From: Heliocidaris erythrogramma
Lineage: Eukaryota > Echinodermata > Echinoidea > Camarodonta > Echinometridae
Direction: 5' to 3'
Length of the DNA stretch: 64,000 nt
Assembly: GCA_025617745.1 (NCBI GenBank)
Contig: CM046858.1
Location: 27,784,453 to 27,848,452, forward strand
Part shown: piece by piece, positions 1 to 64,000 of the stretch
Layout: each line of letters starts with the position of its first letter
How positions within the stretch are numbered: position 1 is the first letter of the stretch
Notes under the pieces: model-generated
Told to the model about the DNA's origin: nothing
Database searches by the model: none
What the model saw: the letters and a program-made list of their open reading frames with translations, nothing else
Made by a program: the position numbers and the translations under genes

Positions 1-168
1 AAGGTAAGAAATAAAAACAATTTAAGCAAAGACTAATTTATTCATCACAAGATCAATGAATGAAACTATTTCAATATCGAATCGAACTTATTCTATTAAA
101 GAAAGCACTTCCTTTGCATTTGAAATAGTTATTACTTATTTGGACCTTTCTTACTTTTTTATTCACAG

Positions 169-3062
169 ATATCACACGAACTTTCCTGAAGTTTTCATTA
201 ATTTTGTTCATGTTTGTGATGGCATTTGGATTGACCTTCTATGCTCTACTGATGAATCAGGTATACAGGATGAATGCATCATACATGCAATCATGAGTTG
301 CAATCAAACACGATCTAAGCATCGGCCAATCAGAATTCACCTTTCATCGAGTCACCGCATAAACCTTGACTACGATTGATTTGTAATGATTAATAGTACT
401 TAAGGATGAACAAAAATATATGATCCACCTTTCAAAGAATCCAAACTAAAACCTCGATCCTGATTGGTTGATAACCAAATATTTGTGTCGCAAATCGCTG
501 TTCTGCTGATGATTTGAGTATCACAGTGAGAATTCGAATGAGCAATTTGCGGGTTCCCCTTTGCCTTGAATTCAACGTACATAATTATCAAATCTGGTAT
601 CTAACCTGTCTGATAGTCTTTGGACTTAATTAAGATTTTCCTGACAAACACAATTAGTCCATGAATTGTAATTTGTGACCATAGAAAACTACTTTCGTCA
701 AGATCATGAAGATATTTGCAGTGGAAAAGTGACCATTAATCCTGAGCGAAAGCTTATTAGCACAACAAAAAGAGATATTTTAATGCTAAATAACAACGAA
801 GTATACAACATGGATCTTGAAAATTACATGAATGCATCCATTTTCGATATAAATATGTTTGTTACCATAGTAGCACAATGATTAATTTATCTATGGTTGT
901 TGTTTTGTTATTCTTACCGATGTTAGAATGCGTTCCACACTCTTGGTGATTCCATCGCTAAGACAATCGTCATGATGCTAGGCGAGTTGGAGTTTAACAG
1001 CATATTCTTTGGACAAGCATCCTTAGAATTTCTTATCCCATCACTAGACCCTGTCAACGCAGGAGAGACCTCTGTGAATCTGGTTGCACTGACCAAATTT
1101 TTCTTCCTTCTCTTCATCATTCTCATGCCGATTCTAATGATGAACATGTTGGTGAGTTTCAGAATGTTGACCAAGTTTTTACTATGTGGCCTTATCATAA
1201 TTTTTAGTCTACATTAAAAAAAAAAGAAAAGCAATAAGGAGGAGCACGTTTTCTTTTTGTGCACCTATGGAATATCTAAAGGTTTTAAAATGGGGGTACG
1301 GGCCGGTTGCGACCCAAAAAGCTGTCAGTGGTTTTAAAAAGAAGTTGAGTTTCTGTAACTTCCAGTACTGAGATCGGCTGCGCAGTGTAATGCATACAAG
1401 CATACTGATCTATTTTGATACAACTATGCAGGAATAAGATAAAAGAAATGAAGATTTTAAAGATAGCTAGTGATTTTTTTTCGTATTACCATGATTTTCT
1501 TTTCAGGTCGGTCTAGCAGTCGACAATATCCAAGCTATTCAAGCCAAGGCTAACCTTCACCGCCTTACGATGCAGGTGAGTTGCAGGCACGACCCTCGAG
1601 AAATTTGAATGGGGTTGTCTGACTAAATTTGCCAACAGGTTAGCCGAAAGTTTCCCTCCTAATGTAAAACAAAAGTTTCTTGGAATTTCAAATTTGCCGA
1701 CGACAGGAAAAAAGAAGAGGTCCCCAGATTTTCATATTTGCCGACAGGAGTTACCGACACAAGTTGATGCTTTTTTCAAATTTGTCGAATTTGTGGATTG
1801 GTGTCAAACACCAATCCAGTACCCTCCTGGAGAGTGTGAAAATACAAACTCTTCGAAGAATAGAACTAGTAGTTCCTATGATGCGAGAAAATGTATCTTT
1901 ATGGGGAGCGTAAGTATACCTGTGCGAAAACGTTAAGTATACGTTTGATAAGGTCTCCGAAGCAGTTTGTCTTATATTATATTCGAAAACTGATTCACAA
2001 TTCGATTTTTGTCCCGTTAAGAATATGGAATTTTACATGATTTGAATATTCCGATTTTATTTTTTAATCATGACGTGATTATTTTGACGGCTTTTGTCGA
2101 GTAAAATACAAACGTCTGATTTTGCCAGTTTTGTATATATATTTTTCCAGTTGTTTCTGTTGGTGTTAGGCTGAGGCCTAGTATTACCTAATTTATTCCT
2201 GAGGTCCCTTAACTTAAGGCAGGTATAAGTAGGACTTAATATTTCCCATATAACTCCGTGAGCATCTCGATTGTACAGGTTGATATGGTAATGGAGCTGC
2301 AAGGTCGCTTTCCACTTTGGGTTTGGCGATCTTCTGTCGTCCGCAGAAAGTCTTTCGTCGTGGATGAGACAAAGTTCGGCAAGTGGATGCAGCAGGTGAC
2401 TGCATTGAGGAAAGAGCTCAAGAAAGCAATTTCAATCTGCAATAACAAACAGGTTCGGTAAAAATCAGTGGCTTATCCACATAATGATAAACAAGGGTAA
2501 AAATCTCCCTGGATTTGTGTGTGCGTTGAGGGGGGGGGGGGGGCCTCAAACGATGTATCTTGCTAGAGACCCATTGCAAGTTGTTCTGTATTATTTTATT
2601 GGGTGTCAAACGGCGGAGGAGGGATACGCCTGCTCCATCCCGCACTAGATACCCCATTTCTGTAGCGATTGCCATGTACTTTTGTCATTAAATTTGCCCA
2701 GTTTTATTTGTGTTAAAATCTCCTTTTAACATTTTAAAGTTCTTGAACGGACATGCGTTACACCTACAGAGTGAATACTAGGACCTAAACCCTCAATATC
2801 TTTGTTCATGCAGCTCTCACAGCCGCGTTCAGGTTCTGATCGGATCAAGGACATCACAGTGAAGGTAAGAGAGGCGATTCTGGAGATGCGAGAACTCTAT
2901 GGGAAACGAGTGGAGACGCTAGAGCATGTACAGAACTCACAGAAAGGCATCCACAACCGACTAGCTCATCTCGAAGACAACATGAAGAATCTGCTAAAGA
3001 AGGTGGACACGTTGTTCGAAAAGATAACACATCAAAAAGAAGAGACATTCTCAGATGTTTAG
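169..3062 (+). CDS. TRPA-type cation channel, C-terminal exons (5' end outside window)
   Basis: Five exons join in frame: 169-260, 927-1151, 1507-1575, 2279-2452 and 2814-3062 (stop TAG 3060-3062), each bounded by AG/GT. The product is the last ~268 residues of a TRPA1-like channel in the plasma membrane. Exon 1 encodes S5 (RTFLKFSLILFMFVMAFG). Exon 2 encodes the pore helix and filter region (TIVMMLGELEFNSIFF) and S6 (FFLLFIILMPILMMNML). Exon 3 is the TRP-like helix after S6 (GLAVDNIQAIQAKANLHRL), close to vertebrate TRPA1 GLAVGDI. Exon 4 continues with a basic stretch (PLWVWRSSVVRRKS). The last exon is helical and heptad-rich, like the TRPA coiled coil. The ankyrin repeats and S1-S4 must lie left of the window. 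Which TRPA subfamily it belongs to cannot be settled from this fragment. Family call is firm; splice sites are by eye. Confidence 0.88.
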
Positions 3063-3259
3063 ATCGTAAAACGTTGACGTTTTTACAAAGGATCCGGGCT
3101 AACTCGGCACTGTAGGATAACTCTGCCTCGGGCTGCGATATCAAAAAAAGAAAAAGAAAAAAATAGTCCGGTGTGTAGCTTATCGCCGCCCGATGCCGAG
3201 TAATAGCCCGACCCCCGTACGAACCGTCACATACCTTCCGCGTATGTATATAGGCCTAT

Positions 3260-3624
3260 ATGCTATATTTCGTAATCGCATACTGTTTAAACTACTTGTC
3301 TTTGCCTATAAATGCTTCTATGGAATAGCCCCAGAATACTTATCTGAATTGTTCAGTTCATACCAGCCAGCTCGTACCTTAAGGTCAAGCACAAAAAATC
3401 TTTTAAGGCTATGCTTAAGAAGCATTTATTCAACACTTGATTTGCATGCATATGAACCCAGTGCCGAACACCAAATGTACTTTGTTTTTCTTGCTTTAAA
3501 GCAGTTCTATATATTCTATATGCTGTTCTTTCTTTTTCTGCTATACAAGCGCATAGGGACATGCCGAGGCAATGTGTTATGCGCTATACAAGAACTGAAT
3601 ATTATTATTATTTTTTTTTTTTCT
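3260..3624 (+). mobile_element. 3' fragment of a CR1/L2-like LINE
   Basis: The frame reading RILFKLLVFAYKCFYGIAP, then PEYLSELF and RTLRSSTKN, is the usual C-terminal tail of CR1/L2-group reverse transcriptase ORFs. The expected terminal segment (KSFKAMLKKHLFNT) continues in another frame, so the copy is frameshifted. The 3' end runs into a short ATT repeat and T-tract at 3598-3622, typical of these LINEs. It lies just downstream of the TRPA stop codon. Clade assignment is tentative. Confidence 0.6.
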
Positions 3625-4064
3625 AGGGCCAGTCGTTTGGGAGTTAGACGTTTATAAAGGGGTTTTCAAACATTATTGTTGACAAAGGAAAAGTAACCTC
3701 GTCTTAAATTTATTTTTTTTAAACAGCAACAAATGTCTGACAAACAAAAATGGCGAGCAAAAAGCCAATTGTTACAATTTACAAGGTAATTTGTTGCAAT
3801 AATACTGTAAAATAATTCCTAAATATGAATTTAGCGAGCTCTAATATTGAAAAAAGGTGGCACCTGCTTTTCACAACGTTTGTAGTTTGGAAACTATGAG
3901 ATGTCAAGTTTTTACAATCAATTAGATTGAAATCTCGCTCTATATCTCTTGTAAAAGTGAATATTGACAGTGAATAATGTACTATTTTACTGCATAAGCT
4001 TTAAAGATGATTATTGCCAACTCTATTCACAGAGTACATGTATTAAGATTCGCTTTCTGGCCTG

Positions 4065-4275
4065 AATTCTCGAAAAATTTTCGGAATTTACGAACCTTCG
4101 GGAATATGAACCCCTTTTCATTTTCGGAATTATGAACCCTATATATTTCATTTAAAGAATTACGCGTCGGAATAACGAAACTTCGGAGTAATGCATCAAA
4201 TGTTCGGAATTATGAACCCCCTGCTATGGGAAATTTGTGTTTTGGAATTACGAACCTTCCATTACGAAACTTCGG
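4065..4275. repeat. degenerate tandem repeat of a TTCGGAATTAYGAACC-like unit
   Basis: Roughly eight diverged units related to TTCGGAATTATGAACCC occur in about 210 bases, for example TTTTCGGAATTTACGAACC, TTCGGGAATATGAACC and TTTTGGAATTACGAACC. Spacing is irregular (about 20-35 bases) and all copies are in the same orientation. No ORF and no CRISPR-like spacing. Function unknown. Confidence 0.6.
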
Positions 4276-4834
4276 TAAAAGGACATACATGTAACCTTCG
4301 AATGATGGGACGGACAATGGGAAAGCTGCAGGGAAACATCCGATGTCTGAACAATCATCTATAAAATATATGGACGCTTTTAGCCAAACTTTTGATTTTT
4401 CTCCCAAAGATTCAGCAGAATATGATGATGTAAATCTATAGGGACGTTATTATGTGACTCTCTTATGTGTCGTTGAATAATGCTTGCGATATTTAACCTT
4501 AATTATTCTCAGATGTCTGTTTACAGCTAATATTTCAACAGCAAACTCATTCTCCTTGGATTCTCGTGTTTTCTTTTTGTGGATTTGTTGCAATAAAATG
4601 GATCAATGTAATGTATGTAGGCTCTGCTTTTAAAAACATCTTTTTTTAAGTACTGAATTGATGAAAAATTTATCACTTTTGTATATATTTAACATGTTTA
4701 ACATCGACGCACTTTGGGGTTGTTGGTGTGGTATATGCAGGTCTGATGTCATGCAAATTTAAAAGAAAGTGTCAGATCCTGGAACACTATTACGTAACTC
4801 ATGAGAGGTTTCGCATCACCGCACTCAAAACAAA

Positions 4835-5009
4835 GGATCCAATTAGTTGGCTAATCAAAAGAACTTGCCTTCACATTTGCAAAACAAAAGATCTCGTTAG
4901 TTAACCAGTCAAAGCAGCTCCAGATATTGTAAAGCGTTAGCGCTGACACCTGGATCCTATATAAGCAACCCATATAAATAGCCGAATACCTTCAAATATT
5001 ATCATTCAA
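4835..5009 (+). promoter_or_regulatory. histone-type promoter (CCAAT, GATCC, TATA, cap motif)
   Basis: CCAAT is at about 4838, GATCC at 4953-4957, a TATATAAG at about 4958 and a TATAAATA at 4973-4980. A TCATTCAA at 5002-5009 lies about 30 bases after the second TATA box. GATCC just upstream of TATA and a YCATTCR cap motif are classic for sea urchin replication-dependent histone genes (family knowledge). Only the sequence match is seen; activity is inferred. Confidence 0.65.
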
Positions 5010-5065
5010 CTCTTCACCTTCGTTTGATGCTGTTGATCTCTCTCTCGTCTTCCAACCAATCAACC

Positions 5066-5239
5066 ATGGCTCGTCGCATTATGCTGGCTCAAAGAAGCGA
5101 AGGAGTGAAGCTTTCCAGCCCGCCGATTCCGGGTAGCAGTGCTCCCATCACCAAGTCTCCGGGTGCGGCCCAAGCTGGTGCCCAGGGCTCGAATGCCCAA
5201 GCGATGGTACCTCACAAGAATACCTCAAAGTCACTCTAG
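5066..5239 (+). CDS. small intronless gene with histone-mRNA signals; product not recognised
   Basis: This 57-residue ORF starts at an ATG in good context (CAACCATGG) and ends at TAG 5237-5239. It begins MARRIMLAQRSEGVK and continues as a Ser/Pro/Ala/Gln-rich tail ending HKNTSKSL. It is mildly basic, with no histone fold, signal peptide or membrane segment. An in-frame ATG at 5027 would add 13 residues, but its context is poorer. The leader from the predicted cap is about 63 bases. Promoter and 3' signals are those of replication-dependent histone genes, so the mRNA is predicted to be non-polyadenylated and linked to S phase. I recognise no histone: the start MAR is shared with H3 but nothing after it matches. 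Alternatives: a diverged orphan, a sperm- or egg-type basic peptide, or a histone-derived pseudogene. Signals are clear; function is unknown. Confidence 0.6.
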   Translation: MARRIMLAQRSEGVKLSSPPIPGSSAPITKSPGAAQAGAQGSNAQAMVPHKNTSKSL

Positions 5240-5271
5240 ACTTGTTTTCCAGCTCTCCTTTGGAGCAAGAC

Positions 5272-5306
5272 GGTTCTTTTCAGAGCCACGATATATCCAT
5301 GAAAGA
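5272..5306 (+). terminator. histone 3' stem-loop and purine-rich downstream element
   Basis: GGTTCTTTTCAGAGCC at 5272-5287 folds into a 6-bp stem (one U-G pair) with a UUUC loop. It is preceded by CAAGAC and followed by ACGA, close to the canonical histone 3' end (GGCTCTTTTCAGAGCCACCA). CATGAAAGA at 5298-5306 matches the U7 snRNA target CAAGAAAGA with one change, at the usual distance. It starts 33 bases after the stop codon of the 57-residue ORF. Confidence 0.8.
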
Positions 5307-5309
5307 ATT

Positions 5310-8300
5310 GTGATTAAGAGTCAAAATAATTTGGTTACCTTCTTGTATCTAATGAATATAAAATAAATGCCTATACGAATGAATCACAAGGCTTGTGATG
5401 ATGTCGCCATAGCAAGACGATTATGAAATACATTTCATAATGATAAAATAATAATTATATGCGTAACTCTCTTCAGTCATAGGTGTACAAGACGAGAATT
5501 TTGGGGCTACGTTACCGTAATTAGCCAAAGGTTAGACTGAAACTAATGCACCAATTACTATAATTATGAAAAAGGGTTAACATTGTTTGCCCTCTAGCTA
5601 TACACGCTCCCTCGAAAAAAAGTTGAAAATCGGGAATCTGATGGCGAAATTGTGCCCCTGTTGTCCATCATTTTCTATGCGATAATGTAAGTTGGAAAAA
5701 ACGTTATCTCTTTTCCCCGTCTCTCTTCCGACTCTCATTGTAAATGAAGCGATGTTAACAAAAGAAATCAAAACTAGATGTAATTATTTCTGAAAGCCTT
5801 ATCCTATCAAGCTAATAAAAATAACTATATTCATTTATTTTCAAAGCAAAAATTAAAAGAGATTCAATGATCAGAAATAAATCGTTGACTGTTGAAAAAA
5901 GACGTTTGAAAGGTTCACCCCAAGAAATTTGAAACTAATATACATGTATAGACGTTTTGGCTTCTTTCTATGTAGTACACGCGGATTTGTTTTCTGAGTG
6001 TGTTTTTTAATAGGGCACTTGGTGGAAAGTAAAAAAATCATCCCAATGTTATATTGGACAGAAAATAGATCACTGCCTGATACGGGTTTGTTTTAATTAG
6101 TAATTTTGATATAAACAAGACGGTAATTTAAATATTTCTTTATGGAACAAGAATCATAACTGGAATGAAAAAGTAGCTTTCATTATCGGGTAGAATGGTT
6201 GATGATAATGATGACGTTGTCCATTAGTGTGCAATGAACAGCATGTTCTCGTATTGCCGTCATTTTTTTTTTTAATTATCAAGAAGCTGAAACAATTTAC
6301 TGTACTTGTTTCGCGCCTGTCTTGTTGCATGGTAAGGGGTATAAGCCAGACGATTTACTTTCAGACAAAAAGCCGGAACTTAGGGTAATAAAAAAACAAA
6401 AACAATAGCAGCTATATCCTGGCACCCTCAACATAAAGAAGCTAGCATCTATAAGGACATGATTGGCAAGTCGAGGTCATCATCTTTTGAAAGATGCTCA
6501 TTAAAAAGACATTTACGAACGATTAAGGACTAATACGATGACAAGGTGCGATGAACACCTGTATATAAATGGAAGGGTTTGGGTTTGAGTGCCATTCTAT
6601 TTCCAAAATAATTGAAATTCTTTCTGTAAAGGACCGAGTTCACAATTTAAAGTGTAAAGACACCATGGGGTGCGAGGATATAATTATGCGCACCCGGCAC
6701 CAGCATATTTTTTTGTTTTCATGACGCTGAATACTAGGGCTAATATTAATTTATGGACATCAATGTTTAGCCCGGCGCACACTATACGATCCGACTGCGA
6801 CCCGATTTTCGAACAAATTGCAGTTTGCATTAAATGAAAGTTTAAAAAAGTAAAATTATCTCATTTGTAGTTAGGAATAATGATACGAATACTAATATCG
6901 AAATTTTGGTTAACTACAATTCTTCTGGTTAGAGTAAAGGCCAAATTGGCTTCAAATCTTAGTCGATCGCAAGATTGGTATGACGTTACTACTATTTGGA
7001 ATTGAATTCGCTTTTATTCCTACACGGGGGCTCGCAGTAGCCCGGAATTTCGATTTTAGTATTCATACTACTATTCAGAACTTTGATCACGAAGATTTTA
7101 CATGTTTGAAGGTTCATATCAAATGTTATAACAACTTTTCCCAAAATCGCATCGTAGTCAGATCGTGCAGTGTGCCCCGGGCTTTACTTGTTAGGAAATG
7201 GGAAAGTGTAATATCAATGACACCCCTCCCCTCCCCTCTCTCTCTCTCTCTCTCTCCCACTACCCTCTTTCTCTGCCTCTCTCTCTCTCTCTCTCACACA
7301 CATTTCTCTGAATAAATAAAAGAAAAGGAACAATCACTCTTTTCTTCCTTATACAAAACACATTCGATTCTTCCCATCTTGAGAAAAACGATAATATACA
7401 TGTATGTAGTAGATATCGAAGCCTCATATTTTATGTTTCCGAAGTTTTATTATTCCACATAACTAGAAACGGTATTGCAAAGGAAGCAATAAAAGTAAAG
7501 CACACAAAACAATAAAAACAGTAAAAGAACAAAACAAAACTACAGCAAAAATTACCCTGTCAACGACAAAGCAATGTTAAAAGAATGTTATGAATACAAC
7601 ACTTTTCAATCAAAGCATAGATAATATACGAATGTAAAATAAACAGGTTTTAAACAAATTGCAATATTTCTTTTATTATGCACTATTTGGCTGTTTGATT
7701 GTTAAATATATGCCAGTGACATAACTATGCTACGAAATTGACAAATCTGGGACACATATTTTTTATGTTCATGGCTTTCTGATGACATAAGTCCAAGGTT
7801 ACGTAAGAGACTTTCAACATCAGATTTATCATATCATATCAAATTCGAAATGGGTTTATTTACATGAACAAGACATTCTATACTAGTAATTAAATGACAA
7901 AAATAACATATTGCAATTTTTGAGAAGTTCTTTTTGATGAAAATTAGTACTTTTAATCCTCTCATGAATCAAATTCAAGTATCATTAATTATAATCTAAA
8001 TATCATCTTAAATTTCATCATAATTCTATAATGTATTGGATACAGTACAGTGTCAATGTCACATTGTGTAACTATTTTGAACAATTACAATATACCATTG
8101 CCAATTTTGTTAATTCAGCTTGTAAATCTTACATTTAAATTTGTACAAAATAGAAAATGAATACTCAAGAAACATGATGCGTTGGTATGCCAAAAATTGT
8201 TTTGACTCTATTCTTATTTTCCTTTACCTGATTGTAAAGTACTTCCCAGTATTGGTGAATAACACAGATTTGGTGAAAATTTGTTTGATTTTATTGGTGC

Positions 8301-9773
8301 ATCTTAGAAATAGTTTTCTTTACTTAGCCTTGAAAATTATAATAGGACAACAAAAGTCCCAATCCAATCAGGGTATTTATGTAGTGCCAATATCTATCTA
8401 GTTGCCTAATGAAAGGCGCTGTTGAGACTGAAAAACTACCAAAATATCTGTTCATGATTCTACCTGGGAAAGACAAAAAATATATGACAGTTGTAAGCAA
8501 TCTGAAATAGGTATGTCTTGAGTTTAGTTCTGAAAACAAATAGCTGGTCACAGGAGCAAAATCATTTTTTTAAGTGGGCATAATGGCATATACATAATCA
8601 GTAACATAACAGAATAAAATGGGGAAAACAAGGCAATCAGCGCAATTCTTAAATATGACATCTACCTGTCCTCTAGAAAGAAAAAAAATCATTTGATATG
8701 TACAAAGCATGAACTCTTGAATTGATTTATAATGAAAACAGTATACCAAGGGATTTTTAATCCCAAATTAAAACTGTTTCTCTCTTGAGCCAGCCACCAG
8801 CACATGGTTTAATGTACAAGCAGTGATGAAATACTTCCTTGAATACATGATACTTATATTTCTTTTGAATAGAAGTCATTTCAGAAACTCTCTTCTTCAC
8901 AGTGCAAAATTCAGCATTAATATTCTACATACTCAAGGCTTGTTTCTGAGAAATGAAATGCTTGTGGTAAGAATAAAGTCCCACTTATAGAAAAACATGA
9001 TGCTTGAAACAATATGAACAAGTTTACTTTACAACATATTTCAGATGATGCAGCCTCTATTATAGTCAATTTCATACATCCATTAAACATTTTGTAATGT
9101 ACCATCAATAAACTTAAACTATCATGTGGTGCAGATGGGATATTTACACTACTATTTCAATCATGATGGATTCCCTTCTTGAATTTTTCCCCCCTTTCTG
9201 TTTTCAGCCAAATGGGAAATTGTGTTGCAATTTATTTTTCAGCGGAGTATTCCAAATCATTATTTTATGAGGGTCAATCCGGGGAGAGTTGGCATGCCTT
9301 CTGCATCGCACAAAAATAAATGAATGACCGTCCAATATTTTCATTTAAAAACAACCCCTCAATACAAGTGCGTACGAGGGTTCTTAATTACTACATATAC
9401 ATGATCAACTCCTTAAAAAATAATCTTTAAAGTTTCTCTCGAAAAGCAGTTCCACTGCCAGTTTTCAAGAACAAACTCTAAACTGATAACTAAAGTGCCC
9501 TCCCCCCCCCCCGAAGAAGTTTTGATAATGCTGAATTGACGAAGATCATGGTCTAGTACATTGCTTTTGGCAGCATTTGGTAGGTGATCTAGCTAATTGT
9601 GCAGCATCTAATTTTCTAACATCATCAGGAAACTAAAGAAAGCCTTATCCCCTTCACGAAAAAACTGCAATGTGGTTAAAAAAAATTTGATCCTGAGCCC
9701 TGAATATATATATCATACCCATGACCATACTAAAAGTTTCTGCACCACTGGGCCCATTTTTGTTACAATACCA
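5310..9773. other. AT-rich intergenic stretch, no gene seen
   Basis: No ORF here has recognisable similarity or convincing splice signals. It contains a CT-rich microsatellite at about 7235-7295 and A/T homopolymers. It separates the small histone-signal gene from the 3' end of OTC. Confidence 0.5.
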
Positions 9774-9775
9774 TA

Positions 9776-10439
9776 TGTGACCCTCCACCACAAAACGACC
9801 AATAAGTCGCAATGGGAGTTTTAGAGTAAACTGCTGAAAAAGATGGTGTGGGGTGGAAATTTTTTAGTTTAAGTTTTTTGTATTTTCTGAAAGTTCATAT
9901 ATAAATCTACCATCTAACAAAATTTCAGGGTAAAATACCATGTTGAAATGTGTTTTTTACTCTCATTCAAAATGACCATTTTTTCCTGGACATTCAAACT
10001 TTGTGTGTCAACTTGACAGAATTGCATGTACTTCACGTCGCTTTTCTCGTATAGCTTAGAAACTATGCACTGTCTGATATTCAAAATGTAAAGAAACATA
10101 GAAATATATCCATTCTGTGTGACAAGGTATGGAAAGTTTCAACCCAATCCAATTAGTATTTCACAGTGTACGCTACAGAGTTTTGACTCAACCTTTTGTG
10201 TGACAAACAATAGCACACAGATTAGGCACTCTTTAATGGTCACTCATCTTAAGAGCCCGTTTTCTCTTTTGGTCATTAGCCTGTCTGACACGTTGACATT
10301 CTCATTGTTTACAAGGGTTTGCTTAGTCCATACAAGACAAGTTATATATCATTTTAAAGCTTAGAATCTAAGCTTTCAAAATTAAAAAAAAACAATCCAA
10401 ATTCCCGACTTATTGGTCGTTTTGTGGTGGAGGGTCACA
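9776..10439. mobile_element. 664-bp non-autonomous DNA transposon, TA target duplication
   Basis: Perfect 34-bp terminal inverted repeats (9776-9809 and 10406-10439) start TGTGACCCTCCACCACAAAA. They are flanked by TA at 9774-9775 and 10440-10441, which suggests a Tc1/mariner-type mover. The repeat arguably extends into the flank because CCATA/TATGG is itself complementary. No coding potential. A decayed relative of nearly equal size sits at 18896-19567. Confidence 0.75.
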
Positions 10440-10778
10440 TATGGCATTTCATGCCAAGAGTTAAGGAAAAACAAATCTCCCACTTCCCTGCACGTATTAC
10501 ATTCCCTAAATTAGCAATATGTCAAAAGTTTTTCTTAATAAATTTTTATCCATACAAAGTGTGACATTTGCAGCTGTACAGGACTTTTTTACTAAAAAAA
10601 AAATAGTAACAGAGTTGCCAATTTGAAACATATAAGCTGTCCAATCTCATCCTTAGTAACTTCTTTGTCGAGAATAATATAGGTTTAAGCTCTAACCCTA
10701 ACCAGAATCTATCAGTTTACTATATATGTTATTGAATGTAATTGATGTTTTACCTACACAATACTGACTTGAATGATG

Positions 10779-13700
10779 CTAGTATTTCGGCTTGGGTGTT
10801 GTTGGTATATGATCCTTCAGTAGTGACAGCATCACAGACTGAAAAAAAATGATAAGAAGAGAAAACAATAAGTTAAAAGAAAAGGTGAAAAAAAAATTGT
10901 TAGCATTCTCATTCTTTAAATTCCTATGTTAACAAATGTCATATAACCTGAAAAGAATTCCTCTTGTAATGCTCTCATATCAACTATGGCTGAAGTTACA
11001 ACCAACCAGTGCATTTTGTCGTACGTGATCTCTGCAATACAGTACAATATTATACATCTCATTCACCTATTCTTGACACATCATTCATTTTGATATTAAC
11101 CTACATGCATATGGGTTTAAATGTTTTTGCCATTACATTTTATTTCGACCCAAAAAGGCATTAAAATCACATGATTTTAAAACTAGTAGCATACAAACAA
11201 TTAAATCTCAATGAATGTCCACCAAGTCCTAGTCCTACCAAGTCCTAAATGTTTGTGTTAAAAAAAAAAATCTGTTCATAAAATATGAACCTTTATAAAA
11301 AGATAATAAATAAATAAATAATACACGGGCTGCCATGCACAAAAATATCTCAACACATTTTAATCAATGATGTTAAATGGTATTCCTTGCAAATAAAAAA
11401 TTTATTTTTCCTCCTGCTGGGGGGAGTAAGATGCTTACCATGGCTGTCCACTTGCGATTCTCTGCAGCAGGAAAGGCTAAAGATCTTGGAGAGTAGAAGA
11501 CTTCATCATTCACCTCCTCTGATTTCCTGGGCAGGCAATGAAGGAATGTCCAGTCCTTGTTGGCTACACCACACATCTACGTCAAGAAGAGAAAATCACT
11601 GAAGTAACTGCATAATACACCACCACACAAGTAACCCTAACCCTAACCCTTATCCCAAGTCTAACGATAAGACTGAACCACAGCCTCAACCCTAATACGT
11701 TGTGCTGATGTGCGACGGGAGATTCTGCAGTAAGCCAAATCAATGTAATACTGTGTACTTGTCGGCTACATCACAATCTAATGGGGTGTTGCAAGAAAGT
11801 TGCAATCAATTGCAAATCCCCATTTGCAATCGATTGCAAATATGATACATGTATTTAAATGGAACTTGCAATCAATTGCAAGACTTGCGACTGATTTGGG
11901 GGATTTGCAATCGATTGCAACTTTGCTGCAACACCCCCTAAATCAACCATAATTACCGGTACATGATAATGTACATTTGTCGGCTAAACTGCAAATCAAG
12001 GTAGAGAAGAGTAAAACCACTTATAGTCAAACCTGTCTTAGGGGCCACCTGTGTATAGTGATCACTTATATTGCCTCCCTGTAGCAAGAAATATGTGTCT
12101 TAGAACCTGTCTATAAAGGCAACCTGTATAGAGTGGCCACTTTTTATGTTTCCCTTGGGTGGCCTTAAAGGCCAAGTCCACCCTAACAAAGAGTTGATTT
12201 GAATAAATAGAGAAAAATCCAACAAGCATAACACTGAAAATTTCATCAAAATAGGATGTAAAATAAGAAAGTTATGGTATTTTAAAGTTTCGCTTAATTT
12301 TGCAAAACAGTTGTATGCACATCCTGCTCAGTATGCAAATGAGGGAACCAGTGACGTCACCCACTCACTATTTCTTTTGTATTTTATTACATGAAATACG
12401 AAATATTTTAATTTTTCCTTGTTATAATGTGAAACAAGGTTTGATTCCTCGCTGAACATGTGTAATTGCCATTGTTGAAACCTATACACAATTCAATGAG
12501 AGCTTCCTAATTGTGAAATCTGCAGAAATTAAAATATTCTATATTTCACATAATAAAATACAAAAGAAATAGTGAGTGGACGTCACTGGTTCCCTCATTT
12601 CCATACTGATCAGGATGTGCATATAACTGTTTTGCGAAATTAAGCGAAACTTTAAAATACCATAACTTTCTTATTTTAAATCCTATTTTGATGAAATTTT
12701 CAGTGTTGTACTTGTTGGATTTTTCTCTATTTATTCAAATCAACCTTTTGTTAGGGTGGACTTGGCCTTTAATAGACATGTTTGACTGTATATGGTACTG
12801 TCTACTTGTCAGCTCCATATCACACTGCTAGATCAACAAGAGCGTGATGACTTATATATTGTGTAAAATTCGTCCACACCACATATCAACATCAACAAGT
12901 GTAAAATGACTTATATGAGTTTATCTACTTGTCACAGCTATATCACACATTCGTTTCCATTTCTGAACAATCATTCAAAACCACCACCTCTCCAATCAAC
13001 ACTGACATTACAAGGTCCTTCAATTTTTAATGAAAACATGAAAAAAAAATCATCATTTTGGAAACTTAAACTCCTTCAGAGAAGTCTTCCATACCTTCAT
13101 ATTGACCTGGTATCCTTCGAAAGCCCTCAACCTCTCGGCCTTCTCCTCCTCCTGACCCATGCTGACCCAGGTATCCGTGACGATGACATTTGCCCCTTGA
13201 CATGCATCCATAGGATCATTGGTGTAGTAGAAGGATGTGCCATACTGATAAATCAAACAAAGAATCAACAAACATGAAAAGTTTGATTTCCTGATTCTTA
13301 TGTACAAGATCTCCTTCAAATCAAACTGTTTGCAAAGGAGATGGGTCAAAATATAGATTTGTTTCATTTTCAATTTTGATACGGCAATGACAACAGAGCT
13401 GTGATGGATAAGTTGTAGAGCAGACGTCTCATAACTAGAAGGTCCTGAGTTTGAAAACGTTGTCAGTCAAAACGTTAACAGTGTTAGAACTGTGAGACTA
13501 TCCTAGACCCTGTACTATAGCTACTCCTGACACAACCAGTAGGAAACTGGGTTAGGCTTCTCTCAAGACACAACGATTTTCTAATAACGTGTCAGATTAG
13601 GACCTGTGCTTGCAGACTAAATTCCCACTGCCTACTCTCCCTCGAATTGGACTTACAGCGTTAAGTCCTCTTGGCTGCTTGACTACAAGATAATACTTGG

Positions 13701-13960
13701 TTTCGTAGCAGTATTAAAGTAAAATTAGTAATCATTTCCTGTTTCTCATTAACATTAAATTCAAGTCAAATTGTGTTGTAGAAGTAGATGTTTTCATATA
13801 TATATATATACATACAAAACTATGGTTATGGGGACCTATAACAATGCGATTTATTCCGTCAGAGTGAAAACAACCCGATTACGCGGACATCGAGCAAGGT
13901 TATGGGGACATTGGGATAACGTATAACAATGCGAATGTCCCCATAACCATATATATCCAA

Positions 13961-13994
<34 letters not shown>

Positions 13995-16900
13995 AGATTC
14001 TACTAAAAGGGGAATTTTTTTTTTATTGTATAAACGTATATCGCAAAAAGGACGTTACAGAGAATTAATGGATTCAAAATGTTAGTATATGTTTAGAATT
14101 AATTTGATTCAATTTGCATTTATGGCAAAAAGAATTGTACAATAACTACCTTTTGTGTGTGATATGGTATTTTCAGTAAATCCCCAAACTAATGATATAA
14201 TCAAGAAAACCGACATCGCCCTAAGTCCAACTTAGGGCGATAGATACGTTACATACCCAGAGTTATACATATATATAGATTTTCCATGTTATATTATACG
14301 AAAATGAGTTCTTCCTACCGAACAAAACGTTGAAGTAATATATGTAATTTGGTGCCGTCTACATTTATATCCTATTTTCCCTATGGAAATGGGAAAAAGC
14401 AGTGCTGAAAACGTTAAGGCGAATCAAAAAATTTGACTTAACGTCGGCTTCCCCCTTCCACCGTATATATTTCCAAAAAAAAAAAAAAAAAATTGCCTTA
14501 AGTAGGAATTATGTATATATGTATATATGTATATATATAATATCAAAAGAAACAGAATGAAAAGTTGACGACATTGCAAAATTCACTATAACCGGTTTCT
14601 TTATTCTTCATATATCTGAAGTATAGTGAACTTTGCAATCTCGTAGACTTTTCTTTCCGTTTCTTTTGAGCTTATTTACTATCGTCTGTGATGGAGGGTT
14701 ATTTAAATAGTAATTATGTCTATATATAATATATATACATTTCTTTCAAATTTTTCTAGAAGTATCCTACAAAGAGTTCATTATCTTCTCATTTCCTTCA
14801 TATTCCACATACAGGGGGGGGGGGGGGGCTTAGAATTGTTATCATCAGCTATTTATCGCAAAACCAAAGAAATCTTGCACAAATATTTTTTGCTCTACCA
14901 GTCATACAATAACAATGGAGAAAACAGATTGAGTGAAGTGTGGTGTGAGCTCTCCAAATGATAACTTGGAAAATTAAAAATGGTTTGTGACAACTTACTT
15001 GCTGAGCCAATCTAGCTGCATCCTTCTCCACTTGAGGGAACACTTCATAGCCCTACAAAAAAAATGTCATAACAATTAAGAAATATTACATACATCCATT
15101 CAAAATGCTCAGGGGGTGTTTCATAAAGCTTTGTACGTAAAGTTACGCATGACTTTACAAATGACTGAAATATGACAAGCCAAATGGGATGGTCAATTAT
15201 TTTTAACTGCATCAACTAAAGTTGAACTGTGCACATGTAGATTAACATTTTTATTATAACACACATTTTTAATGCAAAGTATATTTTTGCTATAATTTAA
15301 TTGAGGTTATTGGAAATACAGTCACACTTTTTTTAAAACATCAGGAAAAACTTTGGGCATCCTATCTGGCACTTCATATTCAAGTTGTTTGTAAAGTCAC
15401 CCCCCTAATCCACAATACGTGCTTCTTCGTTTATAGCCAAAATAAGCCATGAATGAATGAATGATGGATGAATTTTAAAAAGCTTCCACATAGAACCAAA
15501 CATTTATAGCGCTGCACCGCCACTTGCAGCTGTGCTGAAATGCAACATTCACATAAGACAATATGCAAAGAGTCACTGCTGTATGGTAAAGGCAAAAGAG
15601 TATGGCTGAATGTACTGCCATGTATATGAATGGTAAATCACTTTCTAAAATTGAAAATGAGAAATGATGATGATAGCGTACATGCAGGGTTTTCAAGGGG
15701 CACGCGAACAATTTGTGAAGGATGCAGATGTTGAAAAATGGCAAAGTCCAACATTCGTACTTTAGGCTCCAAATGTTCGGCAAACATTCGCGGGGGTTCA
15801 GAAATGTCAATTCTTTGTGGGAGTCGTTTTTAGTTCGGCGGGAATTTTAAAACAGTTTGAAATTTCTTGCCAACGTTTTCAGCATCCCGAGTTGTGATTT
15901 GCTCTTGAAAATGTCTCGAAACCTTCTCCGAATGTTAGACTTTGTCATTTTTTTGACATTTGCATTCTTTGTGATTCGTTCGTGTGCCCTGTGAAAACCC
16001 ACTTTGAATGTACAGGGTTATATGGTGCAATGTCTGTACTGTTATACTCAAATTCACATTACAACATAACGACGACGAAAAGTAGATATGACACTCAATA
16101 AGAACAATTATATATTCAATCACATAAGGATAAGGACATTCTAACAGGTCACAAGATTTGGTAGGCCTATTGGAATACACATTATGTGTAAATATAATGG
16201 GTTACAGTAAAATGTGTCTATGGAAAGGTCTCCTGAAACAGGCAAGTCATTAGAAAATTTTTCAAGATGTTAATTGAGGATGAATACCTAATTAAGGGAG
16301 GGGAATTAGTTTGGGCAAAAGCATGATATCATGCAGTAACCTTTGTCTTACACAGTATGACAATACAGATTTCTTTACCTTTGGTGTGGCTATTCTGACA
16401 TTGACTCCCAATGGAGCAGCGGCCATCATGAGAGAATGGATAATGTTGTTCCCGTCTCCAACCCAGGCAACCGTCAATCCCTTCACAGAACCATAATGCT
16501 CCTGTCATGAAAAATCAAATACAAATACTACTGAATTATTTTGAATATCAAATTTCATGCCATAACCGGCAACGTTCTTGCCATCTAAGCTTCAGCATAT
16601 ACATCTCCAACCCATGCTAACGTTCACGCCTTCACAGAACCATAATTCTTGAAAGATACTTAACTTTAGGGCAAATTTAAACCCAGTCTAAATGCGAAGA
16701 TTTAGTCCACTGATTAATGGAGTGCCAGATGTCAACCTCTTTACCCTGTTCGAATCATGAATGCTCTGTAACTAAATGAACTTGTCACTATGATACAATT
16801 TTCTCATTTTCTTTTCATGGCTAAATATATCTTGTTTATATAGTTTGTTACAAAATTACAGTAATTTATATACATATCCTAGGGATTGACACTTTGCCTT

Positions 16901-19900
16901 TCATGAATAAATGGACAAGGTTAAGCCAAACTCATTTTAGGCCCCTGTCAAGATGATGGGGCATAGTATTTTGTTTAAAAGTTTTATTAGATTTTGAGTT
17001 TGTGCTTGTGGAAGACATTCTTGCTAATACACTCACAGCATTTAGATACAGTTGACCTGATGTAGAAATATAAGTGCATAACACCCCTGGGGGGCGTTTC
17101 ATCAAGTGTTTTGTCAGTGATTTTAACCGACAACTGTTATAAGCTACTGAAATCCTTGCATCTGATTGGCTGGGAGCAAATTTGTCGGTTAAAATCACTG
17201 ACAAAACGCTTGATGAAACGCTCCCCAGGGGCACTACAAAGTGTCAGGACGTAAGAAGAAAAATATCAAGGGCAATTCTACCCCAACATGTGTACCAGCA
17301 AGACTGTAATTGTATAAATTCAATGTCTTAAATTGCTGTGGTCTTCACAAATCACCCATTGGGATGTCACTAGGCCATATTTCACTCAGTTCTGACCTAG
17401 AGTAAACAAATTCCTGGCAAGAGCATATTTACCTGGAGGGTTTGGAAGTCTGCAAGAGCTTGAAGAGGATGATAGATCTCTGAAAGACCATTCACAATCG
17501 GAATATAGCCCTCTGTTGACAAGGTCAGGAGAGTCTCATGGTCATAGACTCGAGCAAGAGCGATGTTGACAAAGCCTGACAAAACTCTAGAATATTGAAG
17601 ACAAAGTTTGAACTAAGCCAGTGCTAGTGAACAAATCATGATCATGTTCTGTCCACATCTTTCTGGGCGTTGTGGTTAAAGTCAATTTTGAGTACTTGTT
17701 GATGCTGTGTCAAAATGGTTCATGATCCATAATTGACAATTTGCAGCTAAAATTAGTTCTAATTTTCCAATTTCAGTTAAATGTTTCACAGTATGTGATT
17801 CTGAAATAGAAATATTACCTTTTTACTCTTAAATACTGAAAATGAGTCATACACTGTAGCGTGATCATCAATTATTGCAATCTTGTATTTCTACTGTAAT
17901 CTGCATATTTCTATAACTTTAGAGAGCTTATCTGTTATGACTGTGAATCGTGAAGATTTGAACAAAAAAAATTTGGAAAAAAATTGTTATTGTAAATCAT
18001 GAATATTATTGATAAACTATCAATTTTGGAGTCAAAATATTTGCATCATGGGCCAACATTTACTGATTTCCTCCCTCATATTCTCTGCTAAGAGGCAGAG
18101 GGACATTATCTCATCTCATTTTACATAGAGTTAATGCCCTTCTGCCTTTCAACAGACCATATGTAAATTATGTCTCATTGGTGAAAGACAGATAAAAATG
18201 CAAGCAAAACCCACCTCGCTGTATCTTTGACAGATTCATTGACTCCCAGGTGAATATCAGCTGGTGATAGGAAGGCTGCATGTCCACCAAGTAAAGCAAA
18301 TCCTGTATGAATCGCATATATTGCCGTTTTGAAAAATGTACCATTTTATTTTTTAAAAATTCAAAAGAATTTGTCAAAAGTTTAATATGAAGCAAGATTA
18401 TATAGCTGATTACAATGTATTGAATTCCTTTGAAATAAATCCTTTAATTAGTTATATCTACATACTGTATATTTCATACTGCAGTACAAGTAGAATCATA
18501 GTGAAAATGAGGAACACTCAATGATTTCTCCTTTTTTAATATTTTATCCTCTTTGCTAGGACTTTGTAGCTTTCCACAGCTAAATGGCTTCCAGTTCCAA
18601 TAATATTGTTAGCTAAACTTAGCTGAATATGACAAAGTGGTATTTAGGCACTGTCTGATAAAAGTTGAATGTGGTAGCAATCTGAATTATCGATCAATTC
18701 TCCTCACCAGTCTACTCCTCACATACATTAAGCGATCATTAATTATTGAATTTTAGGAGGACTAACATCGATTTTCATTAACTGCGACTCACCATAACAT
18801 TGGGGCACAGAATAAATTGATATTCTTTCAATTTTTCTCCCTTTTTAGCCAGTGCTCTTAATATCTAAGCTTTCCACCACTAAATGTGACTAAAATGTGA
18901 CAAAACCACCAAAAAGTCGCCAGATATGAAGTTTTAGTTAAGGTCTGATTCTGAAAGAGATTCTCAGCTTTTAAATTATATATAAACTCATTAGCAATGG
19001 ATGTTCCTAACCCACTGTACAAATAGTTACATTAGAATGCCCAGTCCTGCAGAACGTTACTTTAGAGAATTAAAGGTTTAGAGTTTGCAGTCTATTGAAG
19101 CACTCCGACTCGCCAGGAATTGTGTGAAGGTGACAAAGGGAGGATTATAATTTAATCAAAATTTCTATGAAGAGATTATAAGATTGTCCTAAAACTTGGG
19201 ATACTGATTAAAAACATCCTGCTCATCATAATGGACAAGTATCAATACAAGAACTTACTCTATTTTAAAGTTATGGGAGATCAAAATGAGACAAGTATTA
19301 AGGACTTTAAAAAAAGAAAACTGATACAACAAAATCCAGAGAAGGCAAACCTAGGTCTACTACAAACTGTTAACAATACCATTTTTAGATTGTTTGCTGC
19401 CTCCAAATTTTTTTTTAGATTACAGGTACTTTGAAAAAAGTATACTCTTTCAGAAAATACCCAAAACTAAAATTTTACCATGCCTACCCAAAACACCTTT
19501 ATTAAGCTCTAACTGAAAAAAATCACACAGTGAAACATTTGGGTGGTTTTATGGTGCGTGGTCACAAATGGCTCTCAACCCCAATAACATTTTTTTCTGA
19601 TCTGTCATATCTAAGCACAGTCTTCAAGGGTGATATCCATTTCAGCATCTCCTAACATAATACAATTGATCATAGTAAATAGATGAATTTAGGTCAGTTC
19701 ACAACAACCACAACTTTCCTCAAGTGGTGGGCCCAGAATGAATTGCTATCTATGTTCTTACCCGTTTCATTAGAAACCCTGGTTCTGGTGCTACGTTTCT
19801 CAAAGATCAGGGCAGCCGACTTGCCTTCCAAGGGTCTGTAGGCCTCACCATGTTCCTTGTACCGGATCTTCAAGTCTGCAGCAGTCCACAGCAGCTGCTC

Positions 19901-20356
19901 TATCTCATTCTTGGTGAAGTATTTGAGGGTGAGGAAGTGACGCCCAACAAGAGAAGACCAACTGCACAAGGAGAGTTAGTGGTGGAAGACACCAATTTTT
20001 ATGTAGACATTCAATTTTTTCTCTTCATGTGATTACATCACCAAAAAGCTGCAAACCTCAAGAACGACAGGTGTCTGATCTTTTGCATTGAGACAAACAC
20101 AATTTTACAAAACAAACTGACCCTCTCCTCTTTGTCATCCTATTCTTCAAATTTTCCTCCTCCTCCTCCTCCTCCTCCTCCTCCTCCTCCTCCTCCTCCT
20201 CCTCCTCCTCCTCCTCCTCCTCCTCCTCCTCCTCCTCCTCCTCCTCCTCCTCCTCCTCCTCCTCCTCCTCCTCCTCCTCCTCCTCCTCCTCCTCCTCCTC
20301 CTCCTCCTCCTCCTCTTCTTCTTCTTCTTCTTCTTCTTCTTCTTTCCTCTTCTTCT

Positions 20357-20387
<31 letters not shown>

Positions 20388-20881
20388 TCCTCTTCTTCTT
20401 CTTCTTCTTCTTCTTCTTCTTCTTCTTTCCTCTTTCCCAGGCCCACGTTCCCCGCCACCCAGCCTCACTCGATGATCGATCTGCACGCGTGTGGGTAAAC
20501 GAGCACATGATTCAATCATTCATAGGCAGGATAGGGTAGTTAGGGGTTTCCTCAACCACGATATAGCCATTTATTTTGAAGTTAAAAAATTCACAGAGAC
20601 CAAGAATCATGTAGCTGGAGTTAAGAATAAGACTAGAGTCATGGCGAACTAGACAAATGCTAGATCTAAGAGTAAGACTAAGTTAAACCAACAATTTTTT
20701 TAATGTGTGGGACAAAACTCTAAATATTTGCCTACAATTACCTATCATCATGCCCATCATTGTACATCTGTTTGCTGGAGTGAAAACTTGCACATATCAG
20801 CCGAGATGTAGATTTGACCGGTAACAGTTCTGCACCTAAAACGCTGCAAAAACGACGGAGCGAGGAAGAGATGGAATACAT
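10779..20881 (-). CDS. OTC: ornithine transcarbamylase, mitochondrial (complete, 9 exons)
   Basis: Coding exons on the minus strand are 20881-20742, 19961-19762, 18302-18215, 17586-17433, 16501-16379, 15052-14999, 13244-13095, 11576-11439 and 10838-10779 (stop at 10779-10781). They total 1107 nt, or 368 residues, with consistent phases. The enzyme makes citrulline from ornithine and carbamoyl phosphate in the mitochondrial matrix. Residues 1-46 form an Arg/Ser-rich transit peptide without acidic residues near the start ([15 protein letters not shown]). The carbamoyl-phosphate loop STRTR is at 104-108, HPLQ at about 182-185, the ornithine-binding DTWVSMG at 277-283, and the catalytic HCLP at 316-319. 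All key residues are present, so it should be active. Exons 3-9 (88, 154, 123, 54, 150, 138 and 60 nt) equal human OTC exons 4-10 as I recall them. Human exons 2 and 3 appear here as one 200-nt exon. Confidence 0.97.
11632..11650. repeat. short interstitial TAACCC repeat
   Basis: Three consecutive TAACCC units, the telomere motif, just upstream of OTC exon 8 on the minus strand. Single CCCTAA/TTAGGG-like pairs also occur near 10697 and 61746. Probably a chance or repair-inserted tract; no telomere is implied. Confidence 0.5.
11782..11939. mobile_element. foldback element, GGGGTGTTGCAAGAAAGTTG family
   Basis: The ends GGGGTGTTGCAAGAAAGTTG and CAACTTTGCTGCAACACCCC are inverted repeats, and the interior is made of repeated TTGCAATCRATTGCAA palindromes. 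A second copy lies at about 63501-63676. It sits in OTC intron 7. No coding potential. Confidence 0.65.
12169..12768. mobile_element. 600-bp TTAA-flanked inverted-repeat element
   Basis: The ends AGGCCAAGTCCACCCTAACA are inverted and flanked by TTAA at 12165-12168 and 12769-12772. The arms are alike for more than 200 bases, so transcripts would form a long hairpin. TTAA duplication suggests Kolobok or piggyBac-type mobilisation. A diverged relative is at 40930-41537. It lies in OTC intron 7. Confidence 0.75.
13817..13953. repeat. inverted repeat ATGGTTATGGGGAC
   Basis: CTATGGTTATGGGGAC near 13821 is mirrored by GTCCCCATAACCAT near 13940. Between them are two further CGAATGTCC/ACATTGGG-like half repeats, and the element is bordered by TA microsatellites. 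It is a small foldback element in OTC intron 6. Confidence 0.5.
14542..14670. repeat. 129-bp foldback with ~48-bp arms
   Basis: ATCAAAAGAAACAGAATGAA at the left is the diverged inverse of the right end (CTCAAAAGAAACGGAAAGAA on the other strand). The arms meet near 14600. It lies in OTC intron 6. A perfect palindrome, CGCCCTAAGTCCAACTTAGG, occurs nearby at about 14218-14240. Confidence 0.5.
17084..17231. mobile_element. foldback MITE, GCGTTTCATCAAG family
   Basis: The ends CCCCTGGGGGGCGTTTCATC and GATGAAACGCTCCCCAGGGG are near-perfect inverted repeats over about 60 bases per arm. Further copies are at 20981-21120 and 36171-36302, and a relative is at 28227-28379. All share an interior with CTGATTGGCTG-like sequence. 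This copy lies in OTC intron 4. Confidence 0.75.
18896..19567. mobile_element. decayed copy of the 664-bp TA-flanked element
   Basis: The left end TGTGACAAAACCACCAAAAA and the inverted right end TTTGTGACCACGCACCATAA resemble the ends of the 9776-10439 element. The length (about 672 bp) and internal stretches such as TATTTTCTGAAAG are shared. It lies in OTC intron 2, much more diverged than the other copy. Confidence 0.5.
20156..20437. repeat. 280-bp uninterrupted pyrimidine tract (CCT)n/(CTT)n
   Basis: An almost pure CT stretch: about 50 CCT units, then CTT blocks interrupted by TTTCCTC. It lies in OTC intron 1. It produces spurious long ORFs on both strands (poly-Pro/Leu/Ser and poly-Glu/Arg/Gly). 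Mirror symmetry allows triplex (H-DNA) formation. Confidence 0.9.
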
Positions 20882-20980
20882 AATTTGATTGAGTGGGAAC
20901 CGACGATGATATTTCATCAGAAAAACTACTGTGTCTTCAAACAAGCAAACAAAAACGGAAAACTGCACTAACTTCGTGTC

Positions 20981-21120
20981 TGGGCAGCGTTTTGTTAGTG
21001 ATTACCGACAACTGTTATAAGCTACTGAAAGCTACTGAAATCCTTGCCTCTGATTGGCTGAGAGCAAATTTGTCGGTAAAAATCACTGACAAAACACTAG
21101 ATTAATCATCGCTCCCCTGG
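20981..21120. mobile_element. foldback MITE, GCGTTTCATCAAG family, second copy
   Basis: It shares TTTTGTCAGTGATT, GACAACTGTTATAAGCTACT and the inverted TTTGTCGGTAAAAATCACTG with the 17084-17231 copy. A 10-base segment (AAGCTACTGA) is duplicated inside. The ends are more decayed. It sits about 100 bases upstream of the OTC start codon, so it may overlap the OTC promoter. Confidence 0.65.
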
Positions 21121-21246
21121 TCTAAATTTAGGTACAGTAACCAACCAGATTCTCTTTTCGGGGGGGGGGGGGGGGGACTAAAATTTCTGCCAGGGCACTT
21201 AGTACAAATTTCTGTGCAAATTATAGGCACTACATGTACTTACTCA

Positions 21247-21523
21247 TTGGCGGATCCAGGGGGGGGGGCACAGCCGGCCCGTGCCCCCCCCCCTTTTGGA
21301 AGAGAAGTATGAATTTTTACCATAGACGATCCGCCATTTTTGCGATTGTGCCCCCCCTTTTAGAGTGAAGACCTTTTTTTTTTTTTTTTTTTTTGCTTGT
21401 CAGGGAATTATGGATGGAAACTGGACCCCATAACCTCCTTAATAAGCGATAAATACGGGTCTACCTTTTCACAAACTTTCATTTTTGTGCCCCCTCTTTT
21501 ACTAAATCCTGGATCCGCCCCTG
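21247..21523. mobile_element. G-rich MITE with GGCGGATCCAGG ends
   Basis: The left end TTGGCGGATCCAGG and right end CCTGGATCCGCCCCTG are inverted. The interior has poly-G and poly-C runs, a T-tract and GCTTGTCAGGGAATTA. Related copies: 46422-46569, 46581-46850, about 47743-48030 and 55697-55945. No coding potential. Confidence 0.7.
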
Positions 21524-24500
21524 ACTTACTAACCCTATTTTTTTTTTGTATGCCAAGTTTGGTTTTGAAGGGGTTGGATGCATAAACAGCTGGGCCACTC
21601 TCCCTTTAAAAATCCCAATCCGGCATACTAATAGTACACAAAAGCCCCCCCCCCCCCCATAAATGTAGAAGAAATGCAAATAAGCTATCTTTCATATCCC
21701 TCCCCCCTGCTCTCTTTCTGCCTCTCTTTTTTTTTCTCTCTCTCTCTCTTTCCCTCTCTCTCTCTCTATATCTCTTAGGTAGGAATATCAAGGGTAAACC
21801 TAATGGAATTTCTGCCTTTTTAAGCACTCCAACACAGCAAAAAAAAATTTTTTAAAGAAAGAAAATTTTGCTGGCCAGGAAAGGAAATAAATTTGCAATA
21901 CACTGATGTCACCATAAAATATCTTCATTTATTAGATCCCTAAAATGGCAAATATACATAAAACAACCATGCTTATCTGCCTCAAGGATCAAAATACAAT
22001 ACCAATATAATTATACCTGTACTTGCAAGAACACACCACAGAATATATTAGAATATAATCCCAATAAAACAGATATGAAATTACTCTATAAAACCCATGA
22101 AAATTTAATGGTTCTAGATCACAAATAAAAGCAGGTTTACTCATGGTGATTTTGTTTTTTTTATTACATACCCTTGATTATTCACCTCTCAATTATAAAG
22201 AAATTTTATTGCATAAGGACTTTGATTTGATCGAATGACATGGCATAAAGTATCTCTCACCTCTAAAAAAAGCTTATGTAATGCTTTTGACAGCTGTTTT
22301 TTACAAATCATTAAAAAAAATCACTTTATTAATTTTTAAGCTCCTGCCTATAAGTTCCAAGCCAGACACATAAATGTTTTATGAAAATGATTGCAATGTG
22401 AAAGTGTAAGCATGATTTAGCAAGAGGAAGCTTATACAAAGCTCAATGTTTACATTTTACAAATTGTGTGATAAAAGGAAAAAAGGTTTCAGTAGTGACA
22501 ATGTGATTATATACTGCCGTGATTACGCATACCCATTTCTATTTCAAGGGGCAATGCGATCCATACATTCAAGCACTTTTTCCCAGGTAGTAGAGGTACA
22601 TTTTCAAGATAGAAGTAGTATGTACGCAAGTGAATGATTAGTGTGCATGTAGTTATTGGGTCTATCCTAACCCATATGGTGCTGTAAAACATGAAAATCA
22701 TTTTGAAAATCCTCCCCTACCTAATGATGCAAAATGAACATAAAAATGACTTCTTGCTTAATTTCATATGCATATATGGATCTTAGTACATGATAGATCA
22801 GTTAACATTGTAAGGGGGATGAGGAAGTCTTCAATGTTTCTGACATATTTTTTTAATACTCTGGACTTTGTATCAACACAACAGCTCCCTATTCAAATCT
22901 GTAAACAGTGATAATGGAGAGAAAATGTACCTAGTTCACAGCAACATTATATAAATGCAAGACTGGTTTAATGTAAATGTATTTCACAGTACACAACACA
23001 GTGCTCAGTTCATGGGCATACATTATATTTCCCCATGCCTCTATAATGGTGTACGCAATAAATAATACAGTGCATACAATATCACAAACACAAAGCAGCA
23101 TCTTTTCATATTTCATATGATACTATCAAGTCTTGACAAGAGGCATCTCTTATATTCATTGCTTGAAGTTCATCACAAGGTCTGATATGTAGTTATATTT
23201 TGAGAGAATCTGGCTTGAAGTAGTACAGCCATTTTTTGTGCAGAAGGTATTTTTGTTTGGATCAACAAATAAATGACTACTGATTTGATTACGCAACAAG
23301 ATATTGGTACTCCACAAATTTGAAGTATTCACGACAAGTCATAATTCGAGGTAACTCAGAACTAAGCTCTAAATTCAAATTTTTGAATTAATGAATCATA
23401 GATACACAATGTACCTTCTCTTTCAAAATAATTTTTAAGCTGAATAACAAACACAACGAATATTAAAGACAAGTCAACTGTACTTACTTTGTTTTAGCTT
23501 GCGACGTTTCATCAGGCCATCGCGAGCTAAAACAAAGTTGACTTGTGTATAATACTCAACATTATACTACCTGGATGATTGAGAACATTCATAGATATAA
23601 CAAATAAATACATATTAAGATAAATGTTTTCAATAATAATTTCCGAGAAGATTAATGGCTGGATTCATGACTCAGTATGAATACAGTAGTCTGTCTTATT
23701 ATAAATAGTCAGATTGAATAGTAAAATTGCTCTGCGCATAATACCTGGTTTCAATAATATTTTCATTGTGTTTCTTTTCTTTTTTTGTTTTTTGTTCGAT
23801 TTTGTTTAAAGCCACACACTTGTAAACCAAATGATAACAGAAATAATCACATGTTTGGATTCAATGAAGATGATACAAGCTGCTAGCAATGAATTCATGA
23901 AGATTCCAGTGGATTCCCAAAACAGGCATACAAATGTGTTAACACTGCCAGTTCAACTTGCCGCTACATCAAACCTGATGGAATTTCCAATATCACAGTA
24001 ATTTGAGTAGACCACTGATGAAAAAACACTAAGGCCTGTATTCTACATATTCTTTAGTTAACCCTGACTCTGTTTCTGAGCTATTTTATAACCACAGGAA
24101 AACGTAAGACCTCAGTTTAACTTCCTTTGCTGAAATCAACAAACTGAGCTTAAACCCAGCATCAGTTTGAAATTTTATCATAATACATCCCTGAGTGCTT
24201 TACACTAACTCATCCAATAGGAATTTGTACTACATCAAACTCAGATAATCTTGCCACGAATAAGCTGAAATTCAGCCACGAGTTTTAAACCTCAATGTCT
24301 ACATACATTGATTTCCATTAGAAAATCAGTACCCTTATTGCAACGGTTAATGGGAAATTTGGAAACCCCATCACAAGTCCCTTGAAGGGCATTGTAGTTG
24401 CATCCTTAAGGTCTGGTCCCATTTGTGCAATAACGATGATGATAAAGATAAAGATAAATCGTTGCGATATCGCTCAAGCATTGTGGAAAATGAATAGGAA

Positions 24501-27500
24501 TTCTTTGTGGTAGGTCAGACTTCTCTGATATATGATAACGAACCGCCCTCTCTGATTTTATCTCTTCGGTGGAATCGCTTTGCCACTGATTTTCTCAGGA
24601 CAGAGCTCACCGATATTTCTGAGGGCCAATCGTTTTTGCTCCTTCGAGGTGACATTAGTTCAGAAGGATCTTGTGGGTAGTTTCAGACGTGCTGTATTGA
24701 CAGAACCCCACCGATTTCATCGGTCAGGCGTGACAACTTCTATCGTCATTGTTATAGGTACATTTTATATCCGCATACAATATTTTATCATTATCGGACA
24801 AATGTGACCAACCTTTCATACCATAAAAAGTTTAATAACGGTTGCAGAGGAATCAGGTAAAAATCTTCATTGAATCCAACATGGCTAAAAGAGCCAGAAG
24901 GGTGTAACTACACTACTTTATAATTATCAGAACAAGCTACATGTAAAAGGCACATCTGTTTAACAGTTTGTGTGGATCCTTTCTACTCTATATGACAATA
25001 TCCTCCTACATGTACCTATACATGTACAAGATTGTGATCATAACATAAGGGTTTTCTATGCTAATTTCTATACTAAGAGTTCTATAATTATATACATGAT
25101 GCTTGGTTAAAATTTCAACTCGGATCTGTTGATCCAAAGCGTATACCTACTCTAATCTACCAAAAGCTGCATCTACAATATTTCCTACTCTAAAACACTA
25201 TTTAAGAAATTATCTAACATGACTATTAAACTGTATAATGGCACATACCACATTTCATATAAATTTGAACTTTCCCTTTCCAAGGGATTTGTTTACTACT
25301 TCATTTACTACACAAAAGCCAATTCCCTACTATAACTTCAGCCTAAAGTTCAAATATTTCTAACTTTTGTGCATCACCTGCCCACACTGAAAAATACATG
25401 ATTTTTTTTTTCAAGAATCTTTCAACATAATTCCAATTTCTTGCATTAAAGAGGTTTAGCTGAAAGCATGTCCTCAAAAACTTTACCAGATTTTTCTGTA
25501 TTAATCCAAAATCTTAAGCTTGTTCTTTTTCAATCCACATTCAACACTGAAGAAACAATTAATCTCTTGAATGTCTAAATGATCTTGATAAACAGCCTTC
25601 TTGCTAGTACATAAATACATAACACCCTTGGTGTTGACACCAAGGGTGAGGAATTTCAGAAAGTAAAAACCAAGTGCAGTTTCAACCAAAAAGGGTACGG
25701 ACAAGGGTAATAAATCAGTCAATGTCTCTTTCAATCCCCAAAGTTGTTTTGATCCTCCCAAACCACCTCCCTGGGATGTCAAAAGGCCATATTTCACTCA
25801 ATATGGACCAATAAATGTGTCAGTGCATACTTTCAACCTGCAATATTATTTTGGTCCCTCAGATCACCCCATGGTATTCGGTCAAGCCATATTTCTGTCA
25901 ATTTGAAATGAATCATATCACTTCGTTTGACTTTCAATCTTTTATTTAAGGGAAAGTCCATCCCACAAACACCAACTGATAAATGTTCTATGGTTAAAAC
26001 CTGACAGCTGTGAATCTGTTTGGGATTTGAATAAATCAAAATGTAACAACTACCGGTATAAAGAGAATCCGTGCTCATGTCACGAGTTCTACAAGTTGAG
26101 ACTCTACAATATCATTAACATTTCCCTGCTTGTGTTTGTTATATAATATGAACAAAATATAATCTTTTTAAGCTGTGCATTAATAATAGGGTAAATTTCT
26201 GGATATATATATATTCAGTGCAGTGCAAGCATCTCAGCATACCCAATTTAATGCATATTTATATGCATTAATATGAATTTATGCATATCAAAACTTCTTA
26301 CATACATGTACAGATTATGCAGTTCAATACACACATAAATTCTACGTGGTATGCCCAAGTATAATATGACATAGACCTTGTAAACTACTATTACCCTGCT
26401 TTTCTTGGAAAACAACCATGTACATAACATACCAGTTTATCATACATGTATATATGTACTACTTGCAAATATTGCTAGTGGTCCCACTTCTAGAAAGTCT
26501 AATACACATGTACATGTAGTTACTGTAAAATACTCATACAAACACAATAGAATAGGGCAGTGCATCAAAGCTAAGGATATTATTAGCAACTTACAAACGT
26601 TTTTTAACCAAGAAAATGGTCTTAGTTGAAAATCGGTTTTACAGCATTCATAGCTCTATATCACTGCGTAAGGGAAGAAAACTCATATGATACGACATAG
26701 TTAAACAGAAAAGAGTGCACATTCTATGTACGTGTACCATACTTAATAATTAATCGCTTTCATAATTTCAAGTTTCACTCAGATTGTCGGCATTGTTTCA
26801 AATCAGATTGAATCTATTTCAATAATTTTTAGCAAAATAAAACATTAAAAAGAGAGCAGAGAACAAAAGGGTCGACTCTCCCTTCATCCCTATCCATCAT
26901 TCATATTACACAAGTCTGTCACAGATGAAGGACTTGCGAGTGGAACTTAGGTCTTAACAGGTGAAACATAGACTGAAATGAAACAATTCATGAGGCAAAT
27001 CCACCCATACCACACAAATGAATCATTTTCTAATGAAATTTCACAGTAAAGGCCTATTTATACAGGACGGCTGTGAACAGCTTTTTGAAAAAAATGCAGC
27101 AACAAAATCCTATGGTACACACCACATATATTTACTAATCAAACATAAATCTGTATGAATGATAAGGGGTCTATGTTGCAAACAGCATTTTTTAACTCGT
27201 ACAAAACTGCCTCCTTTCATTCATTTACAATATACACATAGTTTGATATATATATTTTTTTTTGGCCTATTTGGCTTTTACAGCGTTTATCTCGTTATGT
27301 CTGATCAAGGCTTAAAAATGCATCAGGCAATCTGTGACAAAATTATGGATGAAATCGCAATCACAAGGGACAATTCTGAAATGATGTAGGTGGATCAGAA
27401 GGAAAGGAATTTACCCATTTGTTAAATATTTGGCACACATCGAGTCTGAAAGACAGACGAACATCCCAACAAAACTCTGTATCATCCTGAAATTCTAGAA

Positions 27501-27824
27501 GGTGCATTCTAGAATAAGAATGAAGAGTAGTTCATGTAACTATTGCATTAAATAGGGGAAAGAAGGAGGGGAAGTGAGGACGCATTAAGCAAAAGGGTAA
27601 AATATGCATCAGGTATCTTAAATAAAAGTGAATCACGTCGCCTTCCCACAAGAAGGCAGTAACTGCCATGTATTGTCAATGGCAGAAATGGCCTTCTTGC
27701 AGGAAGGTGATATCTTCAACCGGTGCTAGAACATAACCCCGGCTTTAGCTTGGCTACCGTTACGGCACTCACAGCTTAGAGCTTGGAAGACTTCTTACAA
27801 GTGTTGACTGTCCTTAACAAGTCT
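21524..27824. other. AT-rich intergenic stretch between OTC and MPC2
   Basis: No convincing exon was found. A small inverted repeat built on GCTAAAACAAAGT lies at about 23480-23545. A slightly GC-richer patch at 24540-24740 includes the palindrome ACCGATTTCATCGGT. The rest is A/T-rich with minor TA and CT repeats. The MPC2 3' UTR should begin at its left-hand edge on the minus strand (below 27825). Confidence 0.45.
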
Positions 27825-30800
27825 TCAAGCTTGGGTCACAGCTGGTGCTACGGACTCTGACACCCCAGCTTCTACTGGAGCCACTGCTGCTGCTGCTGCT
27901 GCAAGCTTTTCCTGCTCTTTTGTGTGTCTACAAAAGCAAAAGAAGAAAATTGTACCACACATTCAAATTTAGATAATTTATTGCACATTGCTAACAAAAG
28001 GTACCCACAAAATAAAATGGCAAAACATGTTCCGTACATTCAGATTTATTTAATGTGTGTACAAACAGAAGATACACACAAAATGAAAATGGTAAAAATT
28101 GTTCCATATTTTCAAATTTCAAATTTCCACAAGGACACAAAGGACGCTTGGATTCTCCACATGTATTGATAGTTCTGTGAATACTGCAAGTGAAGTGTGT
28201 TCTTTTGGGTCAATTTATACTACATCAGGGCCCCCATTTCATAAAACTTGTTATCAATAACAGCTGCCCCATTTCTATGACAAATTTGCTCTCAGTCAAT
28301 CAGATTCGAGAAGTTCAGTAGCTTATAGCAATTACTGTAACTTGTTATTGGTAACAAGTTTTATGAAACTGGGCCCTGGTCAGGCTCTGTGACCTCTCCC
28401 ACATGTTTGTCTTTTTATCATATGCAGCAGCATAAAGTACACTGGAATAATACTTACATGTGGTTCTTGAATGCTAAAAAAAGCCATGGAAAAAGAGGTA
28501 CAAAAGAACAGAACCGCTGCATGTTGCCCCTCCCCAGGAAACTTTATATTCTTAGCTACAACAAAATTGAAAGATCTTTTGAACAAACCCATCTACCTAA
28601 AATAAAGTCATGATTTGTCACATGTATTGACCTAATGATGTTACCAAAACACACCTCTATTAAAGCAAATTGAAGAGCAGCATCTGAATTTGTAAAAAAA
28701 AAAAATAAATAAATAAATAAATGAAAATAAAAGCAATTAAAGGCGGTCAGTCGCCGGTTTCAATGGGGAAAAATCTGTGTTTGCTGATGCTGCAAAATAG
28801 TTCTTGCGCATACGAAATTAGGTCTAGTCGAAAGTATATTGAGGATCAGCGAAATGTCTTTCTCCTCGGCAAAAATCCGCATAGATCGCTGTGATATTGT
28901 AAGTTGTGCTGAATATAGCGAACGAACATGTTTTGCGCTATGTGTATCCTGCAATCTGCTGTCTGACGCCGTACATTATATTTATACTATACTATAGAAC
29001 AAAGCAATTTCATCTTTATTATGGATGACACTTTCAGTATTTCGGAGTTAGCGACAGATATCTCAATTCTAAACGTGGAGGGAGATTTGGAGCCGACTGC
29101 CTGTAAATGTTCAGGAAGGTAGCTGCTGCAGTGCTGATTCAAAACTAGACCGAAATTTTCTGTCTCTCGTTCGTTAGCCTCTTATTTGGATAGGGTCGGC
29201 CATTCACTTAGAGACAGAAACGCTCCATTCACTCGCCTGTGCAAACTCACTGTCAACCGCTTGACAGTAGGCATGTCGTTTTTGTAAATCGTATTATTCA
29301 CATTTTAACAATATTTGTGTAAATTAAATAGATTAGGCCTAGGCTGTATACTTAAACGAACATGTTCAACTTACCAATTTGACTGTTATTCCTTTTAATG
29401 CTCCTTTTTCAGGTAATTCAGGGTCCAAGGTTTTCTCCGTTTGAAAATCTTCCAGCCGTATTCAAACTGTATAGTGTGTGCGTCAATGGGATTTGGTTTG
29501 CACAGGCGAGTGAATGGAGCGTTTCTGTCTCTAAGTGAATGGCCGACCCTATCCAAATAAGAGGCTAACGAACGAGAGACAGAAAATTTCGGTCTAATTC
29601 AAAACGGGCAGACGGATGTGCCCTTGCAAGAGTGAAGGTCATCCCTGCACACTGCGGTGTTCCTGCGGGAAACGTCGCCCGTGCAATGCAACCGGGAACC
29701 CGATGGCGATGACGATGAATCAACTTCAAATGTGAGTACGGTAGATCATTATCTCAGCCTATTTATCCGAACCAAGGTCTATGCAACAAATTCGATCATT
29801 TTTCTTGCGATTTGTCATTGTGTAATAACTAAATTAAGACTCAAGAGAAATATAATTTAATTATAGTGTGAATGTGAGATGTCACAGCCAGGGCCTAGCA
29901 GGCCCCTAGGTCTGAGATAGTGTGTTTGTAAGAATCTTCATTCAAAATGAAACTGAAGAAGGAAGAATGAGAAGAAGAAGAAGGAATCTATTTATAAATG
30001 AAGGTATGCCAAGATGTAATTAGAATCAACACCAGACATGTCAATTGGTGATTGGCGAACTGGCTTCACCTGTGTGAGCTGTGACGAGGTACTCCCCCCC
30101 CCCCCCCCCCCCCTGTAAAAAATACCAACATAAATTTATTTGAAAGGGGGGGGGGGAGTCTAGTACAGGCTTTTGCAAGTCAGAGTCACAGTAATGTTTG
30201 AATGTATACACACATGTATGTATGTATATCTAATTGTGACTCCAAAGATTCAAATACACCTAGTGGTACCAAATATATCAATACAATGGAACCTATTAAT
30301 ATTTTCCCATACAAATTTAATAATTTTATGATTTTTTTTCACCAAAACAGTATTTCTATACTTGAACTTTGAACAGGGTGGAATGTTCACTTTACATTAT
30401 TTACATTTTTCCTTAATTTATTCACTGTTGTTTTCTTACTCAATGTAGAAATTTGTGATGGATCGAGAGAGAGAGCTGATCTAGAACGCGTCACCATCCA
30501 GTTCCTCTGCAGATTCACAGATGTTTACTTGGATTCCATAGCAGCTGTAGAGCCTACCCAACCTGCTGAAGAAAGGCCTGGACCGAGCAGCTGGCCTGCA
30601 TCATGTTGTAGATGTGGTGGAAGATATGTGCCCATGCCAAAGGAGGTAGAGAATGTGTGTGTTGCCATTTCCGCACCTGCGTCATGACTGCTCAATACTT
30701 CACTGATGCATTTCTAAATGGCAATGTCTTGGTTGCATGCATGGCAGCAAGCAACAATGAATTTCCAAGGGACATTCCGAGGTTGAATGAATCGTACCAG

Positions 30801-33476
30801 CATTACAAACATACAAACGTACAAACAGTAATGTTTGAATGTATACACACATGTATGTATGTATGTATGTATGTGTTGGCTCAGTCAGTAGAGCGTCCGC
30901 CTCACAATCGGGAGGTCATGGGTTAGAACCTCGGCCGCGTCATACAAAAAGACGTTAAAAGATGGGAGTTGCTGCTACCTTGTTTGGCGTTCAACAATTG
31001 AAAGGATAGAGCAACGTCGATCTGGTGCACTGCACCTCAACAGTACGACAATACGCCTGACGGTGGACTGTACTGCAACTGAAGAAGAAAAAAATTCACG
31101 TATATATATTCACCATGGGTACTTGGGAGCAGGAAACAGGAGAGTTGTTCCATCATGTGCTACACTGCAGATAAGGTATGCCTATCTATTCCCCACAAGG
31201 GCTTACAAGGGCTTCGTCAATGGAATACGAGACTGAAATCCATTTAACATCAATACTGGTCTTGATTTTTTTTATGTCTCCTTTTATTGTTGAAATTTAG
31301 ATCTGCTGGACATAGAACTGTTATCCTTCTTTTAAAAAATTTAAATTGTTTATTATAGTTCCTGTTTACATTCACCTTTTTCTTAGTGATTGTAGTATGT
31401 ACATGTATGTACAAAAGAAAGCATTTTCTGTGTGTAATCATTTAACATAATATTTACGTTAACATTTATCAGAGAGGAAATATATTCATGTCATTTGAAA
31501 CAAACCAAAAATCTTATCTGATGAAGGGTTTCTGTTATGACATTGTATAAACTTCTTTTAATCTATTTTTCCCTGTGTATTTCAACGCATTCCATGACCA
31601 TGAATACGGTATGTATGTCTTCTGTGATGTTTTTTTTCTATTTATGGTGAATATTTAGTCTGATTTTGTCATGCTGTTTTTAGCTGAATTAGTAGTCCAT
31701 TGGGTTTGCTACATGATGTATATTGTGTGAAGTGAGATGCACATGAATTACATAAACTTCAATAAGAGTTTGCCATTTGGTGATCATAAGAAGTGGTTGA
31801 TCAAAACGATTGTAATATATTGTATCGATGCATGTAATTACAACCAAACAATACCACTTGCCAGCATATAAGTGATTGTGTGTGACGTACATTTAACAAC
31901 ATATCTTTTGTACCTTCATGTATCTGTGTTCCTGACTGTAATCATTTTATTTACCGGTAGGTATTTATGGTATTATAAACTGCAATATTGCAATATTCAA
32001 TGAAAATATCCTTGCCAGCATATTCCTGTGTGAATGTCCATAATATAATGCAATATGAAAACTATACATACATGTATGTCCAAAATAAATCTGCCAGTGA
32101 ACGTTGCCAATTTCAGTTGAATGTTGGGTAGCCTTTGATAATGTGATCACACTAAATAGTGAAGTTGTTTTCCTTCCAAGATTTACTTTTATTGTGATCT
32201 GTATACACTGTTTGTTTTAGAATTTGCTTATACAATATGCATAGATCCACAAACCTTTCCTGAAGTATGCCTACATGTATACTGTTGAAAGTATAGTTTT
32301 ACACTTCTCAGCTGATTTTTGTATTTTATTTATTACAATTTGATATACATGTATTCTAGATCCACAAACTTGCCTTGAAACATGCACATTTAGTGTTGAA
32401 ATAATAGTTTTGCAATATGAAGTTGATTTCTTCTCATACTAGTTGTATAGATTTATCAGCAGTTATATAATTTTTAAGAAACGTATGTATTATGCATACA
32501 GGGACATTTCTGTTAATTTTTTATATGCCATTTGCTATTCCATATGGTATGCCTATACTGTTATAGTAAAGTATCGTTTTATACTACCGAGCTGATTTTT
32601 GTATATATTTTAGTGTTGACAATATAGTTTCAATGTTCAGTTGATTTTTACTCTCACTTGGGTAGTTTTATTACAAGTTATACATGTATTATTTTAAAGA
32701 AACTTAAAAGTATTACATACAGGAACACCTTTTCTACTTTTCTTTTTCCTTGTGATTTGCCATTTGCAATGGCACTGCATGTAACATGTAATGAAGTAAA
32801 GGAAGACAGCATGAAAAAGTACTCTTCATTGTGTGTACGTGTCACAAGTTTTGAAGTATTGTAATCTACATACCTTTTATTTCATTTTATTTTTGTACAG
32901 TGGAGCATCATTAATGAACTTCTTGGAACCAAGGAAATTCCCTCTTTATATCAAAACCTTTTTATACCAGGGCTAAAATACAATAGAATACAAAAAAGTG
33001 GGGACTGGCAAAAATACTGTCTTATAATGAGTTTGTTATACCATTGTACATTATAAGGAGGTTCCACTGTACAATGTATATACATGGAGGAAGGCATATG
33101 GAGTGAGATAGGAGAGAAGAGAAACAGGAGGGAAATAGAGAGAGAGAGAGAACAAGGGAGAAAAATTATCAAGGTCATGAGAGAAAGAGAGAGTGAAAGA
33201 TAAGATAAACGGAACGAGCTAGAATCAGGGCTGTCAAGTAAAGTTTTCCTCCTCAAGTTTATCAATACAAAATTAAGATTAATCTATAATTCTATTATCA
33301 GGCCCCCTTTTTTTTCTTCTTTTAAAAATAATTCCTGTCAACTCTTTGCACGATGGCCATTCACTTAGTGTCCAGTTTTTAAAGATTGATTCCCCTCTTT
33401 CGAAATCAGCCAGAGAAGAGAAAGGGAAGAGAAAGAGGAGGGAGAGAGGGAACAAGGGAGATAAATTATCAAGGTC

Positions 33477-33517
<41 letters not shown>

Positions 33518-36500
33518 AGATGAGATAGAGAAACGGAACGTAAGTGAGAATAAAAGAGAGAGTGGAGGGAATATTAGTGGGTGTCGGGTGGGTGTAAGGC
33601 CATCGCCAGGGTTCACCTCCGGGGCGCACCCGGCGCTGGCGACCGTAGCCCGTGGATGTACACTGTACGATTTGCAAATGGTGTGCAGCTCAAGCAGATA
33701 CAACACGAACTTTTTATTCAAACTTTCCTTGGAGGAAACAAGCAGCCGACGTCCAAATTTATTTGTGTTCAATCCACAAATTGTACGCGCTGTGGATACG
33801 TAATCTCGTCTGACTGTCTCTCCTCTCGACCTCCATTTCGTTCGAAAACCGCTATTTTTTTCGTGCCTCTAGACTAGGCATAGACCATAGCATGGAGTAT
33901 CTCAGAAACTGAAACATAGCGTATTGCTGGCAAGCTCAGCTCTCGCCCCTGCGCTGGCAGGCTGTTTACAAATTGTCCGAGCGATTCCGGAAATCTCCGA
34001 ACTTGCCTTAGGTGGGACAGCATAGAAATACACGGGCACCGACGACTGACCGCCTTTAACTGAATGAAAACACAGTATAGCAGTTTCACTTTCAGGCATT
34101 TCCCTACTAAATTTTTATCATACAAATGAGAAGTAATCCAGAAGAGCCTTGAGACATGCAAATTTTAGATTAAATCTGTTCTAGGATTCTTTTTCTTCAC
34201 AAACCTTACAATCAACTACAGGATTCCCCTTCTCACTTACAGATATATCCGGAGAAGTTGCATGAGTCCAGTAATTCCCAGAAGAAAATTCACACTGAAG
34301 AGATTATAGTTCTTGGGTATAATAACAAGAGAGTATCTGGCCCATATCACACCTACATAAAAACAATGGCAAAGAGGCAAGGTCATTATAAATAGCTAAA
34401 ATCAATTGTTTAAATAAGTACATGTACCAGAAGAAAGTTCGCACGGAAGGGTCCAGTTCTTAGAAATAATTACAAAAGAGTATCTGGCCCACACCACACC
34501 TAGGTGAACATAGGGGCAGAGAGGAAAGGTCATAATTTGAATTGACTAAAGAGCAATTAAACATTTGAGAGCAAGATTCAGAAGCATTTCAACATTTCTG
34601 GGAATTGATCCCGCCATGCACATAAATAATGTCCTGTATAGGCAGACAAGGGCTCTGTTATTTACATTTTCAAATTTGTCATTTTCACAGCCTCTGACAA
34701 ACTACATGTACATGTAATCTTAGAGTCATTGAGACTTTGATAATTAACTGTTGTTTCTATAGTGCCTTACTGGTCATCAATAACTGACGGAAGTGCTTAT
34801 GGTGTGTTATTACCCCGGTCATTGAATTCCTTTATGTTTCTGCACTTTACAATGCAAATACATGCTGATCAAACTACAATGACATTCACATCCTACTGGA
34901 TACACTCAACCCCTGGGTAGAGATAAGCAATGTAAAAAAAAATGCCTTTATCAAGGACATAAGTGCTGTGCTGGGGGCTTGAACCCATGACCTTTGCAGT
35001 CTCCTTGTAGTCCGCAAGCACAGACCCTAATTTGACACTTTATCAGAATAATCATTGTCTTGAGAGATGCCTAAACCAGCTACCGACCGGTTGTGTCAAG
35101 GAGTCAGGAGCAGCTATATTACATGGTCTATGGTAGTCTTACAGCACAGACTTTCTTTTACGACTATAAACCAGGGTTTGTGCCTGCAAACTAGTCTCAT
35201 TGCATTAATGAACATGAATCTGAACATACCTGTAGCAGCCAGGGCACCGGACTGCCTAACACTGAGCTTCTCTGCAGGACGAGTATAGTCAGCAATACCA
35301 GCAAAAACAAGGCACTGAGGACAAAATAAGAAGGGTACCAAATATTCCTCATGATTGTCAGCTACGAGTGAGAATTGTAGAGAGTTTAATTGCATTATGC
35401 AGGTGATGTAAAGAATATGAACATGCACAATGCCTACATGTACAGTGTATTTGTACATAAATTCTTTTCTATCTTCACCAATGGGGATTTGAATATTGAA
35501 ACTCTTTGCAATATCAACATCCACAGAGGAGCACAAATTTTGCACAAATTAAACACTTTATATTACTTTTATTGTTTACTATTAAACAAAGAAGCATAGA
35601 CAGCACCATGCTTTACTCCATATACCTCGTTCCATTTACCTTAAAATTCATGCACTTCACCATGTAAACCCTGTAAAAGACCATTTATCTTCTTTGCTAT
35701 AATTTCGTTTAAACTGAACAACAGCATTTGTGAAGTTGCACAACTATTCATAACTATTTACATGTAAGTACCCCAAATAATCAACATTTTCTTTGCTATT
35801 GGTTGAACTTTTTTAAAAATTAAGAACCCCAGCATAGTACATGAATGTCAAGTTGTTTAAATGTTCAAGTACACTAGCACAAAATAAGCAACACTTACCC
35901 ATTTGAAAGTAGGAGCCCAAAAGTGAATAGTTTTTAGTCCTATTTCGTGTAAAATAAAAATTAAACAAAAAGATTGCTTTTACTGTGACACTACAGTCAT
36001 AAATGTATTTCCATTAAGACAAGTCAAACCAGCATGACATATCAAAGAAAAAATAATTTTCTGTTAAAGACAAACATAATTTTGAGTTTTCAAGGGGAAT
36101 TTGACAGCATTCAAGTATTCATCCAATAACAGTGTGTCTCCAACAATGGACTTCACTTTTACAACGGACAGGGGAGCATTTCATCAAGCGTTTTGTCAGT
36201 GATTTTTACTGACAAATTTGCTCTCAGCCAATCAGATGCAAGGATTACAGTAGCTTATAATAACAGTTGTCGGCAAAAATCACTGATGAAACGTTCCCCA
36301 GGTCTTACACAATGTGCATACACTTCATTAACTTCAGAATAGGGAAATACATGTAGATCATCATAAATTCTTAACTCAAACAGAGCTGAATGCTCTCTGA
36401 TATCTCAAAGACAAATCCAAATGGGATTATGCCTAGGAGTTTTGCCGAGTGTGATACACGTATGTGAACTGAACATACGCATCACTTTGGAATTCCACCA

Positions 36501-37719
36501 GAGATGAGTTCAGTAATCACTATTAACTCTTTCAGGACAGGAATTATTTAAGGGCTAAATCGATGACATTTTGTTCTTTAAAAATGGCAACAATAATATT
36601 TTTCTTTTAGTGCTACACGGTTCTAATAATGTGTAATGTCTTTGAAAGCAATAAAACATTGTTAGAAATTTTGCCAAAAGTTGAAAAAATTGCCAGTTTT
36701 GATAAAAAAATGATTTTGAACCGGTTGCTCAATATGTTGCCAATTTAAGGATTTCAAAGCTATTTCTTGTTTATAAAATTCCTGGCATCAAATGCAATAT
36801 GGTCATGCAACAAATATGGACATAGTGTGTGCAAAAAATTTTGCCCTCTCTTCTCATTCACTTGTATGTTTTTTAGAGCTCTTTAATAATCAAAAGTTAC
36901 TGCGCCAAACCACAAAATGTGGTCAATTGTATTATTGACCCCAAAGGGTTACGCAAATTGTGATGCAAAAACACAAAGCAACTTCCAAAACTAAAGCCAG
37001 CCAACCATTCTTTCTATGGGAATAACCCCAAGTGAAATTGGGCTTGGCATTCAACAGGTTAATTCAGTAATCATCTAAAAATACAAAATGGCAAAACTTC
37101 CTACTCATACAATGTACAAAAAGCACCATCACACAATTCTGGATTTTGTGGTTTGGCTGACTTTGGTACCTACATGTAATACTTAAATGAGTCATAGTCC
37201 TAAAAAGTATACCAATTAGCATGAGCAGCGAGAACCCAAAACTCCTGCACAATATGCCCATTATTTTCCTTGCTTTATGACATGTTGTTTAATTTTAAAG
37301 CCTGTTGCTTGATTTTAATATGCATTAAAATCTCTGAGTGCCAGCACACTGACAAAGTCTAAGCCACTACTTTGCTCATACACATACTATCTTTTCAACT
37401 TTTCAGTAAATTTTGACAACTTTAATTTTAGTTTAATTAATATTTTAAAATAAATTATATTGGAACAGTGACATACAAACATACATGCATATGTATATAA
37501 AGTTGCCCATTTTAAAATATCAATTCCATGCCCCTTGTCATTATTACCTGCGGGGTGGTTCCACAATGGCTTGAGTTTATTCGGAAGTACAAGCTCTATC
37601 TTAGCATCTAGACTGGCCCAGCGAGAAGCGGGTCGAGGAGCAGCATCGGCGAGGCCACGATGCTGCTGCCGTGAGAGGGATCTAACGCATGTCAGAAGTG
37701 CATGTTTACGGCTTGCCAT
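27825..37719 (-). CDS. MPC2: mitochondrial pyruvate carrier subunit 2 (complete, 5 exons)
   Basis: Coding exons on the minus strand are 37719-37548, 35939-35899, 35314-35230, 34352-34241 and 27927-27825 (stop at 27825-27827). They total 513 nt, or 170 residues, with consistent phases. MPC2 pairs with MPC1 in the inner mitochondrial membrane to import pyruvate. Diagnostic stretches are LKPLWNHPAG, IHFWAPTFKW, FAGIADYTRPAEKLSVRQSG and RYSLVIIPKN, all close to human MPC2. The product is longer than the human ~127 residues. It has an Arg-rich N-terminal extension of about 35 residues and a 34-residue C-terminal tail with six alanines encoded by a GCA run, ending PAVTQA. In the active exon 4 the usual PKNW reads PKNY. 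Intron 4 (6.3 kb) contains a DNA transposon. Family call is very firm; the two ends are less certain. Confidence 0.95.
28227..28379. mobile_element. foldback MITE, TTTCATAAAACTTGTTAT type
   Basis: The ends CAGGGCCCCCATTTCATAAA and TTTATGAAACTGGGCCCTG are inverted repeats with ACTTGTTATCAATAACAG inner arms. The interior (CAATCAGATTCGAGAAGTTC) resembles the GCGTTTCATCAAG family. It lies in MPC2 intron 4, left of the TTAA transposon. Confidence 0.7.
29146..29596. mobile_element. 451-bp DNA transposon with ~100-bp inverted repeats and 9-bp target duplication
   Basis: Nearly identical arms of about 100 bases begin TAGACCGAAATTTTCTGTCT (left) and invert at the right end. Both sides carry ATTCAAAAC (29137-29145 and 29597-29605), a clean 9-bp target duplication. 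High arm identity suggests recent insertion. It occupies almost the whole intron between exons 1 and 2 of the ballast-like gene. A 9-bp duplication fits Mutator-like better than hAT (8 bp) elements. Confidence 0.85.
30189..30866 (+). repeat. pair of ~40-bp direct repeats 637 bases apart
   Basis: CAGTAATGTTTGAATGTATA followed by CACACATGTATGTATGTAT occurs at about 30189-30228 and again at about 30826-30866, directly before the SINE. The second copy is inside the ballast-like exon. It could be a duplicative patch from gene conversion or part of the inserted unit. Confidence 0.7.
30874..31094 (+). mobile_element. tRNA-derived SINE
   Basis: The head has an A box (TGGCTCAGTCAGTAGAGCG) and a B box-like GGTTAGAACCT at tRNA spacing, with a Val(CAC)-like anticodon arm (CGCCTCACAATCGGGAGG). 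The body ends CGCCTGACGGTGGACTGTAC, then CTGAAGAAGAAAAAAA. It splits the ballast-like domain between QHYK and HHGYLGAGN. A 3' fragment of the same family lies on the minus strand at 60487-60571. Confidence 0.8.
33138..33545 (+). repeat. duplicated GA-rich block
   Basis: AACAAGGGAGAAAAATTATC followed by AAGGTCATGAGAGA at 33138-33226 recurs at 33434-33545 as AACAAGGGAGATAAATTATC. The second copy has an expanded (GA)n run at 33479-33512. It lies inside the TTAA transposon. Confidence 0.7.
34427..34537 (-). pseudogene. decayed partial copy of MPC2 exon 4
   Basis: The stretch matches 34277-34391 (exon 4 plus its upstream intron) in tandem, about 75 bases upstream of the real exon. The acceptor is kept, and the frame reads VVWARYSFVIISKNW. 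A 2-base deletion then shifts the frame before the LLGITGLMQLL segment, which is absent. The copy keeps the ancestral-looking NW where the active exon has NY. No donor follows at the expected place, so it is probably skipped. Confidence 0.8.
36171..36302. mobile_element. foldback MITE, GCGTTTCATCAAG family, third copy
   Basis: GGGGAGCATTTCATCAAGCG at the left is mirrored by GATGAAACGTTCCCC at the right. The interior holds AGCCAATCAGATGCAAGGAT, the inverse of the interior at 17084-17231. It lies in MPC2 intron 1. Confidence 0.75.
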
Positions 37720-39073
37720 ATCACTGGAACAATACTGAACAGAACACAGAAGTACAAGGAAAGAAATATTGAAGTCCCGGAAACCATTCATTGGTTTTTA
37801 GTGATCACTTTAAGACTTGTTCACAAATGATGTGGGAGCATCCTTGTATAGTGGTTCATTTACTTGACTCTCAAATAAAAGATTGAGGGATCAAATCTCT
37901 GCCTGGTGCATATGCCCTTAGACAAGGCATTTTATCTACAGTTGTCTCTCTCCACCCAGGTGGTAAATGGGTACCTGGCAGGATATATTCCCTGAAATGC
38001 ACCATTGGCCTCTTACAGCTGCCAGAGCTAAAGCTAGGGCATATGGACGTCATATCATGTAACTCGATACACGTGGTTTACAAGAACGATTCATTATTTA
38101 TTATTATGCGATAAAACACCTCAAAAAGCTGAAGTGGCAAAATAAAAGTGTAGTGCACCTCACATTCCTTTTTCTCATAACACATTCATATACATGTAGA
38201 TGAGTGAATATATGCTCAGAGGCCTCTGTTACAAGCTTTTTTCTCGCACTCATTTGCCATTTACTTACACAAAACAGTTGTCATTTTGTCACAACAATTT
38301 ACTTCATCATGTGTGAACAAGATTTACAGTTTAGCAGGTTAAAAAAAAAGATTGCTCATACATTCTCCAAAGTTTTGATTGGCATTCATCAGCTTACAAA
38401 ATAATTCCCCACCCCTTCAAAGAAAATCAAACTGTAGCAGGGAACAAACTTTAATATCAACAGAAGAAAAATGTATATCTCCATTGTTTCAATTTGACCT
38501 TGCCCACATATTATCAATATTAGTACTGAACAATACTGGATCAAGTGGAATCAGGGTAAAATAATTCTAAACAGTTGACTGACCAGTTTTCACATTAAAA
38601 TTTGTTTAATGATAATCCTGAGTGCATGAAATTTGTACAAAAAAAGCTTTAATATCAGAAAATATTATGATAAGCTATCATCCATTCTATGATTTCCATT
38701 GTCTATCATGACTCATAACTCAAATTGACCTTTAAAACTTCAGTTCATGAACCTCTAAACTACTAATTAAACACAATTATCTCTTCAAAAATCATACTTG
38801 GCATTGTCAAAGACCTGGTACAATGTCATGCCTCAGTAGGAGATTTATACATGTACCTTGACAAATGTCCATTCCATGATTATTTTTCAAAGTTTGTTTC
38901 AACGATGCACTTACTTTCTGCAAAGTACATGGAGAGGGTAACAACGTAGGACGGTTTTGGGTTTATCTTTAAGCTCATTCAAATTAGGTCAGCTTTCATC
39001 ACAATATGCAAGTCATGCAGATCATGCATTGTTTATTTGTCAAATGGTTTACTACTGGCTATCTGCAACATTA
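37720..39073. other. MPC2 upstream region, no gene seen
   Basis: It should hold the MPC2 5' UTR and promoter on the minus strand, but no TATA box or clear initiator was recognised. The ORFs here look random. Confidence 0.4.
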
Positions 39074-39707
39074 ATGCCTAGTTTACATTTGGCTTACGAT
39101 TAGCGTACGGAGCCCGTACTCTGCCCGTATCCCTCTATCCGTGCGGCCTCCGTGAGGAGGCAGGCGGCGACCGTAAGAGTTCCGTACTGATTCACGGGCT
39201 CCGCAGCCTCTACGATTTTGTTTCGCGCTGATCATGCAGCAAACGCACAATTTTTTGGTAAACATGGAGGCAAAAAAATTTGTACGGAGATTGTAAACTC
39301 GCGGGACATTCACACGGCCATCGCACAGCTATCGCAAGTTTGCCGCTCGCTGCCCGTGCAGTACCCGTGATATTGAGCAGTCATCCCGCGGCAACCCCAC
39401 AGCTCCCGCACCATGGCCGTGCAGCCACCTTGAGACGGGCCAAACATTTTCAGATGGGCTCCATACGATTTCTGTGTATAGGCTTCGGTGACTGCACGGC
39501 AACTGCACTAAAATTGCACGATTTCCGAGCAGCCTCTGTACGGATTTGCCTCGGCCTGCCCTCGAGAGCCAATATAAGAAATGCCACGATGCTCGTAGAT
39601 AATGTAAACACAAACACCATAGCCCGCAGCCACAATTTCCCCAAAATCGCAAGGAAAATCGTAGGCCAATTTATCGTACGGCGCCGGGGCAAATGTAAAC
39701 TAGGCAT
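39074..39707. mobile_element. CpG-rich 634-bp inverted-repeat element
   Basis: ATGCCTAGTTTACATTTG at 39074-39091 is perfectly inverted at 39690-39707. The interior is unusually CpG-rich for this window and crowded with CCGTAC/CCGTGC/CCGTATC-like words, for example GCGTACGGAGCCCGTACTC. The 170-residue open frame at 39280-39792 has no recognisable domain and is probably a by-product. A target duplication is not clear: TAATG occurs on both sides but leaves unequal ends. Confidence 0.65.
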
Positions 39708-40929
39708 GAGTAATGTGTGTACATGTACACTACATGTATACATTGTAGCTGTCTGTTATCTAATCTATCATATGTGTACCCTTTCCAGTTGACTCAATGT
39801 CTGCAGCATGTGACATACAAACACATGATCTTCACCTCAATTAGACCTTTGAATTATGATAACCTTGCTCAAACAATACAGGTTTTATGTTTCCAGTTCT
39901 CACCTCTTTGGAAACTACCTTAATATACAAGCTAGACAAGGACTGTCTTAACTCATCCTCATTCATACATGTACCTCATTTACACTGAAATGAATTATAA
40001 AATTTGTTATGTGTATGTTCATAATGTGAGCCACTCATTCATTGATAATTGTGATAACCTCCAACGAGAGGTCACATCAGGGCCTAAATTGCATTTTAAG
40101 TACTTAAAAGGAATCCAATCCTGATGGCAAGTTACTTTGACGGAAAGTACAAATTCGCAGACACTGGTTCCCTATAGTTTCATTATATTGATCTACAATG
40201 TAGCCCTTGGCCCTGGCCTCGTGGTACAAGTCCATCACCTCATTCTCAGCAACTCATATTCACCACATACACTCATTTCAGACAGGACATTTTTTGACAG
40301 GAAACCTTCTGCTTACTTAATATTATGTTAGGCAGCTAAGATCTAACAGTAACACAACAAATAGGGTAACTTCCTAGTTTTTACCATGTTTACAATTAGC
40401 AAACACGTCACTCCAGGCCAAAAAATATAAGTAACTAGGTCTACAATGTAGATGAAGTTAAAGTGGATAAATACGTAAGTTACAACTTTAATAACTTACT
40501 TTTAGTTTTATCTTTCACGACTTCAAAGTTCTGCTGAACTTTTAGTGTTGATCGTAATGTACGGGCCCTTTTGCCTGTGCTTAAGCACTCCCCCTACTGT
40601 CTTGACTATGGGAGGCTTCTGTCTGTTTAGGAGGAGAGCCTCAAACATCTAAAAGACAGATTTTTCTGTCTAGCCAAGGCAAGCCCAATCCTAGGCCTTC
40701 CTTTACTTGGTACATGTATTTATGCCACAGCTGTGTGATGGTCTTGTCCTTATCCTACCGAAAACCCACTCAAAGCCAAACTTTAAGGCCTTTGCCTACA
40801 TCATGCATGTCCAACATTACTGTTGCAGCAGTCCAAAACAGGCAACAAAAATTGCTCTAAGCAAGATTTAATTTTCTTAAATTTTGCTAGATTACCTGAT
40901 TCTGGGACTCTTCAAAGTGCAACTCTTAA

Positions 40930-41537
40930 AGGGAAATCCAACCTTAATGGCAAGTTGCTCTGAATGAAAGAGGAAAAATCAGAGAAGCAGATTGGTGAAA
41001 GTTTGAACGAAATCGGACAAGCAATATTAAAGAAAGTTATGAATTTTTGAAAGTTGTCACTATACATATGGGAATTTCAAATTGGCCGAATAGGTAATGT
41101 CACTGTGATGTAGTTGCGGACAACTCCCCCATTCGCTCCAACACACAAAATGACTAAAATGTCATTTTTTTTCAAAATGTATTTACTCAGTAGGATCTTT
41201 TTCTTTCATCATGAGGACCTACAATATGCTATCTCCAATATATATTTTGAGTACTGCCCCGAGGGTAAAGGCGCTTTGGAGAAAACTGCAAATTAATGAT
41301 AGTTTTGTGTACGACAAACGGAAGAGTTGTCCACAAGTATGTCACAATCAACTCACCAAATTGCCAATTTGAGATTCGCATCTAGATGTAAAGTTAGTGA
41401 TCTCATTTTTCAAACATCCATAAGTTAACTTTCTTATTCCTTGTCCGATTTCTTTCAAACTTTCCCCAACCTGTTTTTTATATTTTTCTGCTTTCATACA
41501 AATCATCTTATTAATATTACCAAGGTTGGGTTGACCT
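40930..41537. mobile_element. 608-bp TTAA-flanked inverted-repeat element
   Basis: The left end AGGGAAATCCAACCTTAATG and right end GGTTGGGTTGACCT are inverted and flanked by TTAA (40926-40929 and 41538-41541). Long imperfect arms (GAAAGTTATGAATTTTTGAA versus its inverse near 41420) fold back. It is related in layout and ends to 12169-12768. Confidence 0.7.
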
Positions 41538-41939
41538 TTAACTTTAGTATGAATACGGTACTCAGCTGTGCCACAAATTTGGGGGTTCAGACCGATGAAA
41601 GTGAAATTTTAAATAATTACATGTAACTTAGTAAGTTAGGCTTAGTTTCCTCTCATGTATGAATGATCTAGACTGGAAAAGGGCCCACAATACACACAAA
41701 AGCTATTGAAGCCTTTCACCCGTAAAAGCTATTGTGGAGTACCGTACATAGTGCATATGGACAACAAGCTTAACTTATATTAAATATTAGGCTAAAAACT
41801 AGGACCTAGGCCTAATTTAAGTGAAAAAGAATTGAATGAGCTTAACTTTTAAAATTTAATTTTAAGTTGTAAATATTTGTATTGTAAATAATTTGTATTA
41901 TAATGTAAATAGCACTCGAATGGACGTAAACTGCGGTCA

Positions 41940-41940
<1 letters not shown>

Positions 41941-41976
<36 letters not shown>

Positions 41977-42035
41977 TATAGTATGCAAGAATCTTCAGTC
42001 AAATCGAAGAGAGGCAGACTTAATCTGAAGAAGAA
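41941..42035 (+). repeat. (CA)n microsatellite and retroelement-like (GAA)n tail
   Basis: A CA repeat at 41941-41973 is followed by AAGAATCTTCAGTCAAATCG and then TAATCTGAAGAAGAAGAAG. A similar AGAATCTTCATTCAAAATGA followed by a GAA-rich end occurs at about 29931-29990. These look like 3' ends of one retroposon family; evidence is thin. Confidence 0.35.
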
Positions 42036-42354
42036 GAAGAACTTGCCGAAAACCTGATGATAATGGACACGACAGGTGCATGCTTCACCGCCTATAGGTC
42101 AGGCGTGACAAGCAGCGAAGATCCGCTGGTCGCTGTGCGGCGGCCAGGTCAGGTAAACTTACTTTGTGACAATACACAGTTACGTTACACATTTATTTTG
42201 TTAAATACTTAAAAACTTCAAAGGCTTACCTAGAAATTGAAGTCGGCAAAACTTCTTGAACGGAGAAACAGTAAAATGAAGACAATTAGGGACAAATCAA
42301 AGAATATCACGCCGCGCCAGAGTGAGTTGATCGATCTAGTACCGATATTCTCAT

Positions 42355-42364
42355 GCGCATGCGC
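42355..42364. promoter_or_regulatory. palindromic GCGCATGCGC, NRF-1-like site
   Basis: GCGCATGCGC matches the core of the NRF-1 site (YGCGCAYGCGCR). It lies in a GC-richer patch 4.6 kb upstream of the MPC2 start codon. A role for it is not established. Confidence 0.3.
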
Positions 42365-42429
42365 TGCACAAGCACGAGTACGATGCATGCATGTTAATGT
42401 TACAACTTACATGTATTTTTGGAGGGGAA

Positions 42430-42482
42430 GAAGGAGGGGGTTCGAACCCGGGACCTCCCGTTTACGAGGACCGTGCCGAACA
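42430..42482 (-). repeat. 3' half of a tRNA-Thr(CGT)-like sequence
   Basis: On the minus strand, CGGTCCTCGTAAACGGGAGG followed by TCCCGGGTTCGAACCC reads as an anticodon arm with CGT plus a T arm with an intact B box. The A box, D arm and acceptor stem are missing, so it is a fragment or SINE relic rather than a working tRNA. Confidence 0.55.
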
Positions 42483-43479
42483 GAACTTTTTTCATACTAA
42501 TTTGCGGATATAACTTTAATTGAAATAAAACTTGTAAAAAAAAATCCCGGGAAAAATTGCTATCCCCCTTTCTGACAATTTATATCTGAATCCGCCCGCG
42601 TGAATGTTCTTATGATATAGAGCAAATTCCCGAGCAAATTGCCACCCATTTAATCGGACTCCGAGGTCTGGAACAATTCAGCGTTCATGTAGAGACCCCC
42701 TCCCCGGCCCCCTCCCCCTCTTATAATTATTATTGCATTGAAATAAATCTGAAATGTATATAACCATCAATGATACTTAATGCATAAATTATAAAGAATC
42801 AAACTTGTCCAAACACTTTCAATCGAAACGCAATGAGGAAGTTTGTTAGCTCGTGAGCGTTGATTGCTAATTTATGACACTACAATGGATAAAATGTAAA
42901 ATTAAATCAAAAGCATAATTTGCAAATGATGAATAGATGGCCTTGGATGAAAGGAAATCTGTCGTCTTAACACGCTCCCCATAAGGGGCCTAAAAAAATC
43001 ACTATTATAGCTCGATCCGGTGTCATTTGTTTCGGCCCCTCTTCCCCGAAGCCACTTTGGTCATTCTATACCAATTACTTCAATCCCCACCCCCTTCGTT
43101 TATCAATTTCTTCTTAAGCCAATGCAGCTTTACACATGATCATTTTTGAAATATTTCAGAATCAGTCATATTTTATTGATTCGGTTCACAAAACACATAA
43201 TACAATAAGACTTTTATATAACTGACACATGTACATATGTCATTAGCTTGAGCAAAATAATGTTTGGTGTATCAGAATGAACAAATCAACAGTTAGTACA
43301 ATAAACTATAAATCAAAAAGAGGTAATACGCAATACTAGTTTTCATATAGTGGCAAGAGCCCGGGGGCAAGAGAGTTATTTTCTTTTTGTAATAGACAGT
43401 TTTTCTTTAGAAGTAAGGAGCATCCTTTTAAATCAAGCAATGCTTGTTTTTCGGTCTTATAATTTGTATCACTTGATCT

Positions 43480-43806
43480 TGGAAAAACCAGAAGCAGTAT
43501 CAGAAACATCTATGTTGGCGTTGTCTACTACCCTCCTGCAGCACCATTCAGCGCACAACTTTTAGAGCATATTCAACATGTCATCGACCATATTCGAACC
43601 ATAGATGTCTCTGCAGTCATCATTCTCCTCGGAGACTTTAATGATCTTCAGACCGAATCCTTAACAAGTGATTTGGACCTCACACAGATTATACAGTTTC
43701 CTACCCGTAAAGATGCAATCCTGGACAAAGTTTTCACCAACTCAGCTAGCCTCTTAAACCCACCAAGTAGACTCGCCCCCTTGGAAACAGCGACCATTGC
43801 TCCATC
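43480..43806 (+). pseudogene. LINE endonuclease fragment
   Basis: The frame reads RNIYVGVVYYPPAAP, then IILLGDFNDL, the GDFN motif of APE-type LINE endonucleases. It should join the RT frame through APLGNSDHCSIL, a standard motif. One base is missing in the C-run at about 43777-43781 (CTCGCCCCCTTGG), which ends this frame at about 43814. The two frames together show that a single deletion broke the ORF. Confidence 0.8.
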
Positions 43807-45831
43807 TTGTTGAAGCCAATTCATGAACTAGTTAGAAAGAACCAAAGTAATGTACTTACCCGCCCTCTCAAAGACTCTTCTATTAGAGAATTTGGTCAAT
43901 GGATTGTTAACCATGCTTGGGATGATGTATATTCTCAGTTGTCAAGCAATGATGCTATCAGTGTTTTCAATAGTGTACTGAATAGTGCTTACATAGACCA
44001 TTTTCCCCTATCTAAGTCTGTGCTCAACAATAAAGACAAACCTTGGATGACGTGTAAAATCAAGCAACTCTTAAAGGATAGGGACAAGGCTCATCAAAAG
44101 AATGACCATACTAAATGGGCTTCTTTGCGTAATCAGGTACAATCAGAAATAGGTAAAGCTAAAGCTAATTATTACAACCAAACTATACAGGATTTGAAGA
44201 GTTGCCAACCAGCGAAGTGGCATAAACACATTAAGAAACTATGTAAACTAGGTAATAAGAGAGTTGCTATACCCGGTGCTGACAACGATCCAGTTGGTAC
44301 AGCATCAGCCATCAATACCCACTTTGCGACAATATGCAATCAATTACCACCTCTTGATCTTAACTTACTCCCGGCATACCTACCTGCAAATTCCCCTCCA
44401 CCTACCATCTATCGGGGGCAAATTTTGTCTGTTCTGAGAAAACTAAAAACCAATAAATCAATTCATCACAATGACTTACCTTCTCGCCTAGTCAAAGAGT
44501 TTGCTGTGGAACTCGCAGAACCTTTGACATACCTTTTCAATAAATGCTTACTGGAAGGCATTTTCCCAAAGGAATGGAAAACATCGTCCATCACTCCTGT
44601 ACCGAAGGACAAAGAAATAAGCTCTTTCGACCAGCTAAGGCCTATATCTCTCACCCCGTTGTTCTCGAGAGTACTTGAATCATTTATCGCAAAGTGGGTA
44701 GTGGAGGATATATCGAACCATGTTGATAAGAAACAGTTTGGGAATGTCAAGGGTTGTTCAACTACACACTACCTTGTCTACTTGCTAAAGTTTGTGTTGG
44801 AAGGCCTTGATAAACCTGGCCATTATGCCTATCTTACTACCATTGACTTTACTAAGGCGTTTGATAGGGTAAATCATTCAGTTGTAGTCAAGAAACTCAT
44901 CCTGTTAGGTGTACGCAGATCGATCATCCCAATTATTTGCAGCTTTCTAACTGCACGCACTCAGAGCACCAAAGTCTGTAATTACTACTCTCCCCTACTA
45001 GAGGTATCCTGTGGAGTACCACAGGGTACCAAGTTGGGTCCGGCTTTGTTTCTGATTCTGGTTAATGATGCTGTGAATGATTGCGAGAATCGATGGAAAT
45101 ACGTTGATGATTTAACACTTGGAGAAATTGTGAAGCGTAATGCTGAACCTACATTGCAATCTGTATTAGATCGTCTTTCAGTATGGTGTAATGATAATGA
45201 TGTGCTCCCCAAACCATCCAAATGTAACCTCATGACCATATCATTTTTAAGGAACTTAAACCCCAGGACTGACTTCCAGCTTAACTCAACTCAACTCAAT
45301 GTCGTTCAAAATCTCAAACTACTCGGAATCACAATTCAGAATGATCTAAAATGGAACTTACATATCTCAGATATTGTGTCAAAAGCATCCAGAAGATTGT
45401 ACACACTATGTATCCTTAGGAAATCTAAGGCAAGCCTGGTGGATATGGTAACTGTCTACACTACGTACATAAGACCCATACTCGAATATTGTTCCCCTGT
45501 TTGGCACACCTCAATTACCCTAAATGAGAATAATAAATTGGAATTTGTTCAAAAGCGGGCCCTCAAAATAATTGTAGGCTATAACGTGACTTATGCCAAT
45601 GCCCTTGCCATAACTAAACTCACTACTCTATCTGATAGAAGAGATTCCCTTTTGCTAAGCTTTGGACAAAAAATCAAAAACTCTGATCACCACAAACACC
45701 TTCTTCCCGTCCCTAGATGTAATTCAAATTTAAGACAGCTTCGTAACATGACTGGCTTCCCTACAATTAAATGCAATACAGAGCGATATCGAAAATCCAC
45801 CATCCCTCACCTTGCCAGAATCTTGAAATAA
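43807..45831 (+). CDS. LINE reverse transcriptase ORF (674 residues, lacks endonuclease)
   Basis: The open frame covers the pre-RT region and the complete RT. Motifs seen: TTIDFTKAFDRVNH (catalytic Asp), GVPQGTKLGPALF, and KYVDDLTL (YVDD active site). The thumb follows, then the usual tail ILEYCSPVWHTS and VQKRALKIIVG. The style fits the Jockey/CR1 group. The first ATG is only the first methionine after the upstream frameshift, so it is not a natural start. Without an intact endonuclease this copy should be immobile. Confidence 0.85.
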   Translation: MLKPIHELVRKNQSNVLTRPLKDSSIREFGQWIVNHAWDDVYSQLSSNDAISVFNSVLNSAYIDHFPLSKSVLNNKDKPWMTCKIKQLLKDRDKAHQKNDHTKWASLRNQVQSEIGKAKANYYNQTIQDLKSCQPAKWHKHIKKLCKLGNKRVAIPGADNDPVGTASAINTHFATICNQLPPLDLNLLPAYLPANSPPPTIYRGQILSVLRKLKTNKSIHHNDLPSRLVKEFAVELAEPLTYLFNKCLLEGIFPKEWKTSSITPVPKDKEISSFDQLRPISLTPLFSRVLESFIAKWVVEDISNHVDKKQFGNVKGCSTTHYLVYLLKFVLEGLDKPGHYAYLTTIDFTKAFDRVNHSVVVKKLILLGVRRSIIPIICSFLTARTQSTKVCNYYSPLLEVSCGVPQGTKLGPALFLILVNDAVNDCENRWKYVDDLTLGEIVKRNAEPTLQSVLDRLSVWCNDNDVLPKPSKCNLMTISFLRNLNPRTDFQLNSTQLNVVQNLKLLGITIQNDLKWNLHISDIVSKASRRLYTLCILRKSKASLVDMVTVYTTYIRPILEYCSPVWHTSITLNENNKLEFVQKRALKIIVGYNVTYANALAITKLTTLSDRRDSLLLSFGQKIKNSDHHKHLLPVPRCNSNLRQLRNMTGFPTIKCNTERYRKSTIPHLARILK

Positions 45832-46343
45832 ACTCCCCCCCCCCCCCCCCCCCACGCTTTGCATCCCAAACATTTTCACTTCTCAGATTCCATACCTAGA
45901 TGTAATGACTCATTTTACATGGTTATGGCTTTCTAACTTGGTTATATTTGTGTATTGCTCCCAAATCTTCTCCTCTCTATCTATCTCCTTCCTTCTTTCT
46001 CTTCCCTTTCTTTCCTATTCTTTACTTTTTCTTTCTTTCCCTCACTTTTCACACTTGTTATCTTATTATTTGTGTAGCGTAAATCTTAGTATTTTTGTTT
46101 TGCTTCCAATTATGTATCTTTTCATATATTTGATGTGATTCTATTGTATATATGCACATATATATCTGATTGTAAATTGACCCCTTCAGCCCCTGTGCTG
46201 CTGGTCAATCATCATATACCATAATAAATAAATAAATAAATAAATAAAATGCATCGGGGTTTTTTTTTGTCCAAAGTCCCCCCCCCCCCCCCCCCCCGGT
46301 TTTACCGAAAGGGTGCGTTTGGACTTTTTCTAAATATTGCTGC

Positions 46344-46344
<1 letters not shown>

Positions 46345-46419
<75 letters not shown>
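46345..46419 (+). repeat. (ATT)n microsatellite, ~25 units
   Basis: An uninterrupted ATT run directly before a G-rich MITE. It generates spurious poly-Ile, poly-Leu and poly-Asn ORFs. Confidence 0.95.
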
Positions 46420-46421
<2 letters not shown>

Positions 46422-46569
46422 CAGGGGCGGATCCAGGATTTTGTAAAGGGGGGCCGGCACAGAGCCGGAAAATTACACAATTAAGGAGGCATTTTTTAAA
46501 TTGTGTACTTAAGGTTTTTAAAAAGGGGCGGCTGATTCGCCCCACCCCCCTTAGTGGATCCGCCCCTGA
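46422..46569. mobile_element. short G-rich MITE, CAGGGGCGGATCCAGG ends
   Basis: Inverted ends CAGGGGCGGATCCAGG and GTGGATCCGCCCCTG, 148 bp. It lies tip to tip with the next copy, 11 bases away. Confidence 0.75.
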
Positions 46570-46580
46570 TTTATGATAAT

Positions 46581-46850
46581 CAGGGGCGGATCCAGTAAGG
46601 GGGCGGTGAATTTTGTAAAGGGAGGGGGGCACAGATATGCAGGGCTGTCAACTATGGAGGGAGATCCATATTTTAAATCTCTCATTGGTGGGGGGGGGGG
46701 GGTATCAGATTTTATGGGGTCCACTTTACCTCCCACAATTCTCTGACAAGCAACAAAAAACAAACAACTAACAAACAAACAAACAAAAAGTTATCAGTTC
46801 TAAAGGGGGGGGGGGGGAGGCACTGGCTGGGATCCGTAAATCCGCCACTG
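46581..46850. mobile_element. G-rich MITE, second tandem copy
   Basis: The left end is CAGGGGCGGATCCAGTAAGG. The decayed right end GGGATCCGTAAATCCGCCAC is about 270 bases on. The interior has G runs and the family's TCTGACAAGCAACAAAAAAC segment. Confidence 0.65.
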
Positions 46851-47742
46851 TCCTTAATATTATGTTAGAAAAAGTCTGAACGCACCCTTTCGGCAAAATC
46901 AGGGGGGGGGGGGGGGGGGCTTTAGACGGATGGTGGCGTTCCAGTCAATGCGACGCGACGCTACCCTTTCGGAACAAGCCCATACGCAGAGCACTGTTCT
47001 TGCCGAGTCATAAGTTGAAGATACTGTACTGCCAACAATTACCCCAAAACATTTTCCGATTTTGTACATGTACCTGTATATTTTTAATGGGGGTTCGATA
47101 TAACCTCATCCCACCCGGTCGCTATAAGAGACTACACTCCCACGTTGTCTTATATAGGTTTGCTTTCCAATAAAGGAGGTACTAAAGAAAAAAAATAAAT
47201 AAAGGAGGAACTAGATGATGGCCCCTGTACTTCCAAAAATGTACTTCCAAAAGTGTAGGTCCATGTGGGCAGGAAAAATGCCCCTTCAGGGCACGCTACT
47301 ATGGTTTTATATTGTTTTCATTTGTTATGATTTGAAATCAATTTGAAATATCAATTTGAAATATCAATTTGAAATATCCTACAAAGTACAAATCAATATA
47401 TCATTATGCATAAACCACTCGATGATATGTAAGTTAAAGTAAAACAATTAAGAGGAAATAATTATGCCCCAAATTTTGTTCGAAGTTTAGCTCTCTCGCA
47501 AATATGTGTGGATTTGATGAATACCGCTATTTCTAGGCCTAATGACACTAAAATATAGTGCAGATATAATATCTTAAAGATATCAAGATCATTATAATCA
47601 ACAAAATTTGTTTTATAATAATTTCTATATTAAATAAAGAGATGGGGGTGGAAACGTCCATCGCCCTGTGCCCCCCCCCCCCCTGTTTACGCAAATTAGG
47701 TCCAAAAAAATGATTTTCATTTTGAAATACAATGGATGACAC

Positions 47743-48030
47743 AAGGGGCGGATCCAGGATTGAGTATATAAGGGGGTTTGTCAACTTTTGGAAAAGGTAG
47801 ACCCATATTTGTTTTGTCTCGCCAGCTTCTCGAAAATTCGCTCAGTCCGCTTTCCCTCCTTAATTCCCTAACAAGCAAAAAAAAAAAAAAGGGTCTTCAT
47901 GCTAAAAGGGGGGGGGGGGGGCACAATCGAGAAAATGGCGGATCGTCTATGGTCAAAATGCATACTTTTCTTCCAAAAGGGGAGGGGGCACGATGAATGA
48001 CACGATGCCTCCCCCCCCCCCCCCCCCACG
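47743..48030. mobile_element. G-rich MITE, copy with unclear right end
   Basis: It begins AAGGGGCGGATCCAGGATTG and shares CCCTAACAAGCAAAAAAAAA and GGCGGATCGTCTATGGTC with the 21247-21523 copy. The right end dissolves into a C run at about 48010-48027. It ends about 130 bases before the RPGR start codon. Confidence 0.55.
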
Positions 48031-48158
48031 CCCTCGTTCGGTGCACATACTTTCAAGTAAAGTTATCTATTTAATTTTTTATTTTTATTCATTTATTCAG
48101 TTGAATTATCTGCCTCCCTCTTGAGGCAAATAATAGCCAGTATAACTAATTCGGCAAA

Positions 48159-48619
48159 ATGGCGAGTGAAGACGATGACATTCCTGGTAAGTTTGTCATG
48201 TAAACAGTCATAAACTTGCCTAGTAACGGATATTTCTGTCCATAATTATGAACATATTTATATTCATATCGTTTCATATGTAGCTTAAGACGATGTTTCA
48301 ATATGTTTGGTGGTAATGGTTCACCTGTGGATGCTTCTAAAGTGCTTTTCTTTTGGACAAGCGTCTCTTTTCGTGGCAGTGCCAGTGGCAGACTAGACGC
48401 TTGAGAGAGTGCATTGCGTGCCCATTATTGCACCGCTGCCGTCCCGTCGCCTTGGCCTCGGTTGTGCCTGTGCCTGTCATGCCTGTGGGCTTTGCCTGTG
48501 GGCTTTGCCTGGCCTGGTGGGCTTCGGGCTAAAGCGGTGGGGCCATGGCCGCTGTTCACAGGCCTTCCCTAGCCACATGTGCTTGATGCCTTATATATGC
48601 TAGGCCGTACGCAGCGCAG

Positions 48620-48663
<44 letters not shown>

Positions 48664-51600
48664 TGCCCCCCCCAGAAATTTCAAAATCATACTTTTTTTA
48701 ATCGGGTTTTACTACCACTAACGTACATGCGCATTGAGTCGCCACCCGACGGCCTTGAACTTCCTATACTGCTAAAATAAACTTTATACTTGCCAAAATC
48801 TTGATTAATAACATCAATGTATCACGTAAAAAATCTCGAACGCATGATTCATGAAAATGCTCCATTTCAAAGAGAATGACGTCACTATATACGTACTTCC
48901 GGGATGGCGACTCAATAGGTGGCTGCTGCCGAGTCGCCACCTGTAGTTTCTTGTTACCTTAATCTTCCACCCAAAATGCACTTTTTTGAAGTTACTATTT
49001 TGTTTCTGTGATTTCAATGTTATTTCATTATTCTAACAATCCCTTTTAACTAAATTATTATCCTTAATCTCAATTGTTTCTGATAAAATGCAAACTTTGC
49101 TGAAAAGACACATACCTATTTCCTGTATATTTTTACTCTGAAATTTTTTACTTTGGAATATATATATATTTTTCTTCTTTCAGAAGTTTGACAACCCGAT
49201 TTTGTGCTGGATGTATGCCATGTGCACCCACGTAATTCAAGATATACCTCGGATTGAGTATAATATTTGTAAAAAATGTTATATAATGTCATTTTTTTCA
49301 TTTGTAAATAAACTGAAAATAGTATTGATCTTCTTCTTCTTCTTCTTAATTCTTCTTCCTCCGATGTTCAGAGATCAGCGGCAAACTGAACCGCGTATTG
49401 GTCAGGGACAGGAACTAGTTGTCAAGCTAGCTGTGATATTTTGTCTAGACGGACATGATGTATTTTTAGAAGGTATCGCAGGCAGTGGGTCGTTATGCTG
49501 GCAGAGAGTGGATTTGATACAGACAATAGAGGAAGTAAAATAGTAGCAGCAAGGGCAAGGGGATTGCAAGTGGTGAAGGCCTGGACGACTTCAACTGGGG
49601 GGTTGAGTGCCAGAATGTGGTGGGTGAGAACACTACGATGAGCTTGAAGAGCAGGGCAAGAGGCAACAAAATGGATGGCGTCTTCATTGGCTGCAGCGCA
49701 GAGTCTACATGTGGAACTGGAGGACTTGCCTATGGTGTTCAGTCGGGCCTGAGTAAGATAAGTGCCGGTCAAGAGCTGTGAGCGGAGCCTCGAAGCATTT
49801 CGAAGGTGTGATGGCAGGGCAGCTGGAAACAGCTTCGGAGAGGTGGGCAAGTTGGCAGACTGCAACCAAAGGGCGAGGCTGTGCTTCTTCTCTATGGCAT
49901 CACGTATTTGAGCATCGTGCTTGATGAGGATTGCTTGGCGGCACAGCCTTTTCCACTCAAGGTAGCAGATATCCGAGAAGCCCGACAGAATCGGAGGAAG
50001 TTCAAACTTGTCTATGAGTTGCTTCCAGTAGGTGGTGATAGGTATATTGTATGAGAGAGCATGGAGAAGGATTCTGTGCTCAAACCTGCTGCTTGAAAGG
50101 GTGAAAAGTTGCCCAACAGTCAGAAGAGTGTGGAGTTCAACTTGGGAGGAGAGCGGTAAGATTCCCATTAGGAGGAAGACTGCTTCATTGGCTGCACTGT
50201 TTGGCAGACCAAGGAGCTTCTTGAAGAGGAGTGCCTGAGCAGAGTCAAGTCTTTCCAATGCTCTCCTCGTAAATCTGTAAACAGAGATACCATACAGCAT
50301 CCTGGGAATACAGTAGGTCTTCCACAACTTAGCTATGGTGGGAGGCCAAAACTTAATCCTCGAGGCTGACCCTCCTAATAGGGCGAAGAGCGTGCTGTGA
50401 CCTTTGGTGATAATGCCAGGGACCGGGTCAAAAGGCTGAGAGGATTTAGTGACTCCAAGGTGGGGATGTTGGCCTACTTCGTGGATTTCTTCCTTGTCGA
50501 GGAACCAAGAGTGCTTGATGTTAGACTTGCAGTTGAAGACAAGGATGGCACTCTTAGAGGGGTTAATCTTGTATCTCCATGTGGATGCATACATGTGGGT
50601 GGTGTTGAGCATGGACTGGAGCTCATCAGCAGAGGAGGCGATCAACGCAACATCATCTGCTAGGACAATAACCCCTGCATACAGGTTTTGGAAATGACAA
50701 CCAAGATCTGCAGCTCTAAGTGCCTTAATCAGCCCATCAATAAAGATGTTGTAGAGGAGGGGAGAGAGGATTCCACCTTGCCGGACTCCTTTCTCAAGAG
50801 GGAAGGATGAGCTGATTTCTCCTTTCCAGAGAACTTTGCTGTTTGCTCCATTGTACATATTAGCCAAAGTGGATAGGATCTCAGGAGGGATAGGAGAACT
50901 GGAAAGTTTATGAAACAAACCGGTATGCCAGACACAGTCAAACGCCTTGGCGGCATCTAGGAGTGCTACAAATGTGGATTTCTTCTGGGTGGAGTGAAGA
51001 TCAATGAGCATCTGAAGGGTCATGGAAGTTAGCATACATGACTTTGTAGCTTGGAAACCAAACTGGAGTTCATCAGGCAAGTCTACTCCTGCAAGGGAAT
51101 CTTCGATCATTGGCTTGAGGACTATTTCAAGGAGCTTAGACAGGGTTGGCGTTAGAGAAATACCTCTGTAACTCGAAGGATCATTAACTGGCTTGTTTCC
51201 ACCTTTGTGCAATGGTATGATAACGGCTTCCTTCAGAGATGCTGGAAGGTGACCAAGTCGTATGGAGTTCTGAAAGAGGAGGAGAAGAAGTCTGCGCAGG
51301 GTAGGGCCTGAGTGAGTGAGATGCTCTGAAGTGATGTTGTCATTGCCCGGGGCTTTGCCTGGCTTTAGCCTCTTGATTGCCTCATCCAAGTCGCGTGTAG
51401 TGAGAGTGTCATCAGCTCTATCATGTGCAAAGCTCGTAGTCAGTGGGGCTCTGGGTTGTTGAACACAGAGATGAGTGAGTGAGGGTGTAGAGCAGGAGGT
51501 GACATCCGCTGATGAGAGGTCTCTGAAGTATTTTTCCCAACCTTTGATGACCTGGTTTCCACGAAACATTGAATCCTTATAGGTGAGAAAGGGAAGGTCA

Positions 51601-54600
51601 TTAGGAAGGGTTTTCCCTGATCTATTGGCCTTGACAAGTCTGTAGAAGAGTGTGCTGTCTCTTTCATTAGCAATCTCAATCTTTGCTTGTGTGGATAGTC
51701 TCTGAGCGGCTTCAGATTGTCTGAGGGTTCTTCTGAAGGACTTTTTGGCCTCCAGGTAAGCTACCCAGAGAGGATGACCATCTTTTGGTTTACCACCCTG
51801 CTTCCATTTTTTCCAAGAAGATAGTGAGGATGAGTATGCCAACTTTACAGCCTGTGACCAATTAGGTTTGCCAGGTTTCCTGTCTTTGTGAACTCTATGA
51901 GGGAGTCTTAAGGAGAGACCTAGCATTTGCTCTTGGATACATGCAAATAGCTGGTCTACAGACATCTGGTCTAAAAGGAGTGAGTGTAGTTTATGAAAGA
52001 TTGATGCAGCTACCAACTCTAGGGGTTCAGTGTAAAGTGCTGATATCTCCTTGTGATCTGATGGCCAAAGAACTGTGTATCTGCGGACTGGAGTGGATGA
52101 CTTTAATGAAGATGTATCAGCATGACCCCGACTGGAACTGGGGTCACTTGCAGGGAGAAGAGCAGAAACAAGGACAGGCCTGTGATCAGATGTGTTAAGA
52201 GGGTGTTCAAAGAGGATTTCGAGATCAGTGAACATCTGTGTCTCATATGAAGGGACGATGAATCCATCGATGTTGGATTTCCTCCGGCCATCATCTGTCA
52301 TGAAAGTGTAGTGGTCTGGTATACTTCTAAGCGCAGTGAGGCTTGATAGGTTTTCTGACTTCAGGACATTATATAGAATCTCAGCTGTGCGTTTCCTGGG
52401 GGCAGCTTGGGTGAGGTCAGCATTGAAGTCCCCAGCAACAACTTTCATGTGGGACATGTCAGCGGAGCTCAGAAGGGATGCAATTTCAGACAGGCAGAGT
52501 AGGTATTCAACAACATCAGCTCGAGAGGTGCCACTAGGCAGGTAACAGTTAACGACAAGAAATTTCTTGGAGGTTAGAGCATGTCTGGTTGTGATGGCTT
52601 GAACACGTGGAGAATCACACTTCAGTTCTTTTGTGTCTAGGAACTTGGATTTGCGGATGAAGGTTGCAAGACCACCCTTACCTCTTCCAGTTCTTGGAAC
52701 ACTATGACGAAGCTCATCATCATGAGCTTTAGCATATGTAGTGAACTGGGTGTCGAGGTTTGAAAGGGAGTCTAGCCCATGCAGATTTAACCAGTGCTCC
52801 TGAATGCATGTGATATCTGAAGTGCTTAAGAGGTGCCGGATGAATGGAGTGCTGCTGGAGGTACCTCGTGAGTTAAATGTAATTAGTTGGACTGAGGGAT
52901 TGGTGGAAGAACTCTTAGACTGCTTTGGGCAAGATGAATTATTTGCTGGTGAAGGACATGTAGGTTTGCCAAAATGATCCTGTCCTTGGGGAAAGTCGGG
53001 TGGCTGAGAAGGTGAAGAGCTTTCGCAGAGGCCTGATGGAGTGTTTCCATTATCGAAATGTGTGTCAATGTTGAGGCTCTGCCCTGATGAAAACCCGAGG
53101 GCAGCGGAGAGGCATGGTATAGAAGATTTGAGGGAACAGGTACTCCAGGCATGTTCGCTAGGACATACGGGTGGTGCAACGGAGTTCGGCTATTTCCATC
53201 TGAGGGGTCTCCATAGCTTAGATTTTGCGAGGATCTAGCGTAATGGAGTGAAGATGAAGACGGAGCCATGGATGTGCCACGGAACATTAGCGTGTCCGAG
53301 GGAGATGATGCTTGAGTGTCTCCTTGGTATGGAGTTGGAGAGACATCTAGTTTGTTTAGATTACATACTTGGCCTGGTGTAATCGAGTCTGTATGGCTAT
53401 AGGTACGAGAAGCATTAGGCATATCTGGAAAGTCCATTGGCATCTCTGTTGGTATTAGAGGCCACTTGGGTTGTCCAGGACTGATAGAACTATGAGGGAT
53501 AGTAGGCTGCGGGCTTTTTCTCTGTGATGGGTGTGTCAAGCCAGATATAGTGGCGCTGCATGGGTCATAAGAGCTGGATCTCCGACTAGTTGAAGAGATC
53601 CGATTCGGATTTATGGAGACTCTAGTTTTGAGGGAAGTTGGGTAATGTCTTGGGGGAGAAAAATTTCCTGGAGGATCAAGTGACTGGGTTTTGGAGACGG
53701 AGGAAGTAGTTCCAACTTTTGTTGGCCTTTGAGGCAGGTTTGCAGGGTCTGCTAAGGGTGGTGGAACAGGCCTTACAGATACTGCATGCTGCTTATGCCT
53801 AGTAGATGTAGGAGACATCAAGAGCTTTCTTCTGTTCACCTGTGAGAATTCCACAGCTTTGTCACTATTGAAGCGGGTATTTTCCACCGAGTTCATTGCT
53901 TGAGGAGCTTCACTAAGACAATCTAGAGAAACTGTTCTTGCAGGACGGGAGTGACCTGACCCTCTACCATGGGCACCAACTTTTTTTGTGAGGGTATCCG
54001 CAGCTACTGCACGTGGGTTACAAGCAGCCAGTGAAGGGTCACTATGACTTCTGCGTAATTTTTGTTTGCCAGAAACATGTCGTGCAGGCTTATGGCTATT
54101 GACCACTGGTCTGGAGAGAGAATCCTTGGGTGAGCAGGCAGAGAGATCATCCTCTTCATCAAGAGGGAGGGTAAGCCTAACTTCCTGGTCTTTCATTTGG
54201 TCATTTAAGGCACTGAAGCGGTTGGAGGTGGCGAGGGGGTGAGAAGCATTTGCTTTTGGTATTGCTTGCTTACCTTTCTGTTGGAAACTGGGGTTAGTAC
54301 GGGAGTTCATATGAGCCTTGCCTTGCCTTCCTGTGAGCCGCTCCTCTGGGGGTAATGGCAGTTCATTTTCATCAATGTCATGGTTAAGGCAGATGGCAAC
54401 GAGATGATCATTGGAAGAAAGCAGAGACACAATCTCCCTCTCTTTTGCAGTCAGCTCGGACTTTAGATTTGCAACGGCCTTTTGGGCCTCTTTCTTATGT
54501 CTGATTTCTACAGCACGGAGCCTTTTATTGATCAGTTATTAGATCAGTTATTAGATCAACATGTATAATCTTACTTCAGAGCGAGTTGCATTCATTCATC

Positions 54601-57600
54601 CGATATGTTTATGGCGAGGTTATGGCTAACTTTAGAAATAAGGTTCCCTTTTGATATCTACCCACACACAAACTGCACACCCTAAGGCATTGGCGTAGCC
54701 AGCTTTTGCAAAGAGATGGGGGTGAGACCAAGCCTTTATGTGCTGAAAAATTGATTTGCAGAGAAAATTTTAGATATACCGACATGAGTAATTCTCTGAC
54801 AAAATATCTTTAAATATCAACAGGGGCTAACTACACTCATGTCCTCGATGGCTACGCTAATGCCCCAACACCAGCCCTTCCCTCAACAAGCACACACTCA
54901 CGCACACCCTCACACACACACACACACACACCACACCCATATTCACAGCCAACGACGTCAACGAGTTCTCAAAATGGCGAGGGGAGGGGTCACTTTGTGA
55001 TGAGCAAGGATGTGGGAGGGGGCTGCATGTCCACCTCACGCTACGGACCTTTACTTTTAATTTTGCAGTTTAAATGTTTGATTGATGCACATAATAATGC
55101 CCACGCAGTTGAACAGTCCATGTTCTTCAGTCGTGGTTCTGATCAAATGCAAAGCCGCCCCCCCCTTTCTCCGCCTGTTGACGCCCTTGTTGACAGCCAA
55201 CATACATACATTCTGATACATGCATTCATGAAATTACAAATGAATAACTTGGGCAGAGAGACCTGATTTTTAACAGTAATTTCATCAACTCTTACTTTAT
55301 CGCACAAACATTCTTTTTCAAAAAGTCATACTGAATAAAGTTACAACTTTAAACCTGTGAAGGATACAAATATACAATAGTCTGGTCCAGCCACAACACA
55401 ACATTATTTACAATTATTTAACAACGAAAGTATGTTTCACTCAACAAAATTATGACATTTTTTTTAACTTGGCAAAATGTGCCAGTTTCCTTTTGGTATG
55501 ATTTGCTACAAAATTTTGGTCTGCTTTTGCGCTATACATACAGTTTGAAAATGCATGTAACTCGGAACATCAATTTTTCTATTATTGTCTTGAACTCTTA
55601 ACTGTTATCTTTTATACAGTTTAATTTTGTTCATTATATGTACGTTTCATTCAACTGAATTATAACTTGGCACAACATAATGATCAGTTGTGATCACTGG
55701 CGGATCCAGGATTTTGGAAAAGAGGGGGCACAAATCTAAGAAAATTTTCTGACAAGCAAAAAAAAAAGTTTTCGGTAACCGTAAGTCGGAAAATTCTGTG
55801 ACAAGCAAAAAAAAAAAAAAGGTCCTCACCAATTTTCAGTAACCGTAAGTCAGAAAATTCTGTGACAAGCAAAAAAAAAAAAAAAAGGTCCCAAAAAGGG
55901 GGGGCACGTGCCCCCTGTGCCCCCCCCCCCTGGATCCGCGCCTGGTTGTGATGTACTATCTATAACATTACAGATTGTAAATTCTCATCTCTTCTCTTCT
56001 TTCTGGTTTTTCCTATTTTCGAGTTTACTAATTTGATTCTTGTTAAGTCAGTCATTTTAATTTCCTCTTTGCATAATTCAAAATGAAAAAATGCTCAACT
56101 GTTGTAATGTATTTACAAATTTAGAATACACTGGAACATCAATTTTGTATTATCGTTTTAATCACATTTTTACAGATTCACAATATTTATTTCCTACTTT
56201 TTAATTAGTATTTCGTTTCATATGAAGTGCCTCAATATTGAATGAACTTGTAAATAATTTACTTCCCTTTGACTTTATGCCCTTCAATGTATAGAATGAT
56301 TTTCTTCAATACTCACTTGCAGACAACAAAACAATTGTTGGCATTGTTAGCATTTTTCGCATAAATATTTTTTGAGTTAGATGATATTCATTGATGCAAA
56401 TGTATATTAAAAAACAACTTCGTAACCACAAGATGATAGTTTATTGCTGTCTTTTTCAAAATATGAAAAATGTTTAAGCTCATAAAATGATATTCCCATT
56501 TTTTAAATGAATAGCTAAATATTCAAAGTCTTGGAGATTGAAGACATATTCATTATGAGGATTCTTTATATATTTTTTATAACACAGTTGTTTGCTATAA
56601 TCACATACCATTTGTGTTACTTCTCAAAATATATGTCAGAGAACTTGTTAATGTGCATTAGAAATTTACTCTATCCATTTCATTTTCACTCCATGTACAT
56701 ATTTGTAAATGTTTCACAATTTCATTTCATTTCATTCATTTTAACATAATCAGCGAAGAAATTTCATTATCATCTCATCTATTTTCATAACGGATGATCA
56801 TGCAATATTGTTTACTTGGTATTTTTTGCTGATTTTGTGTGGTAGTCACAGTAGAAGTCGTCAACGTAGGAGAATTTTTCTGGAAGACACTCTTTACATG
56901 ACCAGTTTTCGCAGTTCTCCGCAGAACAACCGGCCCACTTTCGTTGATCCTTCTTCGGTTCTTCCCAGTAATCGCATCCGCATACGTAACAATAAGACGC
57001 TTCCTCCTCTTCAATTTCTTCTTGCGACATATCTTCTTCTTCCTCCTCATTTGCTGCTTCTATATCTTCTTCTTCTTCTTCTGTATCTTCTTCTACTTCG
57101 TTTTCTTCGGGTTGTGTGGCATCCACGTGAACATCTGCTACTACAACAATGCGACGATTCCCAAAGGGAAATGGTCTTTCTGAATTATCGTCTATATCGT
57201 CCTCTTCGCTGATGTCCATCGCCTCTTGGGGTTCTTCTCTTCTCACTTTCTTTGCCACGGGCATTCTTCCTTCTTTCTCTTTTCTACTCTCGCTTCCTCT
57301 AAGACTTGGGGGTTTGCGTCTTCCAGACCCACTGGCGGATCCTCGATGACTTCGGTGTCTTCTTCCCCTGGATTGACAGCTGGAAGATCTGCCTGGATAG
57401 CCGCATCCGCGTACCGATACTGGGGAGGAAGGGAGAGGTCGATGTCGATCGAAGGAATGATCCTAGAGCGGACCAGCTGCTGTTTGTCGATAGCGTTGGG
57501 ATCGAGTGGGTAGATTCCCGTCTTCCTGAATCCAGACTTGATGTTATGCATTGTCATTGACGATTCGAAGGGGATCTTCAACACCCGTGGGATCTCCTTC

Positions 57601-60600
57601 TTCGGGATCCACAGGGAGGACCTGAGTGCCTGTCCTCTTTTGACGAATTTCGCAATGTGGGACTTCAAAGACTTATACACAGCTACGTCCAGTGGCTGGC
57701 ACAAGTGTGTGGTGTGTGGAACAAGTTCCAGCACAACCACATGCTCCTCCATGGCTTTAAGAAGGAGCCGAGGATCCTCGTGAGAGGCATGTCCATCCAA
57801 GATTAAGAGGACAGGGTTTGCCTCCGTGCGGTCCTGCTGACAGTGCCTCAGAAAGATCTTCTCAAACCACCCAAGCATTAGATCCCCGTCGACAAACCCG
57901 CTATCCGACTTTCCATAGAGGCAACCGTCAGGTCCCCCTCTAGTGTAGTCTCCGCCTGGGAAAGCCTCCTTGAAGATGATAAAAGGAGGCATTGCTGTTC
58001 CCGATGCGGCAACAGTACACAGCATGGAAACATGCTGGCTACCACTCACGGTGACGGAGTGTGCATGCTTCTGACGCTTGGGGATCACTACCCGCTGCGT
58101 CGACTTATTCAAGTCCACCATTGTTTCGTCAATGTTGTATATACGTTCTGGTTTTGTATGGAAATCGTACCTGTCAAAGACTCCACGCAGAAGCTGAAAA
58201 TACTCCCTGATGTTATCAGCTGTCGAGCACATGACGCGGCACCGGTCAAGCTTGTCTGCTCGTCGTATCCGCAGGATTTCGTCAGGGTAAGCCTGACGAA
58301 AACATAGCCACCAATTGTAGCTTGGTCCATTCGGACCAAACTTCCCCTCCCCACACTTTTTGTCCAGGATCCATGCGTACATCATAACCTGGTTGATGGT
58401 CAAAGGAACAGCCTTTGCTGCCATATACCTTATTACAGTAAGCAAGTCTCTCTCTAATGCTTCTGAGAGTTTGGTGGCTGCTCCCCATTTGGCTTTTAGT
58501 TGGACTTTACCGTTTACCCGGTCGCCCAATGACCTTCTTGGAACGCCATGATCTCTTGCCGCAGTGGCGATTGGAATGCTCCTTTTCGTCACGTCATTAT
58601 AGGCCGCTTCCATCTGCTCTTGGCTCCACGCCCGGTGCTCTACTTTTCCTCTACCTGGCATATTTTTTAGATCGATAAGACAACTCCTCCAAACTATATA
58701 TGTTTAAGCATGAAACCATGCATAAAACCAAAATACATCATAATCGAAGAGAGTAAGAAAGGAAGATATTGTAGAATATACAGGATAGTATAATCAAGAA
58801 CAAAAATGCAATAAGCAAATATAAATATAAGAGGCAAAAATAATATTGTAAATAAAAGTGGAGGGTGCAGAAAAGTAAAAGGAAAGGATGGTGCGTTAAA
58901 TATTAAGCAAAAAATTAAGAAAAGAACGGTGCATTAAGATTGAGCAAAAAACTTACCTTATTGTGTCGCTTCTTCATAAGATTAAGAAAAATGACTTCGT
59001 GATTTTATTGTCTTTCATTTAAGTGACTTCAAATTGTTCGTTTCGTTACGTATAATACCATATTCTGGCTAGAAGAAATCTCGTCAGAATCTTGTAACGA
59101 AGAAAGAAAAATATATTAATGGCAAAAATATATAATTATGGTGGTTCTTTTTAAGCAAAGCATAATGTCTTAACTGAGCAACACAACATTGTCAAAAAGG
59201 TACAACAAAACATATACCCACCTCTAAGAAGGCAAATTTATGTCTCCTTGTAAAGTTGTATGGACTATCGGATTGGGTTGTCACTGTCAGGGAGAACAAA
59301 TGACAGCTAACCTTTGTTAGAAGAAATCCACTGGCCTAACTTGTCAGAATCCTGTAAAAAAAAATTATGTGAAGGGCAATATATAAAATATAATTTTGTT
59401 TCCTGCTTGTTTACAGTTAATACTTTTATGTCGTTACAAATGAATATACCCCCACGCCCCTGGGAGCCGGGGGGTGCTCCAGCACCCCTGACTTTTCGGA
59501 GTCGGGGGGGGGGGCATAGCACCCCTGTGAAAAAATAAAAGTTGGGGGTGATTGACGTACATTGACAATGACATGCGGTGAACCTTGCAAACCACCTTCG
59601 GAGTTGGACAGAAATAACCGTCTTTTATTAAAACTAACATTCATGACAATGGTCAATTAACCTTCACCCTAACATATCCAAGAAATACAATAAATTCAAC
59701 TCACCGATGTTGGAAAAGATAATTCCAAAAATGAAATCCGTAATTTGCTGTCGAATCTCGCGAAAACGAGCTATCGGAGTTATTGTGTACATTTCCTGGT
59801 CGCCGCGGGCGCTGACATCTCCCCAAAAGAACTTTGTCTTTAAAAATTCGGTCCCTATCGAGTACACGGAAAAGTCCCGATTTTCTGTGTGCGTGATCGT
59901 GATGGCTAACTTAAAGTTTAATTTTTATCAAGATCGCGCGATAAAAAGGTAAGAAACTCGCCGCTTTTCCGTAGTTCTTTTGCAGAGGTTTACATGGCAG
60001 TCCTCATACGGTCGATGAGTGTACGATGATGGCGATTTTCATTTGTTGACTGTTTTATTAATCTACATTCAAGTCGTTGAGCTTTATTATCATCACTGAT
60101 GGCGCTATTCTGGAAATATCGCTGATTGCGACAAGGCAAAATCCTTTTTAAAAAAAAATTGTCTACTGGCAGCGAACAAATCTAGTGTGCGACATGCATT
60201 CACTGTGTGCCAAAATCGGTTGTAGGTCGTTTACGTATAGAACATGCACAGCAGACAAAGACCTCTGTACATGTAGGCTCTAATGCTTGCACAGGACTGG
60301 GCTGGCACTTCTACGGGAGAGATAGGAAAACTACACGTTAAAATGGTAATTTCATTGAGGACATCACCACTGCCTGATCAGATGATCAAGTGACATCCAT
60401 GGAAGAAGGACATCAACAAATGTGAAGGACAGTTTCTTTCAATAAGAAAAAGCGATTTCACAGAACCCTATTTCAGCCATTAACCGTTTCTTCTTCTTCT
60501 TCTTCGCTATAAGTACAGGCCACCATCAGGTGTATTCTCTTGTTGAAGGTGCTGTGCAGGCATATGTACAGTGTCTCAATAAAAAGGACCTACAACAGAC

Positions 60601-63478
60601 AAACCGATGCGGCAATGGCTCCGTGAGTGAGTGGAGCCAGACGTAGTCTCAGTGGAACAACCGATGATAAAGAGACTGAAGCTTTTGGCCTACTTCGGAG
60701 TTTGCTAAACTTCCTCTTCCAGCCCATCTGACCACTTCAACGATGGGATCATGAGAAAATTACAATTTATGGCGACATCGATGTGGATTTACTTACCGTT
60801 CAGGTGTAGCTTTAGCATTGCAAAGACAGCGAGTTCGGCATAGAATGTGCGCTGTAGATGAACGGAGTACAACTACAAGGCAGTGCAACACTGAGTGGTT
60901 CCGACACGGCATCCTAAATTTACTTCTGTAAATTTACTTCTGCCGTCTGTGTGTGCGACTTCGGCTATCTTACTGCCATTATGCCCCCATGAGGTCAATA
61001 TTATCCAAATGTGCGTCCCAATACATTGACTTTAGATCTGTCTGTGTGTAATTTGAAATTTTAACAAAATGATCGATCTTGTACCTTATCTTTTACAGAC
61101 AGTGGGGCCGTATTCACGTTTGGTAAAAGTAGGTTTGCAGACAACACTGCTAACAAGTTCTGGATACGCAATGACAAGGCAGTGCAAGTCAGGTGTGGAG
61201 ATGACCATTCTGCTTTGGTGACGGGTAAGAAGCTGTTTCCATGGAAAGGTTCAGTGTGAAGACAGGTTTTTATTGAAACTATTTGTAGATTTAAAACAAA
61301 ACACAAAAGTGAGAGTTCTTCCCAGTGACTTTTATACATTTTAGTTGTTGTTGTCGTATTACTAGAGCATTTTTCCGTCTACTAGAGCTCTTTTTTTAGC
61401 TTTGCATTTATAAATCGCATACCAGTCTCCAGTATTTTCTTATCACTTAAGATATCATCACTTTTTATTTCATTTCGTTTAACTAAATTTCTTCATGTAT
61501 GAATTTCGATGACTACAGAAAATGGACGTCTGTATGTATTTGGAGCAAATGACTGGGGGCAGCTCGGACTGGGTCACACCAAGTCGGTCAACAAACCAAG
61601 CAGTGTCAAAGGTAAAGTTTATGATCCTGTGGTTCTAAGAGAAACTTGTCCACCAAAAAAAAGAATCTGCAGGTTTGTGAATAATAGATCGAGTTATTAG
61701 ATTAAATGCAGAATACTCTACAATGCATGAATACATTGTGTGAAGGTTAGGGTTAGGGTCATGGTCAGGGTTAGAGTTAAAGGTTACTAGTATTCTGCTG
61801 CTGTTCCAAGTAATTATATTCAGCAATGTTAAACCATTGCTATGACGTCAATCTATTCAAGTGTAGATTATTTTTACGAATGTACGCAATGGTTTAAATC
61901 AGAGAATAGCCTTGGAAGTGTAGATTCGCCACTCCCAATCTACTCGGCTACGTCTCGTAGATTCAGAACTACGAATCTACACTTTCTCAGCTATTCTCCT
62001 TCATATAACCCCACTTTCCTTGTAAATAGTGTGTTGTCAAAAGGCATTTGACTGTGATTTAACCTTTGCTTGGAAGAATCGGATTGTTCTCTGAAAATTA
62101 TTATATCTTTTATTTTAGACACGCTTATTTTAATCATCATAAGGAATACTTCTAAATTAAAGTGCATTATTGATAAACATAAAGAAGAAATTTACTCAAA
62201 CTCAAAGGAATTTTGTAATTTAGATTTCATTTGACGATTAAATCCTTTCACTAAAATGTAAGATAAAATACTTTCCACACTATCACCCCTGGTACTAAAC
62301 ATGTCCAAAACTGTGTTGGTGGTGGTGGAGGAGGAGGGGGGGGGGGGGGGGAGGAGGAGGGGAGGAGGAGGAGAAGGAGAAGAAGAAAATGAAGAAGAAG
62401 AAGTAGGAATTGTAGTTTTGTTCTTATTATTATTATTAATCTTTATTTATCATCATGATGTTAAATATGTTGTTAATCATTTTTATAGGGCTGAAACATG
62501 CTGGTGTGAAACAGATTGCCTGTGGACGGGTACACACCATCGCCTTGACCAAAGATCATCGTCTCCACTCCTTTGGGGCGGGAGGGGAGGGCCAGCTAGG
62601 GGTGGGGGACTCCAAGCAGTATGAAGCCCCAAGAATGATTGAAGCGTTAGAGGAACAGGACTATCTCATGCTGTCATGTGGCACAGATCATTCAGCTGCC
62701 CTCACGGGTAGGTTCTTTACAATATCTTATTTAATGTAAGACCAGAAAAGTTTACTGAATTTCAAAGTTTCATGCTCACAAAAACGTCTGGGTTTAAAGC
62801 ATTTGTTCCTGAATAACAATTTATTTTCTAGTAGGTTGTATAGCACAATCAGGGGCATGTTAATAAGATTAAGAAAGTTATATTTGATTTAAATAATCCC
62901 ACAATATGTTAATAAGCCACTTCCTTACATAAATCTTTTTAAATATATGCTTTTCTTCTTGTAAGTCACATTAGACTTTCAGTCAGTCTAATACCAAAAG
63001 ATGTGATGATAATGATAATACTGATAATAATAATAATTATAATGATGTAGTCGAAATTGAAATGATCATGAATTTATGATTGAATTCTGACCCCCATTAA
63101 TCACAGTAAAAAATTGGTACTACATGTATTTTCAATTGACCTTTGACTCTATGAGTGAAACAAAGTTGGCTATTTGAATGATCCATGTATAATTGACTTT
63201 TGACCGTCTATGAAACACTGCTTTTTAAATAATCCAACAAATTGACGTCTGACCCCTGACCCTCTGAAACACAGAACATATTTGAGTGATCCTATGAATA
63301 ATTGGCATTTGACCCCTTTGCTCCACAGCCTCTGGTACCCTGTACACATGGGGAGGTGGATCTGAAGGTCAGCTAGGTCATGGTGCTGATACAGAGATTG
63401 AGATACCCAGGGAGCTGTCTATGGGTGTACCTATCAGAATGGTATCATGTGGCTACTATCATACAGCTTTCCTAACGG
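48159..63478 (+). CDS. RPGR: RPGR, RCC1-like ciliary GTPase regulator, first 5 coding exons (3' end outside window)
   Basis: Exons are 48159-48186, 61099-61224, 61519-61611, 62489-62707 and 63329-63478; every junction is phase 1. Exon 1 reads MASEDDDIP, and exon 2 completes D-SGAVFTFGKSRF. Human RPGR begins with a similar short exon ending MPDSGAVFTFGKS. The 205 residues seen carry the first RCC1 propeller blades: RCGDDHSALVT, LYVFGANDWGQLGLG, ACGRVHTIALT, SFGAGGEGQLGVG, SCGTDHSAALT, TWGGGSEGQLGHG and SCGYYHTAFLT. In vertebrates this domain binds PDE6D, RPGRIP1 and RAB8-type partners at the ciliary transition zone. Exon lengths 28, 126, 93 and 150 nt equal human exons 1, 2, 3 and 6 as I recall them; the 219-nt exon corresponds to human 4 plus 5. 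Intron 1 is 12.9 kb and packed with transposons. The later exons are not in the window. Confidence 0.93.
48190..49320. other. RPGR intron 1, left part
   Basis: A GC-rich low-complexity patch (TGCCTGTGGGCTTTGCCTG repeats) lies at about 48460-48520. A run of 39 G follows at 48621-48659. A small inverted pair, TTGAGTCGCCACCC and GGGATGGCGACTCAA, lies at about 48735 and 48900. No exon was seen. Confidence 0.5.
48621..48659 (+). repeat. uninterrupted run of 39 G
   Basis: The longest homopolymer in the window, bounded by GCAGC and CAGTTGCCCCCC. It could form G-quadruplexes and is likely length-variable or a sequencing artefact. Confidence 0.9.
49422..52900 (-). CDS. LINE ORF2: APE endonuclease plus reverse transcriptase
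   Basis: The frame is open from inside ORF1's end to the stop at 49422. The endonuclease starts VQLITFNSRG and CIQEHWL at about 52880-52780, then VVAGDFNADL and NTSDHRPVLV. The first ATG in frame is only at 52457, inside the endonuclease, so real translation must begin earlier. RT motifs follow: KPGKAPGNDN, SSYRGISLTP, ALLDAAKAFDCVWH, GVRQGGILSPLLYN and VLADDVALIAS (the usual FADD is LADD). The C terminus has a zinc-like C-X2-C-X8-H-X4-C (CRLC...H...C). No internal stop or frameshift was found, so ORF2 looks intact. Clade is uncertain within the Jockey/CR1/I-like groups. Confidence 0.85.
52883..54525 (-). CDS. LINE ORF1, 5'-truncated
   Basis: Open from the element's 5' border to TAA at 52883-52885; the first ATG at 54430 would give 515 residues. 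Residues before that ATG (VEIRHKKEAQKAVANLKSEL) look like a coiled coil, so the native N terminus is lost. The rest is Ser/Pro/Thr/His-rich and disordered, with no RRM or CCHC knuckle that I can see. It overlaps the ORF2 frame, which lies in -1 relative to it. ORF1 products usually bind the LINE RNA; that role is inferred from position only. Confidence 0.65.
54540..56760. other. RPGR intron 1, middle part
   Basis: A CA/TG microsatellite lies at about 54890-54930. Imperfect direct repeats built on TTTCAYTCAAC...AACTTGGCA (55430-55470 and 55640-55680) and GGAACATCAATTTT (about 55566 and 56134) suggest a duplicated unit. A G-rich MITE is at 55697-55945. No exon was seen. Confidence 0.45.
55697..55945. 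mobile_element. G-rich MITE with an internal direct duplication
   Basis: Ends CTGGCGGATCCAGG and CCTGGATCCGCGCCTGG are inverted. Inside, GTAACCGTAAGTCRGAAAAT followed by TCTGTGACAAGC and an A-run occurs twice in tandem (about 55780 and 55845). Confidence 0.75.
56812..57264 (-). CDS. acidic ORF with PHD-like zinc finger, overlapping the transposase
   Basis: The 150-residue frame begins MPVAKKVRREEPQEA inside the transposase's last codons, in another frame, and ends at 56812. A long Glu/Asp run is followed by a Cys/His cluster: CYVCGCDYWEE, then WAGCSAENCENWSCKEC and FYCDYH. The spacing (C-X2-C, W-x-GC, W-C-X2-C, C-X2-H) resembles a PHD finger or related C-terminal zinc motif. Most likely this is the C-terminal part of the same transposase separated by a one-base shift. 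A separate downstream ORF or programmed frameshifting are alternatives. Confidence 0.7.
   Translation of the reverse strand: MPVAKKVRREEPQEAMDISEEDDIDDNSERPFPFGNRRIVVVADVHVDATQPEENEVEEDTEEEEEDIEAANEEEEEDMSQEEIEEEEASYCYVCGCDYWEEPKKDQRKWAGCSAENCENWSCKECLPEKFSYVDDFYCDYHTKSAKNTK
57243..58661 (-). CDS. pogo/Tigger-like DDE transposase
   Basis: This 472-residue intact frame starts MPGRGKVEHRAW. Domains in order: a Psq-type helix-turn-helix (about residues 12-50, SIPIATAARDHGVPRRSL), a CENP-B-like second DNA-binding part (about 86-140, WWLCFRQAYP), and the DDE core. The catalytic triad is probably D178 (YNIDET), D289 (LILDGHASH) and D325 (HLCQPLDVAVYK), giving a DD35D spacing. It lies in RPGR intron 1, in the opposite orientation. 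The terminal inverted repeats were not located. All catalytic residues are present, so the enzyme core may be active. A domesticated gene is possible but nothing here demands it. Confidence 0.9.
   Translation of the reverse strand: MPGRGKVEHRAWSQEQMEAAYNDVTKRSIPIATAARDHGVPRRSLGDRVNGKVQLKAKWGAATKLSEALERDLLTVIRYMAAKAVPLTINQVMMYAWILDKKCGEGKFGPNGPSYNWWLCFRQAYPDEILRIRRADKLDRCRVMCSTADNIREYFQLLRGVFDRYDFHTKPERIYNIDETMVDLNKSTQRVVIPKRQKHAHSVTVSGSQHVSMLCTVAASGTAMPPFIIFKEAFPGGDYTRGGPDGCLYGKSDSGFVDGDLMLGWFEKIFLRHCQQDRTEANPVLLILDGHASHEDPRLLLKAMEEHVVVLELVPHTTHLCQPLDVAVYKSLKSHIAKFVKRGQALRSSLWIPKKEIPRVLKIPFESSMTMHNIKSGFRKTGIYPLDPNAIDKQQLVRSRIIPSIDIDLSLPPQYRYADAAIQADLPAVNPGEEDTEVIEDPPVGLEDANPQVLEEARVEKRKKEECPWQRK
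58700..59685. other. RPGR intron 1, right of the transposase
   Basis: Two related blocks occur: CTAGAAGAAATCTCGTCAGA near 59071 and TTAGAAGAAATCCACTGGCC near 59316, each followed by TCAGAATCYTGTAA. A palindrome-rich G/C patch lies at 59450-59520. No exon was seen. Confidence 0.4.
59706..59910 (-). other. exon-like stretch of unknown identity
   Basis: On the minus strand an open frame reads LAITITHTENRDFSVYS, GTEFLKTKFFWGDVSARG and RFREIRQQITDFIFGIIF, ending at a good GT donor (ATCG|GTGAGT) near 59706. It is CpG-richer than its surroundings. No upstream ATG is in frame before stops, and I recognise no family. It could be an exon of an unseen minus-strand gene in RPGR intron 1 or a transposon remnant. 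Confidence 0.3.
60487..60571 (-). mobile_element. 3' fragment of the tRNA-derived SINE family
   Basis: On the minus strand, ACACCTGATGGTGGCCTGTA followed by a GAAGAAGAAGAAG tail matches ACGCCTGACGGTGGACTGTA of the SINE at 30874-31094. The tRNA head is absent. It lies in RPGR intron 1. Confidence 0.65.
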
Positions 63479-63500
63479 GTAAGGCTTCAAGATAATCTTA

Positions 63501-63676
63501 TGGGGTGTTGCAAGAAAGTTGCGATTGATTGCAAGTTGCAACTGATCGGTACTGACCAATCAAAATCATTGTTGCAAGCGCATCTTCTTGAATGGGCAGA
63601 CCCTGAACCATTCAGAATGGTTGATCTAATTTGCTATACAATATGCAATTGATTGCAACTTTCTTGCAACACCCCA
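63501..63676. mobile_element. foldback element, GGGGTGTTGCAAGAAAGTTG family, second copy
   Basis: Ends TGGGGTGTTGCAAGAAAGTT and CAACTTTCTTGCAACACCCC are inverted. It begins only about 22 bases after the RPGR exon 5 donor. Same family as 11782-11939. Confidence 0.8.
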
Positions 63677-63683
63677 TTAGTTC

Positions 63684-63858
63684 TGGGGGGTGTTTCATAA
63701 AGCTGTTCGTAAGTTACGCACGACTTTATGCACGACTGGTGATCAGTTCTTGTGCTAAATTATTGAGAATCTGATTAGTGTAGCACCCAAGAACATGTTC
63801 CAGTCATTCGTAAAGTCATTCGTAACTTTACGAACAGCTTTATGAAACACCCCCCTGG
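63684..63858. mobile_element. foldback MITE, GGGTGTTTCATAAAGCTGTT type
   Basis: GGGGGGTGTTTCATAAAGCT at the left is exactly inverted at the right (AGCTTTATGAAACACCCCCC), with TCGTAA/TTACGA inner arms. It lies eight bases after the preceding foldback, in RPGR intron 5. A half-copy with the same left end occurs at about 15115. Confidence 0.8.
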
Positions 63859-64000
63859 TACCATAAAGGAAAGTTTCATGAAAGTTGTTGTTCATCTTGT
63901 ATGAAAAGATACGTTTGCCATGTATTTCAACATTCTGTCAATGATTTCTGATGATTTATGTGCGAACATCTCAAAGAAACTTCAAATCGTATATATTCTT

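Follow-up and report, generated by a model that had tools for sequence, protein, structure and literature searches.

Kojima & Bao (2022, PMC9587614) describe Kol0, a lineage of Kolobok transposons of the Kolobok-1_XT type, as encoding a DDE transposase and an accessory protein, KolX, report that KolX adopts the ballast fold and trace the tail of P2X7 to a fusion with KolX; the same paper gives 5'-RR...YY-3' termini as a criterion of the Kolobok superfamily. The present analysis offers a quantitative test, in one genome, of this published claim that the ballast of P2X7, an immune receptor, is a transposon accessory protein.

The element studied here lies in a stretch of 64,000 nucleotides (the window). 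Like the Kol0 lineage (PMC9587614), it has a TTAA duplication, RR...YY ends and KolX/ballast exons, and the genome contains other loci in which KolX faces a transposase; unlike that lineage, it has no detected transposase of its own and its KolX gene is a pseudogene in the readable copies. Its ballast domain, judged from the L050 locus, is homologous to that of P2X7 and the NANOR-like proteins (Rump et al. 2020, PMC7016195) but it is borne by a transposon, without the channel, and the window copy is not intact. The inverted ends without a transposase recall non-autonomous TTAA elements and MITEs; unlike these, the predominant form of the family measures ~4.5 kb and has a recognisable accessory gene. 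KolobokP belongs to the same superfamily as the element, and its long terminal direct repeats (~450/660 bp) were not seen in 28500-34300 among the largest 20 of 41 direct-repeat families. The features of the locus are as follows:

28737..28740, no strand: left TTAA target-site copy
28741..34055, + strand (the direction of the KolX/ballast relic): non-autonomous DNA transposon of 5315 bp, classed as Kolobok-type
28741..28758, + strand: left terminal inverted repeat, AGGCGGTCAGTCGCCGGT
29021..29122, + strand: exon 1 of the KolX relic, starting MDDTFSISELATD, then an in-frame TAG (tblastn with a KolX exon of L050)
29146..29596, no strand: nested foldback element of 451 bp, inside the KolX relic
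29606..29731, + strand: cysteine-rich (CXC-like) segment of the relic, ending at what looks by eye like a splice donor, GTGAGT
30449..31236, + strand: ballast (P2RX7_C) exon of the relic, interrupted and frame-broken; an acceptor-like site, judged by eye, was taken as its start
30806..31105, no strand: insertion of ~300 bp within the ballast exon, SINE-like by eye
34038..34055, − strand: right terminal inverted repeat, reverse complement AGGCGGTCAGTCGTCGGT
34056..34059, no strand: right TTAA target-site copy
34237..34392, − strand: host exon of a mitochondrial pyruvate carrier (MPC) gene; PF03650 covers it with 50.4 bits over profile positions 51-89 of 110

The first-pass annotation had proposed a TTAA-flanked transposon of 5.3 kb with inverted ends, and both its coordinates and its nature are confirmed: 28741-34055 is a real DNA transposon copy, one among many in the genome. 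The ends are identical at 17 of 18 positions, and the repeat search of the window recovered them as arms of 25 nt, 92% complementary. In the genome, the terminal 13-mer was counted 141+132 times and its reversed control 7+4 times, while exact matches to the 18-base ends number 133 (left) and 118 (right), with 0 and 0 for the reversed controls. An inverted right end was found within 20 kb of 79 of the 100 left ends listed (exact matches only, contigs 1-12 complete and 13 mostly), with ~0.14 expected, well above chance; the 79 use 78 distinct right ends, one being used twice, and among the same left ends a same-direction pair was seen once and an outward pair never. The pair length was 4.4-5.1 kb in 56 of the 79, and TTAA stood on both sides in all 28 complete copies retrieved, whose selection required two exact 13-base ends. 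Short versions of 245-279 bp, with similar ends and without the KolX gene, were also observed (L040, L045, L048).

It had further been claimed that a gene inside carries a CXC-like segment and the P2X7 ballast, and its presence, as a pseudogene, was general: ballast and first exons were detected in 29/29 long copies by tblastn, the queries being KolX exons from L050, which belongs to a different family. The match to the ballast is real, since in the sister copy L049 an open stretch of 153 aa scored 41.1 bits with P2RX7_C (PF20478, profile positions 68-154), above the cut-off of 23.5 bits, and matched residues 464-553 of P2X7 in the PDB (E 8.5e-4). In the window copy, which is broken, a C-terminal piece alone matches, weakly and below that cut-off (13.7 bits, E 0.057). 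L049 was itself considered as an intact copy and rejected, as the frame changes ahead of the C-terminal ballast part after the 153-aa stretch; it resembles the family only to ~4 kb, then enters a stretch of N. The cysteine pattern of the other segment is present and was also read in sister copies, but the homologous exon at L050:7738-8046 (− strand) matched no Pfam family at E<=1, the Tesmin/TSO1-like CXC domain included. Two in-frame KolX stops are common to 20 of the 21 copies examined, the 21st (L025) being unreadable at these stops because the exact anchor is missing. As all 20 readable copies share the same stops, KolX was already dead in their ancestor; in the window element it is a pseudogene, and no intact domain can be encoded. 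Divergence along the 18-copy alignment is uneven; selection on the relic is disfavoured by the shared stops.

Two insertions interrupt the relic. The foldback element, whose arms of 104 bp are 99% complementary, shows a 9-bp duplication, ATTCAAAAC, and is missing in all 20 compared copies. The insertion in the ballast exon, in which ARAGORN found no tRNA, is present, among 18 aligned copies, only in the window and in L017, the closest of the 17 aligned sister copies (0.27% substitutions from the window copy).

An autonomous Kolobok is recognised by a DDD/E transposase with C/DxxH between its ends. Two Kolobok-type queries from the same genome gave no transposase match at E<=0.01 in any of the 29 long copies, and the element is therefore classed as a transposase-less derivative and not as an autonomous Kolobok. 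Nor did the suggested autonomous partner, which should share these ends, emerge when 105 transposase places (hand-merged matches of PF20700 and of two Kolobok-type proteins) were compared with 123 ends, taken as exact matches from a listing that is complete for contigs 1-12 and most of 13. The sole place within 20 kb of these ends, a PF20700 match in L025, was rejected as the partner: it lies within a nested element whose own ends are CCCAT...ATGGG and which seems to duplicate TA. Of the end pairs, 13 exceeded 5.6 kb; three of these were read whole (L025, L026 and L029/L030), and each consisted of the usual element plus an insertion, which in L029 contains a LINE-like reverse transcriptase; for a fourth, at C5:21129345, the inner copy alone was read (L033). 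The case for Kol0 parentage is thus made from the TTAA, the terminal bases and the relic of KolX, and not from a matching transposase.

Evidence for a link between the ballast and Kolobok transposases came from the rest of the genome, where P2RX7_C matches at least 150 places. Of 61 Kolobok-type transposase loci, 22 had a listed ballast match within 15 kb, and 23/23 of the pairings were convergent, with 0.26 expected; the query for these loci (L052) had been chosen because it stands beside a ballast match, and several of the 22 are near-identical, so that the count reflects fewer independent families. The ballast domain recurs beside this type of transposase, always in convergent orientation. 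With the PF20700 model, instead, 4 of 56 matches had a ballast match within 20 kb. The strongest ballast match, at the L050 locus, reached 88 bits and aligned with P2X7 of the PDB (E 1.5e-13, residues about 465-591); an open frame of 570 aa (PF20700, 41.4 bits) faces it from 7.5 kb away. Complete Kol0 loci were located near the following positions:

C11:58549742-58561379
C8:2609890-2615169
C5:17421107-17429125

Inside L050, L051 and L052 no TTAA-flanked inverted ends were convincing, the rows for L051 and L052 being weak or of low complexity. L050 carries a left-end-like stretch, TTAAAGGAGG, for which the full-length matches, at 93%, were the stretch itself plus two further places, while 11 others were partial; the right end of L050 was searched for and not found.

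Taken together, these data make it highly probable that the element is a transposase-less derivative of a Kol0-type Kolobok, mobilised in trans by a partner that the searches did not recover. An autonomous Kol0 element would have lost its transposase, retaining the ends and KolX; a Kol0 transposase could then recognise these ends in trans and insert the element into TTAA sites, in this case beside the MPC exon. The earlier idea that Kolobok-like transposition spread the ballast domain is right in kind and was already published by Kojima & Bao (2022, PMC9587614); it is supported by the convergent pairs, but the window element cannot count as an autonomous carrier in its own right, since its KolX is a pseudogene and no transposase was detected between its ends. 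Its ballast domain is inert baggage, and working ballast proteins more likely come from the complete Kol0 loci elsewhere, with KolX facing the transposase.

A different explanation, which we regard as very improbable, is that a piggyBac-type transposase moves the element and that the KolX relic was captured secondarily, the TTAA duplication being common to piggyBac and Kolobok. The ends of piggyBac are CC...GG with TTAA. The termini read AGG...CCT in the window and in 20 compared copies, and not CC...GG, and 5'-AG...CT-3' fits the RR...YY stated for Kolobok in PMC9587614; according to the same paper, a few piggyBac families do have KolX-like proteins, said to be without the ballast cysteines, most of which the relic retains (by eye). 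Moreover, the transposases that searches with Kolobok-type queries and PF20700 found facing ballast genes in this genome are Mutator/Kolobok-like. About equally improbable is a single capture of a ballast gene of the host by an unrelated non-autonomous transposon, which then multiplied it as a passenger. The several separate exons kept in the relic, the death of KolX before the readable copies spread and the 127 of 150 listed ballast matches with no Kolobok-type transposase within 15 kb would suit this origin; against it, ballast genes here are often transposon genes, as the convergent pairs indicate, and KolX adjoins one end and points into the element, the arrangement that a deletion in Kol0 would probably leave. 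Chance co-occurrence of the ends and the gene, for which no supporting point was found, is practically negligible given the excess of paired ends and the relic in every long copy.

Returning to the derivation from Kol0, the window copy probably sits in an intron beside the MPC exon, ~180 bp away and in antisense; no exon was located on its other side, and intron 4 of MPC2, as first annotated, is a candidate placement. Since transposase-less elements also carry ballast exons, and one adjoins a host exon, a route to P2X7 by exon capture becomes concrete and searchable. We consider it unlikely, as a further step, that transposase-less carriers, and not the rarer autonomous elements, were the main vehicles of spliceable ballast exons into host introns, in which case a sense-inserted carrier with a still open ballast exon would have given a P2X4-like gene the tail of P2X7.

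No empty site of the window copy was found among the genome stretches examined, with joined flanks that had one extra base. For 2 of 28 copies (L028 and L036), the joined flanks matched uninterrupted repeat copies at 5 places, one of which, in L001, is ~0.8 kb away from the L036 insertion itself; TTAA was kept at 4 of the 5 and missing at the L050 place.

The element occupies window positions 28741-34055 between two TTAA sites, exactly where the first-pass annotation had placed it, and its terminal inverted repeats are identical at 17 of 18 positions. In the 1.06 Gb of genome searched, the 13-base end gave 141 + 132 matches, against 7 + 4 for the reversed control, and the 18-base left and right ends gave 133 and 118 matches, respectively, with none for the controls. 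Pairing was evaluated on the first 100 left ends listed (contigs 1-12 complete and most of 13) and on the right ends up to contig 13 (89 places). An inverted right end lay within 20 kb of 79 of these 100 left ends (78 distinct right ends; 0.14 expected), one pair had the same direction, none pointed outward, and 21 left ends had no paired right end. The element had been read as a transposon from its two ends; other copies with both ends do exist, and it is a member of a real transposon family. The length was 4.4-5.1 kb in 56 of the 79 paired cases, and TTAA flanked all 28 whole copies fetched, which were picked for exact 13-base ends (L029/L030, fetched as halves, were left out). Substitution divergence among 18 aligned copies was 0.2-5%, the closest sister of the window copy being the one at locus L017 (0.27%). 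Three short versions of 245-279 bp have similar ends and TTAA, with no space for a gene.

Two of the 28 whole copies were inserted in dispersed repeats, and at five other places their joined flanks (about 45-70 bases each side) were matched by copies of the repeat with no interruption. TTAA was kept at four of the five, the place at L050 being without it, and the place at L001 is only about 0.8 kb from the insertion at L036. The window element exceeds the usual length of the family, about 4.5 kb, mainly because of two insertions:

29146-29596: foldback element of 451 bp, nested in the KolX relic, with 104-bp arms (99%)
30806-31105: an approximately 300-bp insertion within the ballast exon

The foldback element is flanked by its own 9-bp duplication, ATTCAAAAC, and is missing from the 20 sister copies compared.

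Both KolX-like exons of L050, a KolX/ballast locus of another family, were matched by tblastn in all 29 long copies (20 + 8 sisters, L029/L030 being taken as one, plus the window copy), the weakest matches being those of exon 1 in L025 (E 5e-4) and of the ballast exon in L037 (E 4e-5); ballast-like exons do, as proposed, lie between such ends. The relic was identified as ballast because L050 matched P2RX7_C with 88 bits and P2X7 in the PDB with E 1.5e-13, and the sister copy L049 with 41.1 bits and E 8.5e-4. In the window copy only the C-terminal ballast piece was detected, with a score below the cut-off, and, by eye, a tyrosine replaces one cysteine of the first cysteine cluster; the "CXC-like" segment reported earlier is a cysteine pattern only. 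Two in-frame stops interrupt the first exon in 20 of the 21 copies examined (L025 was unreadable with the exact anchor used), at a point past which the frame of the L050 gene continues, and by eye no single frame spans the whole ballast exon in 18 translated copies. Judging from these frames, the KolX gene is dead in the readable copies; the gene recognised inside the element retains its ballast exons, but as a pseudogene.

Two Kolobok-type queries found no transposase in the 29 long copies, and a comparison of 105 transposase places with 123 exactly matching ends revealed no autonomous partner sharing the ends. L025 has the sole PF20700 match lying between ends of this kind; that match was rejected as the family's own transposase since it sits in a nested transposon of about 4.4 kb (L025:2516-6912; C6:48951680-48960740), with ends CCCAT...ATGGG and an apparent TA duplication. 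Two broken transposase matches were also observed, each 37-45 kb from a AGGCGGTCAGTCG end (G000 C4:18561514/C4:18606560 and C4:18756511/C4:18794040); about 190 kb separate these two sets, which possibly represent a segmental duplication.

Most likely, the family derives from a Kol0 element that would have lost its transposase and retained its ends and KolX. We infer mobilisation in trans: a Kol0 enzyme made elsewhere would recognise the ends, excise the copy and insert it at TTAA. The readable copies spread after the death of KolX. The window copy lies in antisense to an MPC exon, with about 180 bp between the two. The MPC profile extends beyond the matched host exon, so that the copy likely sits in an intron of the MPC gene; given its orientation, a contribution of the ballast exon to the host gene is not expected.

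A literature search joining P2X7, ballast or KolX with Kolobok or transposons led to Kojima & Bao 2022 (PMC9587614), according to whose accessible text the Kol0-lineage KolX has the ballast fold and gave rise to P2X7 and, likely, to NANOR. The Kolobok origin of the P2X7 ballast suggested in the first-pass annotation is therefore sound, but already published. Capture of the domain had been proposed earlier (Rump et al. 2020, PMC7016195), in a paper whose accessible text lacks the string "transpos"; a search for a sea urchin Kolobok transposase with TTAA found no paper. The window contributes a further member, itself transposase-less, and a tally from a single genome.

P2RX7_C matches occur in at least 150 places, a lower bound because 150 of the 463 candidates seen were scored. 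A transposase piece from L052, found beside a ballast match and selected for that neighbour, gave as query 70 matches at 61 loci, several of them near-identical copies. A ballast match lay within 15 kb of 22 of the 61 (0.26 expected), with all 23 pairings convergent; 39 loci had none in reach, and 127 of the 150 ballast matches had no L052-type transposase within 15 kb. The unpaired loci are presumed to be either relics or members of other lineages. When PF20700 served as query, a ballast match lay within 20 kb of only 4 of 56 matches. At the best locus, L050, the KolX exons accompany a 570-aa open frame (PF20700, 41.4 bits) in which GDGR, TDAH, WDVWH and SLESFH, picked out by eye, correspond to the D, D, DxxH and E that would be expected.

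Ballast matches also form same-strand clusters of 3-4 with spacings of a few kb, which may be tandem arrays:

G000 C15:31286680-31297853: ballast cluster
G000 C11:22196077-22202198: ballast cluster
G000 C7:42458659-42461909: ballast cluster

Numerous short matches of one class (profile positions about 132-184) perhaps represent another multi-copy family with the C-terminal ballast piece only. Finally, locus L043 has a 691-aa open frame (4788-6860, minus strand) that matched no Pfam family at E<=0.001, and a neighbouring frame (6812-7459) with a weak reverse-transcriptase match.
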